DNA of 38,588 bases. It comes from a virus. Both the position numbers and the translations under genes were made by a program. Shown in pieces: positions 1 through 38,588 of the stretch. The DNA lies in IMG/VR virus record IMGVR_UViG_3300018916_000004, positions 1 to 38,588 of that record. One strand, written 5' to 3'. Within the stretch, counting starts at the first letter, position 1. The number at the start of each line of letters is the position of its first letter. The notes below the pieces were generated by a model. That model saw only the letters and a program-made list of their open reading frames with translations. It was not told the origin of the DNA and searched no databases.

Positions 1-1737
1 CTGGTGCACCCGCTCGGTCTGCACCACCAGCCGCGCTACTGGCTTCTGCCTATCATACTCCTTGGGCGCACCAGGATTTACAACACCCTCCCGCACCTTG
101 TATACAGGTAGCAGTAGCAGGCCGTTGGTGCCCTTCGACGTGGCAGCCCATGGCATTTCGAGCAAGTCTTCCTCCTCTGCCAGTGTGTAGTCGCTACACG
201 GCAAGTACCCATCTCCTAAAGTTTCATCAGCGGGGGAGTTGGTTTTGTCTTCTTTCCAGCGGAAATAGTTGCGGCGACCTATGCCGCTCAGGTGCCACTC
301 ACGCCGGGGTTTGGTTGCCAAATCCTGCCGATCATCCCAGGCTGGAGCCTGCGCCAGCTTCGCTAGCGCAGTGGCAGCAGGCTGAAACGTTACCTCATCG
401 GCGTAAGGGTCGGTGTGCTGACTTAGGCCGAAGAGCCCAATACAAGCCTTTACAAAGTCTTTTTGCTCCCAATCCGGTAGTAGGTCCTGCAACCGCAGCA
501 AGCCATTTGGCGGGAAGTCGGGCAATACTTCCACGCGGAAGAACTCCGGCGGCAAGGCAGGGATCGTAATTGGCGGGAAGCCTGGTACTATCACCGTGCC
601 TCCATCAAACGCCTTAAAAATATCATAACCCCATTTGTTGTTCGAGCCGCTGCCCTGTCGCAGTTCGACTTGCACCTGAAGCAAGTCGCCCGTCTTGAGC
701 AGCAGCTTCTCCTCGCTTACGCCTACTGTACGCGCGTCATCATCCGGGCGCTCCCAGGTCACTACATCCCCACTTCTGAGCTGCACGCCGTTCACCATCG
801 TGTTGAGGCGGGCCGTTGCCTTGCCGTAGCGCACATCCAGCCGGACCGGCAAGGTGGCTTGCATTCGCACGAAGCACCATTCCTTTGCGCGCCAGCCACC
901 AGCTGCGCGGTCGTACACCAACGGCTCGGTGGGGGCCACATACCCTAGCTCTGCCGGCGTGATGTCGTAGGGTACGATTTTGATAAAAGGACCACGGTCC
1001 TGAAACGGCCGGCCCTCATCGGCATGCCTCGTTGAATCTACGCCGGCAATCAGCTTACGCCGTTCCCGGAAGTCTTCACCGTAGCCGTCTACGGCCGTTG
1101 TGGGTAGCAGTAGTTTGTCGAACATGGCTGGCAGCTCGCCGCGCCACCGAACGCCCACGTCGGTGAATATCTGTTCCCAGATACGGCGCAGATAGATGCT
1201 CGGGAATACCCCATCGTTGTATAGGTTCAGATTGCCGCCCTCCGCTACACCGCCTTTGCCACGGTCGTAGAAGTCGTAGCAGTAGCCGTTGCGCCAGCCG
1301 AAGCCGAGAGCATTGACGTTGAAGGCACTATTCAAATTCCACAGGTGATCATGCTGTGACAAGTCGAGGTCGCGCAGGCTCTTGCCTTCGATGAGGGCAT
1401 AGAAGTTTTTGTTACCAGAAAGCACCTGCCCCTCAACTCCTTTGCCTTGCTCGTACGCTTCGATGATGGCACGGGCCTTGGGCAGTAGCTCCCGGCCGTC
1501 CTGGTCCACGGCACAAGGCAGCACGCTGTAAGGCAGGTTAGTGGCACTGGTGCCGATGGTGGCATCCTCCAGCTTCCGGCTCACCTCCCGCGAATCCTCC
1601 AACTGAAACGTGGTGGAGAAGGTCGCCTGCACCGAGTCGGGCTTGAGAATGTTATTCTCCTGGCCAGTGAAAGCAATGCGACTATCTGCCGATAACGGAA
1701 GCCTGGCCCCGTTATCAAGTACGATTTCGGTGAGCAT
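1..1737 (-). CDS. Large tail (baseplate-like) protein, N-terminal ~535 codons; continues at 38588-38101
   Basis: The frame opens at an ATG at 1735-1737 that directly follows the previous gene and stays open to the window edge. Joined across the 126-bp overlap (1737 to 132, then 38588 to 38101) it gives exactly 698 codons including the stop, so a protein of 697 aa. The N-terminus (LTEIVLDNGARL, then a segment with LKPDSVQATFSTTF) resembles the large distal-tail or baseplate proteins of Bacteroidota siphophages; this is recognition by eye. It lies between a conserved small tail protein and the tape measure gene, which fits a tail-tip role. The first five bases of the window differ from the matching place at the other end, so residues encoded there should be ignored. 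Confidence 0.75.
   Translation of the reverse strand, partial: MLTEIVLDNGARLPLSADSRIAFTGQENNILKPDSVQATFSTTFQLEDSREVSRKLEDATIGTSATNLPYSVLPCAVDQDGRELLPKARAIIEAYEQGKGVEGQVLSGNKNFYALIEGKSLRDLDLSQHDHLWNLNSAFNVNALGFGWRNGYCYDFYDRGKGGVAEGGNLNLYNDGVFPSIYLRRIWEQIFTDVGVRWRGELPAMFDKLLLPTTAVDGYGEDFRERRKLIAGVDSTRHADEGRPFQDRGPFIKIVPYDITPAELGYVAPTEPLVYDRAAGGWRAKEWCFVRMQATLPVRLDVRYGKATARLNTMVNGVQLRSGDVVTWERPDDDARTVGVSEEKLLLKTGDLLQVQVELRQGSGSNNKWGYDIFKAFDGGTVIVPGFPPITIPALPPEFFRVEVLPDFPPNGLLRLQDLLPDWEQKDFVKACIGLFGLSQHTDPYADEVTFQPAATALAKLAQAPAWDDRQDLATKPRREWHLSGIGRRNYFRWKEDKTNSPADETLGDGYLPCSDYTLAEEEDLLEMPWAATSKGTNGLLLLPVYKVREGVVNPGAPKEYDRQKPVARLVVQTERVHQ
6..131. repeat. Terminal redundancy copy 1 (identical to 38463-38588)
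   Basis: These 126 bases are identical to the last 126 bases of the window. They fall inside a coding sequence that reads cleanly through the join. That fits an assembly overlap from a circular or circularly permuted molecule better than a biological terminal repeat. Bases 1-5 (CTGGT) do not match the corresponding ATTTC at 38458-38462 and are probably an end artefact. Confidence 0.9.
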
Positions 1738-2165
1738 TAGCGAATGATAGTGTTGCGGCGCTCCTGCTCGACTTCCACTTCGAACACGAAGCGGGAGCCG
1801 GCGCTGGTGCGGGCCGGGGTGGAAGTAGAACGGACGTACAGCGGTTCCCGCCGTCCGTCCGGGTATTGCCGGTATACCTGCGGTGAGTCCAGCAGCGTGC
1901 CCAGGGCCTCGTGCTCATCGGCCGTTAGGTTGCCAGCTCGTAGCACCTGTGCCCGAATACCTGGCCGGCGCAGAGCTACCGTGTGACGTCCATTGCCCGG
2001 GCGGTAGCTGGCTGGCTCCTCAACGTTGTTGGTGTCTTCATTCGTACCAGCAAAGTGCCAACCTTCCCAATTACCGAGAGGGGAGAGCCAGCGCAGGTAC
2101 ACGCCATCCGTCACACAGATTTTGTGGCGTAGGCGTATGTTTTGGGGGAGGGAGTAGTAGATCAT
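1737..2165 (-). CDS. Small tail-associated protein, 142 aa
   Basis: A 142-residue protein starting MIYYSLPQNIRL and containing TDGVYLRWLSPLGNWEGWHF. Short proteins with a 'YLRWL...G.W..W.F' stretch are, to my recollection, common beside the large baseplate protein in Bacteroidota prophages; I know of no assigned function. Its last base touches the start codon of the 697-aa tail gene, so the two are probably translationally coupled. No membrane segment or signal peptide is visible. A role in the tail tip or baseplate is inferred from position only. Confidence 0.7.
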   Translation of the reverse strand: MIYYSLPQNIRLRHKICVTDGVYLRWLSPLGNWEGWHFAGTNEDTNNVEEPASYRPGNGRHTVALRRPGIRAQVLRAGNLTADEHEALGTLLDSPQVYRQYPDGRREPLYVRSTSTPARTSAGSRFVFEVEVEQERRNTIIR

Positions 2166-2195
2166 GGCAGCAGAGTGTTTATGAGAAATCAGCAG

Positions 2196-2972
2196 TTAAG
2201 ACCACCTTGTTAAATAGGTATCTGCCTTTTCTATTATTGATAGAGGTAGCCGGCTATTGCTAATAAATGACTCTGGTTGTTGGCCATTGAGCCCATGTTG
2301 GTTAATGTTGGCAACGCCAAACCGCAATCCCTGTAGAGCTACCGCGCCTAGGTTGCCAGTGTCAACTAGTGTTTTGTCAATGTAGAAAGCGCTGTTCGGG
2401 CCATCCGCAACCATTGTGTATGTGCGCCATATGCCACTCCACACAGGTCTACTGACCTCAGGAAACAGCAATCCGCTGTCAACTATGCCGACAGCAAATT
2501 CCGAGTCATCTGTACCATTGCCATTAACTGTGATAAGAACACGGTCACGATCGTACCCGTCGAACAAATAATCTGTCGCAAGAGGACCTGCTGCATTGCC
2601 TTCTATCCGTGCGCGAGTAACGATGGTAAAAGGTTGTGGTATGGTGAGAACACTACTAAGAAATCCTATCGCATTAAAATTACCCGATGCTTTAGAGCCC
2701 TCATATTGCAGGCTGCCATTCGGTAGCAGCAACGGCCCAGTTGCGGGATTAGCTAGTAGCTCTGAGTGCCTGCCGTTCGGAGACTTATCAAGTAGCTGAA
2801 CTAAACGCCCGGCACTGTAAGTGGCTGAGTCTGGCGCGTACCATCCTGCTAGGCTTGCGCCCAAATCCAGCGGGCTCCAAGTTGCTGGGGGATAAGCTGC
2901 ATATGAATTTGCAACCGCAAGACGCCGGCCACCGGCTGTTAATTGCTCGACTCCGTTGGTAAGTACATTCAT
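2196..2972 (-). CDS. LamG/concanavalin-like tail adhesin, 258 aa
   Basis: The start chosen is the ATG at 2970-2972, just after the stop of the preceding tail protein; an upstream ATG at 3041 would overlap that gene by 65 bases. The sequence has the layout of a concanavalin A-like jelly-roll lectin: GASLAGWYAPDSATYSAGRL near the N-terminus, a long beta-rich middle, TYTMVADGPNSAFYIDKTLV, and an ending of the kind seen in LamG-like proteins (IIEKADTYLTRW). Such domains bind glycans. With the 596-aa and 495-aa neighbours it is a candidate receptor-binding or fibre component. Its DNA is more AT-rich than the flanking genes, as is often seen for exchanged adhesin modules. Confidence 0.65.
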   Translation of the reverse strand: MNVLTNGVEQLTAGGRRLAVANSYAAYPPATWSPLDLGASLAGWYAPDSATYSAGRLVQLLDKSPNGRHSELLANPATGPLLLPNGSLQYEGSKASGNFNAIGFLSSVLTIPQPFTIVTRARIEGNAAGPLATDYLFDGYDRDRVLITVNGNGTDDSEFAVGIVDSGLLFPEVSRPVWSGIWRTYTMVADGPNSAFYIDKTLVDTGNLGAVALQGLRFGVANINQHGLNGQQPESFISNSRLPLSIIEKADTYLTRWS

Positions 2973-2976
2973 TGCC

Positions 2977-4767
2977 TTAGACCTTGGAGAAACGGTTCCA
3001 CACCAGTACGCCGCTTGCGCCGGGCATATATTCGTAGACACTGGCAGCCGTGGTGAACTTCATGCCCGCCACAGAACCAGCCGGTTGCTGGCCTTGCAGT
3101 TCACCGCTAGTATAAGAGCCCGCAGTCACAGCAGATCGCACGGCTTGCGGCACTGCATATACATCTAGCGTAGGCAGGCCAGGACCGCCTGTTGCGGTGG
3201 TGTATATGTTTACCGTCGTGCCAGCCTCTACCACGGCTCCTGCTGGCAGCGGGCTATCGTAAAGGTTATAGGTGCCGCCATCGCCGAACAGTACAAATCC
3301 GTCTGTGCAGGAAAGAGTTACTTTGACCAAATCACAGACTTGCCCACCAGCTCCTCGAAATTTGGTATTTGAGAAGCTGCCGCCACTAATACGGTGCTCA
3401 GCGGTACCGTATAGGGCCACCGTGCCACCAACCACATTAACGTTCTCGACTACGGTACCGCGTGCGAGATTCATTACCCCGTCTACACCAAACCGAATAA
3501 AGTACCCGAAGCCTAGCAAACGGGCATAATACCGAAGCGTGAGCGTACTATTTACTAGAAAGTCAGAGTGCATTTCAGCCGTGCCAGCCGTGCCATATGT
3601 GCCAGCATTAGCCATTGCAGCACCCAGGTCGTTGCCGTTGTAGCGGGTTCCTTGCGCGTCTGCCGCGTAGGCACGTTGCATTCCTGATAAGATGGTCAGG
3701 TTCGTAGCACCGTTCGGCGAGATCAGTTGCAGCAGCCCGTCTATCGGGTCGTACGTCGCGTCGGTATATTCCTCGCCGGTTACGCCGGTACCGCCGCCCG
3801 GAACGGTATCTCCTTCTAGCAGGAGTTTCTTCCACACATTCGGGGCCGGGTTGAGGTCCGAAATGGAAACTGGTTCCGAGGGGTCGCGGTAGTTGAGGCA
3901 CACCTCAAACACATTGGCTGGGGTGCCATTTTCATTCTGCCACCGGTAAGCGATAGCCGCGATACGGGCGCCCTGTGCCTTCCCAAACCCGAGCAACGTA
4001 CGCTGCTCCCCTTGTTCCTGATTCTGTGAGTTGAGCTGAATGGTGAAAGCAGGCAGCGTAGTTCCTTGATCGGTGTTTTGCCTATGCTGGAACGGGTTGG
4101 GGTTGTAGACTTTCCAGAACTGATTGCCTCCTTTGATTGGTGCCGGAATCTTGTTATCCGGGAACATGGACTTTACAAGGTTTTGCGCCGCATCAAACAG
4201 CAGTAGCACGCCCTCAATTTCGAGCTTCACCGCAGCGCCCTTCCGATATTCGTTGGCGTTGGGGTTGAATGGTTCTATCGTGGCTGCTTGCGCCGCCGCG
4301 GACCCTTCCAGTGCCCACACAACGGGGGCCTTTTCCGTGGTGGTGTTGCCGGCATTGATGTATGCTAGTATGGCTCCCGTGGTACCGGCCGCTACGCGGG
4401 CCGCCCGGTACCGCTTCGCCTCGGTACGTATCTGCGTGGGGCTCTCGCTCGGGTTATCAACGGTGGCCCAGTTGCCCACGACCAACGTTTCGGGGTCCAG
4501 GCGGTCCAAGGTAGTGGCATTAGCCGGCACGCCGAAGTAGCGGCTATCGGTGAAGTCTACAAACTTCTCGGCACCGCGTACATCATTGCTCACGACGGTA
4601 CCGGCTGGGGTGTCGAGTGGGGTTTGCTCCGTCTTGTTGGTCGCTGGATTGAAGACCGGCACCTTCAACGAGCGCCGGGAGGTGGTAGCGGGGGTGGTAT
4701 TGAGGTCCGGTATCCGCTTGTTGATGGTTACCACCTGGACCAGGTCGTTGTTTCTGTCGATTGCCAT
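2977..4767 (-). CDS. Tail fibre/appendage-like structural protein, 596 aa
   Basis: A 596-residue protein starting MAIDRNNDLVQVV. It is rich in Gly, Thr, Asn and Val, has no membrane segment or signal peptide, and alternates short beta-prone stretches (about residues 400-500: NVVGGTVALYGTAEHRISGGSF) reminiscent of a beta-helix or fibre shaft. The C-terminus (YEYMPGASGVLVWNRFSKV) looks like a compact terminal domain. It sits between a 495-aa adhesin-like protein and a LamG-like protein, all co-directional with short gaps. Tail fibre or tip appendage is the best reading; I recognise no catalytic domain. Confidence 0.6.
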   Translation of the reverse strand: MAIDRNNDLVQVVTINKRIPDLNTTPATTSRRSLKVPVFNPATNKTEQTPLDTPAGTVVSNDVRGAEKFVDFTDSRYFGVPANATTLDRLDPETLVVGNWATVDNPSESPTQIRTEAKRYRAARVAAGTTGAILAYINAGNTTTEKAPVVWALEGSAAAQAATIEPFNPNANEYRKGAAVKLEIEGVLLLFDAAQNLVKSMFPDNKIPAPIKGGNQFWKVYNPNPFQHRQNTDQGTTLPAFTIQLNSQNQEQGEQRTLLGFGKAQGARIAAIAYRWQNENGTPANVFEVCLNYRDPSEPVSISDLNPAPNVWKKLLLEGDTVPGGGTGVTGEEYTDATYDPIDGLLQLISPNGATNLTILSGMQRAYAADAQGTRYNGNDLGAAMANAGTYGTAGTAEMHSDFLVNSTLTLRYYARLLGFGYFIRFGVDGVMNLARGTVVENVNVVGGTVALYGTAEHRISGGSFSNTKFRGAGGQVCDLVKVTLSCTDGFVLFGDGGTYNLYDSPLPAGAVVEAGTTVNIYTTATGGPGLPTLDVYAVPQAVRSAVTAGSYTSGELQGQQPAGSVAGMKFTTAASVYEYMPGASGVLVWNRFSKV

Positions 4768-4786
4768 CGGAAGAGGGGAGAGAGGG

Positions 4787-6274
4787 CTAGAGTTTCAGGA
4801 ATCCGTCGTTGATAATCAGCAGGCCTTCGTTGGGCGTCGGAGCGCCTACGCCTACACAGGTGCCGTTATAGGCGCGGTTGGTATCAACCAGGGCCACCTG
4901 CACCACATTGGCGCAGGGAAGGGGCGTATCCGGGAGAGCCACGCGCAACACGCCGGGCGGCACATCGTCGAAAATGGGAATGGAGCGTATTTCCAGCTCA
5001 TTGCCCCGACTGTCGAGGTACAGCAGTTCCGCATAGAGCGTCACGCCGGTAGCGCGCGGTGGCACGAGCAGCGTGTACTCCAGTGGCAGACCAACAAAAT
5101 GCACTTGCTCCGCAAAAGCAGACAAGCTACCAGGCAGAGGGCCCGATCCGCGCAAGGTGACATAGGGCAACAAATCGCTTACGTCCTCCTCCGGGGCGGC
5201 CAGCACGGCATAGCGGGCCCTGGGGCGGTACTGCCAAGCGCCGGGCCCGGTATTGTCCACGGCCCGGAACCGATAGGTGTAAGCCAGGCTCGCATCTGTG
5301 TCGATTTGCACGGGCACGCGGGCACCGTAACGCTGCAGAGGAGCCAGCTCGCCGGCCAGTAGTGGGGCCGCGTTGAATCGTTCGTTGGCTAACCGCACCT
5401 GCTTGCGACCTCGGGCAAACGGAGCAGCCAAGCCGGAGAGTCCGGTTTCGGGAAAACGATAAAACTCCACTTCCACATACAGACCTATGCGTGGTGTGTT
5501 CAAAGGGGTAAGCAGCTCCACCGGCGTAGGCACCCATACAGGGGGCGGCATGAGGCCGCCAACTGCGCTCCAGCTGGGAGGCTCAAACTGACAGAGGGAA
5601 GGCGTCTGATCTTCTGTAGCCTGCGGATCGTAGTTGCTAGCGTCCGGGTTCATGCACCCTACCTTGCTATAACCGGCCATGGGGAACGGCTGCCGAAGCC
5701 GGCAGCCGTTGCTATCGAAGATGCGGAGGGTGTACGGCGTGGTTGAGGCGGGCAGGTTGTAGATGTACTGCCGACCAGATACTGCATCAAGTGGGCCTTG
5801 GAAGTAGGTGGTGATACCTGGCTGCACCAGCTCCACATCCATGCTAATGGTGGCCGCCACTGTGCTTACATCCACTTGGATATAGCCGAAGCCGCCCGGC
5901 GAGGTAGGCTGGTAGATAATCAGCCCACTGATTGCCAGATTGCAGGCGTCCGTATCCACGCGCCGCACGCCGCCGTTGCCATCATGAAAGATGCGGCGGC
6001 GCCTGCCAACCGCTGTAACATCGTAGCCAGGGGCAGCAGGACTGGACGGCACGGTGTAGGCGTCGAGCAAATCGGTAATCGGACGGCTCGTGCTACGCGG
6101 GGGCTCGGTTCCTTCGTCTTCAGACCAGGTTACGCGGAACGGCCCGGACTCAACGATGTCTTTTAGGTCCGTATCCCAGTCGCGGTCCCTCCGATCGTAC
6201 CATTGAAAGTTTACGCCGTTATTCTGGCCCTGGGTGATGAGGACCAGGGTTTCGGTCAGGTTTTCAAGAGCCAT
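4787..6274 (-). CDS. Tail adhesin-like protein with a GCMNPDASNYDP motif, 495 aa
   Basis: A 495-residue protein starting MALENLTETLVLI. Residues 206-222 read GCMNPDASNYDPQATED, followed by Cys228. This is the 'GC-DP-A-NY-P-A' motif found in many secreted cell-surface proteins of Bacteroidota. The rest is beta-rich with two Fn3/Ig-like looking segments (about 255-330 and 370-470), but no domain is certain. It starts 2 bases after the previous stop and lies upstream of two further fibre-like genes. A role in host adsorption is inferred. The motif suggests that part of the protein came from, or mimics, host surface proteins. Confidence 0.6.
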   Translation of the reverse strand: MALENLTETLVLITQGQNNGVNFQWYDRRDRDWDTDLKDIVESGPFRVTWSEDEGTEPPRSTSRPITDLLDAYTVPSSPAAPGYDVTAVGRRRRIFHDGNGGVRRVDTDACNLAISGLIIYQPTSPGGFGYIQVDVSTVAATISMDVELVQPGITTYFQGPLDAVSGRQYIYNLPASTTPYTLRIFDSNGCRLRQPFPMAGYSKVGCMNPDASNYDPQATEDQTPSLCQFEPPSWSAVGGLMPPPVWVPTPVELLTPLNTPRIGLYVEVEFYRFPETGLSGLAAPFARGRKQVRLANERFNAAPLLAGELAPLQRYGARVPVQIDTDASLAYTYRFRAVDNTGPGAWQYRPRARYAVLAAPEEDVSDLLPYVTLRGSGPLPGSLSAFAEQVHFVGLPLEYTLLVPPRATGVTLYAELLYLDSRGNELEIRSIPIFDDVPPGVLRVALPDTPLPCANVVQVALVDTNRAYNGTCVGVGAPTPNEGLLIINDGFLKL

Positions 6275-6276
6275 GC

Positions 6277-6744
6277 TTAACGGGGGGTAAAGTCAGTGAA
6301 GAGTTCGGTTTTCACGCGCTGGATCACATCAGCCAGCAAAGCGGCCCGTAACCGCCGCTTCCCTTCGCGCAGCACATCAGTGAGCGTGCCAGTCGGTGAG
6401 CTGAAGCGCGGATCAATGCCGCGGTGTAGGCGCGTGCCCTTGCGCAGGATGGAAGTAGCCACGGCCCACGGGTTGGCCTCTGAGCCCCGTGCAGCTAGCC
6501 AGCCTCGGATACTATCGACGAACACACGGCCCGGCTTCGCCTTGGGGTCACGTGAGGGACTGACACCTGTTTCCATAGCCGTGATATGGGCCGGGCCGTA
6601 GAGCAGTGCCGCCTCGGGGAAAGACTCGGTGCGCAGCTGCGCAATGGTTTTGCCGGTGGCGCGCTGGCCCCTAGCCTCGATGGTGACGGCTAGCTCCCGC
6701 TGCATCCGCACGATTTCAGAATCAAGTATTTCGCGGAAGTCCAT
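6277..6744 (-). CDS. Putative tail/neck completion protein, 155 aa
   Basis: A 155-residue protein (MDFREILDSEIVRMQREL...) rich in Arg and Ala with a central loop containing SRDPKAKPGRVFVDSIRGWLA. The size, basic helical N-terminus and gene position resemble HK97-gp10-like neck or tail-completion proteins, but no diagnostic residue supports this. It shares one base with the preceding gene (6744) and ends 2 bases before the next start, so it is part of a tightly packed structural operon. Confidence 0.5.
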   Translation of the reverse strand: MDFREILDSEIVRMQRELAVTIEARGQRATGKTIAQLRTESFPEAALLYGPAHITAMETGVSPSRDPKAKPGRVFVDSIRGWLAARGSEANPWAVATSILRKGTRLHRGIDPRFSSPTGTLTDVLREGKRRLRAALLADVIQRVKTELFTDFTPR

Positions 6745-7211
6745 TAGGCGAGGGGAGGCAGAGCCAGGGGCGCGCAGTAGTCGAAGCCTTCGGCCGGCGT
6801 GATATCGACCACCAGCAGCACGCCGTCGGCGTTGAGGTCGAACTGATTGAAGACGGTATTACCACGGATGTAAGTAGCCTCTCGCACCTGTGGGTGCGCC
6901 TTCAGGGCGGACAGTAGCCGGAAGCTGGCTTCTATCATGTAATCGACGCGGGGCTGCCGTTGAGCAGGGCTATCGGCCACGTCGCTTGGGATCAGCAGCA
7001 TGAGCAGGCACGTGTAGGTGGCGTAGTCGATGACGCCGAACTTGTTGAGCACCGGCCGATATGGGATAATGTCATCGAGCCACACTACGCGGTCGTTTTC
7101 GGTGGCATTGTCGGCATCGCGGTTGGCTGCTTCTACTTCGCCGTGCACGAAGAAACAGCCAGGCATCACCTGGTTAGCGCAGGCTCGCAGGATGGGTTCG
7201 GGAGTTATCAT
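6744..7211 (-). CDS. Putative minor structural (tail terminator-like) protein, 155 aa
   Basis: A 155-residue protein (MITPEPILRACANQVMPGCFFVHGEVE...) with a mixed alpha/beta pattern: a helix, a strand-turn-strand with RVVWLDDIIPYRPVLNKFGVIDY, a long helix (YMIEASFRLLSALKAHPQV) and a final strand (LLVVDITPAEGFDY). This layout is compatible with small tail-terminator folds, but the assignment rests on position and size only. It shares its last base with the start of the next gene. Confidence 0.45.
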   Translation of the reverse strand: MITPEPILRACANQVMPGCFFVHGEVEAANRDADNATENDRVVWLDDIIPYRPVLNKFGVIDYATYTCLLMLLIPSDVADSPAQRQPRVDYMIEASFRLLSALKAHPQVREATYIRGNTVFNQFDLNADGVLLVVDITPAEGFDYCAPLALPPLA

Positions 7212-7217
7212 GAGCTA

Positions 7218-7430
7218 TTACTGAAGTCGTAAAGCCTGGCGCTGTGACCAGGTGAGGAAGGGTGCGGCCGTCGTATGCCACGCATCGCAGCCGACGCAGA
7301 AGTACACGCGCTGTTCGCGGCGGTGCTCCAGGCCAGAGCGGCGGGCGTTTTTCACGACGCCGATGGCTTTGCTCTCGCTGAGCCTGCGCTTTCCGCAGGG
7401 GCGGGGTGGGTCGGTGCAGCGGCGGCTCAT
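7218..7430 (-). CDS. Small basic zinc-finger-like protein, 70 aa
   Basis: A 70-residue basic protein with a paired Cys/His pattern: two cysteines near the N-terminus (RRCTDPPRPCGKRRL) and YFCVGCDAWHTT near the C-terminus. The CxxC...H arrangement is typical of tiny zinc-ribbon proteins found in many phages; their function is unknown. It lies between a 140-aa hypothetical gene and the putative tail-completion genes, with gaps of 3 and 6 bases. Confidence 0.6.
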   Translation of the reverse strand: MSRRCTDPPRPCGKRRLSESKAIGVVKNARRSGLEHRREQRVYFCVGCDAWHTTAAPFLTWSQRQALRLQ

Positions 7431-7433
7431 GGC

Positions 7434-7856
7434 TCAGCGAGACAAAGCGTACTTGTACTTTGTCAGGTAGTCTAGCTCATCATTGAGCTTCCATAGCTGC
7501 TTTTTCAGCTTATCATCGTTCCACGCATCGAAATTGTGGCCGAAGTTGACCCGACGAACGATACTGCGAACCTTCTCCGCTGGGCCTAAGCCAATGCAGT
7601 ATGTGCACGCCCACGGTGTTCCGTTGGGGCTCACGTAGAAGCATAAAGGAAACTTCTTGTCCAGGCTCAAGAAGCGAATGCAAATCACTCCGTACCGCTT
7701 CGAGCGGATTTGCAGGAAGTAATGCATAGCATTCGCGCCAAAAATGGTGATGCGCTTGCCGATGTTGATATGCCCACGCAGCCACTTTGGACCATCATAG
7801 GTGAAGTACTCGCGTAAGCGCTGGGCTAAATGGAGGGTTGCAGTGTTGTCCGTCAT
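7434..7856 (-). CDS. Hypothetical protein, 140 aa
   Basis: The start at 7856 (MTDNTATLHLAQRL) leaves a 19-base gap after the 62-aa gene; an alternative ATG at 7916 (MSQIENSN) would overlap that gene by 41 bases and add 20 residues. The protein has a central beta-rich stretch (YFLQIRSKRYGVICIRFLSLDKKFPLCFYV) and a charged C-terminus (FDAWNDDKLKKQLWKL). I do not recognise the family. It is less GC-rich and richer in Lys and Tyr than its neighbours, which hints at later acquisition. Confidence 0.55.
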   Translation of the reverse strand: MTDNTATLHLAQRLREYFTYDGPKWLRGHINIGKRITIFGANAMHYFLQIRSKRYGVICIRFLSLDKKFPLCFYVSPNGTPWACTYCIGLGPAEKVRSIVRRVNFGHNFDAWNDDKLKKQLWKLNDELDYLTKYKYALSR

Positions 7857-7875
7857 GGAAGTGATGTTGAATGCT

Positions 7876-8064
7876 TTATTGGTTTGTGCTGCGTTCGAAT
7901 TCTCGATCTGACTCATCTTCTTGGAAAGTCAGCCATCGCCACGCGTAGGCGGCGTTTATCTTCAAGTGCTCCCACCACGAGCACTGGTAGTGCCGCTCTC
8001 GCTCGTAAGCCCACCAGGGCAGCAAGCCATACAGTAGGCAGAAGAAGATGGCGCGGGCTCTCAT
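7876..8064 (-). CDS. Small tail-operon protein with hydrophobic N-terminus, 62 aa
   Basis: A 62-residue protein (MRARAIFFCLLYGLLPWWAYERERHYQ...) with one hydrophobic N-terminal stretch, then an aromatic segment WWEHLKINAAYAWRWLTFQEDESD. It overlaps the end of the frameshifted product above by 4 bases (ATGA), a strong sign of translational coupling and that the frameshifted frame is the real end of that gene. The pattern 'EHLK-N--YAWRW-TFQEDESD' looks conserved-phage in style, but no function is known to me. Confidence 0.6.
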   Translation of the reverse strand: MRARAIFFCLLYGLLPWWAYERERHYQCSWWEHLKINAAYAWRWLTFQEDESDREFERSTNQ

Positions 8065-8839
8065 CTGTTGCGCTCCTGCTGCTTGTGAAGCTTGTGGCGA
8101 ACCAGTGCCCGATGATTCTCCATTTCAATCATCGTGTTTATCTCAGCCCACTGACGGCCGAAGAAGAAGTCCCACCTGGTTTTGTCGCCGCTGGCCAGCG
8201 CATCCACGACGGCCAGCGTATCCCATTCTTTGCTGAAGGCGTCGACGCCGGCGGCACGCTCGTTGGCGCTGAGGGGAATGTCGTGTAGTCGGTCGTTGTG
8301 AGCGGACCGGATGCGGTCGTAATCGGCAAAAAAAAATCCGTGAGGGGCAGCGCCTCCCGCAGCGGCAGTGCCGCGCACAGGGGCTCCATCGCCGCTACCG
8401 CATCGCTGTCGTAGGTAGTGCCAGCGTAGGCGGGCTGCAACAGAATAGCCAGCACCCGCACCCGCAGCGCCGTTACATCCTCGCCGAGCTGCTGAATAGC
8501 CCCGCCGATATCGGCAGCCTGGCCGAACAGGATGTTTTCCAGCGTATCAGAAACGGGCACCTCTACCTCATCGAGCCACACCGAGGATGGGCGGGGCCAG
8601 TCGTCCCTCTCGGGCATGGGTTCGGCCAGGAAGGTGGCTTGCAGCAAAGCGGCCTGCAAGTCTTTGGGGGAGAGGGTGAGCAGTTCCGACACCTGACCAT
8701 GCAGTAAGATGGCTAGGCAATCCTGCAGCGCCGCGCTGTCGCCGAGGGCCGCTATCTGTTGGGCCTGGCCCAGGGTAACTTCGCTCCACGAGGTAGGCAG
8801 CGAGGCAGTACGATTGGGAAATGTGACGAGGTAAGGCAT
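8061..8839 (-). CDS. Tail assembly chaperone-like protein, -1 frameshift product (~259 aa)
   Basis: Reading starts at 8839 (MPYLVTFPNRTASLPTSWSEVTLGQ), 2 bases after the large terminase stop. In the starting frame it runs to 8138 (233 aa), but after residue ~168 the composition becomes shadow-like (Pro/Ser/Thr runs). At a run of nine T on the coding strand (8328-8336; GAT TTT TTT TTG) a -1 slip gives DFFFADYDRIRSAHNDRLHDI and a natural protein ending at 8061. The lambda G/GT chaperones use the same strategy. The 'PTSW-EVTLGQ' start recalls Bacteroidota tail chaperone-like proteins. A sequencing error in the homopolymer is the main alternative. Confidence 0.65.
8328..8336 (-). other. Candidate -1 ribosomal frameshift site (T9)
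   Basis: Nine consecutive T on the coding strand, read GAT TTT TTT TTG in the starting frame. Slipping back one base leaves cognate pairing at both tRNA sites. It is placed exactly where the upstream frame turns into non-coding-like sequence and the downstream frame becomes protein-like. Confidence 0.55.
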
Positions 8840-8841
8840 GT

Positions 8842-10017
8842 TCAGAAGGTTTGCCAGGTTGAGATAGGGGCAGGGGTCGGCCGCTGCAGGCGGTTGAGTG
8901 CCACGTAGCGAATGGCATCAATGGTATGGTTGAAGGCATCCACCGGCGTATTGGTGGCTAGGCCCGTTTGCCGGTCTACCTTCCACTTGTAGTTGCTGAG
9001 TTCTTTGCGCAGGTGGGTAGAGCGGCGCGTCACGTTGAGGTGGTAGCGCTTCAGCGCGTCCAAGCTGGCATTGATGCTATCCGGGCCCTTCATCGCGCCT
9101 TCAATGGATAGACCGAGCCGCCGCAACTCCTCGATACTCTTTGGCTCGGCGGAGTCGGCAATCACATCATAGCGCCGATGCGCGCCGATGGAAGCCAGTA
9201 CCGCATGAATGTCCGGGTTGGTGAGGCCAGTGCTGTAAAGCAGCTCATCGGCCCACAGTTGGCCCTCGGCTAAGTACAGATCAACGGCCGTTGTTGGGTC
9301 GTTCGTAAAGCCGAAGTCCATACCCGTGCCCAGGTACTTGGCTCCCTCGGGTATTTCTTCGCAGATGCTCCACTTGCGCAGCACCAGCCCCTCGATCTTG
9401 CCCGTCTTGCCACGAGCATACACACGCCACAGCTCGATATCCTCCTCCTTCAGCGCCTCGATCTTGGCGCGCGTCAGCTCATTGAGGAACGGATTATGCC
9501 GGTGGTCGGAAATAATGAGTTCTACATCGGGCTTGCCGTGCAGCTTCTCATGTACCCAGAACTCGGCGTTCGGATTGTAGTCGATGAAGGTGCGGATGCG
9601 TGTACGCAGCATCAATTCCTTGGCAATGGCATACGCAATGCCGTTCGCCTCATTGATGAAGAGATAGTCGCGCTTACCTGACTTGGCATCCTGGAAGTCG
9701 TCGTAACTCTTGAATTCCATAATCGAACCGTTATGGAATTCATAGATGCGCTCCGACTTGTTGTAGCTCTTGATTAGCGACTGGAGCACCACAGAGTTGC
9801 GCACGATGTCCTGTGCATCACGCAGAGCACCGGCTTTGAGGTTGGGAATATCCTGGCCCACGACGGTACACACCAGGTTCGTGCCAGCAGCCAGCAGCAC
9901 AAAGAGCACCTGCAGGATGCTGTAGGTTTTGCCTGAGCTGGTACCGCCTTGATCAACGACCACCGGCGCCGTCGCTTGGAGGTTGGCTTCGAAAACCGGA
10001 CTAGCCCTAAACATCAT
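8842..10017 (-). CDS. terL: Terminase large subunit, 391 aa
   Basis: Packaging motor ATPase and nuclease. Residues 24-31 (GGTSSGKT) are the Walker A motif; KRDYLFINEANG, at about residue 117, is the Walker B region with the catalytic acid. The C-terminal RNase H-like nuclease is suggested by acidic residues in GTGMDFGFTNDPTT, in VIADSAEPKS and in DAFNHTIDAIRY. Two adjacent ATGs (10017 and 10014) overlap the end of the small subunit by 8-11 bases; an upstream ATG at 10050 is less likely. The family resembles phage terminase large subunits of the Terminase_3/6 type. Confidence 0.9.
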   Translation of the reverse strand: MMFRASPVFEANLQATAPVVVDQGGTSSGKTYSILQVLFVLLAAGTNLVCTVVGQDIPNLKAGALRDAQDIVRNSVVLQSLIKSYNKSERIYEFHNGSIMEFKSYDDFQDAKSGKRDYLFINEANGIAYAIAKELMLRTRIRTFIDYNPNAEFWVHEKLHGKPDVELIISDHRHNPFLNELTRAKIEALKEEDIELWRVYARGKTGKIEGLVLRKWSICEEIPEGAKYLGTGMDFGFTNDPTTAVDLYLAEGQLWADELLYSTGLTNPDIHAVLASIGAHRRYDVIADSAEPKSIEELRRLGLSIEGAMKGPDSINASLDALKRYHLNVTRRSTHLRKELSNYKWKVDRQTGLATNTPVDAFNHTIDAIRYVALNRLQRPTPAPISTWQTF

Positions 10018-10774
10018 CCACCTCCTTCTCTGACTTGGCCAGGGGCACACCCGTCTGCTCTACCGTTACCGTCGCATTCACCACGGCAACGGACTTGCTC
10101 TGGTTGTTGTCTTTTTCGAAAATGCCATGAATGCGGCCCATGTCACGCAGAGCTGCGGCCGCATCGTACATCTCGATTTTAATCCCGAACTCGGTAGGGG
10201 TCCACGACTTAATGCGGCCGTCCTCTTTCGCTTTGGCCAGCGCCACCATGTCCAACTCTGGCACTTCCTTCAGCACCAGCGGCCCCTCAGCATACACCAT
10301 GGCAGTGGGGCCGAAACGCAATACCTCTAATTCCAGCTCTACCTCACGCTTGCGCAGCTTATTAACCATCGAGCGAAGCGCACCCGCGTCCTTCTTCTTC
10401 ATGGAGCGGGCCTTACCTTCAATAAGTTCTATTTCCTCCTTCACTTGCGCCAGCAGCACGTTAGCATAGGCTTCCTTTCGTTCGCGGGTAGGCACCGTTT
10501 TCACCCGCAGAAAGTCATTCAAGCGGGTTTCGGCGATCTCACTGATGAGTTTGGTAGTCTGTCCAGCCGATAGACTCAAGTCGCGGAGTCGGGAGTCGAT
10601 AGCTGCGCGAACTTCAACATTCTTCAACAGCCGAGAGCCCTGCGAGTAGGCCGTATCTTCACTATAACCTGCCCGAATTGCCGCCTGAGTGCAATTCCAG
10701 TCTACACAGTATTCCTCCACAAAGCGTTGTTGCTTCGTCGTCAGGTTGGATTTATCGGAGGCAGGGATTGACAT
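10007..10774 (-). CDS. terS: Terminase small subunit, 255 aa
   Basis: DNA-recognition subunit of the packaging machine. The start at 10774 (MSIPASDKSNLTTKQQRFVEEY) is preferred over 10816, which would read into the upstream terminator. NLTTKQQRFVEEYCVDWNCTQAAIRAGYSEDTAYSQGSRLLKN is the N-terminal helix-turn-helix of the Terminase_2 family (about residues 9-50). The central long helix (residues 100-150, rich in Lys/Glu) fits the oligomerisation region. It is the first gene after a strong intrinsic terminator, so a promoter in the short leader is expected. The stop overlaps the large-subunit start. Confidence 0.88.
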   Translation of the reverse strand: MSIPASDKSNLTTKQQRFVEEYCVDWNCTQAAIRAGYSEDTAYSQGSRLLKNVEVRAAIDSRLRDLSLSAGQTTKLISEIAETRLNDFLRVKTVPTRERKEAYANVLLAQVKEEIELIEGKARSMKKKDAGALRSMVNKLRKREVELELEVLRFGPTAMVYAEGPLVLKEVPELDMVALAKAKEDGRIKSWTPTEFGIKIEMYDAAAALRDMGRIHGIFEKDNNQSKSVAVVNATVTVEQTGVPLAKSEKEVDDV

Positions 10775-10803
10775 ACTCCAAAACTCCACCGTGTTGGCCC
10801 CAA

Positions 10804-10842
10804 TAAAAAACCCCACCTACCGGAAACGTCCAGAAGGTGGGG
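10804..10842 (-). terminator. Intrinsic terminator ending the early operon
   Basis: On the minus strand CCCCACC pairs with GGTGGGG, with inner pairing of CTGGA with TCCGG around a CGTT loop, followed by six T. It lies after the 107-aa HTH gene and before terS. The loop side shares 18 identical bases (CGGAAACGTCCAGAAGGT on the plus strand) with the terminator at 38033-38073. Confidence 0.85.
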
Positions 10843-10866
10843 CAAAACGTCTCGAAATAGAAAGGC

Positions 10867-11190
10867 TTACGCCTGATAGCGGCGCAGCATCCGGCGTAGC
10901 TGGCCGGTACTGACACCTAGCTCCCGCGCTACATCGCGGCGGGCATGGGCTTGTGTCCAGCGTGGGTGGCGGGCTAGGAGTTCCGTTACCCGAAGCGATG
11001 CTCGTTTACAGTCGGCAATGCTGTAGGTCCTCACCTCCGACAGAGCCGGCGGTGCTGGTGGGGAGCAAATGTATTCGAGGATGCGGCGGCGCTCTTGAGG
11101 TGGTGCCGATGAAAGAGCAGCGCGCAATTGATCGGCATAAACTTGCCATGCCGGGGCGACTGGAACGGTGGTAGGGCGGGCGTTCTGCAT
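10867..11190 (-). CDS. Small HTH protein, last gene of early block, 107 aa
   Basis: A 107-residue basic protein. The C-terminal 40 residues (RWTQAHARRDVARELGVSTGQLRRMLRRYQA) form a clear helix-turn-helix, while the N-terminal half is Ala/Pro/Arg-rich. Its place as the last early gene, directly before a terminator and the packaging genes, fits a late-gene regulator or antiterminator, but this is inference from position. The gene ends 25 bases before the terminator hairpin. Confidence 0.6.
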   Translation of the reverse strand: MQNARPTTVPVAPAWQVYADQLRAALSSAPPQERRRILEYICSPPAPPALSEVRTYSIADCKRASLRVTELLARHPRWTQAHARRDVARELGVSTGQLRRMLRRYQA

Positions 11191-11267
11191 GGGAATGAGT
11201 GATAAGGAGGCCAGACGAAGGCGTGTGATAGATGCGTTGGGGCTTGTTTTCGTAGCGGTAGTATCAA

Positions 11268-11729
11268 TCAGGTCGGTAATGCGGCACGCCAGGCAATGAA
11301 TTCCCGACGCACCTGGTCGATGGAGCGGCCCTCACAGGCAAAGCCACCGGCAGCTCGGACATTATCGAGGAAGGCTATCTGTTCCTCGCTGAGCTTATCC
11401 GAGCCGGTTTTCACTTCTACTGCCACAAAGCGGCCGGTGGCTTTATGATAGCCCAGCACGTCGGAGATGCCCGGCGTAACTGAGCCGGCCCGATAGCCGC
11501 CGAAGCTGGCATCGTACACAGCCCCATTGTTCTGCCGCCAGGCCGTGCAGCCTTCCAGGGTAAGCAGGGTAATGATGGACTTGGTGAGAGCATTGGTCGG
11601 GTTTGGGCGTTTTGCCCTTGGTTCCTTAGTTCTGGCAGCACTTTGGCCCGCCGCTGGTGTGCTGGTACCAGCGGCGGACTTCTTGCTGATGTAAGCCACA
11701 TACTCGGCGGCGGTCATCTGCTGGCTCAT
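11268..11729 (-). CDS. VRR-NUC family nuclease, 153 aa
   Basis: A PD-(D/E)XK-type nuclease of the VRR-NUC family, which includes small phage-encoded structure-specific (Holliday-junction resolvase-like) enzymes. Visible active-site residues: PGISD (Asp90), then AVEVKTG (Glu105, Lys107), followed by LSEEQIAFLDNVRAAGGFACEGRS, the usual 'Q-FL---+--GG-A-V' helix and strand. The start at 11729 (MSQQMTAAEY) overlaps the zinc-ribbon gene stop by 4 bases; the longer frame to 11888 is an overlap shadow. Probably resolves branched DNA during replication or before packaging. Confidence 0.85.
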   Translation of the reverse strand: MSQQMTAAEYVAYISKKSAAGTSTPAAGQSAARTKEPRAKRPNPTNALTKSIITLLTLEGCTAWRQNNGAVYDASFGGYRAGSVTPGISDVLGYHKATGRFVAVEVKTGSDKLSEEQIAFLDNVRAAGGFACEGRSIDQVRREFIAWRAALPT

Positions 11730-11977
11730 GGGTTCGGCTTCTGACCACCCGTGCAGGCCGGCCGCTCGGTGAGTATGTCGAGGCTGCCGGCGAGACGATA
11801 CACCACCTCGTAATTCAGGCGGTAGCATTTCTGGCAACCGCACTTGAGGCAGGTAGCTGTTTGACCACGTTGCGGGATGCGGCTCCATTTGTGCCGCTCA
11901 GCTGCTGGCACTACTCGTGGCCGCTTCACTTCCTGGAAATGCACTACACCAACGCCGGGAATATGCTGAAAACTCAT
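11726..11977 (-). CDS. Small zinc-ribbon-like protein, 83 aa
   Basis: An 83-residue protein with a Cys cluster TCLKCGCQKCYR at about residues 42-53 and one more Cys near the C-terminus (RPACTGGQ). This could bind zinc, but the spacing does not match a family I can name. It overlaps its neighbours by 4 bases on both sides (11974-11977 and 11726-11729), so it is firmly inside the early operon. Confidence 0.6.
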   Translation of the reverse strand: MSFQHIPGVGVVHFQEVKRPRVVPAAERHKWSRIPQRGQTATCLKCGCQKCYRLNYEVVYRLAGSLDILTERPACTGGQKPNP

Positions 11978-12459
11978 GCTCCCTCACCTCCTTCCTCGGC
12001 AAACGGCTGGCCGGTCAGATGCTCATGGAAGGCGGATAGGTCCGGTACCTCTTCCATGTCGGGACCGTCGTAGGTTCCGGCGAGCTTCGCCAACTGGATC
12101 AGCAGCCAGCTCAACCGCCCATTCTTGGTAGGATCCGGATGGATAGCCAGCGCCAGGATGCTGATGGTAGCCGCCTCGCTCAAGCCGATGATGTTGTTGA
12201 GCCAGTCCACCTCAGTCGCCGCGTTGCGTTCATAGTAGCGGGCATACAACTCATCAACGCGGTGGTGCAGGGCACCTACCAGCTTATCCTCTTTGCTTGG
12301 CCAGTGGCCCTCCTCGATGAGGCGGCGGGTATTGGATTCGAGGTGGGTGATGAGCACCTGGTTTAAGAGCAGCCGACGGCCCTGCGCTTCAGTGAGCAGG
12401 TTACCGCGGCCGGGCTTCGGCGTGGGAGCCGGGAAAGGGGAAGGGATGTAGCGGTTCAT
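11974..12459 (-). CDS. Hypothetical early protein, 161 aa
   Basis: A 161-residue protein with a Pro-rich N-terminus (MNRYIPSPFPAPTPKPGRGN), a long helical middle (residues 22-120, with HHRVDELYARYYERNAATEVDWLN) and an acidic tail (FAEEGGEGA). There are no catalytic motifs. It overlaps the ASCH gene and the zinc-ribbon gene by 4 bases each. I do not recognise it; a small helical accessory of replication is possible but unsupported. Confidence 0.6.
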   Translation of the reverse strand: MNRYIPSPFPAPTPKPGRGNLLTEAQGRRLLLNQVLITHLESNTRRLIEEGHWPSKEDKLVGALHHRVDELYARYYERNAATEVDWLNNIIGLSEAATISILALAIHPDPTKNGRLSWLLIQLAKLAGTYDGPDMEEVPDLSAFHEHLTGQPFAEEGGEGA

Positions 12460-13175
12460 AGCTGCTCACCTCCTTCCTGGATCCGGCGAAACTCAACCAC
12501 CCACACCCACGGGTTGGCTTGCCAAGCATTCACCCCGTTTATTTTATCCCACAGCATGTGGTACCACTCAATCGGATAGGTGAAGCCTTTGCGCATGGCA
12601 AAGTCATCCCAATCCTCATTCATCAGGTCGAAACTTCTTTTGTCCTCTACATCCAGCAGGTCGTAGAAATCCATGTAGCCACCATAGCCCTCTGCCTTAG
12701 CATCCGCCTCACTGATATCCTGCAACCGCTCCACCCGCACCGACACGACTTCCAACAGGATGCGGCTGTGCTTGCGTGGCATGAAAATGCTTGGCTGCCA
12801 CTTCTGGCCTAAATGCGGCAAAGGCTCATCTGCACGATAAATAACCTGGGCACCAAGATCCTCGCCAGCGTAGGCGCTAAATGTCTCTTTCACCCACAGC
12901 CGGTCACCGGGCTCGCCGTAAGGGGAGGCGCCATAGTAGTAGCAACCTTCACTACGCTCGTCCTGCCTCATGGCCTTTGGGAGCTTTTTGAAATCTTCCG
13001 GGCTTACTGGAAAACGGAAGTGCTTCCCATTGTCAGCACGATAAGGAATGCAGCCGCTAGAGCAGCGTGGCGTGACTTTTAGAGTCCGACGCGTTTGTGT
13101 CTTGGTGCCGGCCTGCAGAGCGTGCACCATGGCACCTGAAAAGAGTATGGGGCGTTCTTTGATTAGAGTATTCAT
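12456..13175 (-). CDS. ASCH/PUA-like domain phage protein, 239 aa
   Basis: The start at 13175 begins MNTLIKERPILFSGAMVHAL, followed by QAGTKTQTRRTLK. 'RPILFS--MV-A---G-KTQTRR' is the signature opening of a phage family with an ASCH (PUA-like) RNA/nucleotide-binding fold; the matching YGEPGDRLWVKETF and the late HSRILLEVVSVRVERLQDISEADAKAEG segments are also present. The substrate is unknown; ASCH proteins have been proposed to bind RNA or modified nucleotides. The C-terminal WYHMLWDKINGVNAWQANPWVWVVEF completes the family. The 44 residues upstream of this Met are an out-of-gene extension. Confidence 0.85.
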   Translation of the reverse strand: MNTLIKERPILFSGAMVHALQAGTKTQTRRTLKVTPRCSSGCIPYRADNGKHFRFPVSPEDFKKLPKAMRQDERSEGCYYYGASPYGEPGDRLWVKETFSAYAGEDLGAQVIYRADEPLPHLGQKWQPSIFMPRKHSRILLEVVSVRVERLQDISEADAKAEGYGGYMDFYDLLDVEDKRSFDLMNEDWDDFAMRKGFTYPIEWYHMLWDKINGVNAWQANPWVWVVEFRRIQEGGEQL

Positions 13176-13188
13176 TGTTGGGGTTGAG

Positions 13189-13491
13189 TTACAACTCAGC
13201 TTTGTTGAGGGGAGAAAGAGGGTTGATAGCCACGCACCGCACCGTGAAAGTGTGGTAGCCGTCCGCCTTGTCGGCGGCCGTGCGCGGCCCGTGGTCGATG
13301 ATGGCAATGGCGCCAGCGGCCAGCAGCGCCTCGCCGATTTGGCGGGCCATGTCGGGGTTTAGGGTTTCCTTCCGAAATGCGGGGCTTAGGTACTTGCGGT
13401 GGTAGGTGAGTTGCACTTCGACCGGCAGCAGGATGTGCTTCGGTGCCGGGTCCAAGTCGACGCGGGCGGGGGCCTGAACGAATCCTAGCAT
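13189..13491 (-). CDS. Hypothetical protein, 100 aa
   Basis: The start at 13491 (MLGFVQAPARVDLDPAPK) is preferred over 13611, which would overlap the upstream gene. The product looks like a small alpha/beta protein (HILLPVEVQLTYHRKYLSP, a helix MARQIGEALLAAGAIAII, and YHTFTVRCVAIN). Family unknown to me. It lies between the putative helicase-loader gene and the ASCH gene with gaps of 52 and 13 bases. Confidence 0.5.
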   Translation of the reverse strand: MLGFVQAPARVDLDPAPKHILLPVEVQLTYHRKYLSPAFRKETLNPDMARQIGEALLAAGAIAIIDHGPRTAADKADGYHTFTVRCVAINPLSPLNKAEL

Positions 13492-13543
13492 TTTCAGAAC
13501 TGGAGAGAGTGATGGGAGATGTTGGCTAGTTCCTTTTGCTTGC

Positions 13544-14419
13544 TCATGCGGCCGATGCTTCAGGATCCTGCTGCTCTGCCTCGTTAGCCTGTTGGGCTCG
13601 GTTGGCCACATATTCCGCTCGGAAGCGGCGGTACTCCTCCTCGCTTACTTCCTCGGCATATGTGCTATCCTCCGACAGCACCACCGAGCGAAGCAAGGCC
13701 AGGCGCTTGCGGTCGAGCAAGGTTTCCGCTGCTAGCTGTGCCTTCACATCGGCTTGCGGTTCCTCTGGATGACGGCCGTAGTAGGCAATGCCGTACTCCA
13801 GCTCCGCATCGGAAAGCTGTTCCAGGTAGCGGCGCACCTCCTGCTCATTGGCAAAGCGGGTTGTCGTCTTCTCGGCTTGCTTGTGCTGTTTGGCTTCGAG
13901 TTGCGCGGCATCGGCTAGTAGTGCGTCGCGGACCTCGGCGTAGGCCAAGCACCACGAATGCACCGTGGGTGGATCTATCCGGTCGTATGCCTTGCCCCAC
14001 CGACCGGCGATGGCTTCGCGGCACAGGTACACGAACTCGTCTATCTTCCAATGCCAATACCGCTCCAGTAGGTCATTGGCCAGCAAGGCTACCTGCACCT
14101 CAGTCAGGTTGCGCACGACGTTGAACTGTGAGGCTGTGAAGGTGATGAGGTTGCCCAGGGCCTCCGCCGTGTCGCCAGGTGCCACGGCGGCTAGGGCTGA
14201 CAGCTGCGGGCTTTGCAGGGCCTTGGCTGGTGTCAGGCCCGTTTGCCGGTCGATGATGGCCAGGGCGAGACTTTCAGTTCCTCTCTCGGCGCTCAGCAAG
14301 GGAGCGAGCGAGTTGCCCAGCATTGCCGGTAGGTTTCTGGCCTGGTGTAGGGCGGGATGTAATTGCAGCGTTGCCATGAGTCGGTTGCTGATTTGGGTCT
14401 GAGATTTGGAGACGGCCAT
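13544..14419 (-). CDS. Putative replication accessory / helicase-loader-like protein, 291 aa
   Basis: Two starts are possible: 14419 (MAVSKSQTQISNR) or 14377 (MATLQLHPAL). Both overlap the initiator gene, by about 146 or 104 bases in another frame. The protein has QFNVVRNLTEVQVALLANDLLERYWHWKIDEFVYLCREAIAGRWGKAYDRIDPPTVHSWCLAY at about residues 100-165, a block I associate with Bacteroidota phage and mobile-element proteins of unknown function, then a charged coiled-coil C-terminus. Being directly downstream of an origin-bearing initiator, in the place lambda keeps P after O, it is a helicase-loader candidate by position only. Confidence 0.55.
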   Translation of the reverse strand: MAVSKSQTQISNRLMATLQLHPALHQARNLPAMLGNSLAPLLSAERGTESLALAIIDRQTGLTPAKALQSPQLSALAAVAPGDTAEALGNLITFTASQFNVVRNLTEVQVALLANDLLERYWHWKIDEFVYLCREAIAGRWGKAYDRIDPPTVHSWCLAYAEVRDALLADAAQLEAKQHKQAEKTTTRFANEQEVRRYLEQLSDAELEYGIAYYGRHPEEPQADVKAQLAAETLLDRKRLALLRSVVLSEDSTYAEEVSEEEYRRFRAEYVANRAQQANEAEQQDPEASAA

Positions 14420-15362
14420 TGCTGGCGTCGTTATGCAGAAAGCGGTTGATGTAGGCTTGCCAGCCTTCCGGGGTGCGCTCGTCGAGGCTGGCCGTTTTCG
14501 TGGTGATTTGGGCCAGGTAGTAGGGCGCAAAGGCCGACGTGTAGCCGAGTCGGATCAGCAGCGCGGCAAAAGCCTCGAGTTCGGCGTAGGTGCTGCGGGC
14601 AAACGAGACGAAGTGCAGCGGGTCAGCGTGGCCGCCCCCCGCCCCCTGAGTGTGCGAAGCCGGGCGTTGGGCTTTTAGGCTGGCCCGAAGTTGGTCCCGC
14701 TGGTGGGTCATCTCTTCGAGCGAGGATTTTAGGATTGTAATTTCCTTTTGAGCCTCGGCTAGCTCAGCTCGTGCGCTTGCTAGCAAGCATTCATTGGTCG
14801 TATACTGGTCGTTATTGGTCGTTTCCTTATATACACTACCCTGTTTGTCTATAGACATGACCACGGATGTCTGTAGACACGACCCTGATTGTCTATAGAC
14901 AGCGCCCTGATTGTCTATAGACAGACCTTCTTTTGTAGGCAAAATGTCTATAGACATTTTGCACTCCTTTAAGATTTCGAGGTCGGCGTTGAGCTTTTCA
15001 ACGGCGGCAAATTGTTCGGCTTCGCTGCCCGTGTAGCAGAAGCGCAACGATAAGGCTGGCTGTATGCGGCGGAGCTTGGTAGCACCTGTAGACACAACTA
15101 AGTCCAGCCGTTGCAACTCAGACAGGGCGCGAGTAATGGTGCGCACGGTACCGCCGATCCTTTCGCTCAAGTAGTCATTGCTGCCCGTGAAAGCTTTCTG
15201 CTTTCCGTTTTCGGCCAGCTCGACAACCTCAATCAACACGGCGCGCAACGTTCGGTTGAGCGAGGTGAGGCGGTTGATATTTTGGCGAATGGGAAGCATT
15301 TTCAGTAGGGTTGGGGAGAAGCCGCCGGTTTCGGTGTGTAGGAAGCGGGCGGGAGTGCTCAT
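14274..15362 (-). CDS. Replication initiator-like protein with winged HTH, 362 aa
   Basis: Residues about 36-108 (NRTLRAVLIEVVELAENG..., TGSNDYLSERIGGTVRTITRALSELQRLDLV) form a winged helix-turn-helix like those of phage replication initiators and replisome organisers. Then comes a linker encoded by the iteron array, a coiled coil (LLASARAELAEAQKEITILKSSLEEM) and a C-terminal helical domain (ELEAFAALLIRLGYTSAFAPYYLAQITTK). The iteron-containing linker is the layout of lambda O, where the origin lies within the initiator gene. It overlaps the preceding gene by 4 bases. The DNA-binding role is well supported; the initiator role is inferred from the iterons. Confidence 0.7.
   Translation of the reverse strand: MSTPARFLHTETGGFSPTLLKMLPIRQNINRLTSLNRTLRAVLIEVVELAENGKQKAFTGSNDYLSERIGGTVRTITRALSELQRLDLVVSTGATKLRRIQPALSLRFCYTGSEAEQFAAVEKLNADLEILKECKMSIDILPTKEGLSIDNQGAVYRQSGSCLQTSVVMSIDKQGSVYKETTNNDQYTTNECLLASARAELAEAQKEITILKSSLEEMTHQRDQLRASLKAQRPASHTQGAGGGHADPLHFVSFARSTYAELEAFAALLIRLGYTSAFAPYYLAQITTKTASLDERTPEGWQAYINRFLHNDASNGRLQISDPNQQPTHGNAAITSRPTPGQKPTGNAGQLARSLAERRERN
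14795..14962. other. Candidate replication origin: five 22-bp-phased palindromic iterons plus TGGTCGT repeats
   Basis: TGTCTATAGACA occurs at 14846-14857, 14890-14901, 14912-14923 and 14945-14956, with a one-base variant (TGTCTGTAGACA) at 14868-14879. Start-to-start distances are 22, 22, 22 and 33 bp, i.e. whole helical turns of 11 bp. The last copy sits at the centre of a perfect 24-bp palindrome (14939-14962). Beside the array TGGTCGT occurs three times (14795, 14806, 14816) with 10-11 bp spacing, next to an AT-rich stretch (TTCCTTATATACA, 14823-14835) that could melt. The whole lies inside the initiator gene. Confidence 0.75.
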
Positions 15363-15634
15363 GGTCGGTCGAGGTGTTGGGGCGGTAGCTTGCGGGCTTC
15401 ATCAATGCCGAAGAGGCTGGCTTGTGTGGTGGGCCGTAGGGCCGGATAGAGGGTGTAGAGGTCCTCTATCGTTTCCTCCACCACGGCAATCCGGTGGGCA
15501 GCATCTTCGGCCGTAATAGCCGGCTTGCGCTTGTTGCGGTGGTTGTCTATCCAGTTGGGGTAGACTCGCTTGCGCATGGCTAGCTCCCGGAGCAGCTCCG
15601 CTACCCGCTGGCCAGGGGTGGTTTTCGTGCTCAT
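15359..15634 (-). CDS. Small conserved phage protein, 91 aa
   Basis: A 91-residue protein (MSTKTTPGQRVAELLRELAMRKRVYPNWIDN...) whose pattern 'ELAMR+-VYP-W', followed by a helix with AEDAAHRIAVVEETIEDL, matches a small helical protein common in phage early regions; its function is unknown. It overlaps the DndC-like gene and the initiator gene by 4 bases each, so it is co-translated with both. Confidence 0.7.
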   Translation of the reverse strand: MSTKTTPGQRVAELLRELAMRKRVYPNWIDNHRNKRKPAITAEDAAHRIAVVEETIEDLYTLYPALRPTTQASLFGIDEARKLPPQHLDRP

Positions 15635-16848
15635 GATTTCATGAAGTCTAGTAGGGGCATTGTGGAGCCATCGGCGTACACCACATCATGCGCCACGTCG
15701 GCAGTAGGCTCGTTGCCGGTCCATTTATCCGGCCACGTGTTGGCCGCTATCAGCTCGTGAATGCGGGCTACTTCCTCACTATTGAGGATATCTACCCGCG
15801 GCCGGCCCTGCTCATCAGCAGCAGCATTTACTTCTGCCTGGATAGCGAGCACCGTTGCTAGTCCTGCTAGCCGGGCTTCCATCGTAAGCGGTCCGAGGCG
15901 CTGCTGCTTGCGGGCCAGCTTGCCATCAGCATTGCGTTCACCAGCTGGTTGCCGTTTCCGGCCAGCCAAGTTGTTGCGCAGGTGTTCGAACATGGGCCGC
16001 AACCGAAGGAGCGGGCGGAGGTAGGACCAATTGGGGCGAGCTACCAGATTTTCCAGGGCCACATCCTTACTGGCCACCGGGCAACCCATGCAGCCCGTGC
16101 GGGCATTCTTCTCTTCCGCCTCCTCTCCGCCGTAAGCTTCCGCTACCATCTTCGTACTCCAGTCGCCAAACTCGGCACGTGGGGCCCAATTGCGCAGCCA
16201 CTCCCACACGTGGCACACGCGCCAGTGCAGCAACGGGGCCAGCGTATCACACAGAGCAGCGGGTAGCGTTTCCTGGTACCAGCCTTGACCACACTCGGCA
16301 CCGTCTTTACCACAGCTCATCACGATGCGCTGATCCCGAACGGCGGACTCGCCTTGCCGAACCCCGGTAACCATCAGCACCTTTTCGCCCTTCTCCCCAA
16401 CTAGCCGGCGTAGCTCAGCCTCCATTGGTTCGATTTTAATTAAGCCGGTGCACCAGCGGAAGCCAGCACCAGAAGGAGGTACACCCCGGCCGAACATGTA
16501 GACGAAAAACCGCTCGTCTAGTGGGCTCATCACGACGCGCACATCAATACCACGGGCGCGCAGGTCGTCCATAATATCATACGCGGCTGCCATTAGCGGT
16601 ACCAGCTCCAGCCGCGTATCGGCAAAAAGCACGGTCAGGCTTTCGGGCCGCTGCACTTTGCCGGACTCAATTAGCCAGACAAGTAGCGTAAGCGTTGCCG
16701 TGCTATCCTTGCCACCGCTCCAGGCTACAGCCCAATGCTTGTGCGTTGGGCCGTAGGCGTTCAGGCTACGGGCGGTTAGCTCGATGCTGTCATTCATTTG
16801 CAGCCGGCGAGTACCTTCGAAGAGGTTGGTCTGAATGAGCTTGCTCAT
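15631..16848 (-). CDS. DndC / PAPS-reductase-like PP-loop ATPase, 405 aa
   Basis: Residues 44-50 are the PP-loop SGGKDST, which binds ATP and activates substrates by adenylation in the adenine nucleotide alpha-hydrolase superfamily. TGVRQGES (161-168) and RWCTGLIKIEP (131-141) match the GVR-xES and C-T-LKI blocks typical of DndC, the sulfur-activating subunit of DNA phosphorothioation. RTGCMGCP (250-257) gives a CxxC pair that with Cys133 could hold an iron-sulfur cluster. No DndB, DndD or DndE is present. It overlaps the helicase-methyltransferase by 4 bases, so the two are probably made together. A DNA-modification role is inferred. Confidence 0.85.
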   Translation of the reverse strand: MSKLIQTNLFEGTRRLQMNDSIELTARSLNAYGPTHKHWAVAWSGGKDSTATLTLLVWLIESGKVQRPESLTVLFADTRLELVPLMAAAYDIMDDLRARGIDVRVVMSPLDERFFVYMFGRGVPPSGAGFRWCTGLIKIEPMEAELRRLVGEKGEKVLMVTGVRQGESAVRDQRIVMSCGKDGAECGQGWYQETLPAALCDTLAPLLHWRVCHVWEWLRNWAPRAEFGDWSTKMVAEAYGGEEAEEKNARTGCMGCPVASKDVALENLVARPNWSYLRPLLRLRPMFEHLRNNLAGRKRQPAGERNADGKLARKQQRLGPLTMEARLAGLATVLAIQAEVNAAADEQGRPRVDILNSEEVARIHELIAANTWPDKWTGNEPTADVAHDVVYADGSTMPLLDFMKS

Positions 16849-19388
16849 GCTGCTACCTCCTTTTCCTGCTCGAGTAAATCGAACAACGTGGGCACCGTCA
16901 CCTTGTATTCAGCTTCGCGGCAGTAGGCAACACCCGACTTCCAATAGTCTGCGTTCAGCTCCACCCCGTAGCCGCGGCGGCCTAGTGCCACCGCCCGATA
17001 AGGCACCGTCATCAGGCCCCCAAACGGATCGAGTACCACTTCGCCCGGATTGCTCCAGCGCTCAATTACGCGGTCCACGATATCGAACGGCAGCGGGCAA
17101 ATGTGATTCTGCACATTGCGTTTGGCTTGCTCACCGTTGAGTGTGCGCATATACACCACATCCGTCCACACATCCTCGTGCGGTGACTGTGGCGCCAGCA
17201 TCATAAAAGAGGAGGGCAGGCGCTTGGCGTGCTCGAGTCCTTCCCCAATGCGCACGTGCTCGGAGTAATTGTAGGGCGCAAACAGGTTGCGCGCCTTCCA
17301 CCACTGGCCAATGCGGTCCATGCTGCGGCTCTGCAACTCGGTTGGCGTCAGCAGCCGGTCCCCACTGGAGCGCCACAGCGCGTGAGCATCCACCTGCCAG
17401 CGAGCGAGCGAGTACTGCGCCTTGTCCTTTACAACCGGCGTATCCGCGTAGCCATTCTCCTGCGAGCTAGGCAGCTTGCGGAACAACAAGATGTATTCGG
17501 GCAAGCCTACGCCCATTTTGCTACCATCCTTACACATCTCCGTGTAGCCGAGGCGGTACGTCTGGTTGTTTTCACGAACCACATCCGTTAGCACCGTAAT
17601 GCGGCCCATCAGGCGGAAGCCATGCTTGCGGAAGGCGGCGCTGGTTTGATCACTGAACGGGTCGAGGGCTATAAAGCCATCGCCGGTAACGGATCCGTAG
17701 CGTACCCGGTCCTTTACATGGATAGCAGCAATGCGGCCCGGCTTGAGCACACGCAACAGCTCCGGTACCAAGAAGTCCATTTGCTGGAAAAACTTCTCGT
17801 TATCCTCGTTGTGGCCGAAGTCGTTGTAGCTGGCGCTGTACTCGTAGTGGTTGCCGAAGGGAATGCTCGTGTGAATCAGGTCCACCGAGTTGTCGGCTAG
17901 GTGCGACATCTCGGCTACGCAGTCGTTGTGCACGGCCGTGAAGAGATTGCCCCGCACCTCTTTCCGTTCCACGCCCATCGTGCGGGTAAGCCGGTCTTTG
18001 GCGGCGGCGTGGGAGAGGCCGTACGTTTTGATGATGGACCGCATGTTTTCCATCAGTTCCTCATGACGCTGCCACTTGGCCTCCAATTCCTTGCGGATCG
18101 GTTCTTCGGCCGGCGTATAGAGGATATGCACCTGCACGGGGTGCTGCTGCTGAAAGCGGTGCGTGCGGTGCACGGCCTGAATGAAGTCCTCGAAACGGTA
18201 GTCGATACCGAGGAAAAGATTCAGGTGGCAGTGCCGCTGGAAGTTGCAGCCGCTACCTGCTATCTCCGGCTTGGTAGCCAGGTATTGGTATTCACCGCGA
18301 CTGAAACCTAGTATCAGATCCTCCCGATCGTCTAGGTCCTGCGAGCCATACACCGAGTTAAAGCCGCCTGGAGCTTCGTTGAAAGCAGCTTCCAGCGCGC
18401 GCCGCTCATCCTCCAAGTGATGCCAGATGATCCAGTGATCATGGTACCCCTCAGGCGTTAGAACAAGCTGCAGGGCCTTATCTACCCGAGCCGAGATGCT
18501 GCGTTTCTTCTCCCGTGCCGCTTCTGGCAGGTTGCCACCGGCGACGTGGAATACCTCATGCTGGCCTGAACGACGGTCTACCCGTACGGCCGTCTCGGTA
18601 TCGGCAACAAGGTGCCAGTTTACTTGGAGCGCTGGCAGGTCGTAGCCCTCATCTGAATACCCAAGGTCGGAGGGGCGCGTCAGGAACAGCGCCCACGAGC
18701 TAACCCACAACCAATAATCCGCCTCGTGTTGCGGATGCAGCGTTAGGTTGCCCGCCTTCTGCGAGTCCCGCCGAAACCAACGGGTAAGCGCCTGGCCAGC
18801 ATCCATCACACCGAGGAAGGCGGCGTAGTGATTGAGTTCGGTATAGCGGTTGGGGGAAGGCGTTGCCGTGCACACATACCGGAAGGGCACTTTAGCCAGC
18901 AACCGCGCAAACTGCTGGTGTGTCTCGCTGCCTACGCTCCGCAGGACGGATCCTTCGTCGAGCGTGACAGCGGCCAGGCCTGCGAGGAACGCCTCGCTAA
19001 AGTGACCATCTCGCACCCGCTCGTAATTGGTGATGAGGAAGGGCGTACCTGCTGCGGTGGCTTCGGCATCGTTGCGTACGTACTGAATGCGTACGCCTAG
19101 CCGGGGGCCATCTTCTTCGGTGAACTGGTGCTTTACGCCAAGCGGGCATACGATGAGCACCATGCCGCCTAGGAACTCCTGAATGAGGCGCAGCAACTCG
19201 ATCTGGGTATGTGTCTTGCCGAGGCCGAAGCTGGAGCCAATGAGGCCGCGGCCTTTGCGCAGGGCCCAAACAATAGTATCGACCTGGTGCGGCAGGCTGG
19301 AAGGGTGAATGTGGGCAGGGTTTACCTCGAAGCCACAGTCTTCTGCCAACTTGATTTTGGAGCCAAGGAAGTCCGTATAGTTATTCAC
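16845..19388 (-). CDS. SF2 helicase - beta-class DNA methyltransferase fusion, 847 aa
   Basis: The N-terminal half is an SF2/SNF2-like motor: Walker A GSSFGLGKTHT (51-61), an atypical motif II LDEGS (143-147 in place of DEAH), motif III CTATPSP (173-179) and motif VI QAVHRTHRF (404-412). The C-terminal half is an amino-methyltransferase in the beta order: motif IV TSIPF (507-511) before motif I DPFGG (787-791), with YGVELN at 807-812. The Ile replaces the first Pro of the usual (D/S)PP(Y/F). Such fusions occur in phages and may translocate along and methylate phage DNA. It overlaps the upstream gene by 8 bases and the DndC-like gene by 4. Confidence 0.88.
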   Translation of the reverse strand: MNNYTDFLGSKIKLAEDCGFEVNPAHIHPSSLPHQVDTIVWALRKGRGLIGSSFGLGKTHTQIELLRLIQEFLGGMVLIVCPLGVKHQFTEEDGPRLGVRIQYVRNDAEATAAGTPFLITNYERVRDGHFSEAFLAGLAAVTLDEGSVLRSVGSETHQQFARLLAKVPFRYVCTATPSPNRYTELNHYAAFLGVMDAGQALTRWFRRDSQKAGNLTLHPQHEADYWLWVSSWALFLTRPSDLGYSDEGYDLPALQVNWHLVADTETAVRVDRRSGQHEVFHVAGGNLPEAAREKKRSISARVDKALQLVLTPEGYHDHWIIWHHLEDERRALEAAFNEAPGGFNSVYGSQDLDDREDLILGFSRGEYQYLATKPEIAGSGCNFQRHCHLNLFLGIDYRFEDFIQAVHRTHRFQQQHPVQVHILYTPAEEPIRKELEAKWQRHEELMENMRSIIKTYGLSHAAAKDRLTRTMGVERKEVRGNLFTAVHNDCVAEMSHLADNSVDLIHTSIPFGNHYEYSASYNDFGHNEDNEKFFQQMDFLVPELLRVLKPGRIAAIHVKDRVRYGSVTGDGFIALDPFSDQTSAAFRKHGFRLMGRITVLTDVVRENNQTYRLGYTEMCKDGSKMGVGLPEYILLFRKLPSSQENGYADTPVVKDKAQYSLARWQVDAHALWRSSGDRLLTPTELQSRSMDRIGQWWKARNLFAPYNYSEHVRIGEGLEHAKRLPSSFMMLAPQSPHEDVWTDVVYMRTLNGEQAKRNVQNHICPLPFDIVDRVIERWSNPGEVVLDPFGGLMTVPYRAVALGRRGYGVELNADYWKSGVAYCREAEYKVTVPTLFDLLEQEKEVAA

Positions 19389-20139
19389 GGTCTAGCTCCT
19401 TTCCACCAAATGTGCGCTTGTGCTGCTGGCCATCCACCGAAGCGGACACCGTTACGGTCATGTTGCCTTTGGCCGCAACATCATCCATAAAGTGCACGAA
19501 CTTATCTACCTCCTTCGCCAGCGAGCGAGTAGCAGCACTACCCACCTCTTCGAACATATCAAGCTGCCGGCCCTCGTCCGAGTACTTGCCGTCTAGATAG
19601 AGGCGTACTTCCTCAATAGCCCTGGCCAGGTCGTTGTCGAGCGAGTACAGATACAAGTACTCATCTCCGGTGGGCGTCTCTGGTTCCAGCACCTCAAAGG
19701 CAGATACCAGGTTGAGCACCTTCTTCGAGCGGAGTTTCTTTTGCCCTACCAACACGACCCCGCCACTGGTGAGCGTGAAGCCCGTGCAGCGGTAGTTGAG
19801 AAACGCATCGTTAGTATATATCTCTTCACTAGCAAAGGCGTCCGTTAGCCGGTAATAGTCGAGGTATTCATCCTCGCACTGAATACCGTCTACTACTTCG
19901 GTCATCAGGCACAGGTGCGAAGTGAGCCGGCTGAAGGCCTGAACTAGATCCTGGTGCGCGGGCTGGTGCACCTTGCGCGTAATCTCGGAGCTGACGCCCC
20001 GCTCACGTAGGGTATATTCAGCATAGAGGTTGTAGAACTTATCGAGCTTAACCTTGGTCAGCTCTATTTCACGCTCTGGAAGGACTGACAAGGCAGCTTC
20101 AGAGTCGTTGAGGTTGTCTGTATTTGTAGGGGCTTGCAT
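19381..20139 (-). CDS. Hypothetical early protein, 252 aa
   Basis: The start at 20139 (MQAPTNTDNLNDSEAAL) is preferred; an ATG at 20163 adds 8 residues and runs into an upstream hairpin. The first half is helical and acidic (VKLDKFYNLYAEYTLRERGV...), followed by a beta-rich middle (YRCTGFTLTSGGVVLVGQKKL) and a C-terminal segment (TRSLAKEVDKFVHFMDDV, then MTVTVSASVDGQQHKRTFGG). The family is not recognised. It is flanked by the putative recombination protein and the helicase-methyltransferase, overlapping the latter by 8 bases, so a role in DNA metabolism or modification is plausible. Confidence 0.6.
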   Translation of the reverse strand: MQAPTNTDNLNDSEAALSVLPEREIELTKVKLDKFYNLYAEYTLRERGVSSEITRKVHQPAHQDLVQAFSRLTSHLCLMTEVVDGIQCEDEYLDYYRLTDAFASEEIYTNDAFLNYRCTGFTLTSGGVVLVGQKKLRSKKVLNLVSAFEVLEPETPTGDEYLYLYSLDNDLARAIEEVRLYLDGKYSDEGRQLDMFEEVGSAATRSLAKEVDKFVHFMDDVAAKGNMTVTVSASVDGQQHKRTFGGKELDRE

Positions 20140-20169
20140 GGGTGCGATGCTTGAGAATGGCACGAAAGA

Positions 20170-20193
20170 GCCCCGCCACTACCGCAGCGGGGC
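20170..20193 (-). other. Hairpin between recombination gene and next early gene
   Basis: GCCCCGC (20170-20176) pairs with GCGGGGC (20187-20193) around a 10-base loop. On the minus strand it is followed by TCTTTCG, a weak T tract. It lies 7 bases after the stop of the 235-aa gene. It may be a leaky terminator or an mRNA processing/stability element inside the early operon. Confidence 0.5.
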
Positions 20194-20200
20194 GGTGTGG

Positions 20201-20908
20201 TTAGCGTAGTGTCTGGTTTTTGCTCAAGTGTTCTTTGCGCTGCTCCTTAGCGGCAAACACATCGACATCCTTCTGCCAGGATTTAGCCTCACCTATCCAG
20301 ATTCCCTGCAATTCTTCCAGGGTTTCTGCTTCCTTAATTAGATCGAGGATAGTGGCTTTGGCCAAAAAGTCTTCGGCCTCAGCTTCGGCGTTTGGGTCGG
20401 CACCAACGGAGGCTGCCGGGTGTACCATAACCCGCCCGATGACCTCTACTTCTGGCTTTCCCGGCGTGGCGCGCTTGGCCTCGGGTTGCTCAACAGAGCG
20501 GGCAAACTCTTCCGCCTCATCTTCCCCGTAAACTCCAAGGGCGTAAAAGCCCATCAGCATCAGCACGGCGCGGCCCTTGGCGCGCTTCTCGGCTAACTCA
20601 GCGTAATAAGACACTTTGCTGTTGGCCTTCTGCGCCGAAGCCAAGGTTTCAACACTTATTTTCTTGGACGTCTTAGCACCTTCTTCCTTGAAAGTGCGCG
20701 TTGCTGTGGCCTTAACAATGGCGAACTCCAGGCCCGCGGCCTCGACGCCGAGCGAAATCTGAATGTTATTCTTGCCCTGGATTTTTTCAATGCCAGTGCG
20801 GCCGATGATCCATTTCTTACTCTGATTTTGCTGCCAAACATCATCCTTGGTCAGACCGTTAGCGTGGCAGAGGTCCCAAAAAGCCTGGTCTTTTTTCTCG
20901 GTATTCAT
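20201..20908 (-). CDS. Putative recombination / single-strand annealing protein, 235 aa
   Basis: A 235-residue protein (MNTEKKDQAFWDLCHANGL...). The core has a beta-rich half (KKWIIGRTGIEKIQGKNNIQISLGVEAAGLEFAIVKATATRTF) and then YYAELAEKRAKGRAVLMLMGF (residues ~101-121). The phrase AEKRAK-R--L-L-GF recalls a block seen in phage recombination or annealing-like proteins (Rad52/ERF-like neighbourhood), and an early position next to a helicase and a VRR-NUC enzyme fits. The C-terminal third is acidic and variable. The match is from memory and weak, so treat the family as provisional. Confidence 0.5.
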   Translation of the reverse strand: MNTEKKDQAFWDLCHANGLTKDDVWQQNQSKKWIIGRTGIEKIQGKNNIQISLGVEAAGLEFAIVKATATRTFKEEGAKTSKKISVETLASAQKANSKVSYYAELAEKRAKGRAVLMLMGFYALGVYGEDEAEEFARSVEQPEAKRATPGKPEVEVIGRVMVHPAASVGADPNAEAEAEDFLAKATILDLIKEAETLEELQGIWIGEAKSWQKDVDVFAAKEQRKEHLSKNQTLR

Positions 20909-20941
20909 GTAGCTTTGCAGTTCTTAAGCGTTTAAGTATTT

Positions 20942-20974
20942 GGAGGGCCGCACCGGGCGAGGGTGCGGCCCTCC
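20942..20974. other. Perfect 13-bp GC-rich hairpin
   Basis: GGAGGGCCGCACC (20942-20954) pairs with GGTGCGGCCCTCC (20962-20974) around a 7-base loop. A T-rich stretch (TTTCGTTT) follows on the plus strand only. On the minus strand, the sense of the surrounding genes, it sits 6 bases after the stop of the 92-aa gene and is followed by AAATACTTAAACG. It may be an antisense-direction terminator or an RNA stability/attenuation element. Confidence 0.6.
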
Positions 20975-20980
20975 TTTCGT

Positions 20981-21259
20981 TTAGGGCAGGTCGTACCAGT
21001 CTGTGGCGTGGTGGCGCGGCTCCCGGTATTCGCGCTCAGGGTGGCTCATAATGGAGGCGCGCGGCGCACAGGCATGAAGCACGAAGGCCAGCAGCAGAAG
21101 TAGCACCAGCAGCAAGCGAGCCTGAGCAGTGGCGCGTCGAGCCTCAGCGGCAAGGCTGGCAGTGTGTAGACGGCGACGCTTTACCTCCCACGCATTGGGG
21201 GTGATGTCGCAGAGCTTGCCACGCATGGCGAAGCGGGGGGCTTTAGAGTCGAGCATCAT
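20981..21259 (-). CDS. Small membrane-anchored early protein, 92 aa
   Basis: A 92-residue protein with a basic N-terminal half (GKLCDITPNAWEVKRRRLHTASLAAEARR), one strong transmembrane stretch (ARLLLVLLLLLAFVLHACA, about residues 47-65) and a polar C-terminal tail (HPEREYREPRHHATDWYDLP). It overlaps the 115-aa gene by 4 bases. Many phage early genes of this type are small inner-membrane proteins involved in host takeover or exclusion; nothing in the sequence says which. Confidence 0.55.
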   Translation of the reverse strand: MMLDSKAPRFAMRGKLCDITPNAWEVKRRRLHTASLAAEARRATAQARLLLVLLLLLAFVLHACAPRASIMSHPEREYREPRHHATDWYDLP

Positions 21260-21603
21260 ACCAGCAGTGCCTCAGGAAATTGGCGGTGGTAGTTCGACAA
21301 GCCGACGGCTTGGCCGCGCCGTTTCTGTGCGCGCATGTAGCGGCGGTGGCGGGCCTGCAAGCAGGGGGCTACTATTTGCCCCTCAGCTTCGACGCCGTAC
21401 CCTTCAAAGCTGGCCATGTAGTCAGTCCAGGTGCGCTCGGCTTCCTGTTGCATCCCTTGCACTAGCAGCATAGCAGCTTGAATTTGGAGGGGACTGAGTT
21501 GGCCTTGCTCCGTGAGTTGGTAGAGCAGGGAAGAGGCACCCGCGTGGGCTGCCTTGGTGTTGTCTGCGGCGGCTTTTAGCGCGGCGCGGTGTGAGTTATC
21601 CAT
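21256..21603 (-). CDS. Hypothetical early protein, 115 aa
   Basis: A 115-residue, mainly helical protein (MDNSHRAALKAAADNTKAAHAGASSLLYQL...), with a helix containing LSPLQIQAAMLLVQGMQQEAERTW and a basic C-terminus (ARHRRYMRAQKRRGQAVGLSNYHRQFPEALLV). It has no cysteine cluster or catalytic signature. It is co-directional with the early operon and overlaps the 92-aa gene. Function unknown. Confidence 0.5.
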   Translation of the reverse strand: MDNSHRAALKAAADNTKAAHAGASSLLYQLTEQGQLSPLQIQAAMLLVQGMQQEAERTWTDYMASFEGYGVEAEGQIVAPCLQARHRRYMRAQKRRGQAVGLSNYHRQFPEALLV

Positions 21604-21637
21604 CGGGCGAGGAGGGATTAGGTGTGTGAGAAAAAGG

Positions 21638-22036
21638 TTAGGCGCTGTGCGCCTGGTGGAGCAGGTCAGTTTGGCGGGCCAGGACGGCAGCCCGTATGCG
21701 GGTGCGGTGCCATTCGAATTCGGCGACCGTGGATTTGAGGAGGTTGGGGCGCAAGTCGCGCAGCTCCGAGTTTTCGACTACGCCCGACTCGTTCAGCTCA
21801 TGGAGCAGGGCGCTCACATCGGCGGTGGTGGGCTTCGGGCCGGCGTTGCGGGCCTTGGCGAGGAAGAGGTAGAGTTTCAGCCAGCAGTCTGCTTTGCGCA
21901 CTGGCATCATGGTTGGCAGTGCGGAGCGTGTAGCTTCTGCTTTCTGCGCTGGTACTGCGGGGTGATTCAGCCAGAAGTCGATTTGCGCTTCAAGCGTGAA
22001 CCAGATCGGGCACCAGAGTTCGAAGGTGGTGGACAT
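21638..22036 (-). CDS. Hypothetical early protein, 132 aa
   Basis: A 132-residue protein starting MSTTFELWCPIWFTLEAQIDFW, with a helical middle (KADCWLKLYLFLAKARNAGPKPTTADVSALLHELNESGVV) and a C-terminal helix (FEWHRTRIRAAVLARQTDLLHQAH). It shares its first base with the stop of the HTH protein upstream (TAATG), so the two are coupled. Family not recognised. Confidence 0.5.
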   Translation of the reverse strand: MSTTFELWCPIWFTLEAQIDFWLNHPAVPAQKAEATRSALPTMMPVRKADCWLKLYLFLAKARNAGPKPTTADVSALLHELNESGVVENSELRDLRPNLLKSTVAEFEWHRTRIRAAVLARQTDLLHQAHSA

Positions 22037-22353
22037 TAGGAGGCGACCCGCATAGCAGGCGTGGTTTGAATTGGAGCCAGACGACGAGCCAGTTTGTAGT
22101 CGATGCAGGACTTGCGTGAGTAGGAAGTGCTGCGGCCGTGCTTGCTGTAGCGGAGCAGGGTTCCGGGCCGGTCTCGTTCTTCTATGAGCGTGGTGCGAGA
22201 CTTGATGCCAGTCAGTTCAAGGGCCTTCTTAGTGCTCACCTCGTCGTCGGCAAACTCCTCGTAGATAGCGTTTCGGCTTTCCAGGTGTTCGATGCGCAGG
22301 GCAAGCTTCTCGACGAGGGCTGGGAGCTTAGCAAGTTCTTCAAGAGAAGTCAT
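22036..22353 (-). CDS. Excisionase/early regulator-type HTH protein, 105 aa
   Basis: The start at 22353 begins MTSLEELAKLPALVEKLALRIEHLE, a short coiled coil of the type that precedes a MerR/excisionase-like domain. This is followed by VSTKKALELTGIKSRTTLIEERDRPGTLLRYSKHGRSTSYSRKSCIDY (about residues 40-87), a winged helix-turn-helix of the HTH_17 kind common in Bacteroidota mobile elements. Such proteins act as excisionase or early regulator. Two TTGACACA copies sit directly upstream (22354-22371), suggesting control by the repressor. Confidence 0.7.
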   Translation of the reverse strand: MTSLEELAKLPALVEKLALRIEHLESRNAIYEEFADDEVSTKKALELTGIKSRTTLIEERDRPGTLLRYSKHGRSTSYSRKSCIDYKLARRLAPIQTTPAMRVAS

Positions 22354-22371
22354 TTGACACAAATTGACACA
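22353..22371. promoter_or_regulatory. Operator pair (TTGACACA x2) before the HTH/excisionase-type gene
   Basis: TTGACACA occurs at 22354-22361 and 22364-22371, 10 bp apart, directly beside the start codon of the 105-aa gene. The same word recurs in the repressor-early intergenic region, so this is a probable second binding region of the S24 repressor. Confidence 0.55.
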
Positions 22372-22386
22372 GTGAAGGCAAAAAAA

Positions 22387-22581
22387 TTAGGCGGGTAGAC
22401 TGAGCTGTTGAGTAGCACGTTCCTCAAGCCATTCTTTAGCAATTCTCATAAGCGTTACCTTTTCGCCTAGAGATTGAGAACGGCGGCCTTGCTCTTGAAT
22501 TAGAGCCTTTTGTACAAAGTCTGCGGTGCTTGTTCTTACTGGGTAAGGCTTTGTTTTTGGAGGAGCTTTTGTGGTTGCCAT
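22387..22581 (-). CDS. First early gene, small basic protein, 64 aa
   Basis: The start at 22581 (MATTKAPPKTKPYPVRTSTADFVQKALIQEQ) is preferred, as the frame above it runs into the operators. The 64-residue product has a Lys/Pro-rich N-terminus and a C-terminal helical part (SLGEKVTLMRIAKEWLEERATQQLSLPA). It is divergent from the repressor, in the position where Cro-like or early regulators sit, but it shows no clear HTH. Function unknown; a small regulator is possible. Confidence 0.5.
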   Translation of the reverse strand: MATTKAPPKTKPYPVRTSTADFVQKALIQEQGRRSQSLGEKVTLMRIAKEWLEERATQQLSLPA

Positions 22582-22602
22582 AACAGGTGAGGGGTTAGAG
22601 GA

Positions 22603-22676
22603 TGACACAAACATAGTACACAATTTGACACGGTGCAACATTATTTGACACAAAATTTGTCAAGCTGTGTCAAATT
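22603..22676. promoter_or_regulatory. Repressor operators between repressor gene and early genes
   Basis: Copies of a (T)TTGACACA word occur here: TGACACAA at 22603-22610, TTTGACAC at 22624-22631 and 22644-22651, and the reverse GTGTCAAA at 22667-22674, with TTTGTCAA at 22656-22663. AATTTGACAC (22622-22631) and GTGTCAAATT (22667-22676) form a perfect 10-bp inverted repeat. The cluster fills the 130-bp divergent intergenic region, as expected for a CI/LexA-type switch. Confidence 0.75.
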
Positions 22677-22709
22677 GTAGTGTTTTGTGAAAAACATATA
22701 CTACTACTA

Positions 22710-23396
22710 ATGAAAACAGACCAGGCAACACGCCTTGCGGAATTGCGGCGGCAGTCCGGCCTATCAGTTCGAGAGATAGAAAAGTGGATGAAAGATTCTG
22801 GTGAGACCGTAGGCGTTACATATTCTCAATTGGCCAAATACCACCGAGACCCAACCATCAAAATCAAGATCAGTGTTCTGCGCAAACTGGCAGAACTCTA
22901 CAACACCACTCCTGAATACATAGAGACCGGAGATAGGACCGGCAAAGAATCATTTAACAATATGCCTACCCGCTACATTACCGTTGATCCGCAAGGCAAG
23001 CAGCAAATCTTGTTGGTGCCTCAAAAAGCTGAAGCTGGTTACCGAAAACACTTCTCTGAGCAAGACTATTTAGGCAAGCTTCCTACTTACTCACTACCTG
23101 GATTTGAACACGGCACCTTTCGCATGTTTGAGGTAGCGGGTACTAGTATGACACCCGACTTTCAGCCAGGTGATATAGTGATATGTGAGCATGTGGAGCG
23201 GCCAGATGAAATAGTAGATGGCACCGTGTATGTCATTGTTACTACTGAAGGTATTTGCCTCAAGCGCGTTACCAATCTGGTTGATAAGAAGGGCTATCTA
23301 GTTATTGAATCCGATAATTCGGAATTCAAACCAGATATTATTCAGCCGAACGAAGTGCTAGAAATGTGGTCCTACCGCAAGAAGCTCACCACATAG
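22710..23396 (+). CDS. LexA/CI-like repressor with S24 peptidase domain, 228 aa
   Basis: Lysogeny repressor. The start at 22710 (MKTDQATRLAELRRQ) is chosen; an upstream in-frame ATG at 22680 lies in the operator region. Residues about 5-70 form an HTH (LAELRRQSGLSVREIEKWMKDS...YSQLAKYHRD). The C-terminal S24 domain has VAGTSMTPDFQPGD with nucleophile Ser146 and general-base Lys185 in ICLKRVTNL. A KAEAGY stretch gives an Ala109-Gly110 bond in the place where LexA/CI proteins self-cleave, so SOS-triggered induction is likely. It precedes the integrase by 19 bases and is lower in GC than the early genes. Confidence 0.9.
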   Translation: MKTDQATRLAELRRQSGLSVREIEKWMKDSGETVGVTYSQLAKYHRDPTIKIKISVLRKLAELYNTTPEYIETGDRTGKESFNNMPTRYITVDPQGKQQILLVPQKAEAGYRKHFSEQDYLGKLPTYSLPGFEHGTFRMFEVAGTSMTPDFQPGDIVICEHVERPDEIVDGTVYVIVTTEGICLKRVTNLVDKKGYLVIESDNSEFKPDIIQPNEVLEMWSYRKKLTT

Positions 23397-23415
23397 AGGC
23401 GACAGGTAATACTCT

Positions 23416-24681
23416 ATGTCTGCCAACTTTAAAATAGTACTCGCTCACAAGCCTAATGCTGATGGCTTGTATGATGTACGACTGCGCATCACCGTAGCGC
23501 GTAAGTCGGTGTATGTTGGCCTCAACATCAGTGTAGCGGCTAAGCATTGGAATGCCAGTGCCTCGTTGGAAAAGGAGAATTGGGTCAAGACGGGCGACCG
23601 GCTAGCCAGCCAGCACAACAGCGACCTGCTGATAGCGCTGCTCGACGCGAAGCGAGTAGCGCGAGCCGTACCTAATGCCTCAGCGCAAGAACTAAAGGTG
23701 GCTTTTCTACGCCGTCACGAACCGGAGGTGCTGACTACCCGCCCGGACTTCGTTGCCTTCCTGCAGCAGAGTGTCGAGGAGGTAGACAAGCCGAACTTTA
23801 CGCAGGGCACCTACGAGCTGCGCCTGGCCGTGGTGAATAAGTTTGCTACCTGGCGCGCTGGCAAGCCGCTACCCTTTAATGAGCTCACTGAAGAAATCAT
23901 CGCTGGCTTTGACGGATACATGCAGCGGGAGCTAGGCAATGGTCCTACGACGCGCCGCAAAAACCTGAAAGTGCTGGGCCTCTACATCGGCCGGGCTATG
24001 CGGGCCAAGCTGCTGAGCAGAGACGAGGATCCCTTGGAAGAGTACACTATGCCCAAAGCCACACCGAAACGGCGCTGGCTGTCGGAGGAAGAATTGCAGG
24101 CCTATGAGCAGGTAGCCCTCACACCGATGCAGCACGTGGCCCGGCTGACGTACTTGACCTGCTTCTACCTACATGGGAGCCGAATCGGGGCGGTGCTTCG
24201 GCTGCGCTGGCGAGACCGGCAATTCGGCCGCGTGGTGTTCGACATGGACAAAGGCGGTATCGAGAAGTCGGTACCGGAATCGGTGCAGCTAACCGCCATC
24301 CTCGACTCGCTACAGCCAGAGCACCCGATGCCAGACGCGTATATATTTCCCTGGCTCGCCAACAACTACGATCAGCTCGATGCCAAGGCCCAGCTGCAGT
24401 GCATCAAGCTAGCCACGGCTAAAGTCAATAAGAACATTTGGCTGGGCGCTATTAAAGCTGGCATCACCAAACGCTTTAGCACGCACTCCTCTCGCCGTAC
24501 GATGGCGACCAAAGCCGACCGGGCCAATGCGGGAGACCTTGGAAAGGTAGGCGGCATTCTAGGCCACAAGCAACGGTCTACAACGGAGATCTATTTGGAC
24601 CACTACAACTCGGTGGAAGTGGACCAGGCCGCGAACGTGGTATATGAGAGCCGGCCACTGCCACTATTGAAGGCCGGGTAA
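23416..24681 (+). CDS. int: Tyrosine recombinase integrase, 421 aa
   Basis: Site-specific integrase. The N-terminal part (residues 1-110) matches the arm-DNA-binding region typical of Bacteroidota integrases (KPNADGLYDVRLRITVARKSVYVGLNISV), then a SAM-like core-binding domain (about 113-215). The catalytic domain has Arg256 (HGSRIGAVLRLRW), His357-x-x-Arg360 (HSSRR), His384 (LGHKQ) and nucleophile Tyr393 (TTEIYLDHY). The length is normal for the family. The stop codon lies within the first GGTAAAACA repeat of the putative attP, as is common when attP lies just after int. Confidence 0.95.
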   Translation: MSANFKIVLAHKPNADGLYDVRLRITVARKSVYVGLNISVAAKHWNASASLEKENWVKTGDRLASQHNSDLLIALLDAKRVARAVPNASAQELKVAFLRRHEPEVLTTRPDFVAFLQQSVEEVDKPNFTQGTYELRLAVVNKFATWRAGKPLPFNELTEEIIAGFDGYMQRELGNGPTTRRKNLKVLGLYIGRAMRAKLLSRDEDPLEEYTMPKATPKRRWLSEEELQAYEQVALTPMQHVARLTYLTCFYLHGSRIGAVLRLRWRDRQFGRVVFDMDKGGIEKSVPESVQLTAILDSLQPEHPMPDAYIFPWLANNYDQLDAKAQLQCIKLATAKVNKNIWLGAIKAGITKRFSTHSSRRTMATKADRANAGDLGKVGGILGHKQRSTTEIYLDHYNSVEVDQAANVVYESRPLPLLKAG

Positions 24682-24797
24682 AACATAGGTAAAACAAACG
24701 CTGAACACCACCGGACAAACAGCGACTACTCGAGCAGCTGCGAGTCGTCGAAGCACTGAACAAATGGTGTTCACTAGGTATGTTCATAAATGGTAGT

Positions 24798-24812
24798 TCC
24801 TGCAGCTCCACA
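24798..24812 (+). other. Possible ssrA (tmRNA) or tRNA 3' end at the attP core
   Basis: TTCCTGCAGCTCCAC ends in CAGCTCCAC, which equals the acceptor 3' strand and discriminator of many tmRNAs (5' GGGGCTG pairs with CAGCTCC). It is followed after 10 bases by an intrinsic terminator, as after a host RNA gene. This fits integration into the 3' end of ssrA or a tRNA. Only the last few bases of the RNA gene are present, so this is tentative. Confidence 0.4.
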
Positions 24813-24822
24813 ACACCCCGCT

Positions 24823-24864
24823 AAAAACCCCTTTAACGCCTCGTTAGAGGGGTTTTTGTTTTTT
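24823..24864 (+). terminator. Strong intrinsic terminator after integrase
   Basis: A 10-bp outer stem AAAAACCCCT (24823-24832) / AGGGGTTTTT (24848-24857), with an inner TTAACG/CGTTAG stem and a CCT loop, is followed by GTTTTTT on the plus strand. It ends the repressor-integrase unit, and may be the terminator of the host RNA gene carried by the attachment core. Confidence 0.85.
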
Positions 24865-24940
24865 CAGGTAAAACATGGGTAAAACATTCCCTTGTCATTC
24901 ACTCACGCCTTACTTTCAGTCTTGACTTTTGCGCATCATC

Positions 24941-25216
24941 ATGGAATCAACAGATGAGCTTTTGTACGGCCAGGGAGTAGCCGACAGATTGCAGGCGTTC
25001 ATGAAAGAGGCCTGGGTAATTGAAGAGAGACACCGGCCTTTTTTCAGGGAAACGCCCTCTCAATATTCTCCCGCTGGAGTGGAGGTGCCCTCAGACATTA
25101 GTGAGTTTTACACACTCACTTACACTGGTGCAGGTGCTTCGCTCGCTACTTCGCCAAATCTGCCCATCCACATTGATGACGAACTGAGGGAAGCGTTTAA
25201 AAGAGTTTTCAGCTAA
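24941..25216 (+). CDS. Hypothetical accessory protein, 91 aa
   Basis: A 91-residue acidic protein (MESTDELLYGQGVADRLQAFMKEAWVIEERHRPFF...), with a PSDISEFYTLTYTGAGASLATSPNLPIHIDDELREAFKRVF C-terminus. It has no motif I recognise. It lies just outside the att region on the plus strand and converges on the 84-aa gene, ending 18 bases from it. This is the usual place for lysogenic-conversion or cargo genes next to an attachment site, so it may be expressed from the prophage. Confidence 0.5.
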   Translation: MESTDELLYGQGVADRLQAFMKEAWVIEERHRPFFRETPSQYSPAGVEVPSDISEFYTLTYTGAGASLATSPNLPIHIDDELREAFKRVFS

Positions 25217-25234
25217 CAGCTTAGTAGGAAGAGA

Positions 25235-25489
25235 CTATAACTTTGGTATCTCAATCCAATCCAGATACGGATTGAGTAGCGCCGTGCTATTAAACGTACG
25301 GCAGGTGTGTACATGGTTGGCCTCCGCATCATAGTACAGCTCGGCAAAGAAAGTCCCCATGTGGTAGAGGTTGATATAGTCGCCGTGCTCGCCGTATCGA
25401 TTGGTTAGAAAGGTGCCCTCAAAAACAACAAGGCCGATCTGGGCCTGGAGCGGAAGTTGATTGAATGTGTAGATGGAGGGCATTGGCAT
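25235..25489 (-). CDS. Hypothetical accessory protein, 84 aa
   Basis: The start at 25489 (MPMPSIYTFNQLPLQAQIG) or two codons later is used; the frame above it is inside a terminator stem. The 84-residue product contains TNRYGEHGDYINLYHMGTFFAELYYDAEANHVHTCRTF, then STALLNPYLDWIEIPKL. I recall similar small proteins ('I-LY----F--E-YY') in chromosomes of Cytophagales, with unknown function. It starts right after the lysis-operon terminator, so it is expected to have its own promoter or to rely on read-through. Confidence 0.55.
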   Translation of the reverse strand: MPMPSIYTFNQLPLQAQIGLVVFEGTFLTNRYGEHGDYINLYHMGTFFAELYYDAEANHVHTCRTFNSTALLNPYLDWIEIPKL

Positions 25490-25493
25490 ACCC

Positions 25494-25536
25494 AAAAATA
25501 GAAGAAGCCCCAACATTAGTCGGGGCTTCTTCTATT
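25494..25536 (-). terminator. Strong terminator at end of the lysis operon
   Basis: A perfect 15-bp stem: AATAGAAGAAGCCCC (25497-25511) pairs with GGGGCTTCTTCTATT (25522-25536) around a 10-base loop. On the minus strand it ends in TATTTTTG. It follows the 122-aa membrane protein gene by 42 bases. Confidence 0.88.
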
Positions 25537-25578
25537 GGCGGATGCGGTACCAGCCAGGGCGGGCGCGGCGCTTCTGTT

Positions 25579-25947
25579 TCATCGTGGCCGGCGTAGGTAG
25601 CGGTACAATGGCTCGAATACCACACGCCGCACGGCAATAGCAACGACAGCCCACCAACGCCACGGCCCGGACCAGCTCACGAGCAACAGCGCCACGTCAG
25701 CGCAGAGCCAGGTAAGCAGATTGGAGAAATGCCAGGCATCGGTTATGCCAACAAAGACTGTCACTGCACCTGGAAATCGGGGGCCTAATGCTTTCTGACC
25801 ACCGCGATACTTCAGGCGCCAGCTGTCACGGGCATCCCACCACGCGCCCCACAGGGCTAAACAGCTAGGTGTATGGCTCAACGCCTCATGTACGGCCCGC
25901 GACAGACCGGCAACGAACAGCAGGATAGGTAGGATTGGGCCACTCAT
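25579..25947 (-). CDS. Membrane protein at end of lysis cassette, 122 aa
   Basis: A 122-residue protein with a hydrophobic N-terminus (MSGPILPILLFVAGLSRAVHEAL), a middle amphipathic part (WGAWWDARDSWRLKYRGG) and two further hydrophobic stretches (FSNLLTWLCADVALLLVSW and WWAVVAIAVRRVVF), ending in RYLRRPR. Two to three transmembrane helices are likely. It overlaps the 80-aa gene by 4 bases. It may be a holin, an antiholin or a small accessory; nothing in the sequence decides. Confidence 0.6.
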   Translation of the reverse strand: MSGPILPILLFVAGLSRAVHEALSHTPSCLALWGAWWDARDSWRLKYRGGQKALGPRFPGAVTVFVGITDAWHFSNLLTWLCADVALLLVSWSGPWRWWAVVAIAVRRVVFEPLYRYLRRPR

Positions 25948-26186
25948 CGGCGCAGGTTGGCTGCTTTGCGGGCTTCAGCTTCGCGCTTTTTACGGCGGGT
26001 ATTCACTACAATGTCACCTATGACGGCACCGGCACCAAGGCCAGCGCCGACAGCTGCGGCTATATAAGCACTGTTGCCGTCACCGTGGGATATATTGTCA
26101 AGTGCGCCGTAGGTAGCACAGACTAAGGCAATGAAAAAAAGGGCAAGGCCTGCAAAGAGGCCGCCGGTGCTCAGGTTCTTGATCAT
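25944..26186 (-). CDS. Small two-helix membrane protein (holin candidate), 80 aa
   Basis: The start at 26186 (MIKNLSTGGLFAGLALFFIAL) is chosen because the longer frame above it lies over the endolysin gene. Two transmembrane helices (residues ~8-28 and ~43-62, with SAYIAAAVGAGLGAGAVIGDIVV) are followed by a basic tail (NTRRKKREAEARKAANLRR). The size, two-helix topology and charged C-terminus fit a class II-type holin. It sits just after the endolysin gene, but other holin candidates are nearby, so the role is not settled. Confidence 0.55.
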   Translation of the reverse strand: MIKNLSTGGLFAGLALFFIALVCATYGALDNISHGDGNSAYIAAAVGAGLGAGAVIGDIVVNTRRKKREAEARKAANLRR

Positions 26187-26217
26187 GGCTATGAGTTGAA
26201 AAGGAAAAGTTAAAGGA

Positions 26218-26766
26218 TTAGACCACGTTGGTAGCGACGATGCCATCAGCCCCGACGAACACCCGGCGCACGTTGGCGGGCTGCTGCTTGGTCCACTTCG
26301 GCCGGCGAGCACCGAGAAAGGGGAAGGTGCCGGAGCGTGATTTCGGAAAGCGGACGATGCACACCACATTCCCTTGATTGCCTCCGATGACATGAAAGTG
26401 GGTAGCGTCCTCACCTACATACAGCCCGACATGCCCACCACCGGCACGACCAAACACCAGCACGTCGCCGAGCATAGGCTCCTTGGCTTCTTCACCGAAA
26501 GTGAGCCACTGCTTTGCGCGGAGCAGCATCTTTGGTAGAGGCCAGCCCGCTTCGTAGGCACAGACACCCGCAAACAGGCCACACCAAGGAATCTCATCTG
26601 CCGTATAATCCCGCTGCAGGTTGACTTTGGCAGCCCACTTTAGGATCTCTTTATTGTTCGTCGCACCAAGGATTTCACGGGTGCCGAACTTAGCTAGGGC
26701 CTGGAGCAGCATTTTCGGGCCGGACTCACTGGCCAGGTACTGATACTTTTTAGGAAGCGTAACCAT
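26218..26766 (-). CDS. CHAP/NlpC-P60-like endolysin (TIGR02594-type), 182 aa
   Basis: Cell-wall hydrolase. The papain-like Cys-His pattern is visible: Cys62 in EIPWCGLFAGVCAYEAGW, His112 in RAGGGHVGLYVGED, and GGNQGN (128-133) after it. This is the layout of the TIGR02594 family of small phage and prophage peptidoglycan amidases/peptidases. No signal peptide is seen, so export should depend on a holin. The gene starts on the last base of the 151-aa membrane protein gene and follows the spanin candidate, giving a compact lysis cassette. Confidence 0.85.
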   Translation of the reverse strand: MVTLPKKYQYLASESGPKMLLQALAKFGTREILGATNNKEILKWAAKVNLQRDYTADEIPWCGLFAGVCAYEAGWPLPKMLLRAKQWLTFGEEAKEPMLGDVLVFGRAGGGHVGLYVGEDATHFHVIGGNQGNVVCIVRFPKSRSGTFPFLGARRPKWTKQQPANVRRVFVGADGIVATNVV

Positions 26767-27221
26767 TATTCCGTTGGTTGAGGATGTTGGGGATTAGATG
26801 TGCCGGAGAAGTTGGCATCGCCGGCGACATCAATTTTGGCCGTGCCCGCTTTGATTTCCGTGTCGGGTACCGTCTTATTGAGTTGCACCGTCTTGTAGGT
26901 GTCCGCGAGCTTGCCTAATCCAAGCAGCGCACCGATCAGCGTGAGGTTGGCGATTAGCACATACTCGGGGGGCCAAGTCGATACCTGCACACCATTGAGC
27001 ACAGAAGGGGCCGTATGCGCTGCTCGTAGTTCGAGGTAAAGTGTGACGCCTACCACGGCAAACGTGGTGAGCAAGCGCGGGCTGAAGCGGTTGTTTTCCA
27101 CCACCGAGTTCAGCGTCAGCTCACTGAGCCGCTTGCGCGCTGGAGCCAGTAGCCAGAAGAGCACCAGGGCCAGCGCGCCCCAGAACAATATCGCCTGCCA
27201 ATGATCTAGTAGCGCCTTCAT
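26766..27221 (-). CDS. Membrane protein with three TM helices (holin candidate), 151 aa
   Basis: Hydrophobic stretches at residues ~8-26 (WQAILFWGALALVLFWLLA), ~50-64 (LLTTFAVVGVTLYLEL) and ~87-105 (YVLIANLTLIGALLGLGKL) are followed by a hydrophilic C-terminus of about 45 residues (NKTVPDTEIKAGTAKIDVAGDANFSG). This could be a holin or a membrane pore-regulating protein. It overlaps the spanin candidate by 4 bases and is immediately upstream of the endolysin. Confidence 0.6.
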   Translation of the reverse strand: MKALLDHWQAILFWGALALVLFWLLAPARKRLSELTLNSVVENNRFSPRLLTTFAVVGVTLYLELRAAHTAPSVLNGVQVSTWPPEYVLIANLTLIGALLGLGKLADTYKTVQLNKTVPDTEIKAGTAKIDVAGDANFSGTSNPQHPQPTE

Positions 27222-27925
27222 CGGGCAGGGCCTGCATCACGCAGGCGTAGGTAGGTAAGCCACACAGTCAGGCTAGCGAAAACCACCATGAGCCAAAACC
27301 ACTTGTCGCGCCACCAGACCGGGGCGGGTATGACCACGAGGCGGCCATTCTGGTGCTCGGTGATTTGAGCATCGTACTTCACTGTCTCCGCCCCTTTGCG
27401 CCAGGTAAAGCCGTAGCGTCCGTTCTGGCCGCGCTTGATCTCCACCGTGATGTCGTACTCGGCAAAGCGGATCACGGTGTCGGGCAAACAGGCGCGGGCA
27501 TTGAAGGCGCGCAAGATGCCGGCGCGCAGCCGAGCCACCTCAGCCCGCAGCTCACTATCGGCACGCTCTTTCTGCACGAGTGCTTCCAGCGCATAGAGCA
27601 GGGAATCCCTTTCCGTCACGTTGCGGACGGTATCAGCGCGCACGGGCACCTCCACATAGACGGTCTTACCTGGTAGCGTTATAGTTTTGGTTTGCGTGAT
27701 AATGCGCGTTGTCTGCCGGCCAGGGTATTTCTGAAGCAGCACGTCGAGCATGTCTAGCTCATCGTTGGGCAAGTAGGCACCCGTGGCCGTATCCGGCGGC
27801 ACGGGTGGCGACTGCTTCAAATCTTTGAGGTAACGGCGCCACTGGCGCTGACGGGTAAGCTCCGGGGAGCAGCTGCTGCTCAGCAGCAAGACCAGGCTAA
27901 CGAATAGCGGGAAAAGGCGTGTCAT
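27218..27925 (-). CDS. Unimolecular spanin candidate (lipoprotein with C-terminal TM), 235 aa
   Basis: Disrupts the outer membrane at the end of lysis if the call is right. The N-terminus (MTRLFPLFVSLVLLLSSSCSPE) is a lipoprotein signal with the lipidated Cys at residue 19. The C-terminus carries a transmembrane helix (WFWLMVVFASLTVWLTYLRL, about 208-227) with an Arg-rich end. An outer-membrane lipid anchor at one end and an inner-membrane helix at the other, with a periplasmic part of about 185 residues between, is the arrangement of u-spanins such as T1 gp11. It is longer than T1 gp11. The lysis-cassette position supports it. Confidence 0.7.
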   Translation of the reverse strand: MTRLFPLFVSLVLLLSSSCSPELTRQRQWRRYLKDLKQSPPVPPDTATGAYLPNDELDMLDVLLQKYPGRQTTRIITQTKTITLPGKTVYVEVPVRADTVRNVTERDSLLYALEALVQKERADSELRAEVARLRAGILRAFNARACLPDTVIRFAEYDITVEIKRGQNGRYGFTWRKGAETVKYDAQITEHQNGRLVVIPAPVWWRDKWFWLMVVFASLTVWLTYLRLRDAGPAR

Positions 27926-27936
27926 AGTGGAAAGGC

Positions 27937-28233
27937 TTAGCGGGGCGTGGGCATGGTTTTCAGGCGGTCGATTTGCACTTCCATCTCCGCGAGCTTGGCA
28001 GCGCGGGCCTGTTCGAAGGAAGCCAGTCGAGCGGCGGCATCCGCATCACGTTTGGCCTTGTCCGCTTCCAGGGCCTCAACGCGGCGCACGATGGAGGCAG
28101 TGGTCGTTTCAAGTGCGCCGAATTTGTAGGAGTAGGTAGCGAGGCTACCGCCAATGCTAAGCGCAAGGCTGAGGGCTGGAATGAGCCACGCGGGTGTACT
28201 AGGTTTTTCGGGGGCTGGTGGCGTGGCAGGCAT
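27937..28233 (-). CDS. TM plus coiled-coil protein, 98 aa
   Basis: The start at 28233 (MPATPPAPEKPSTPAWLIPALSLALSI) is preferred; the longer frame runs back into the connector gene. A Pro-rich N-terminus is followed by a hydrophobic helix (residues ~16-37, WLIPALSLALSIGGSLATYSY) and then a long heptad-like helix (GALETTTASIVRRVEALEADKAKRDADAAARLASFEQARAAKLAEMEVQIDRL). Such small TM/coiled-coil proteins can be lysis accessories (antiholin or inner-membrane spanin-like). It ends 11 bases before the spanin candidate. Confidence 0.6.
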   Translation of the reverse strand: MPATPPAPEKPSTPAWLIPALSLALSIGGSLATYSYKFGALETTTASIVRRVEALEADKAKRDADAAARLASFEQARAAKLAEMEVQIDRLKTMPTPR

Positions 28234-28270
28234 GGTGAAAGGCGAGAGAGAGTAAAGCAGACAAGTAGAA

Positions 28271-28906
28271 TTACCGCCGGCGATGAGGGTCGTAGTGGTA
28301 AGGGTCGTAGTGGTCGGGTGGGCCAATAGCCTGCACGACGACAGTAGGAGTGCGGGGCGACTCGGGGCCGGTACCGCAGTGAGAAGCGGGGGGATAGAAG
28401 CCGAGGAAGTCAACGGCGCCCACGGTGATGAGCCAGGTGCGCAGCTCGGCCTCGTAGCTCAGCGCCTCGCCGTCGTAGATGCTGGCCTGTTGTGCCAGGG
28501 TGCGGCTGTCAATAGGCTCGGAACTCTTATCCGTCTTGCGCACCCAACCGTGGGAGGTGGGCGTCGTCTGCGAGAAAGGCAGGTACTGAGCCAGTGAGGC
28601 ATAGATTAGGCCCGGCAAGATCATGTCCCGCAGCTTTTGCCAGCTACCCACCAGCGGGGCCAGTAGTGGTAGATCTGCCGCAGGTAGTGAAGGGGTGGCG
28701 GCTAGCGCCTTCTTGCGGGCGTCGATGGCAGCCTGTTCGGCTTCCACGCGGAGTACAAGCTCTGTGTAGAGAAGCAGCCCTAGTATGGGCTTCAGCCGGC
28801 GCTGGGCCCGTAGCATAGCCGATTCGATGCGCTCCGCATCGAGGGAGGGTGGCAGCGCCGGGTATGGGGCTTTGAAATCTTCTTTAGAAAATAGTAGCGT
28901 TTCCAT
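28271..28906 (-). CDS. Putative head-tail connector, 211 aa
   Basis: A 211-residue protein (METLLFSKEDFKAPYPALPPSLDAERIESAMLRAQRRLKPIL...), mostly helical, ending in a His/Pro/Tyr-rich tail (PDHYDPYHYDPHRRR). The position directly after the portal and the pattern of a short N-terminal strand, then helices with L-P-L, resemble head-tail adaptor proteins of Bacteroidota siphophages (DUF6712-like in my recollection). The repetitive HYDPYHYDP end could bind metal, or could be an artefact of repeat expansion. Confidence 0.55.
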   Translation of the reverse strand: METLLFSKEDFKAPYPALPPSLDAERIESAMLRAQRRLKPILGLLLYTELVLRVEAEQAAIDARKKALAATPSLPAADLPLLAPLVGSWQKLRDMILPGLIYASLAQYLPFSQTTPTSHGWVRKTDKSSEPIDSRTLAQQASIYDGEALSYEAELRTWLITVGAVDFLGFYPPASHCGTGPESPRTPTVVVQAIGPPDHYDPYHYDPHRRR

Positions 28907-28916
28907 AGGAGAGGAG

Positions 28917-30236
28917 TTATTCAGCTGGTGGGGCTTCTTCGGCGCCAGGCGTCAGGCGCGCCTCGCCACCAGGAATACCAGGCAGATTGACGAGGGACAG
29001 AATCTGGTTAATGCTCATGGCATTGAGCACCTTGGTTTGCGTGATCGGCGAAAGGGCTTTCAGCGCATTGATCGTTTTCTCTGTATCCGTGGGCACATCC
29101 TGCACGGGTAGCAGCGAAAGGTTCTGAATAGAGAAGTCTCCACTAGGGCAGATGGGTGTGCCGTCCGCAGTGCGGAAGTTTTTGAACACGGAAGCGTATA
29201 GCGTCTCGATAGCCCGCTGATCGGTGTTAACCACCATGTTCTGCACGAACTTCGTAGCGTCCTCAAACTCCTGTGAGGTGCCCAGCTTGCCCGCGGTGGA
29301 CTCGCCGTAGCAGATATCAGGAATCTGGAACACGGCCCGAATGTCTTTCTTCAACGTTTCGCCATCCTTGGCATACCGCTCCGAGGCGTTAGGGGCCTGG
29401 AACGTATCTACATCTGGCTTCTGGTCCCGGCTCTTGGCGTACTGAAGCAGTACGCGCCCACCTGTGGGGCCCACAAATTGGCCGTACTTGGCACCGTTGG
29501 CATCTTTTACCGCCTGCGAAGGGTTATCCTCGCCATACTCGGTGATCATGGTTTTATCCGAGTAGCCGCTGTTTACATCGGTGCGTCGACTGAGCTTGAT
29601 CAGGCCGTCCGTTTCGATGTCCACGAGCACCGAAGTGAAGATGGGCTCCGGGTGGAACCCGTCTTCACCTGGGCGCTGGTGGAAGTAGTAGGCGACTTCG
29701 CCCGGATAGGCCTCGATACCGCCTTCCCACGCAAGAATGCGCGCGGCCCGCTCTTCGTTGGGCTCCTCTGGGTCGTACACCAGCCGGGGCGTGGGCTTGT
29801 TGGTTTTCTTGCCGGCTACCGGCGTATGCTTTTGAAAGACCACGTGTACCTCGCCCCGGTCGTTGGGCGTGCCCGGACGCCACTGGGCAAAGGGCAGGTG
29901 CAACACCTCGACCACTTCGCCCAGGGCGTTGAAATTGAGCAGCATCTGGAAGCCTTCCGGCTCTGCCAGATCCAGGCTGTGCAGGCGCAACAGCGCGTCC
30001 ACCGTCTGCCCCTTCCCGTTGATAACGGCTTTGTAGAAATCCGCATCCTTAAAGCCATTGCCTTCGATGAACTTGGCTTTGGTCGCCACGCACACCGTCG
30101 CCACACCACTGGCCCGCACCAGCTGGTGCAGGCGTTGCGGCTCCTTGTCATCAGTGCCCCACTTTAAATAGGTTTTGACGGTAACGGAACGCGGCGCGGC
30201 GGGCGCAGTGGCAGTGATGATGCTTTTCTCCAACAC
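28917..30236 (-). CDS. Portal protein, 439 aa
   Basis: Forms the dodecameric DNA entry vertex. A 439-residue protein (MLEKSIITATAPAAPRSVTVKTYLKWGTDD...) with portal-type features: an N-terminal domain with VRASGVATVCVATKAKFIEGNGF, a beta-rich wing region, and a long C-terminal helical segment (TLKKDIRAVFQIPDICYGESTAGKLGTSQEFEDATKFVQNMVVNTDQRAIETLYASVFKNF), the block in which many SPP1/HK97-like portals end. It is followed by a helical tail (KTINALKALSPITQTKVLNAMSINQILSLVNL). It is preceded by the capsid-region genes and followed by the connector. Confidence 0.75.
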   Translation of the reverse strand: MLEKSIITATAPAAPRSVTVKTYLKWGTDDKEPQRLHQLVRASGVATVCVATKAKFIEGNGFKDADFYKAVINGKGQTVDALLRLHSLDLAEPEGFQMLLNFNALGEVVEVLHLPFAQWRPGTPNDRGEVHVVFQKHTPVAGKKTNKPTPRLVYDPEEPNEERAARILAWEGGIEAYPGEVAYYFHQRPGEDGFHPEPIFTSVLVDIETDGLIKLSRRTDVNSGYSDKTMITEYGEDNPSQAVKDANGAKYGQFVGPTGGRVLLQYAKSRDQKPDVDTFQAPNASERYAKDGETLKKDIRAVFQIPDICYGESTAGKLGTSQEFEDATKFVQNMVVNTDQRAIETLYASVFKNFRTADGTPICPSGDFSIQNLSLLPVQDVPTDTEKTINALKALSPITQTKVLNAMSINQILSLVNLPGIPGGEARLTPGAEEAPPAE

Positions 30237-30259
30237 GAGAAGGGGCAGCTAGTGGTGAA

Positions 30260-30958
30260 TTACTTGGTTTGATCGTCGCGGTGCGCCTGAATGGCGGCAA
30301 TCAGCACGGCTTTGTTGGGCGCGGTAGTCGGGTCGACATCCCCACCCACTTCAGCGGTGTAGAGGGCTTCCAGATCGGCCCGGCTCAGGGAGTCCGATAG
30401 CTCTGGCAGCTCATTCGTGGGCGTCTGATCGGCCGGTGTTGCTGGAACGGCAGGTGCTTCGGCTGTTTGCTTCGGGGCCTCGGCTTCCTTCTTGGTCGTT
30501 TTAGTAGTAGAAGCCGGCTTTTTGCTAGCATCAGCACCTGCAGCGGGCTTGGCTGGCTTCTGATCCGCCGGCAAAACCGAGAAAAACGCCTTAGCGTCCG
30601 GGTCCTGCTCGATGATGTACCGCGCTACAGCGTCGGTCAGGTTCTCATTGGTGTAAGCGGTACCGGAGTTGTGAGGAATCACAATGCGGGTATCCGAATC
30701 GAAGCGGGCGCTGTTGGCCATGGTCGTAGAAATGGAAGATGAGAAAGAAGATTCTGAAGGTTCGGGAGTTTCGGCGCGTAGGACGCGGGCAATCACTTGC
30801 CAGGCTTCCATCACGCAGTTGCGGCAGCCAGTCCGCACCGGCTCCGCGCCGGGAAATAGCGCGGCGTGCACGCTGGCCAACTCGTCTAGGTTGACTCGGA
30901 AGGCGCCCGCCTCTCGCAGGAGGCGGGCGCGCTCCAATAGCTCAGGCGCTACCGCCAT
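30260..30958 (-). CDS. Hypothetical head-region protein, probably two-part, 232 aa
   Basis: Starts at the TAATG overlap with the upstream tube-like protein (30958). The N-terminal part (about residues 1-65: LLREAGAFRVNLDELASVHAALFPGAEPVRTGCRNCVMEAWQVIARVL) has a CxxC pair. After a Ser-rich linker an internal Met (MANSARFDSDTRIVIPHNSG, residue ~80) starts a second block ending in ADQKPAKPAAGADASKKPASTTKTTKKEAE, a low-complexity Ala/Lys/Pro linker, and a SAP-like helical end (LSRADLEALYTAEVGGD). It may be a fusion of two small genes that are separate in relatives, or a head-decoration or assembly protein. Confidence 0.5.
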   Translation of the reverse strand: MAVAPELLERARLLREAGAFRVNLDELASVHAALFPGAEPVRTGCRNCVMEAWQVIARVLRAETPEPSESSFSSSISTTMANSARFDSDTRIVIPHNSGTAYTNENLTDAVARYIIEQDPDAKAFFSVLPADQKPAKPAAGADASKKPASTTKTTKKEAEAPKQTAEAPAVPATPADQTPTNELPELSDSLSRADLEALYTAEVGGDVDPTTAPNKAVLIAAIQAHRDDQTK

Positions 30959-31527
30959 TATACCGGCCGCGTGATCAGCGCCTCGTAAGCAGCCAGGGTC
31001 GCGGCGGGGTCGTAGACGCCCTGCGCGTCGAAGGCCATGAATAGATCACCCGAGCCGATTTCGTTCTCGCCGGTGAGCGTCATTTCTGTGCCGCCGCCGG
31101 TGTCTTTGTTGGCCGTGTCGGCGTCAGCCTTGGTCAACTGCATACCACCATTCAAGCCATACACGCGGATATTTCCGTTGTTGTCGCGGTTGAGGGCAAC
31201 TACCTTGTCCTGGCCTAGCTCATCTACGAACTGAAGTTCTGCCGGCCCGGATCCAAACGCCACGATATCATACTCGTGGGTGAACTGTGGGCCGTACTTG
31301 CCACGTGCAATTTTCGTGCGGCCGACGTGCGCCTCACCGATACCGTTCACGATAAAGCCTTTCTTGCCGGCCTTCAGTGTAAACGTTACGCCTTTTTCCA
31401 CCGTCGCATTGCGTGTGACGGTACCAATATCATCGAGGCGAACCAGCACGCCCTCGGTGCGTAGTCCGGCCGCACCAGGGCGGCAGGGAGCGGTTAGACC
31501 GCGTTTGAGTTGGCCACAGATTGGCAT
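30958..31527 (-). CDS. Tail-tube or structural protein, 189 aa
   Basis: A 189-residue protein starting MPICGQLKRGLTAPCRPGAAGLR, with alternating beta segments (LVRLDDIGTVTRNATVEKGVTFTLKAGKKGFIVNGIG; YDIVAFGSGPAELQFVDELG; GNIRVYGLNGGMQLTKADADT). The 'DDIGTVTRNATVEKGV' block looks like the tube-like structural protein found near the capsid gene in Bacteroidota prophages. It follows a strong hairpin after the capsid, consistent with a lower expression level. Identity as the major tail protein is likely but not proved. Confidence 0.6.
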   Translation of the reverse strand: MPICGQLKRGLTAPCRPGAAGLRTEGVLVRLDDIGTVTRNATVEKGVTFTLKAGKKGFIVNGIGEAHVGRTKIARGKYGPQFTHEYDIVAFGSGPAELQFVDELGQDKVVALNRDNNGNIRVYGLNGGMQLTKADADTANKDTGGGTEMTLTGENEIGSGDLFMAFDAQGVYDPAATLAAYEALITRPV

Positions 31528-31551
31528 AATTGTGCGAATGAAAAGAGGGTG

Positions 31552-31586
31552 AAAAAGGAGGGGCCGGCCGCGCGGCCGGCCCCTCT
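31552..31586 (-). terminator. Capsid-end terminator: 24-bp GC palindrome with T tract
   Basis: A perfect 24-bp GC palindrome (31560-31583), extended by A-T and G-C pairs, followed on the minus strand by CTCCTTTTT. It lies 23 bases after the capsid stop and just before the 189-aa gene. It probably lets capsid be made in excess by partial termination. Confidence 0.75.
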
Positions 31587-31609
31587 GTTGTGGTTACTTG
31601 CGTGCTGGC

Positions 31610-32698
31610 TTACCAGGCTGCGCGGGTGAGGAAATTCCGCATCACCTTCGTGTCCATCTTCCAGTTAGCCCGCTTGTTGGTTTCCTTGTCCTTCTTCTCG
31701 TACCAGGACTCCAGCTGCGTGGCTTCGTCGTAAGAATCAAAGCCCATTTGCAGGTTGGGCAACGTGGTGAGCACGGCCCGGTGCGGCAGGTCGATGATGC
31801 CGGCTTTGTTGAAATCCTGAAACAGAATCTCATCCCACTCAGGCATTGGCACAATCATCACGCCGTCGTACTTCGGCCCTACTAACCCTGTCTCCAACAG
31901 CTTGAAGCTGGTTTCCAGGTTCTGTGTAGTGCGGAAGTCGGCCCAGTTATCGACAATGGAGCGGGTCGCCTGAATGACAGGTGTACCAAATTCACCGCTG
32001 AGCAGGCGCCGGTCGGCACTGCGCACGAGCGCCTTGAAGATTTTCAGCGACTCTTGGGCGGGCAGGCCAGCCGCCTGGTTGGCACTCTCGTTGGCGGCGA
32101 TAGTGTAGGCGCGCACGGCCGCGCCCTTGGCGATGATCTGCGGCCAGAGGCCCAGCACCTGGTTGTAGTTGGCCACATCGGCAGCAAGGGTGAGCTTGGC
32201 GGCCGTAATGCTTGGATCGCCGAAGTAGCCGATGCGGAAGATGTCGTCGCGGATAGCTTCTTCCATCGAATCCTGCACATACTCATTCCAGTAGTTGGCC
32301 TCCTCGGGAGTCTCGGTGTAGCCTTTCTGGATTTTGATAATGGCTTCCTGCAGATCGTGGCGCTTGTAGCCAGCAGCCAGGCCCCACACTAGGAAAGAGT
32401 TTTCGAGTTCCGAGGCGCACTGAGCAATCCAGGCTTCCAGCGGTTGGGGGTCCCAGGTTACGCGCTCAACGCCCTGTTCCGGCTTCGTTGCCGAAGAGCC
32501 GCAACCAGGGTCTTTGCGGGTAATCTTGCGCATTTTCTGCGCGAAGAGCACATCCTTCTTGGCTTTGATGCCGTCCGTAACGGTCACCACCGAGCGCAAT
32601 TCGGGAGAGTTGAGGATGGGTTCCAGGATAATCTCCCGGAATTGTTCGGGGCCGTAGGTGCAACCCAGGGCAGCGACGGCGGCGGCAAGCAGTGTCAT
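31610..32698 (-). CDS. Major capsid protein, 362 aa
   Basis: A 362-residue protein (MTLLAAAVAALGCTYGPEQFREIILEPILNSPELRSVVTVTDGIKAKKDVLFAQKM...). Placement directly after the ClpP-like head protease, its size, and the C-terminal block (YDGVMIVPMPEWDEILFQDFNKAGIIDLPHRAVLTTLPNLQMGFDSYDEATQLESWYEKKDKETNKRANWKMDTKVMRNFLTRAAW) fit an HK97-fold capsid protein of Bacteroidota siphophages. No N-terminal delta domain is obvious here, since the protease gene carries a scaffold-like extension. It is followed by a terminator-like palindrome. Confidence 0.78.
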   Translation of the reverse strand: MTLLAAAVAALGCTYGPEQFREIILEPILNSPELRSVVTVTDGIKAKKDVLFAQKMRKITRKDPGCGSSATKPEQGVERVTWDPQPLEAWIAQCASELENSFLVWGLAAGYKRHDLQEAIIKIQKGYTETPEEANYWNEYVQDSMEEAIRDDIFRIGYFGDPSITAAKLTLAADVANYNQVLGLWPQIIAKGAAVRAYTIAANESANQAAGLPAQESLKIFKALVRSADRRLLSGEFGTPVIQATRSIVDNWADFRTTQNLETSFKLLETGLVGPKYDGVMIVPMPEWDEILFQDFNKAGIIDLPHRAVLTTLPNLQMGFDSYDEATQLESWYEKKDKETNKRANWKMDTKVMRNFLTRAAW

Positions 32699-32753
32699 AG
32701 GACAGAAAAATGAAAAAGTGCAGAGAATGGGAGAGGAGCCGGGCTAGTCAGTG

Positions 32754-33941
32754 CTATGCCTTGGGGTAGCGGTTCGCACGCCGCGCTGCGCGCCGGTCGG
32801 CGGCTACCGTCACTGGATCTTTGTCGGTGTCGTCAGCGTCAGCATTAGGCTTGGCGGCATCGGGTGGTGCAGCGGCGTTCGTCTTTACCGAGCGGGCCAG
32901 GGTCGTGTAGTTGGTTTGCAGCGTCTCGACCTTCTTGGTCGTTGCCGCGCTGGCCGTCTTCATGCTCCGCACCTCATTGGTGAGCAGCGTCACTCCCTCG
33001 GCTAGGGCCTGAAGAGCCGATGTGATATCACCATCCTTCACGTCCGTGGTGGGCTCCGTGATGGCGGTAATAGCTCCTTCGGCCGTGGTGATGGTGTTGC
33101 CATCCGTCAGTAGATGGTCGCCATCCGGTGCGGCCGTCGTCATCTCGGCATCGGTGTACACCATATCACCCACGGCGTAGGCTTCGCGGTCGCCGGTGTC
33201 GATGGTGAGCGTGATCGGGTTGTCGCCGCTGGTGGTGACGCTGAGCGCGGTTTTGGGTTGTTCCAGTTCCGCGAAGGCTGTCTTCATCTTGCTGATGAAG
33301 CTGTTGAATTTGCTCATGATAGTTGAAGATGCCGGCGCGGCCGGCTGCGGTTGTGAAGAAGGAGAGGGAGCGGCAGCAGCCGATTTAGGCGTGAGAATGG
33401 CCAGGGCCGTGATGGGCTGTACTACTGCGGTGGCGAAGCCTAGCTCGTACACGCGGCTGCTATCGAGCATAGTTTGAGCAGCCATCAACTCCGCAATAGC
33501 AGCGCCATCGACGCCGGCCCGCTCCACGTAGAGGTTGATGAGCTGCTCTTCGCAAGCCGCCATTTCATCGGCGAAGGCCTGCGCGCCGGCAGCGCCCATA
33601 CCAGAATAGCCACCAGAGGGCAGGTGAATGAGAAAGTCCGTGTGCTCGTGAATGAGGCGCACAGAGCCAGCCAGGAAAATAGCGGTGGCAATGCTGCTGC
33701 ACTGGCCAATAGCTTCCGTCGTGATCGTGATGTCTGGGCCCAACGCCCGGAGCTTATCATAAATAGCAAACCCCTCGGTGACGTGGCCACCGGGCGAGTT
33801 GATCACGACGCGCACGCTGTCGAACGGCTTTTGCCAATCCAGCTGGGAATCAACGTCCTGCGCCAAGCAATACGGGTAGGCGGTATCCGGCTCTACTTTA
33901 GAGAGGATGGGGCCCGATATATAAACTTTCGCTTCTGCCAT
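32754..33941 (-). CDS. ClpP-type head maturation protease fused to a scaffold-like domain, 395 aa
   Basis: Residues 1-170 are a ClpP/S14-family prohead protease: INSPGGHVTEG (47-57), catalytic Ser83 in GQCSSIATAIFLAG, His106 in FLIHLPSGG. Residues ~209-395 (MSKFNSFISKMKTAFAELEQPK..., LLTNEVRSMKTASAATTKKVETLQTNYTTLA) look like a scaffold with a coiled coil and a basic C-terminus (DRRAARRANRYPKA). An in-frame ATG at 33317 could give a separate scaffold, as in lambda C/Nu3. The start codon (33941) sits inside a strong mRNA hairpin. Confidence 0.85.
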   Translation of the reverse strand: MAEAKVYISGPILSKVEPDTAYPYCLAQDVDSQLDWQKPFDSVRVVINSPGGHVTEGFAIYDKLRALGPDITITTEAIGQCSSIATAIFLAGSVRLIHEHTDFLIHLPSGGYSGMGAAGAQAFADEMAACEEQLINLYVERAGVDGAAIAELMAAQTMLDSSRVYELGFATAVVQPITALAILTPKSAAAAPSPSSQPQPAAPASSTIMSKFNSFISKMKTAFAELEQPKTALSVTTSGDNPITLTIDTGDREAYAVGDMVYTDAEMTTAAPDGDHLLTDGNTITTAEGAITAITEPTTDVKDGDITSALQALAEGVTLLTNEVRSMKTASAATTKKVETLQTNYTTLARSVKTNAAAPPDAAKPNADADDTDKDPVTVAADRRAARRANRYPKA

Positions 33942-33966
33942 AGTACTACGAAGGTGGTAGTACTAT
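33940..33966. promoter_or_regulatory. 10-bp inverted repeat overlapping the protease start codon
   Basis: ATAGTACTAC (33940-33949) and GTAGTACTAT (33957-33966) pair perfectly around a 7-base loop. On the minus strand the hairpin's 3' arm ends in the A and T of the protease start codon (33941-33939), so it could hide the translation start. It could also be a protein operator. Confidence 0.7.
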
Positions 33967-33982
33967 TCCGCGCTAGCTGGAT

Positions 33983-34008
33983 AGTTGTGCGAGCATTCCT
34001 GCACAACT
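33983..34008. promoter_or_regulatory. 8-bp inverted repeat in the divergent lipoprotein/head-gene region
   Basis: AGTTGTGC (33983-33990) and GCACAACT (34001-34008) are perfect inverted copies separated by 10 bases, with no T tract on either side. It lies 37 bases before the lipoprotein start, in the only divergent intergenic region of the structural block, so it is a candidate operator. Confidence 0.6.
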
Positions 34009-34045
34009 TCTTATATTGGAGACGTTTTTGCTATTAGACCCTAGA

Positions 34046-34516
34046 ATGAAACACTACTACTCTTTTGCCTTACTGGCCACCCTTCTTATCTCTGGTTGTT
34101 CTGACAACAAGAAAGATTCTCCTACACCAGATGCTGTAGTTGAAATGCAGCTTACGAACCAAGGCCTCGACGCCGCTGATGCCACGGCCGTGGCATCAAA
34201 GCAGACCTCCGTAAAGTCGGACATTGCCGTAAACGTTACGTGGCTCGAGGACATGAATCCGGGCACTCGCCGCGTGAGGGTGGAAAACATCACTCGCGGA
34301 CAGGCGCTCTTTCTTTCTATCAATTTTGATAGGACGGGTCGGCCCTACGTAACCCCGGCTGCAGGCAAATACTTGGAGGCAGAAGTCTTTGTTAATGGAC
34401 AGAGCAAGGGCAAGCTTCGCTTAGAGGGCGCGCGTTTTGATGATCCTACTCGCATCTGGCGTACTTCTGCTACCAGCTTCGGTACGGCGACGGACGAGAT
34501 GAGGCTAGACCTCTAA
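34046..34516 (+). CDS. Plus-strand lipoprotein (moron candidate), 156 aa
   Basis: The start at 34046 (MKHYYSFALLATLLISGCSD) gives a clear lipoprotein signal with LISGC (Cys18). The mature protein begins with a Lys/Asp/Ser linker (SDNKKDSPTPDAVVEMQ) and then a beta-rich domain (SDIAVNVTWLEDMNPGTRRVRVENITRG...LFLSINFD..., YLEAEVFVNGQSKGKLRLEG) of about 100 residues resembling an Ig-like fold. It is opposite to all its neighbours and overlaps the 84-aa gene by 12 bases at the end. That fits a moron expressed from the prophage, for example for superinfection exclusion or surface conversion. Confidence 0.75.
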   Translation: MKHYYSFALLATLLISGCSDNKKDSPTPDAVVEMQLTNQGLDAADATAVASKQTSVKSDIAVNVTWLEDMNPGTRRVRVENITRGQALFLSINFDRTGRPYVTPAAGKYLEAEVFVNGQSKGKLRLEGARFDDPTRIWRTSATSFGTATDEMRLDL

Positions 34517-34759
34517 GGCTAACTTTGACATCACCCGCACGGCCTCGTAGACTGAGCGCACCGATACCTCGAATTCCTGCGCCGTTGCCCGTACGGCCTC
34601 CGCATTACGGTCCATGTATTTCGGCATCACTCGCAGGGCCTTGTAATACTCGAACACGTCCACTTGCGTGTAGCAGCGAATATTGATAAAACCATCACGA
34701 TAGAGGACGGCCAGCGTGCCGTCCTCTTTTAGTTTCTTCAAAATCTCGTAGGTGGTCAT
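34505..34759 (-). CDS. Small HTH-like protein after the tape measure, 84 aa
   Basis: An 84-residue protein (MTTYEILKKLKEDGTLAVLYRDGFINIRCYTQVDVFEYYKALRVM...) overlapping the tape measure stop by 4 bases. The C-terminal RATAQEFEVSVRSVYEAVRVM has the spacing of a helix-turn-helix, and the N-terminal KKLKEDGTLAVLYRDGFI could be a winged part. It is the last gene of the tail unit. A regulatory role is possible but unproved. Confidence 0.6.
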   Translation of the reverse strand: MTTYEILKKLKEDGTLAVLYRDGFINIRCYTQVDVFEYYKALRVMPKYMDRNAEAVRATAQEFEVSVRSVYEAVRVMSKLALEV

Positions 34760-37700
34760 AGGTCGCCGTTCCTTTCGTTGGTAGATACTTTGTTTTGTAC
34801 GCGGCTAAACTCGACCACCGAAACACTCGGTGTAGGCAGAGCTGCATTAGCGGCGAAGAACACCGGCCCGACTTCCTCAGCTATAGCCGTGGCGAGTTGC
34901 CGGTAATCAATGGAGGAGCCGCCACTGGTCCCACTGCGAAGCGGTTCCATGACAGCCGGGTTATAGCGCACAACGCCCCCATCAGCCAGAGCAGTGAGTC
35001 GGCCGCGGCTCATCGGATCCTGATAGAAGGAGCGCCCGCCACCGGCCACATTCATCATCGAGAGCAGTGGGCCGAACAGGCGCACGGCTTCGGCCGTCAT
35101 CACCGCTTCGCCATTCGAGAGACGGGCCAGGATGCTATCGGACTTGCCGGTACCGGGGCCCGTAACCAAACCGCCATCGGCAAAGGCCAGCACCTTGGCG
35201 GCGGCCAGCGCAGCCCGCGCAATGGCAATACCAGAAAGAACAGCGGTTTGCGAAATACCGGCTACGCCCGCCGTGGGCACGTTCAAAGGATTGGCTGCCG
35301 CTGCGGCTGCAATCGCCGATAATTCTAGCTGCAGGTTGATGGCGATCTGGGCCAAGCTCAACGCTTTCTTAATTACTAGCGCGGCCTGCCCTGCGCCGGT
35401 TTCCTCGCCTAGCAAGCCGATAACAGTATTCGCAGCATCTTGTGCCGTACTGACAACAGCCAGCTTTATCTCGGCTTCTGCGTCAGCAATGCGCTTCTTC
35501 TCATCTTTTGCCTTGTCTGCTACGGCTACGCTTTGCTGGCTGATTTTCTCTTCTTCGGTCGTCGTATCGCGGCCGTAGTCCTGAAGAGTAACGAGGCGGG
35601 CCTGCTGGCCAGCGAACTCAATAGCCTGGAGGGATGCCTCGTACTGAGCCTTGGTGAGTTGCCCATCGGCATACTGCTGATTGAGGCGGGTGCGTTCCTG
35701 TATCAGGTACGCATCGAGGTTGGCCAGTGCCTGGCCGAATTCTAGCTCAGCTTGCTGCCGTGCTGTTTCAGCACGAAGCCGGGCCTCCTCTGCTGCCTGC
35801 CGCTCCGCACTCTGCTGCCGGTCAATGCCGGCCAGGCTGTTGAGCAACTGCGCCTCGATCGCTTGAGCCTTTAATAAAAACTCCTCTTGGCTGCCTTCGC
35901 GGGCTGCGGCCAACTGAGCAGCAATAGCGGTCTGTTGATCCTGCGCGGCCAGTACCCGCAGCTTTTGCAGGTGGTCGCGCTCCAGCTGCTCCACGTCGGA
36001 ACGGTACTTCGTTTCAATAGCCTTCTTCCGATCGGCACTGAGTTGAGCTTCCGACAATTCCAATTCCCGCTGCGAGGCAAGCTTCGCCCGGAGCAAGCTC
36101 AGCTCTTGCTCCGAGCCACTGGCCACGGTGCGCAGTCTGTTGTCCAACTCGGCTTGCTCTAAGCCGATGCGGTCTTTGATCCGTTTTTGTTCGGCTGCTG
36201 CGGCCTTCTCTGCCAGTTCAGCCAGTTTGTCGAGCCCTTCCTTATTGAGCTGAAAGCGGGTCGTGATCAATTCATTTTGCTTGCCCGCTGAATCCTCGCG
36301 GATATCAGACAGCTCATTTTCGGCCTCCTTCAATTCCTGGAACTGCTCCCGGCTCACCTTATCGCGGCCACCAGCTAGCGCTATTTCTCCTTTCAAAATC
36401 TCGACTCGTCGAGCAGCCAGATCGGCGAGCGTCTTTTCCCGCAGTAGGTCTATTCGGAAAGCATCTTCGTTGGCTTTCTTGCGCACGGCCAGCGAGTTGA
36501 ATTCATTGTCGCGTACGTTTTTCAGCCGCTCCACTTCATTGAGCAGGCGCTTATTAGTATCGATGTTATCATCCGTGTCGCGGTTGAGTTGTCGTTGGGC
36601 GGCTGCCAGTCGCTCACCCTCCGAGGCTGCTTTGCCTAGCTCATCACCGAACCCCTTGAGCTTGGCGGTACCGTCCGCAATGCCGGTAGTCGCCTGAATG
36701 ATGCCATCCTGAAACTTGGTAAAGTCCCGATTGATGATGGCGTCGAGAATGACGCCAAAGGATTTCAGCCGGTTCATCAGGTTGGTTTCGAGGAAATCAA
36801 CCAAATCTGTGAGGCCCTGCTTTGGGTTTTCGATGGCCGCAAACAGCTTGCCACCAAAGTCTACCACGACGTTGCTGAGCACGCTGAAAATAGCTTTGAC
36901 TGCCCCAAATTTCTTTGCCACGAAATCGGCGCCGGCCTGCGTTTTCGTTAGGAAAGCAAAGAGCGCAGTGAGTCCCGCTACCAGGGCGAAAATGGGTATA
37001 GCCAGCATGGCTACCCGCAGTACGCTGGAGGCAGTAGCTGTGCCCCCTAGCGCCAACTTAGCCAGGCCCTGGGCCTGCGTGAACTTCTCCTGCAGGCCCG
37101 TGGCCTGATCAACAGCCCCGCCCAGACTGTCGCTGCCTTTGGCGGCATCGAGCAGCGCATCCTTAAATGATTGGGTAGGAGCCGCGGCCTCGTCCAATTC
37201 CTTGCTTGCGGCGGCTATCTTGAATCCGATCTGTTGATACGCCTCTGAGGTTTCGCCGGCCGTATCCACGATGCGGGCCTGTTCCTCTTCTAGAGCCACC
37301 AGGTTCGTAACTGCTGGCGTGATGGCTTTGGCGTAGTTGCTGATTTCCTTTTGGGCCTGCTCGTACGTCTTGCCTGCTTTGGCTGCGGCCGCGCTGGCTG
37401 CCGTCTGGAACCCAATCTGCCGTTGCTGGTTTTCTGCCAACTCCTGCGAGCCTGCGGCCAAGGATTTCTCCTGCACCTGCAGCTTGACCATCTCTTTCAC
37501 CAGGTCCTGCAAACTACCGGAGTAGTTGCCCACGTTGCGCCGATTGTCGCCTACGGCCCCCTCGTTTTTTTTCAGCTCATCAGAAATAGCTTTCGTGCGA
37601 GCCTGGAGCGCTTTGCCTTCCTCCGAGTTTTCACGCTCCGCTTTGCCGAGAGTATTATAGGCGGCGGTAGTCAGCGCCAGCTCAGCGCGCAGCTGGTTGT

Positions 37701-38001
37701 TGCTGTCGGTGGCGCTGTCCTGAAACTTGCTCAGGTTGTCGAGCGTCTTGCCCGCTGCGGCCTGCTCTTTGGTCTGTGTGCGTAGCCGCTCGCTCAGGCG
37801 CTGCGCTTCGATGCCATACTCGCCGGCCGTTACGGAGCCGGCTTTATAGTCGGCTTCGAGTAGCTTCTGCTGCTTGCGGGTTTCGGCAATGTCGATGGTG
37901 AGCTGCTGCTGTTGCCGTCGTACGGCGTCCTGCTGCTGCTTCAACTGCTCTGCGTCGAGCCTTATCTCGAAAAGTAACTTTTCGCTTGTATCCTGCGCCA
38001 T
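34756..38001 (-). CDS. Tape measure protein, 1081 aa
   Basis: Sets the tail length and takes part in DNA delivery. Very long coiled-coil stretches (residues 1-260: FEIRLDAEQLKQQQDAVRRQQQQLTIDIAETRKQQKLLEADYK; ~520-880, with many Arg/Glu/Gln) surround a hydrophobic core of about 45 residues (LAKLALGGTATASSVLRVAMLAIPIFALVAGLTALFAFL, about 312-350) and a C-terminal hydrophobic Ala-rich part (AALVIKKALSLAQIAINLQLEL, then IAAAAAANPLNV). The C-terminus has GGLVTGPGTGKSDSILARLSNGEAVMTAEAVRLFG, a block common near the end of tape measures. The length suggests a tail of about 160 nm by the usual 1.5 A per residue rule. Confidence 0.9.
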   Translation of the reverse strand: MAQDTSEKLLFEIRLDAEQLKQQQDAVRRQQQQLTIDIAETRKQQKLLEADYKAGSVTAGEYGIEAQRLSERLRTQTKEQAAAGKTLDNLSKFQDSATDSNNQLRAELALTTAAYNTLGKAERENSEEGKALQARTKAISDELKKNEGAVGDNRRNVGNYSGSLQDLVKEMVKLQVQEKSLAAGSQELAENQQRQIGFQTAASAAAAKAGKTYEQAQKEISNYAKAITPAVTNLVALEEEQARIVDTAGETSEAYQQIGFKIAAASKELDEAAAPTQSFKDALLDAAKGSDSLGGAVDQATGLQEKFTQAQGLAKLALGGTATASSVLRVAMLAIPIFALVAGLTALFAFLTKTQAGADFVAKKFGAVKAIFSVLSNVVVDFGGKLFAAIENPKQGLTDLVDFLETNLMNRLKSFGVILDAIINRDFTKFQDGIIQATTGIADGTAKLKGFGDELGKAASEGERLAAAQRQLNRDTDDNIDTNKRLLNEVERLKNVRDNEFNSLAVRKKANEDAFRIDLLREKTLADLAARRVEILKGEIALAGGRDKVSREQFQELKEAENELSDIREDSAGKQNELITTRFQLNKEGLDKLAELAEKAAAAEQKRIKDRIGLEQAELDNRLRTVASGSEQELSLLRAKLASQRELELSEAQLSADRKKAIETKYRSDVEQLERDHLQKLRVLAAQDQQTAIAAQLAAAREGSQEEFLLKAQAIEAQLLNSLAGIDRQQSAERQAAEEARLRAETARQQAELEFGQALANLDAYLIQERTRLNQQYADGQLTKAQYEASLQAIEFAGQQARLVTLQDYGRDTTTEEEKISQQSVAVADKAKDEKKRIADAEAEIKLAVVSTAQDAANTVIGLLGEETGAGQAALVIKKALSLAQIAINLQLELSAIAAAAAANPLNVPTAGVAGISQTAVLSGIAIARAALAAAKVLAFADGGLVTGPGTGKSDSILARLSNGEAVMTAEAVRLFGPLLSMMNVAGGGRSFYQDPMSRGRLTALADGGVVRYNPAVMEPLRSGTSGGSSIDYRQLATAIAEEVGPVFFAANAALPTPSVSVVEFSRVQNKVSTNERNGDL

Positions 38002-38032
38002 AGCGCAAACTCAACCGCTTGCCTGGAAATGC

Positions 38033-38073
38033 AAAACGCCTACCCTCGGAAACGTCCAGAAGGTAGGCGAAAA
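38033..38073 (-). terminator. Terminator between the large tail gene and the tape measure
   Basis: CGCCTACC (38037-38044) pairs with GGTAGGCG (38062-38069), flanked by A4 on the left (T4 on the minus strand) and A4 on the right, so it can act in both directions. The loop region CGGAAACGTCCAGAAGGT (38047-38064) is identical to the terminator at 10821-10838. It lies 32 bases after the 697-aa tail protein stop. Confidence 0.8.
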
Positions 38074-38100
38074 CGTCACGTATTTATTTAATTCTATTTT

Positions 38101-38588
38101 CTATAGAGTCAGCCGCAGCAGCTCGACTTTCGTTAGTGGCTCCTCCTTTCCCCACTCTACAATTTTGTTCACCCAGAAGTAGTGGCCCTCACTTTCCAGC
38201 CAGATAGGTTGCAAATAGTCAAAAGCACTAAACTCATCTTCCCGGAGTCGCACCGAGGGTTCCAGCTTGAGCGGACGGCGAAGCACGGCAGCCAGATGCG
38301 GATAGTAGCGCGGCAGGATCGAGCGGGTAAAGTCTAGGTCCTGCGCTTCGTCTTGATCGGCGAAGATGCTAATAGGCGCAAAGGCCGGGCCCTCCTGGTC
38401 GATTACTTCCACCTGCTGCCCGTTGCGCGTTTCCATGTGCGAAATCCGCAGTTTGACATTTCGCACCCGCTCGGTCTGCACCACCAGCCGCGCTACTGGC
38501 TTCTGCCTATCATACTCCTTGGGCGCACCAGGATTTACAACACCCTCCCGCACCTTGTATACAGGTAGCAGTAGCAGGCCGTTGGTGC
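38101..38588 (-). CDS. C-terminal 162 codons of the large tail protein that starts at 1737
   Basis: The frame enters from the right edge and ends at 38101. Visible are VVNPGAPKEYDRQKPVARLVVQTERVRNVKLRISHMETRNGQQVEV, then ISIFADQDEAQDLDFTRSILPRYYPHLAAVLRRPLKL and EGHYFWVNKIVEWGKEEPLTKVELLRLTL at the end. Because 38463-38588 repeats 6-131, this is the continuation of the same gene (697 aa in total). Reading it as a separate 150-aa protein starting at 38553 would be wrong. Confidence 0.85.
   Translation of the reverse strand, partial: TNGLLLLPVYKVREGVVNPGAPKEYDRQKPVARLVVQTERVRNVKLRISHMETRNGQQVEVIDQEGPAFAPISIFADQDEAQDLDFTRSILPRYYPHLAAVLRRPLKLEPSVRLREDEFSAFDYLQPIWLESEGHYFWVNKIVEWGKEEPLTKVELLRLTL
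38463..38588. repeat. Terminal redundancy copy 2 (identical to 6-131)
   Basis: The last 126 bases equal bases 6-131, giving a unique circle of 38457 bp. The continuous reading frame across the join confirms the closure. Confidence 0.9.

Follow-up and report, generated by a model that had tools for sequence, protein, structure and literature searches.

Five 12-letter palindromes within an open reading frame (ORF) of 362 amino acids appear to serve as iterons for a theta-type origin of replication that is embedded in its own initiator's gene, a reading to which we give a probability of roughly 0.85. The window analyzed here is an entire virus record (38,588 bases) with genes for an integrase, a CI-like repressor, a terminase, and a portal, a gene set that makes it probably a temperate phage. 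Because its relatives were found in Hymenobacter genomes, the likely host is Hymenobacter or a close relative (Bacteroidota). In the mechanism that we propose, each palindrome would be bound by two N-terminal winged-helix domains, strain from the loaded array would melt an adjacent AT-richer stretch with CGACCA repeats, and the C-terminal domain would recruit the host DnaB helicase via the protein of the next gene (13544-14377). We infer these steps (binding, stoichiometry, unwinding, and helicase loading) from sequence.

The array (14846-14956) was checked against the sequence-only reading from which this work started, which had described five phased palindromes in a probable initiator gene. 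Exact copies of TGTCTATAGACA start at 14846, 14890, 14912, and 14945 and a one-mismatch copy (TGTCTGTAGACA) starts at 14868, with start-to-start spacings of 22, 22, 22, and 33 bp; all five sites are inside the minus-strand ORF at 14274-15362. In gene order, the unstranded sites are iteron 1 (14945-14956; exact; read MSID), iteron 2 (14912-14923; exact; LSID), iteron 3 (14890-14901; exact; VYR), iteron 4 (14868-14879; the variant, TGTCTACAGACA on the coding strand; CLQT), and iteron 5 (14846-14857; exact; MSID). The codon frames were as claimed (SID three times, VYR once, and CLQ once), and iteron 1 is the center of a 24-bp perfect palindrome (14939-14962), by position the extended last copy of the earlier description. 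No further site with 0 to 2 mismatches occurs elsewhere in the 38,588-bp record, where sites at up to 3 mismatches are at about background (10 versus 7.7 expected). Every site with 0 or 1 mismatch sits within one 111-bp stretch, a clustering beyond chance.

A protein search returned no close protein-level relatives of the 362-aa ORF in viral contigs, phages, or plasmids; relatives were recovered instead by a DNA pattern, two adjacent palindromes. Those with the window's palindrome (class A) were a phage contig (L007/L093) and prophages of Hymenobacter sp. CCM 8763 (L014/L096, which also exists as virus record L011/L095), HSC-4F20 (L041/L094), and YC55 (L077/L097), their proteins being 49 to 53% identical to that of the window. 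Five to six palindrome copies occupy the same linker in L093, L096 (= L095), L094, and L097, one of the five in L094 being a single-base variant. Among the class A relatives compared, the 24-bp extension is common only to L093, the nearest. Exact TGTCTATAGACA was confined to the array in three Hymenobacter genomes and three virus records (5, 4, and 6 copies in G001 to G003; 4, 5, and 5 in the window, G004, and G005). Homologues were found in 15 of 120 genomes of the genus Hymenobacter, and a profile search matched 23 of 204 genomes of the family. Most genome matches of the two-palindrome pattern were Treponema/Spirochaetaceae metagenome-assembled genome (MAG) arrays with a 42-bp period, which are unrelated and were set aside; L012, L019, L033, L058, and other such MAG loci carry arrays of TGTCTNNAGACA pairs, many of them 42-bp periodic.

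The ORF (14274-15362, minus strand) is a probable replication initiator gene on the strength of Pfam and PHROG matches and an AF2 model built from 17 homologues. The model consists of a confident winged helix (residues ∼20 to 136; pLDDT mostly 86 to 94), a disordered linker (136 to 188), a coiled coil (186 to 232), and a confident helical C-terminal domain (250 to 316), and the iterons encode residues 136 to 172, within the least-structured part. From this model, winged-helix matches in the PDB, and the domain identity comparisons given below, the N-terminal winged helix (codons at 14955-15305, minus strand) would be the iteron-binding domain, and the coiled coil with the C-terminal domain (14415-14807, minus strand) would be the partner-binding part.

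The window protein matched Pfam HTH_36 (PF13730) at 7e-6 (26.1 bits; curated cut-off, 25), as did 15 of the 17 homologues at E values of up to 0.1. Its match to the O-like family PHROG 678 was weak (0.0027), with 13 of the 17 homologues matching (best, 2e-11); each of the O-like initiation families PHROG 270, 678, and 391 was matched by 12 to 14 of the 17, and the single PHROG matches that were inspected begin in the winged helix. Phage_rep_O (PF04492) was absent from the Pfam matches of the window protein at E values of up to 0.1 and from the 25 commonest families of the homologues, and RepA_N (PF06970) was absent from the Pfam list of the window protein and from the same 25 families. In a fold search the winged helix resembled MarR- and CRP-type domains, and no initiator stood out: PDB 4pt7 ("Structure of initiator"; Z 7.6, rmsd 5.6 over 102 residues) was tied with other winged helices. 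Searching solved structures by sequence yielded nothing beyond weak matches to winged helices and coiled coils.

The next gene (13544-14377, minus strand; 277 aa from ATG) is in the position of lambda P and probably starts at the ATG at 14377, overlapping the end of the initiator. It belongs to a family, P1, that fills the same slot in L094, L096, L098, L099, L101, and L108, and a second family, P2, fills it in L093, L097, L100, L102, and L112. Elsewhere the slot holds DnaB (L111, Pfam 3e-89; L106, 3e-25) or a DnaC-like loader (L104, 8e-11) and, from reading of translations, DnaB-like (L103, L123, and L109) or AAA+ loader-like (L110, L107, and L128) proteins; a Pfam scan of the L110 downstream protein gave no match. 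By position, the P1 and P2 proteins are probable helicase loaders or partners. The window P1 protein had no recognizable match in a fold search, and none of the searches run linked it to a known loader; a common origin of P1 and P2 is suggested, rather than shown, by hhalign (probability, 26%; P value, 7e-4). The lambda ori-like arrangement first proposed from the sequence is supported in its core, with a layout matching lambda O-P: an initiator-like winged-helix ORF with iterons in its linker, an AT-richer stretch, and a C-terminal domain is followed by a gene in the helicase/loader position.

The palindromes might instead be operators through which the 362-aa protein or the CI-like repressor (22680-23396) controls early operon transcription, for example, as a roadblock. 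Palindromes and winged helices are typical of transcription repressors, in-gene transcription roadblocks exist, and autoregulation could coexist with origin function. We nonetheless consider this explanation improbable, since the sites lie 400 bp into the gene, always in the linker and in 5 to 6 copies, the gene that follows in relatives is replicative (DnaB or a loader), and a simple repressor leaves the C-terminal half unexplained. The start region of the CI-like repressor has no iteron-like site at up to 3 mismatches and carries TTTGACACA-type repeats instead, for which reason the palindromes were rejected as CI operators. Those direct and inverted repeats (22590-22690), beside the repressor start, are possibly CI operators themselves.

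Less likely still, the array could be a site for partition (centromere-like) or packaging and not an origin. Tandem palindromes near a helix-turn-helix (HTH) protein can be parS/parC-like, but there was no partition ATPase among the nearby proteins tested, the terminase gene is ∼5 kb away, and the slot in relatives holds helicase or loader genes.

The in-gene origin reading draws further on the reading frames of the repeats. TGTCTATAGACA has two open frames, and the third reads TGT CTA TAG, with a stop; in the sister palindrome of L111, TGACTATAGTCA, the forbidden frame begins with TGA. Across six homologues, 29 exact sites (24 of TGTCTATAGACA and 5 of TGACTATAGTCA in L111) fall 20, 9, and 0 per frame, the stop frame being empty. 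The sole site in the stop frame is the window copy at 14868, which reads TGT CTA CAG, with CAG replacing TAG: the single-base change in this variant is the change that removes the stop. Relatives alternate steps of 22 and 23 bp, by which the site shuttles between the two open frames and skips the stop frame, and the window makes three 22-bp steps at the cost of a variant copy. Stop-frame avoidance is expected in any ORF; what is informative is that all the frame adjustments have left the repeat and the ∼22-bp spacing intact. One TGTCTCTAGACA variant in L094 lies in an open frame, so stop avoidance does not account for every variant. The codons themselves are improbable under the phage's own usage, with probabilities of 0.008 for SID as TCT ATA GAC and 0.0008 for VYR as GTC TAT AGA, and the two remaining SID tripeptides in the genes examined use other codons. 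Differing frames, a kept repeat, and improbable codons therefore point to selection at the DNA level, and the earlier claim that conservation acts on DNA rather than protein is backed by the frame distribution of the 29 sites and by this codon choice. That the array is a protein-level linker repeat (SID/VYR motifs) is the least probable explanation of all: SID is read in three of the five window copies, and SID or VYR in the majority of copies in relatives, but the frames yield different peptides, the linker is predicted to be disordered, the codons are improbable, and the linker peptides of other classes differ (TIDK, NLDK, LAKR, and LTIV) with the tandem DNA repeat kept.

The spacing claims fared less evenly. 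The 25 spacings in six homologues were 22 bp (12 times), 23 bp (5), 33 bp (3), 21 bp (2), and 15, 24, and 30 bp (once each); the rule is about two helical turns, and whole multiples of 11 are not the rule. The rigid 11-bp multiples seen in the window alone do not extend to relatives, which alternate 22 and 23 bp and also use 21, 24, 15, and 30 bp. The proposal that all sites face the same side of the helix requires a helical repeat close to 11 bp; with 10.5 bp per turn, each 22-bp step drifts by ∼34 degrees and the five sites span ∼150 degrees. The comparison of homologues that the sequence-only reading had recommended found a spacing of about two turns kept in these six homologues and did not find exact 11-bp phasing. 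Rayleigh-type phasing values were left out of the evidence because homologous spacings are not independent.

The candidate unwinding region (14788-14843, minus strand), chosen on AT content and CGACCA repeats, lies 3' of the iterons. This stretch (GTATATAAGGAAACGACCAATAACGACCAGTATACGACCAAT) has an AT content of 0.62 over 40 bp, against 0.44 for the ORF, and carries three CGACCA repeats (14816-14821, 14806-14811, and 14795-14800) that are 10 and 11 bp apart. In 17 homologues, this region (1,105 bp) contains 31 occurrences of GA[ACG]CA[AG], versus 43 in 17,177 bp from other parts of these genes, an enrichment of ∼11-fold that is descriptive, the motif having been picked after these sequences were viewed. 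CGA[ACG]CA triplets are present in classes A, C, E, and F (defined below), and CGACCA-type repeats in homologues are 8 to 12 bp apart. The CGACCA stretch resembles an origin component that does not depend on iteron class and may be where the DNA opens. AT content peaks (0.70 over 40 bp) on the other side of the array, however, around iteron 1, so that the 3' stretch is put forward as a candidate unwinding region. GC skew of the record was too noisy to locate an origin.

Homologues fall into six iteron classes, of which C to F were defined by eye and are less exact than A and B: A (TGTCTATAGACA; window, L093, L096, L094, and L097), B (TGACTATAGTCA; L111, spaced 33/22/23/22 like L093), C (AACTATAGACAA-type; L098, L099, L100, and L102), D (AACCTAGACAA-type; L101, L103, L104, L106, and L123), E (CTCTTAGCAAAACGCTAAGA-type; L110 and L128), and F (GGGGATA-type; L108). 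By-eye reading recognized no array in the linker of L107. In L130 and L132, a different N-terminal domain is joined to a related C-terminal domain, and linker repeats are apparently present too. In L108 (1492-2671), the initiator homologue is broken into two overlapping ORFs, the apparent cause being a frameshift close to where the C-terminal part begins.

Across the 17 homologues, with label shuffles that ignore phylogeny and classes partly set by eye, identity over residues 20 to 120 was 73% within an iteron class versus 47% between classes (0 of 10,000 shuffles), and identity of the C-terminal domain was 46% between proteins with the same downstream gene versus 27% (0 of 10,000 shuffles). 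The N-terminal domain showed no association with the downstream gene (p 0.15), and that of the C-terminal domain with iteron class was not clear (p 0.09; p 0.025 with the coiled coil included). In the ten members with P1 or P2 neighbors, the matched pairs gave p values of 0.0006 and 0.005 and the crossed pairs 0.97 and 0.80. The iterons adjoin the winged-helix codons and the C-terminal domain adjoins the downstream gene, and this proximity could account for some of each association, since neighboring segments can be coinherited without any functional tie. That the repeat class changes with the winged helix, and the C-terminal domain with the next gene, supports co-evolution without proving it. 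L093 and the window share 78% identity in the winged helix and 39% in the C-terminal half, and the C-terminal half of L093 is 71% identical to that of L100 (class C). Tentatively, and at somewhat less than even odds, winged helix plus iterons may form one exchangeable specificity cassette in Hymenobacter phages, swapped independently of the C-terminal domain and loader, with its border in the disordered linker. Phages could then change origin identity yet keep their helicase-loading machinery, and an origin swap would offer them a way around incompatibility, superinfection interference, or satellites that target origins.

Clear precedents for an in-gene origin exist in lambda and in pSK41/pPR9, and what makes this case interesting is its reading-frame signature together with the series of swaps found in nature. 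In lambda, iterons lie in the middle of the O gene, each is bound by a dimer, and the protein has a flexible linker; the N terminus of O has been suggested to bind DNA/ori and the C terminus P (PMC6022878, PMC3349717). Repeated palindromic sites lie midway along the initiator gene in the window as in lambda O/ori-lambda and Stx phages, where an AT-rich 3' side and a helicase-loader gene follow (PMC6022878, PMC3349717, PMC7466680); the candidate counterparts in the window are the AT-richer stretch and P1, and its inferred domain order (DNA-binding N terminus, flexible linker, and partner-binding C terminus) is that of O. The four iterons of lambda are 18 bp long with hyphenated symmetry, whereas the window has five 12-bp perfect or near-perfect palindromes. 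Its protein, unlike O, matches HTH_36 and not the Pfam O model, P1 matched no known loader in the searches described above, and the putative host is a member of the Bacteroidota. In RepA_N plasmids of the pSK41 type, the origin lies within the rep gene, encodes a dispensable linker, and is bound by the winged-helix N terminus; pPR9 differs from pSK41 in the N-terminal domain, of the phage type PF13730 (HTH_36), and in the origin region but keeps the C terminus (PMC5703833). The window shares with them a probable in-gene origin over linker codons and, with pPR9, the Pfam family of the N-terminal domain; it differs from pSK41, a RepA_N member of Firmicutes plasmids whose DnaD-like C terminus binds DnaG primase, a relation not seen here. 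By analogy, the pattern of two linked pairs is that of lambda O and pPR9. The O-like families PHROG 270, 678, and 391, which the homologues match and of which the window protein is a marginal member, say nothing of in-gene iterons.

No description of an in-gene phage origin in Bacteroidota was found in the literature searched, and the window provides an experimentally simple candidate. The natural series of classes shows a DNA-binding domain diverging in step with its site on related protein scaffolds, which opens to direct testing both the code by which HTH_36 initiators recognize DNA and the evolution of in-gene origins (frame choice and stop avoidance). A second origin element, independent of iteron class, is suggested by the presence of CGACCA repeats in several classes.

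Three further observations were made. A 101-kb viral contig (L009, 5458-6450) encodes a different O-like initiator with near-palindromes in its linker (TGTCTGTAGACA and TGTCTTCAGACA, 24 bp apart, read CLQT and CLKT). At 16845-19388, the window encodes an 847-aa protein in which an SNF2-type helicase domain is fused to a DNA methyltransferase domain of the N6/N4 type. An uninterrupted run of nine or ten A's (GAAAAAAAAATA or CAAAAAAAAATA) is missing from the window at the equivalent position, near 14747-14765, and is kept in 14 of the 17 initiator homologues (L093 [1486-2553], L096, L094, L097, L111, L098 to L102, L104, and L106 to L108) though the preceding codon varies; it lies in coiled-coil codons (∼aa 183 to 222). 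In most carriers, one-base slippage at this run would end the protein within ∼10 codons, leaving the winged helix and linker, which makes the run a candidate for programmed slippage to a short form or for an origin A-tract.

Follow-up and report, generated by a model that had tools for sequence, protein, structure and literature searches.

Known phosphorothioation requires the ATPase DndD or SspC together with the DNA-binding role of DndE or SspB. Cysteine C280 of DndC was reported to be essential for its [4Fe-4S] cluster (PMC11662687). We assume that all four clustered cysteines of DndC are ligands of this cluster. DndC, SspD and BrxP of type 4 BREX are the closest known systems to the enzyme described here, and stray DndC and SspD genes were described in Sinorhizobium prophages in a paper on prophages. 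Two phage systems built around methyltransferases are also related. Synechococcus phage S-B43 encodes CmoX, a DNA methyltransferase homologue, and CmoY, an asparagine-synthetase homologue that is an ATP-dependent adenylating ligase (PMC12783734), and a SNF2-methylase dyad was described as antirestriction (PMC5512222). Our literature search found no description of a DndC-like phage protein linked to DNA methyltransferases.

The window, that is the whole 38,588-nucleotide stretch of viral DNA analysed, contains such a protein. The relevant features are as follows.

15631..16848, minus strand: PP-loop PAPS-reductase-like protein of 405 aa (phrog_12882), assigned by motifs, profiles and homologues
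16845..19388, minus strand: fusion of a SNF2-type helicase and an N4/N6 amino-methyltransferase, 847 aa (phrog_16), assigned by Pfam, PHROG and motifs
19381..20163, minus strand: upstream gene, 260 aa, a flank and not a member of the cassette, judged from its homologue in sister phage L413
15359..15634, minus strand: downstream gene, 91 aa, the other flank of the cassette, with a 4-bp overlap
12456..13307, minus strand: phrog_874 protein, 283 aa, ASCH-like by eye

The PP-loop enzyme gene and the helicase-methyltransferase gene overlap by 4 bp (ATGA), as predicted originally, and AGGAGG is located upstream of the second start of the pair. The predicted 8-bp overlap of the helicase-methyltransferase gene with the upstream gene was also found (19381-19388); the upstream gene encodes 260 aa from a GTG start or, if an inner ATG is used, 252 aa. 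Both genes of the pair are considered real because they match phrog_12882 (E 5e-180) and phrog_16 (E 2e-106), respectively, and have conserved homologues in numerous phages. The phrog_874 protein had no match in Pfam. Proteins of this ASCH-like class recur close to the PP-loop enzyme in further phages, a recurrence whose link to the enzyme is unproven.

The PAPS-reductase domain (PF01507) scored 45.8 bits on the 405-aa enzyme (Pfam gathering score 22.5). The motifs SGGKDS (44-49), GVRQGES (162-168) and C253-x-x-C256 named in the original prediction were all present, together with an ECGQG loop. Among the enzyme homologues the PP-loop residues S44, G46, K47, D48 and S49 were invariant, as were six cysteines, C133, C179, C186, C212, C253 and C256. 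The PP-loop and the six cysteines were kept in nearly all members of the non-redundant set of 108 homologues, none of the cysteines being present in fewer than 107, which indicates that the enzyme has been kept active. An AlphaFold2 model, made from input from which two rows from phage records were left out, had a pLDDT of 86.5. The modelled fold resembled GMP synthetase, CysD, CysH and the [4Fe-4S] thiolases NcsA and TtuA, which are PP-loop enzymes of adenylating and sulfur-transfer types. The fold search thus points only to the general PP-loop class, and the fold does not tell the substrate. No relative of solved structure was found by sequence with E < 0.7. The enzyme falls within the PP-loop ATP-pyrophosphatase superfamily as a phage-specific member with DndC as its nearest relative, and its six-cysteine set probably binds an Fe-S cluster and carries sulfur.

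DndC was the nearest curated family, and the PADLOC DndC models matched as well. The enzyme shares with DndC the PP-loop PAPS-reductase fold and the SGGKDS, RWCT and GC-x-x-C motifs, and its identity to the Salmonella protein is 27% across some 355 residues. However, the DndC model (TIGR03183) scored 113.5 bits, below its curated cut-off of 290.4. The cysteine cluster of Salmonella DndC comprises C262, C273, C280 and C283, whereas the enzyme matches only C280 and C283 (as C253 and C256); in place of C262 and C273 it has the invariant C179, C186 and C212 and the ECGQG loop. With two of the four clustered cysteines missing and the score below the cut-off, the enzyme was rejected as DndC proper. 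It also differs from DndC in standing alone beside methyltransferases with no DndD partner found: the window contained no DndD ATPase, and searches across 35 records gave only sub-threshold ATPase matches. The original prediction that this is not a standard phosphorothioation system holds. As to its further statement that DndB, DndD and DndE are absent, none of the three profiles had a match on the contig, but the DndE profile was silent in every control genome too, so that the absence of DndE is unproven.

PAPS-reductase family proteins are found on other mobile elements. Conjugative plasmids IncC and IncHI2 encode one with a DNA methyltransferase in the same region, but it is about 800 aa long, retains the DndC-type four-cysteine cluster and is not adjacent to the methyltransferase. 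The PAPS reductase of Thermus phage Tsatsa (PMC11437467) has the same six-cysteine signature and is 34-36% identical to the enzyme, but it is only 319 aa long and has no methyltransferase beside it.

The 847-aa partner contains the Pfam domains SNF2-rel_dom and N6_N4_Mtase, and its motifs are intact (Walker A GSSFGLGKT, LDEGS, motif IV TSIPF and motif I DPFGG). It belongs to a known phage family, phrog_16, seen in 309 phage records. The phrog_16 helicase-methylase fusions of mycobacteriophages and of Arthrobacter and Flavobacterium phages are its full-length homologues, and it shares about 50% identity over 99% with proteins of Mycobacterium and Arthrobacter phages that carry the annotation DNA helicase/methylase. 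The DarB-type methylase-helicase dyads are also close to it, but DarB is a huge virion protein with the methylase ahead of the helicase, whereas in the 847-aa protein the helicase leads.

In sister phage L413 the enzyme and the helicase-methyltransferase were both absent, exactly between the same flanking genes, and the homologue of the 260-aa upstream gene directly abutted the 91-aa gene. The whole 50-kb L413 record had no match to PF01507, PF01555 or PF00145. The two genes therefore act as one cassette in this phage lineage. The upstream gene, proposed originally as a 252-aa third member, is a flank, as shown by this position of its L413 homologue, next to the 91-aa gene with no cassette in between.

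To place the pair among other viruses, 108 non-redundant enzyme loci from several phyla were surveyed. A DNA methyltransferase was nearby in 72 of these loci, and the other 36 had no methyltransferase within reach. It was a same-strand neighbour within 150 bp in 39/108 loci, against a mean of 4.5 and a maximum of 11 in a null of within-locus ORFs, which is imperfect and includes some spurious ORFs. Methyltransferase adjacency was 35/64 (55%) for the enzyme vs 11/80 (about 14%) for control families drawn from these loci, with one control cluster, an out-of-frame shadow of the enzyme gene, left out. The partners were of varied types (C5, helicase-N4/N6, D12, MT-A70 and others), and the starred branches of the tree require that helicase-methyltransferase adjacency arose at least 8 times and C5 adjacency at least 14 times. 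Same-strand placement with overlaps of 1-4 bp recurred with unrelated methyltransferase families. The partners showed an unusual motif IV (TSIPF, SPDCKH or SSPCKG). No fusion of the enzyme and methyltransferase genes was found among 169 loci, and the whole records of the Hymenobacter relatives L012 and L013, whose enzyme is about 75% identical, had no PF00145 or PF01555 match. The enzyme has thus been paired repeatedly and independently with unrelated methyltransferases.

The reverse survey gave a different picture, as just 3 of the loci of 80 close helicase-methyltransferase relatives carried the PP-loop enzyme, and C5 methyltransferases were paired with the enzyme no less often than the helicase-methyltransferase. 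The specific pair proposed originally, to be judged by a neighbourhood survey and by frequent separation of the two genes, was refuted in this way; what survives is a general tie of the enzyme to methyltransferases. A role of the helicase in moving along DNA during sulfur addition is not supported, since the majority of adjacent partners belong to methyltransferase families that have no helicase domain. The helicase-methyltransferase family was already known; the new result is the association seen from the enzyme, which recurs beside methyltransferases.

The enzyme probably modifies DNA or otherwise counters restriction. Our tentative explanation is that it is an optional PP-loop add-on to swappable methyltransferase islands of phages, in which DNA methylation and sulfur insertion would serve anti-restriction. 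We infer DNA as the substrate from the neighbouring genes only, and sulfur insertion is plausible but unproven. Phages pair the enzyme with whichever methyltransferase is present, here the helicase-methyltransferase, and the two are gained or lost as a single translationally coupled cassette. In the likeliest mechanism, the methyltransferase would mark the sites that it recognises in phage DNA. With sulfur supplied by the cysteine desulfurase of the host, the PP-loop enzyme might activate a second DNA site (backbone or base) with ATP and insert sulfur, and both marks would jointly widen protection from host restriction. Against this explanation, the cassette has no desulfurase, and neither the ATPase role of DndD/SspC nor the DNA-binding role of DndE/SspB could be assigned to a gene. 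The 36 loci with no methyltransferase within reach and the Hymenobacter records also speak against it. A bolder version, which would be a new kind of phage DNA modification, is unlikely: phage DNA would receive sulfur or another group from a stand-alone DndC-like Fe-S enzyme, and interchangeable methyltransferases would do the targeting in place of DndD/DndE or SspB/SspC.

It is somewhat unlikely that the enzyme is a passenger of anti-restriction islands, sitting by methyltransferases because phages gather counter-defence genes and protecting the phage by means that do not involve sulfur in DNA, for instance through an effect on host tRNA, on a signal molecule or on a defence protein. The free switching of partner type is consistent with this, as are the DpdA-like, DUF5131 and ASCH-like accessory proteins nearby and the fact that methyltransferases rarely need the enzyme (3/80 for the helicase-methyltransferase relatives, 4/80 and 2/80 otherwise); however, methyltransferase adjacency is well above that of other recurrent families in the same loci. 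The latter comparison and the recurring short overlaps also argue against the adjacency being a gene-order habit of phages, an early-region cargo slot with no functional link, which we regard as improbable even with an imperfect null and with partner type and presence scattered over the tree. Hypermodification, in which the methyltransferase puts a handle on a base for the PP-loop enzyme to adenylate and extend, is slightly more doubtful still. The 5-carboxymethylcytosine system of CmoX and CmoY is a published phage precedent for such a pairing of a DNA methyltransferase homologue with an ATP-dependent adenylating enzyme, and the unusual motif IV of the partners would fit. CmoY, however, is an asparagine-synthetase homologue, and the partners of the PP-loop enzyme include N4/N6 methyltransferases; their products differ chemically (C5, exocyclic N), so that one enzyme serving all is unlikely. 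The Cx-SAM synthase CmoA was found in 0/35 records, a role in which host CmoA could substitute.

The reading that follows database annotation, in which the enzyme is an auxiliary metabolic PAPS reductase boosting host sulfur assimilation, is very improbable. It agrees with the PHROG and GenBank annotation and with the CysH match of the modelled fold, but the DndC model scored well over the CysH model (113.5 vs 16.9 bits, the CysH cut-off being 154). CysH has its catalytic cysteine in a C-terminal motif, which the enzyme lacks because no cysteine lies past C256 of its 405 residues. Its neighbours are DNA methyltransferases and no sulfur genes.

PAPS-reductase genes of phages are customarily filed under sulfur metabolism. 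The convergent pairing with methyltransferases and the lost hallmarks of CysH and DndC place at least the phrog_12882-type family within DNA modification or counter-defence. A vague annotation is thereby turned into a testable prediction, that a sulfur-dependent or other new DNA mark may be present in, for example, phages Dobby, phiC725A and RR1-A.

The 38.6-kb virus record carries phage genes for a terminase, portal, head protease, tape measure protein, S24-type repressor and integrase, and the structural genes together with the repressor and integrase mark it as a tailed phage of temperate lifestyle or a prophage. Hymenobacter genomes hold the closest homologues of protein 1, suggesting that the host is of the Hymenobacter type. 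The two ORFs are:

15631–16848, minus strand: protein 1, the PP-loop enzyme (PF01507, phrog_12882)
16845–19388, minus strand: protein 2, an SNF2 helicase fused to a PF01555 methyltransferase (phrog_16)

The two ORFs share the bases ATGA, and the ribosome-binding site of protein 1 is AGGAGG. The original prediction had described a PP-loop enzyme overlapping by 4 bases a helicase-methyltransferase fusion, and the PF01507 match, the SNF2-PF01555 fusion and the overlap agree with it. It had also proposed the 252-aa upstream gene (260 aa at full length) as a possible third member. In L413, a sister phage, the homologues of the 260-aa and 91-aa genes that flank the pair in the window directly overlap by 8 bp, with the same geometry as the window's 260-aa/helicase junction. 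The block of enzyme and helicase-methyltransferase is missing between them, and no PF01507, PF01555 or PF00145 match was found in the whole L413 record. Because the flanks abut without both genes, the pair is a unit of gain or loss in the window's lineage, on one comparison at 75–79% identity. The predicted ends of the two-gene unit are thus borne out, while the 260-aa gene is not a member, since its homologue abuts the 91-aa gene where the cassette is absent.

Protein 2 is an already known phage protein, with relatives in 309 phage records, mostly of Mycobacterium, Flavobacterium and Arthrobacter phages, the best being ∼50% identical over the full length. Its helicase and methyltransferase motifs are both intact (motif IV, TSIPF). 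SNF2-methylase dyads have been described as antirestriction devices (PMC5512222).

Association of the enzyme with methyltransferases was analyzed in 80 viral-contig loci and 80 genome loci, the best 80 matches of each scan, and in annotated phages. When whole records were searched with Pfam models, 34 of 50 distinct viral records, some of them possibly incomplete contigs, contained a methyltransferase matching PF00145 or PF01555. Of these 34 records, 25 had it <2 kb from the enzyme, on the same strand every time (random placement: mean 4.3, maximum 12, 5000 trials). A methyltransferase was present in 72 of 108 non-redundant loci, detection being by homology, which missed some types (MT-A70 was seen only on inspection). 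It was a direct same-strand neighbour within 150 bp in 39/108 (null mean 4.5, maximum 11). This null was drawn from all same-strand ORFs, some of them spurious, and therefore real gene families of the same loci were used for a second comparison. Control families were methyltransferase-adjacent in 21/118 cases, or 11/80 when one cluster, an out-of-frame shadow of the enzyme, is left out, against 35/64 for the enzyme. The dependence is one-sided: only 3/80 helicase-methyltransferase loci, and only 4/80 and 2/80 C5 methyltransferase loci, contained the enzyme.

The partners belong to several families: two C5 subfamilies, the helicase-N4/N6 fusion, D12-like, N6 types and MT-A70. The enzyme gene shares a 4-bp overlap with a C5 methyltransferase gene in Pseudomonas phage Dobby and Rhizobium phage RR1-A, and with that of another DNA methylase in Microcystis phage Mae-JY29. 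Starred tree branches require helicase-methyltransferase adjacency to have been gained or lost independently at least 8 times and C5 adjacency at least 14 times, counts similar to those with shuffled labels. Both enzyme-paired C5 families (L004, L009; C5 alignments A5 and A6) have an unusual catalytic motif IV, SPDCKH and SSPCKG versus PPCQ.

Protein 1 has relatives in only 17 phage records. It was rejected as DndC (113.5 bits, cut-off 290.4) and as CysH (PAPS reductase model: 16.9 bits, cut-off 154). Structural matches of its model (pLDDT 86.5) are broad across PP-loop enzymes (GMP synthetase, CysD, CysH, NcsA, TtuA). Among 108 non-redundant homologues C133, C179, C186, C212, C253 and C256 are invariant or nearly so. 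Salmonella DndC has C146, C262, C273, C280 and C283; in a pairwise alignment C133 corresponds to C146 and C253/C256 to C280/C283, whereas the phage family lacks equivalents of C262 and C273 and has three other invariant cysteines, including C179 and C186. The latter two lie within a strongly conserved ECGQG-bearing loop, modelled at low confidence. Protein 1 may hold an Fe-S cluster with altered ligands, together with a catalytic cysteine that is mobile. Unlike the phage family, 800-aa PAPS-reductase proteins of a different subfamily on IncC and IncHI2 plasmids (L251:2366–8271, L252:1384–8202) retain the DndC-type cysteine cluster; a DNA methyltransferase lies in the same region, ∼2–3 kb off.

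Other genes were observed near the enzyme:

Window 11268–11888, minus strand: VRR-NUC nuclease, same operon direction, ∼3.7 kb downstream
Window 12456–13307, minus strand; e.g. L068:11270–11959, L149:2414–2980, L164:11203–11577: phrog_874/phrog_3193-type proteins
L078:8627–9964: reverse transcriptase (RVT_1), immediately upstream
L042:6357–8168: clustered relative of the L078 gene, ∼1.8 kb upstream
L040:11467–12195: queuine tRNA-ribosyltransferase-like gene (phrog_887, DpdA-like), ∼250 bp downstream

The small phrog_874 and phrog_3193 phage proteins recur, as direct neighbours in 9/108 loci (null 1.5). They are ASCH-like by eye with no Pfam match, and might act in recognising modified nucleic acid. 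The L078 gene is possibly part of a diversity-generating retroelement, and the L040 gene is a possible further DNA-modification gene of the island.

The enzyme has paired convergently with methyltransferases of differing chemistry, which speaks against both a simple follow-on step on one methylated base and sulfate assimilation. Classical phosphorothioation is not established, because no DndD-type ATPase was found in the window and only sub-threshold ATPase matches in 35 records searched, and DndE had no match in the window in a search of low sensitivity. The CmoX/CmoY system (PMC12783734) provides a precedent in which an adenylating partner accompanies a phage methyltransferase, but CmoA had no match in the 35 searched records of the enzyme-bearing set. 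In the mechanism that we infer, in all its functional steps, the enzyme would act alongside any methyltransferase, DNA being its likely substrate and a host desulfurase its putative sulfur source.
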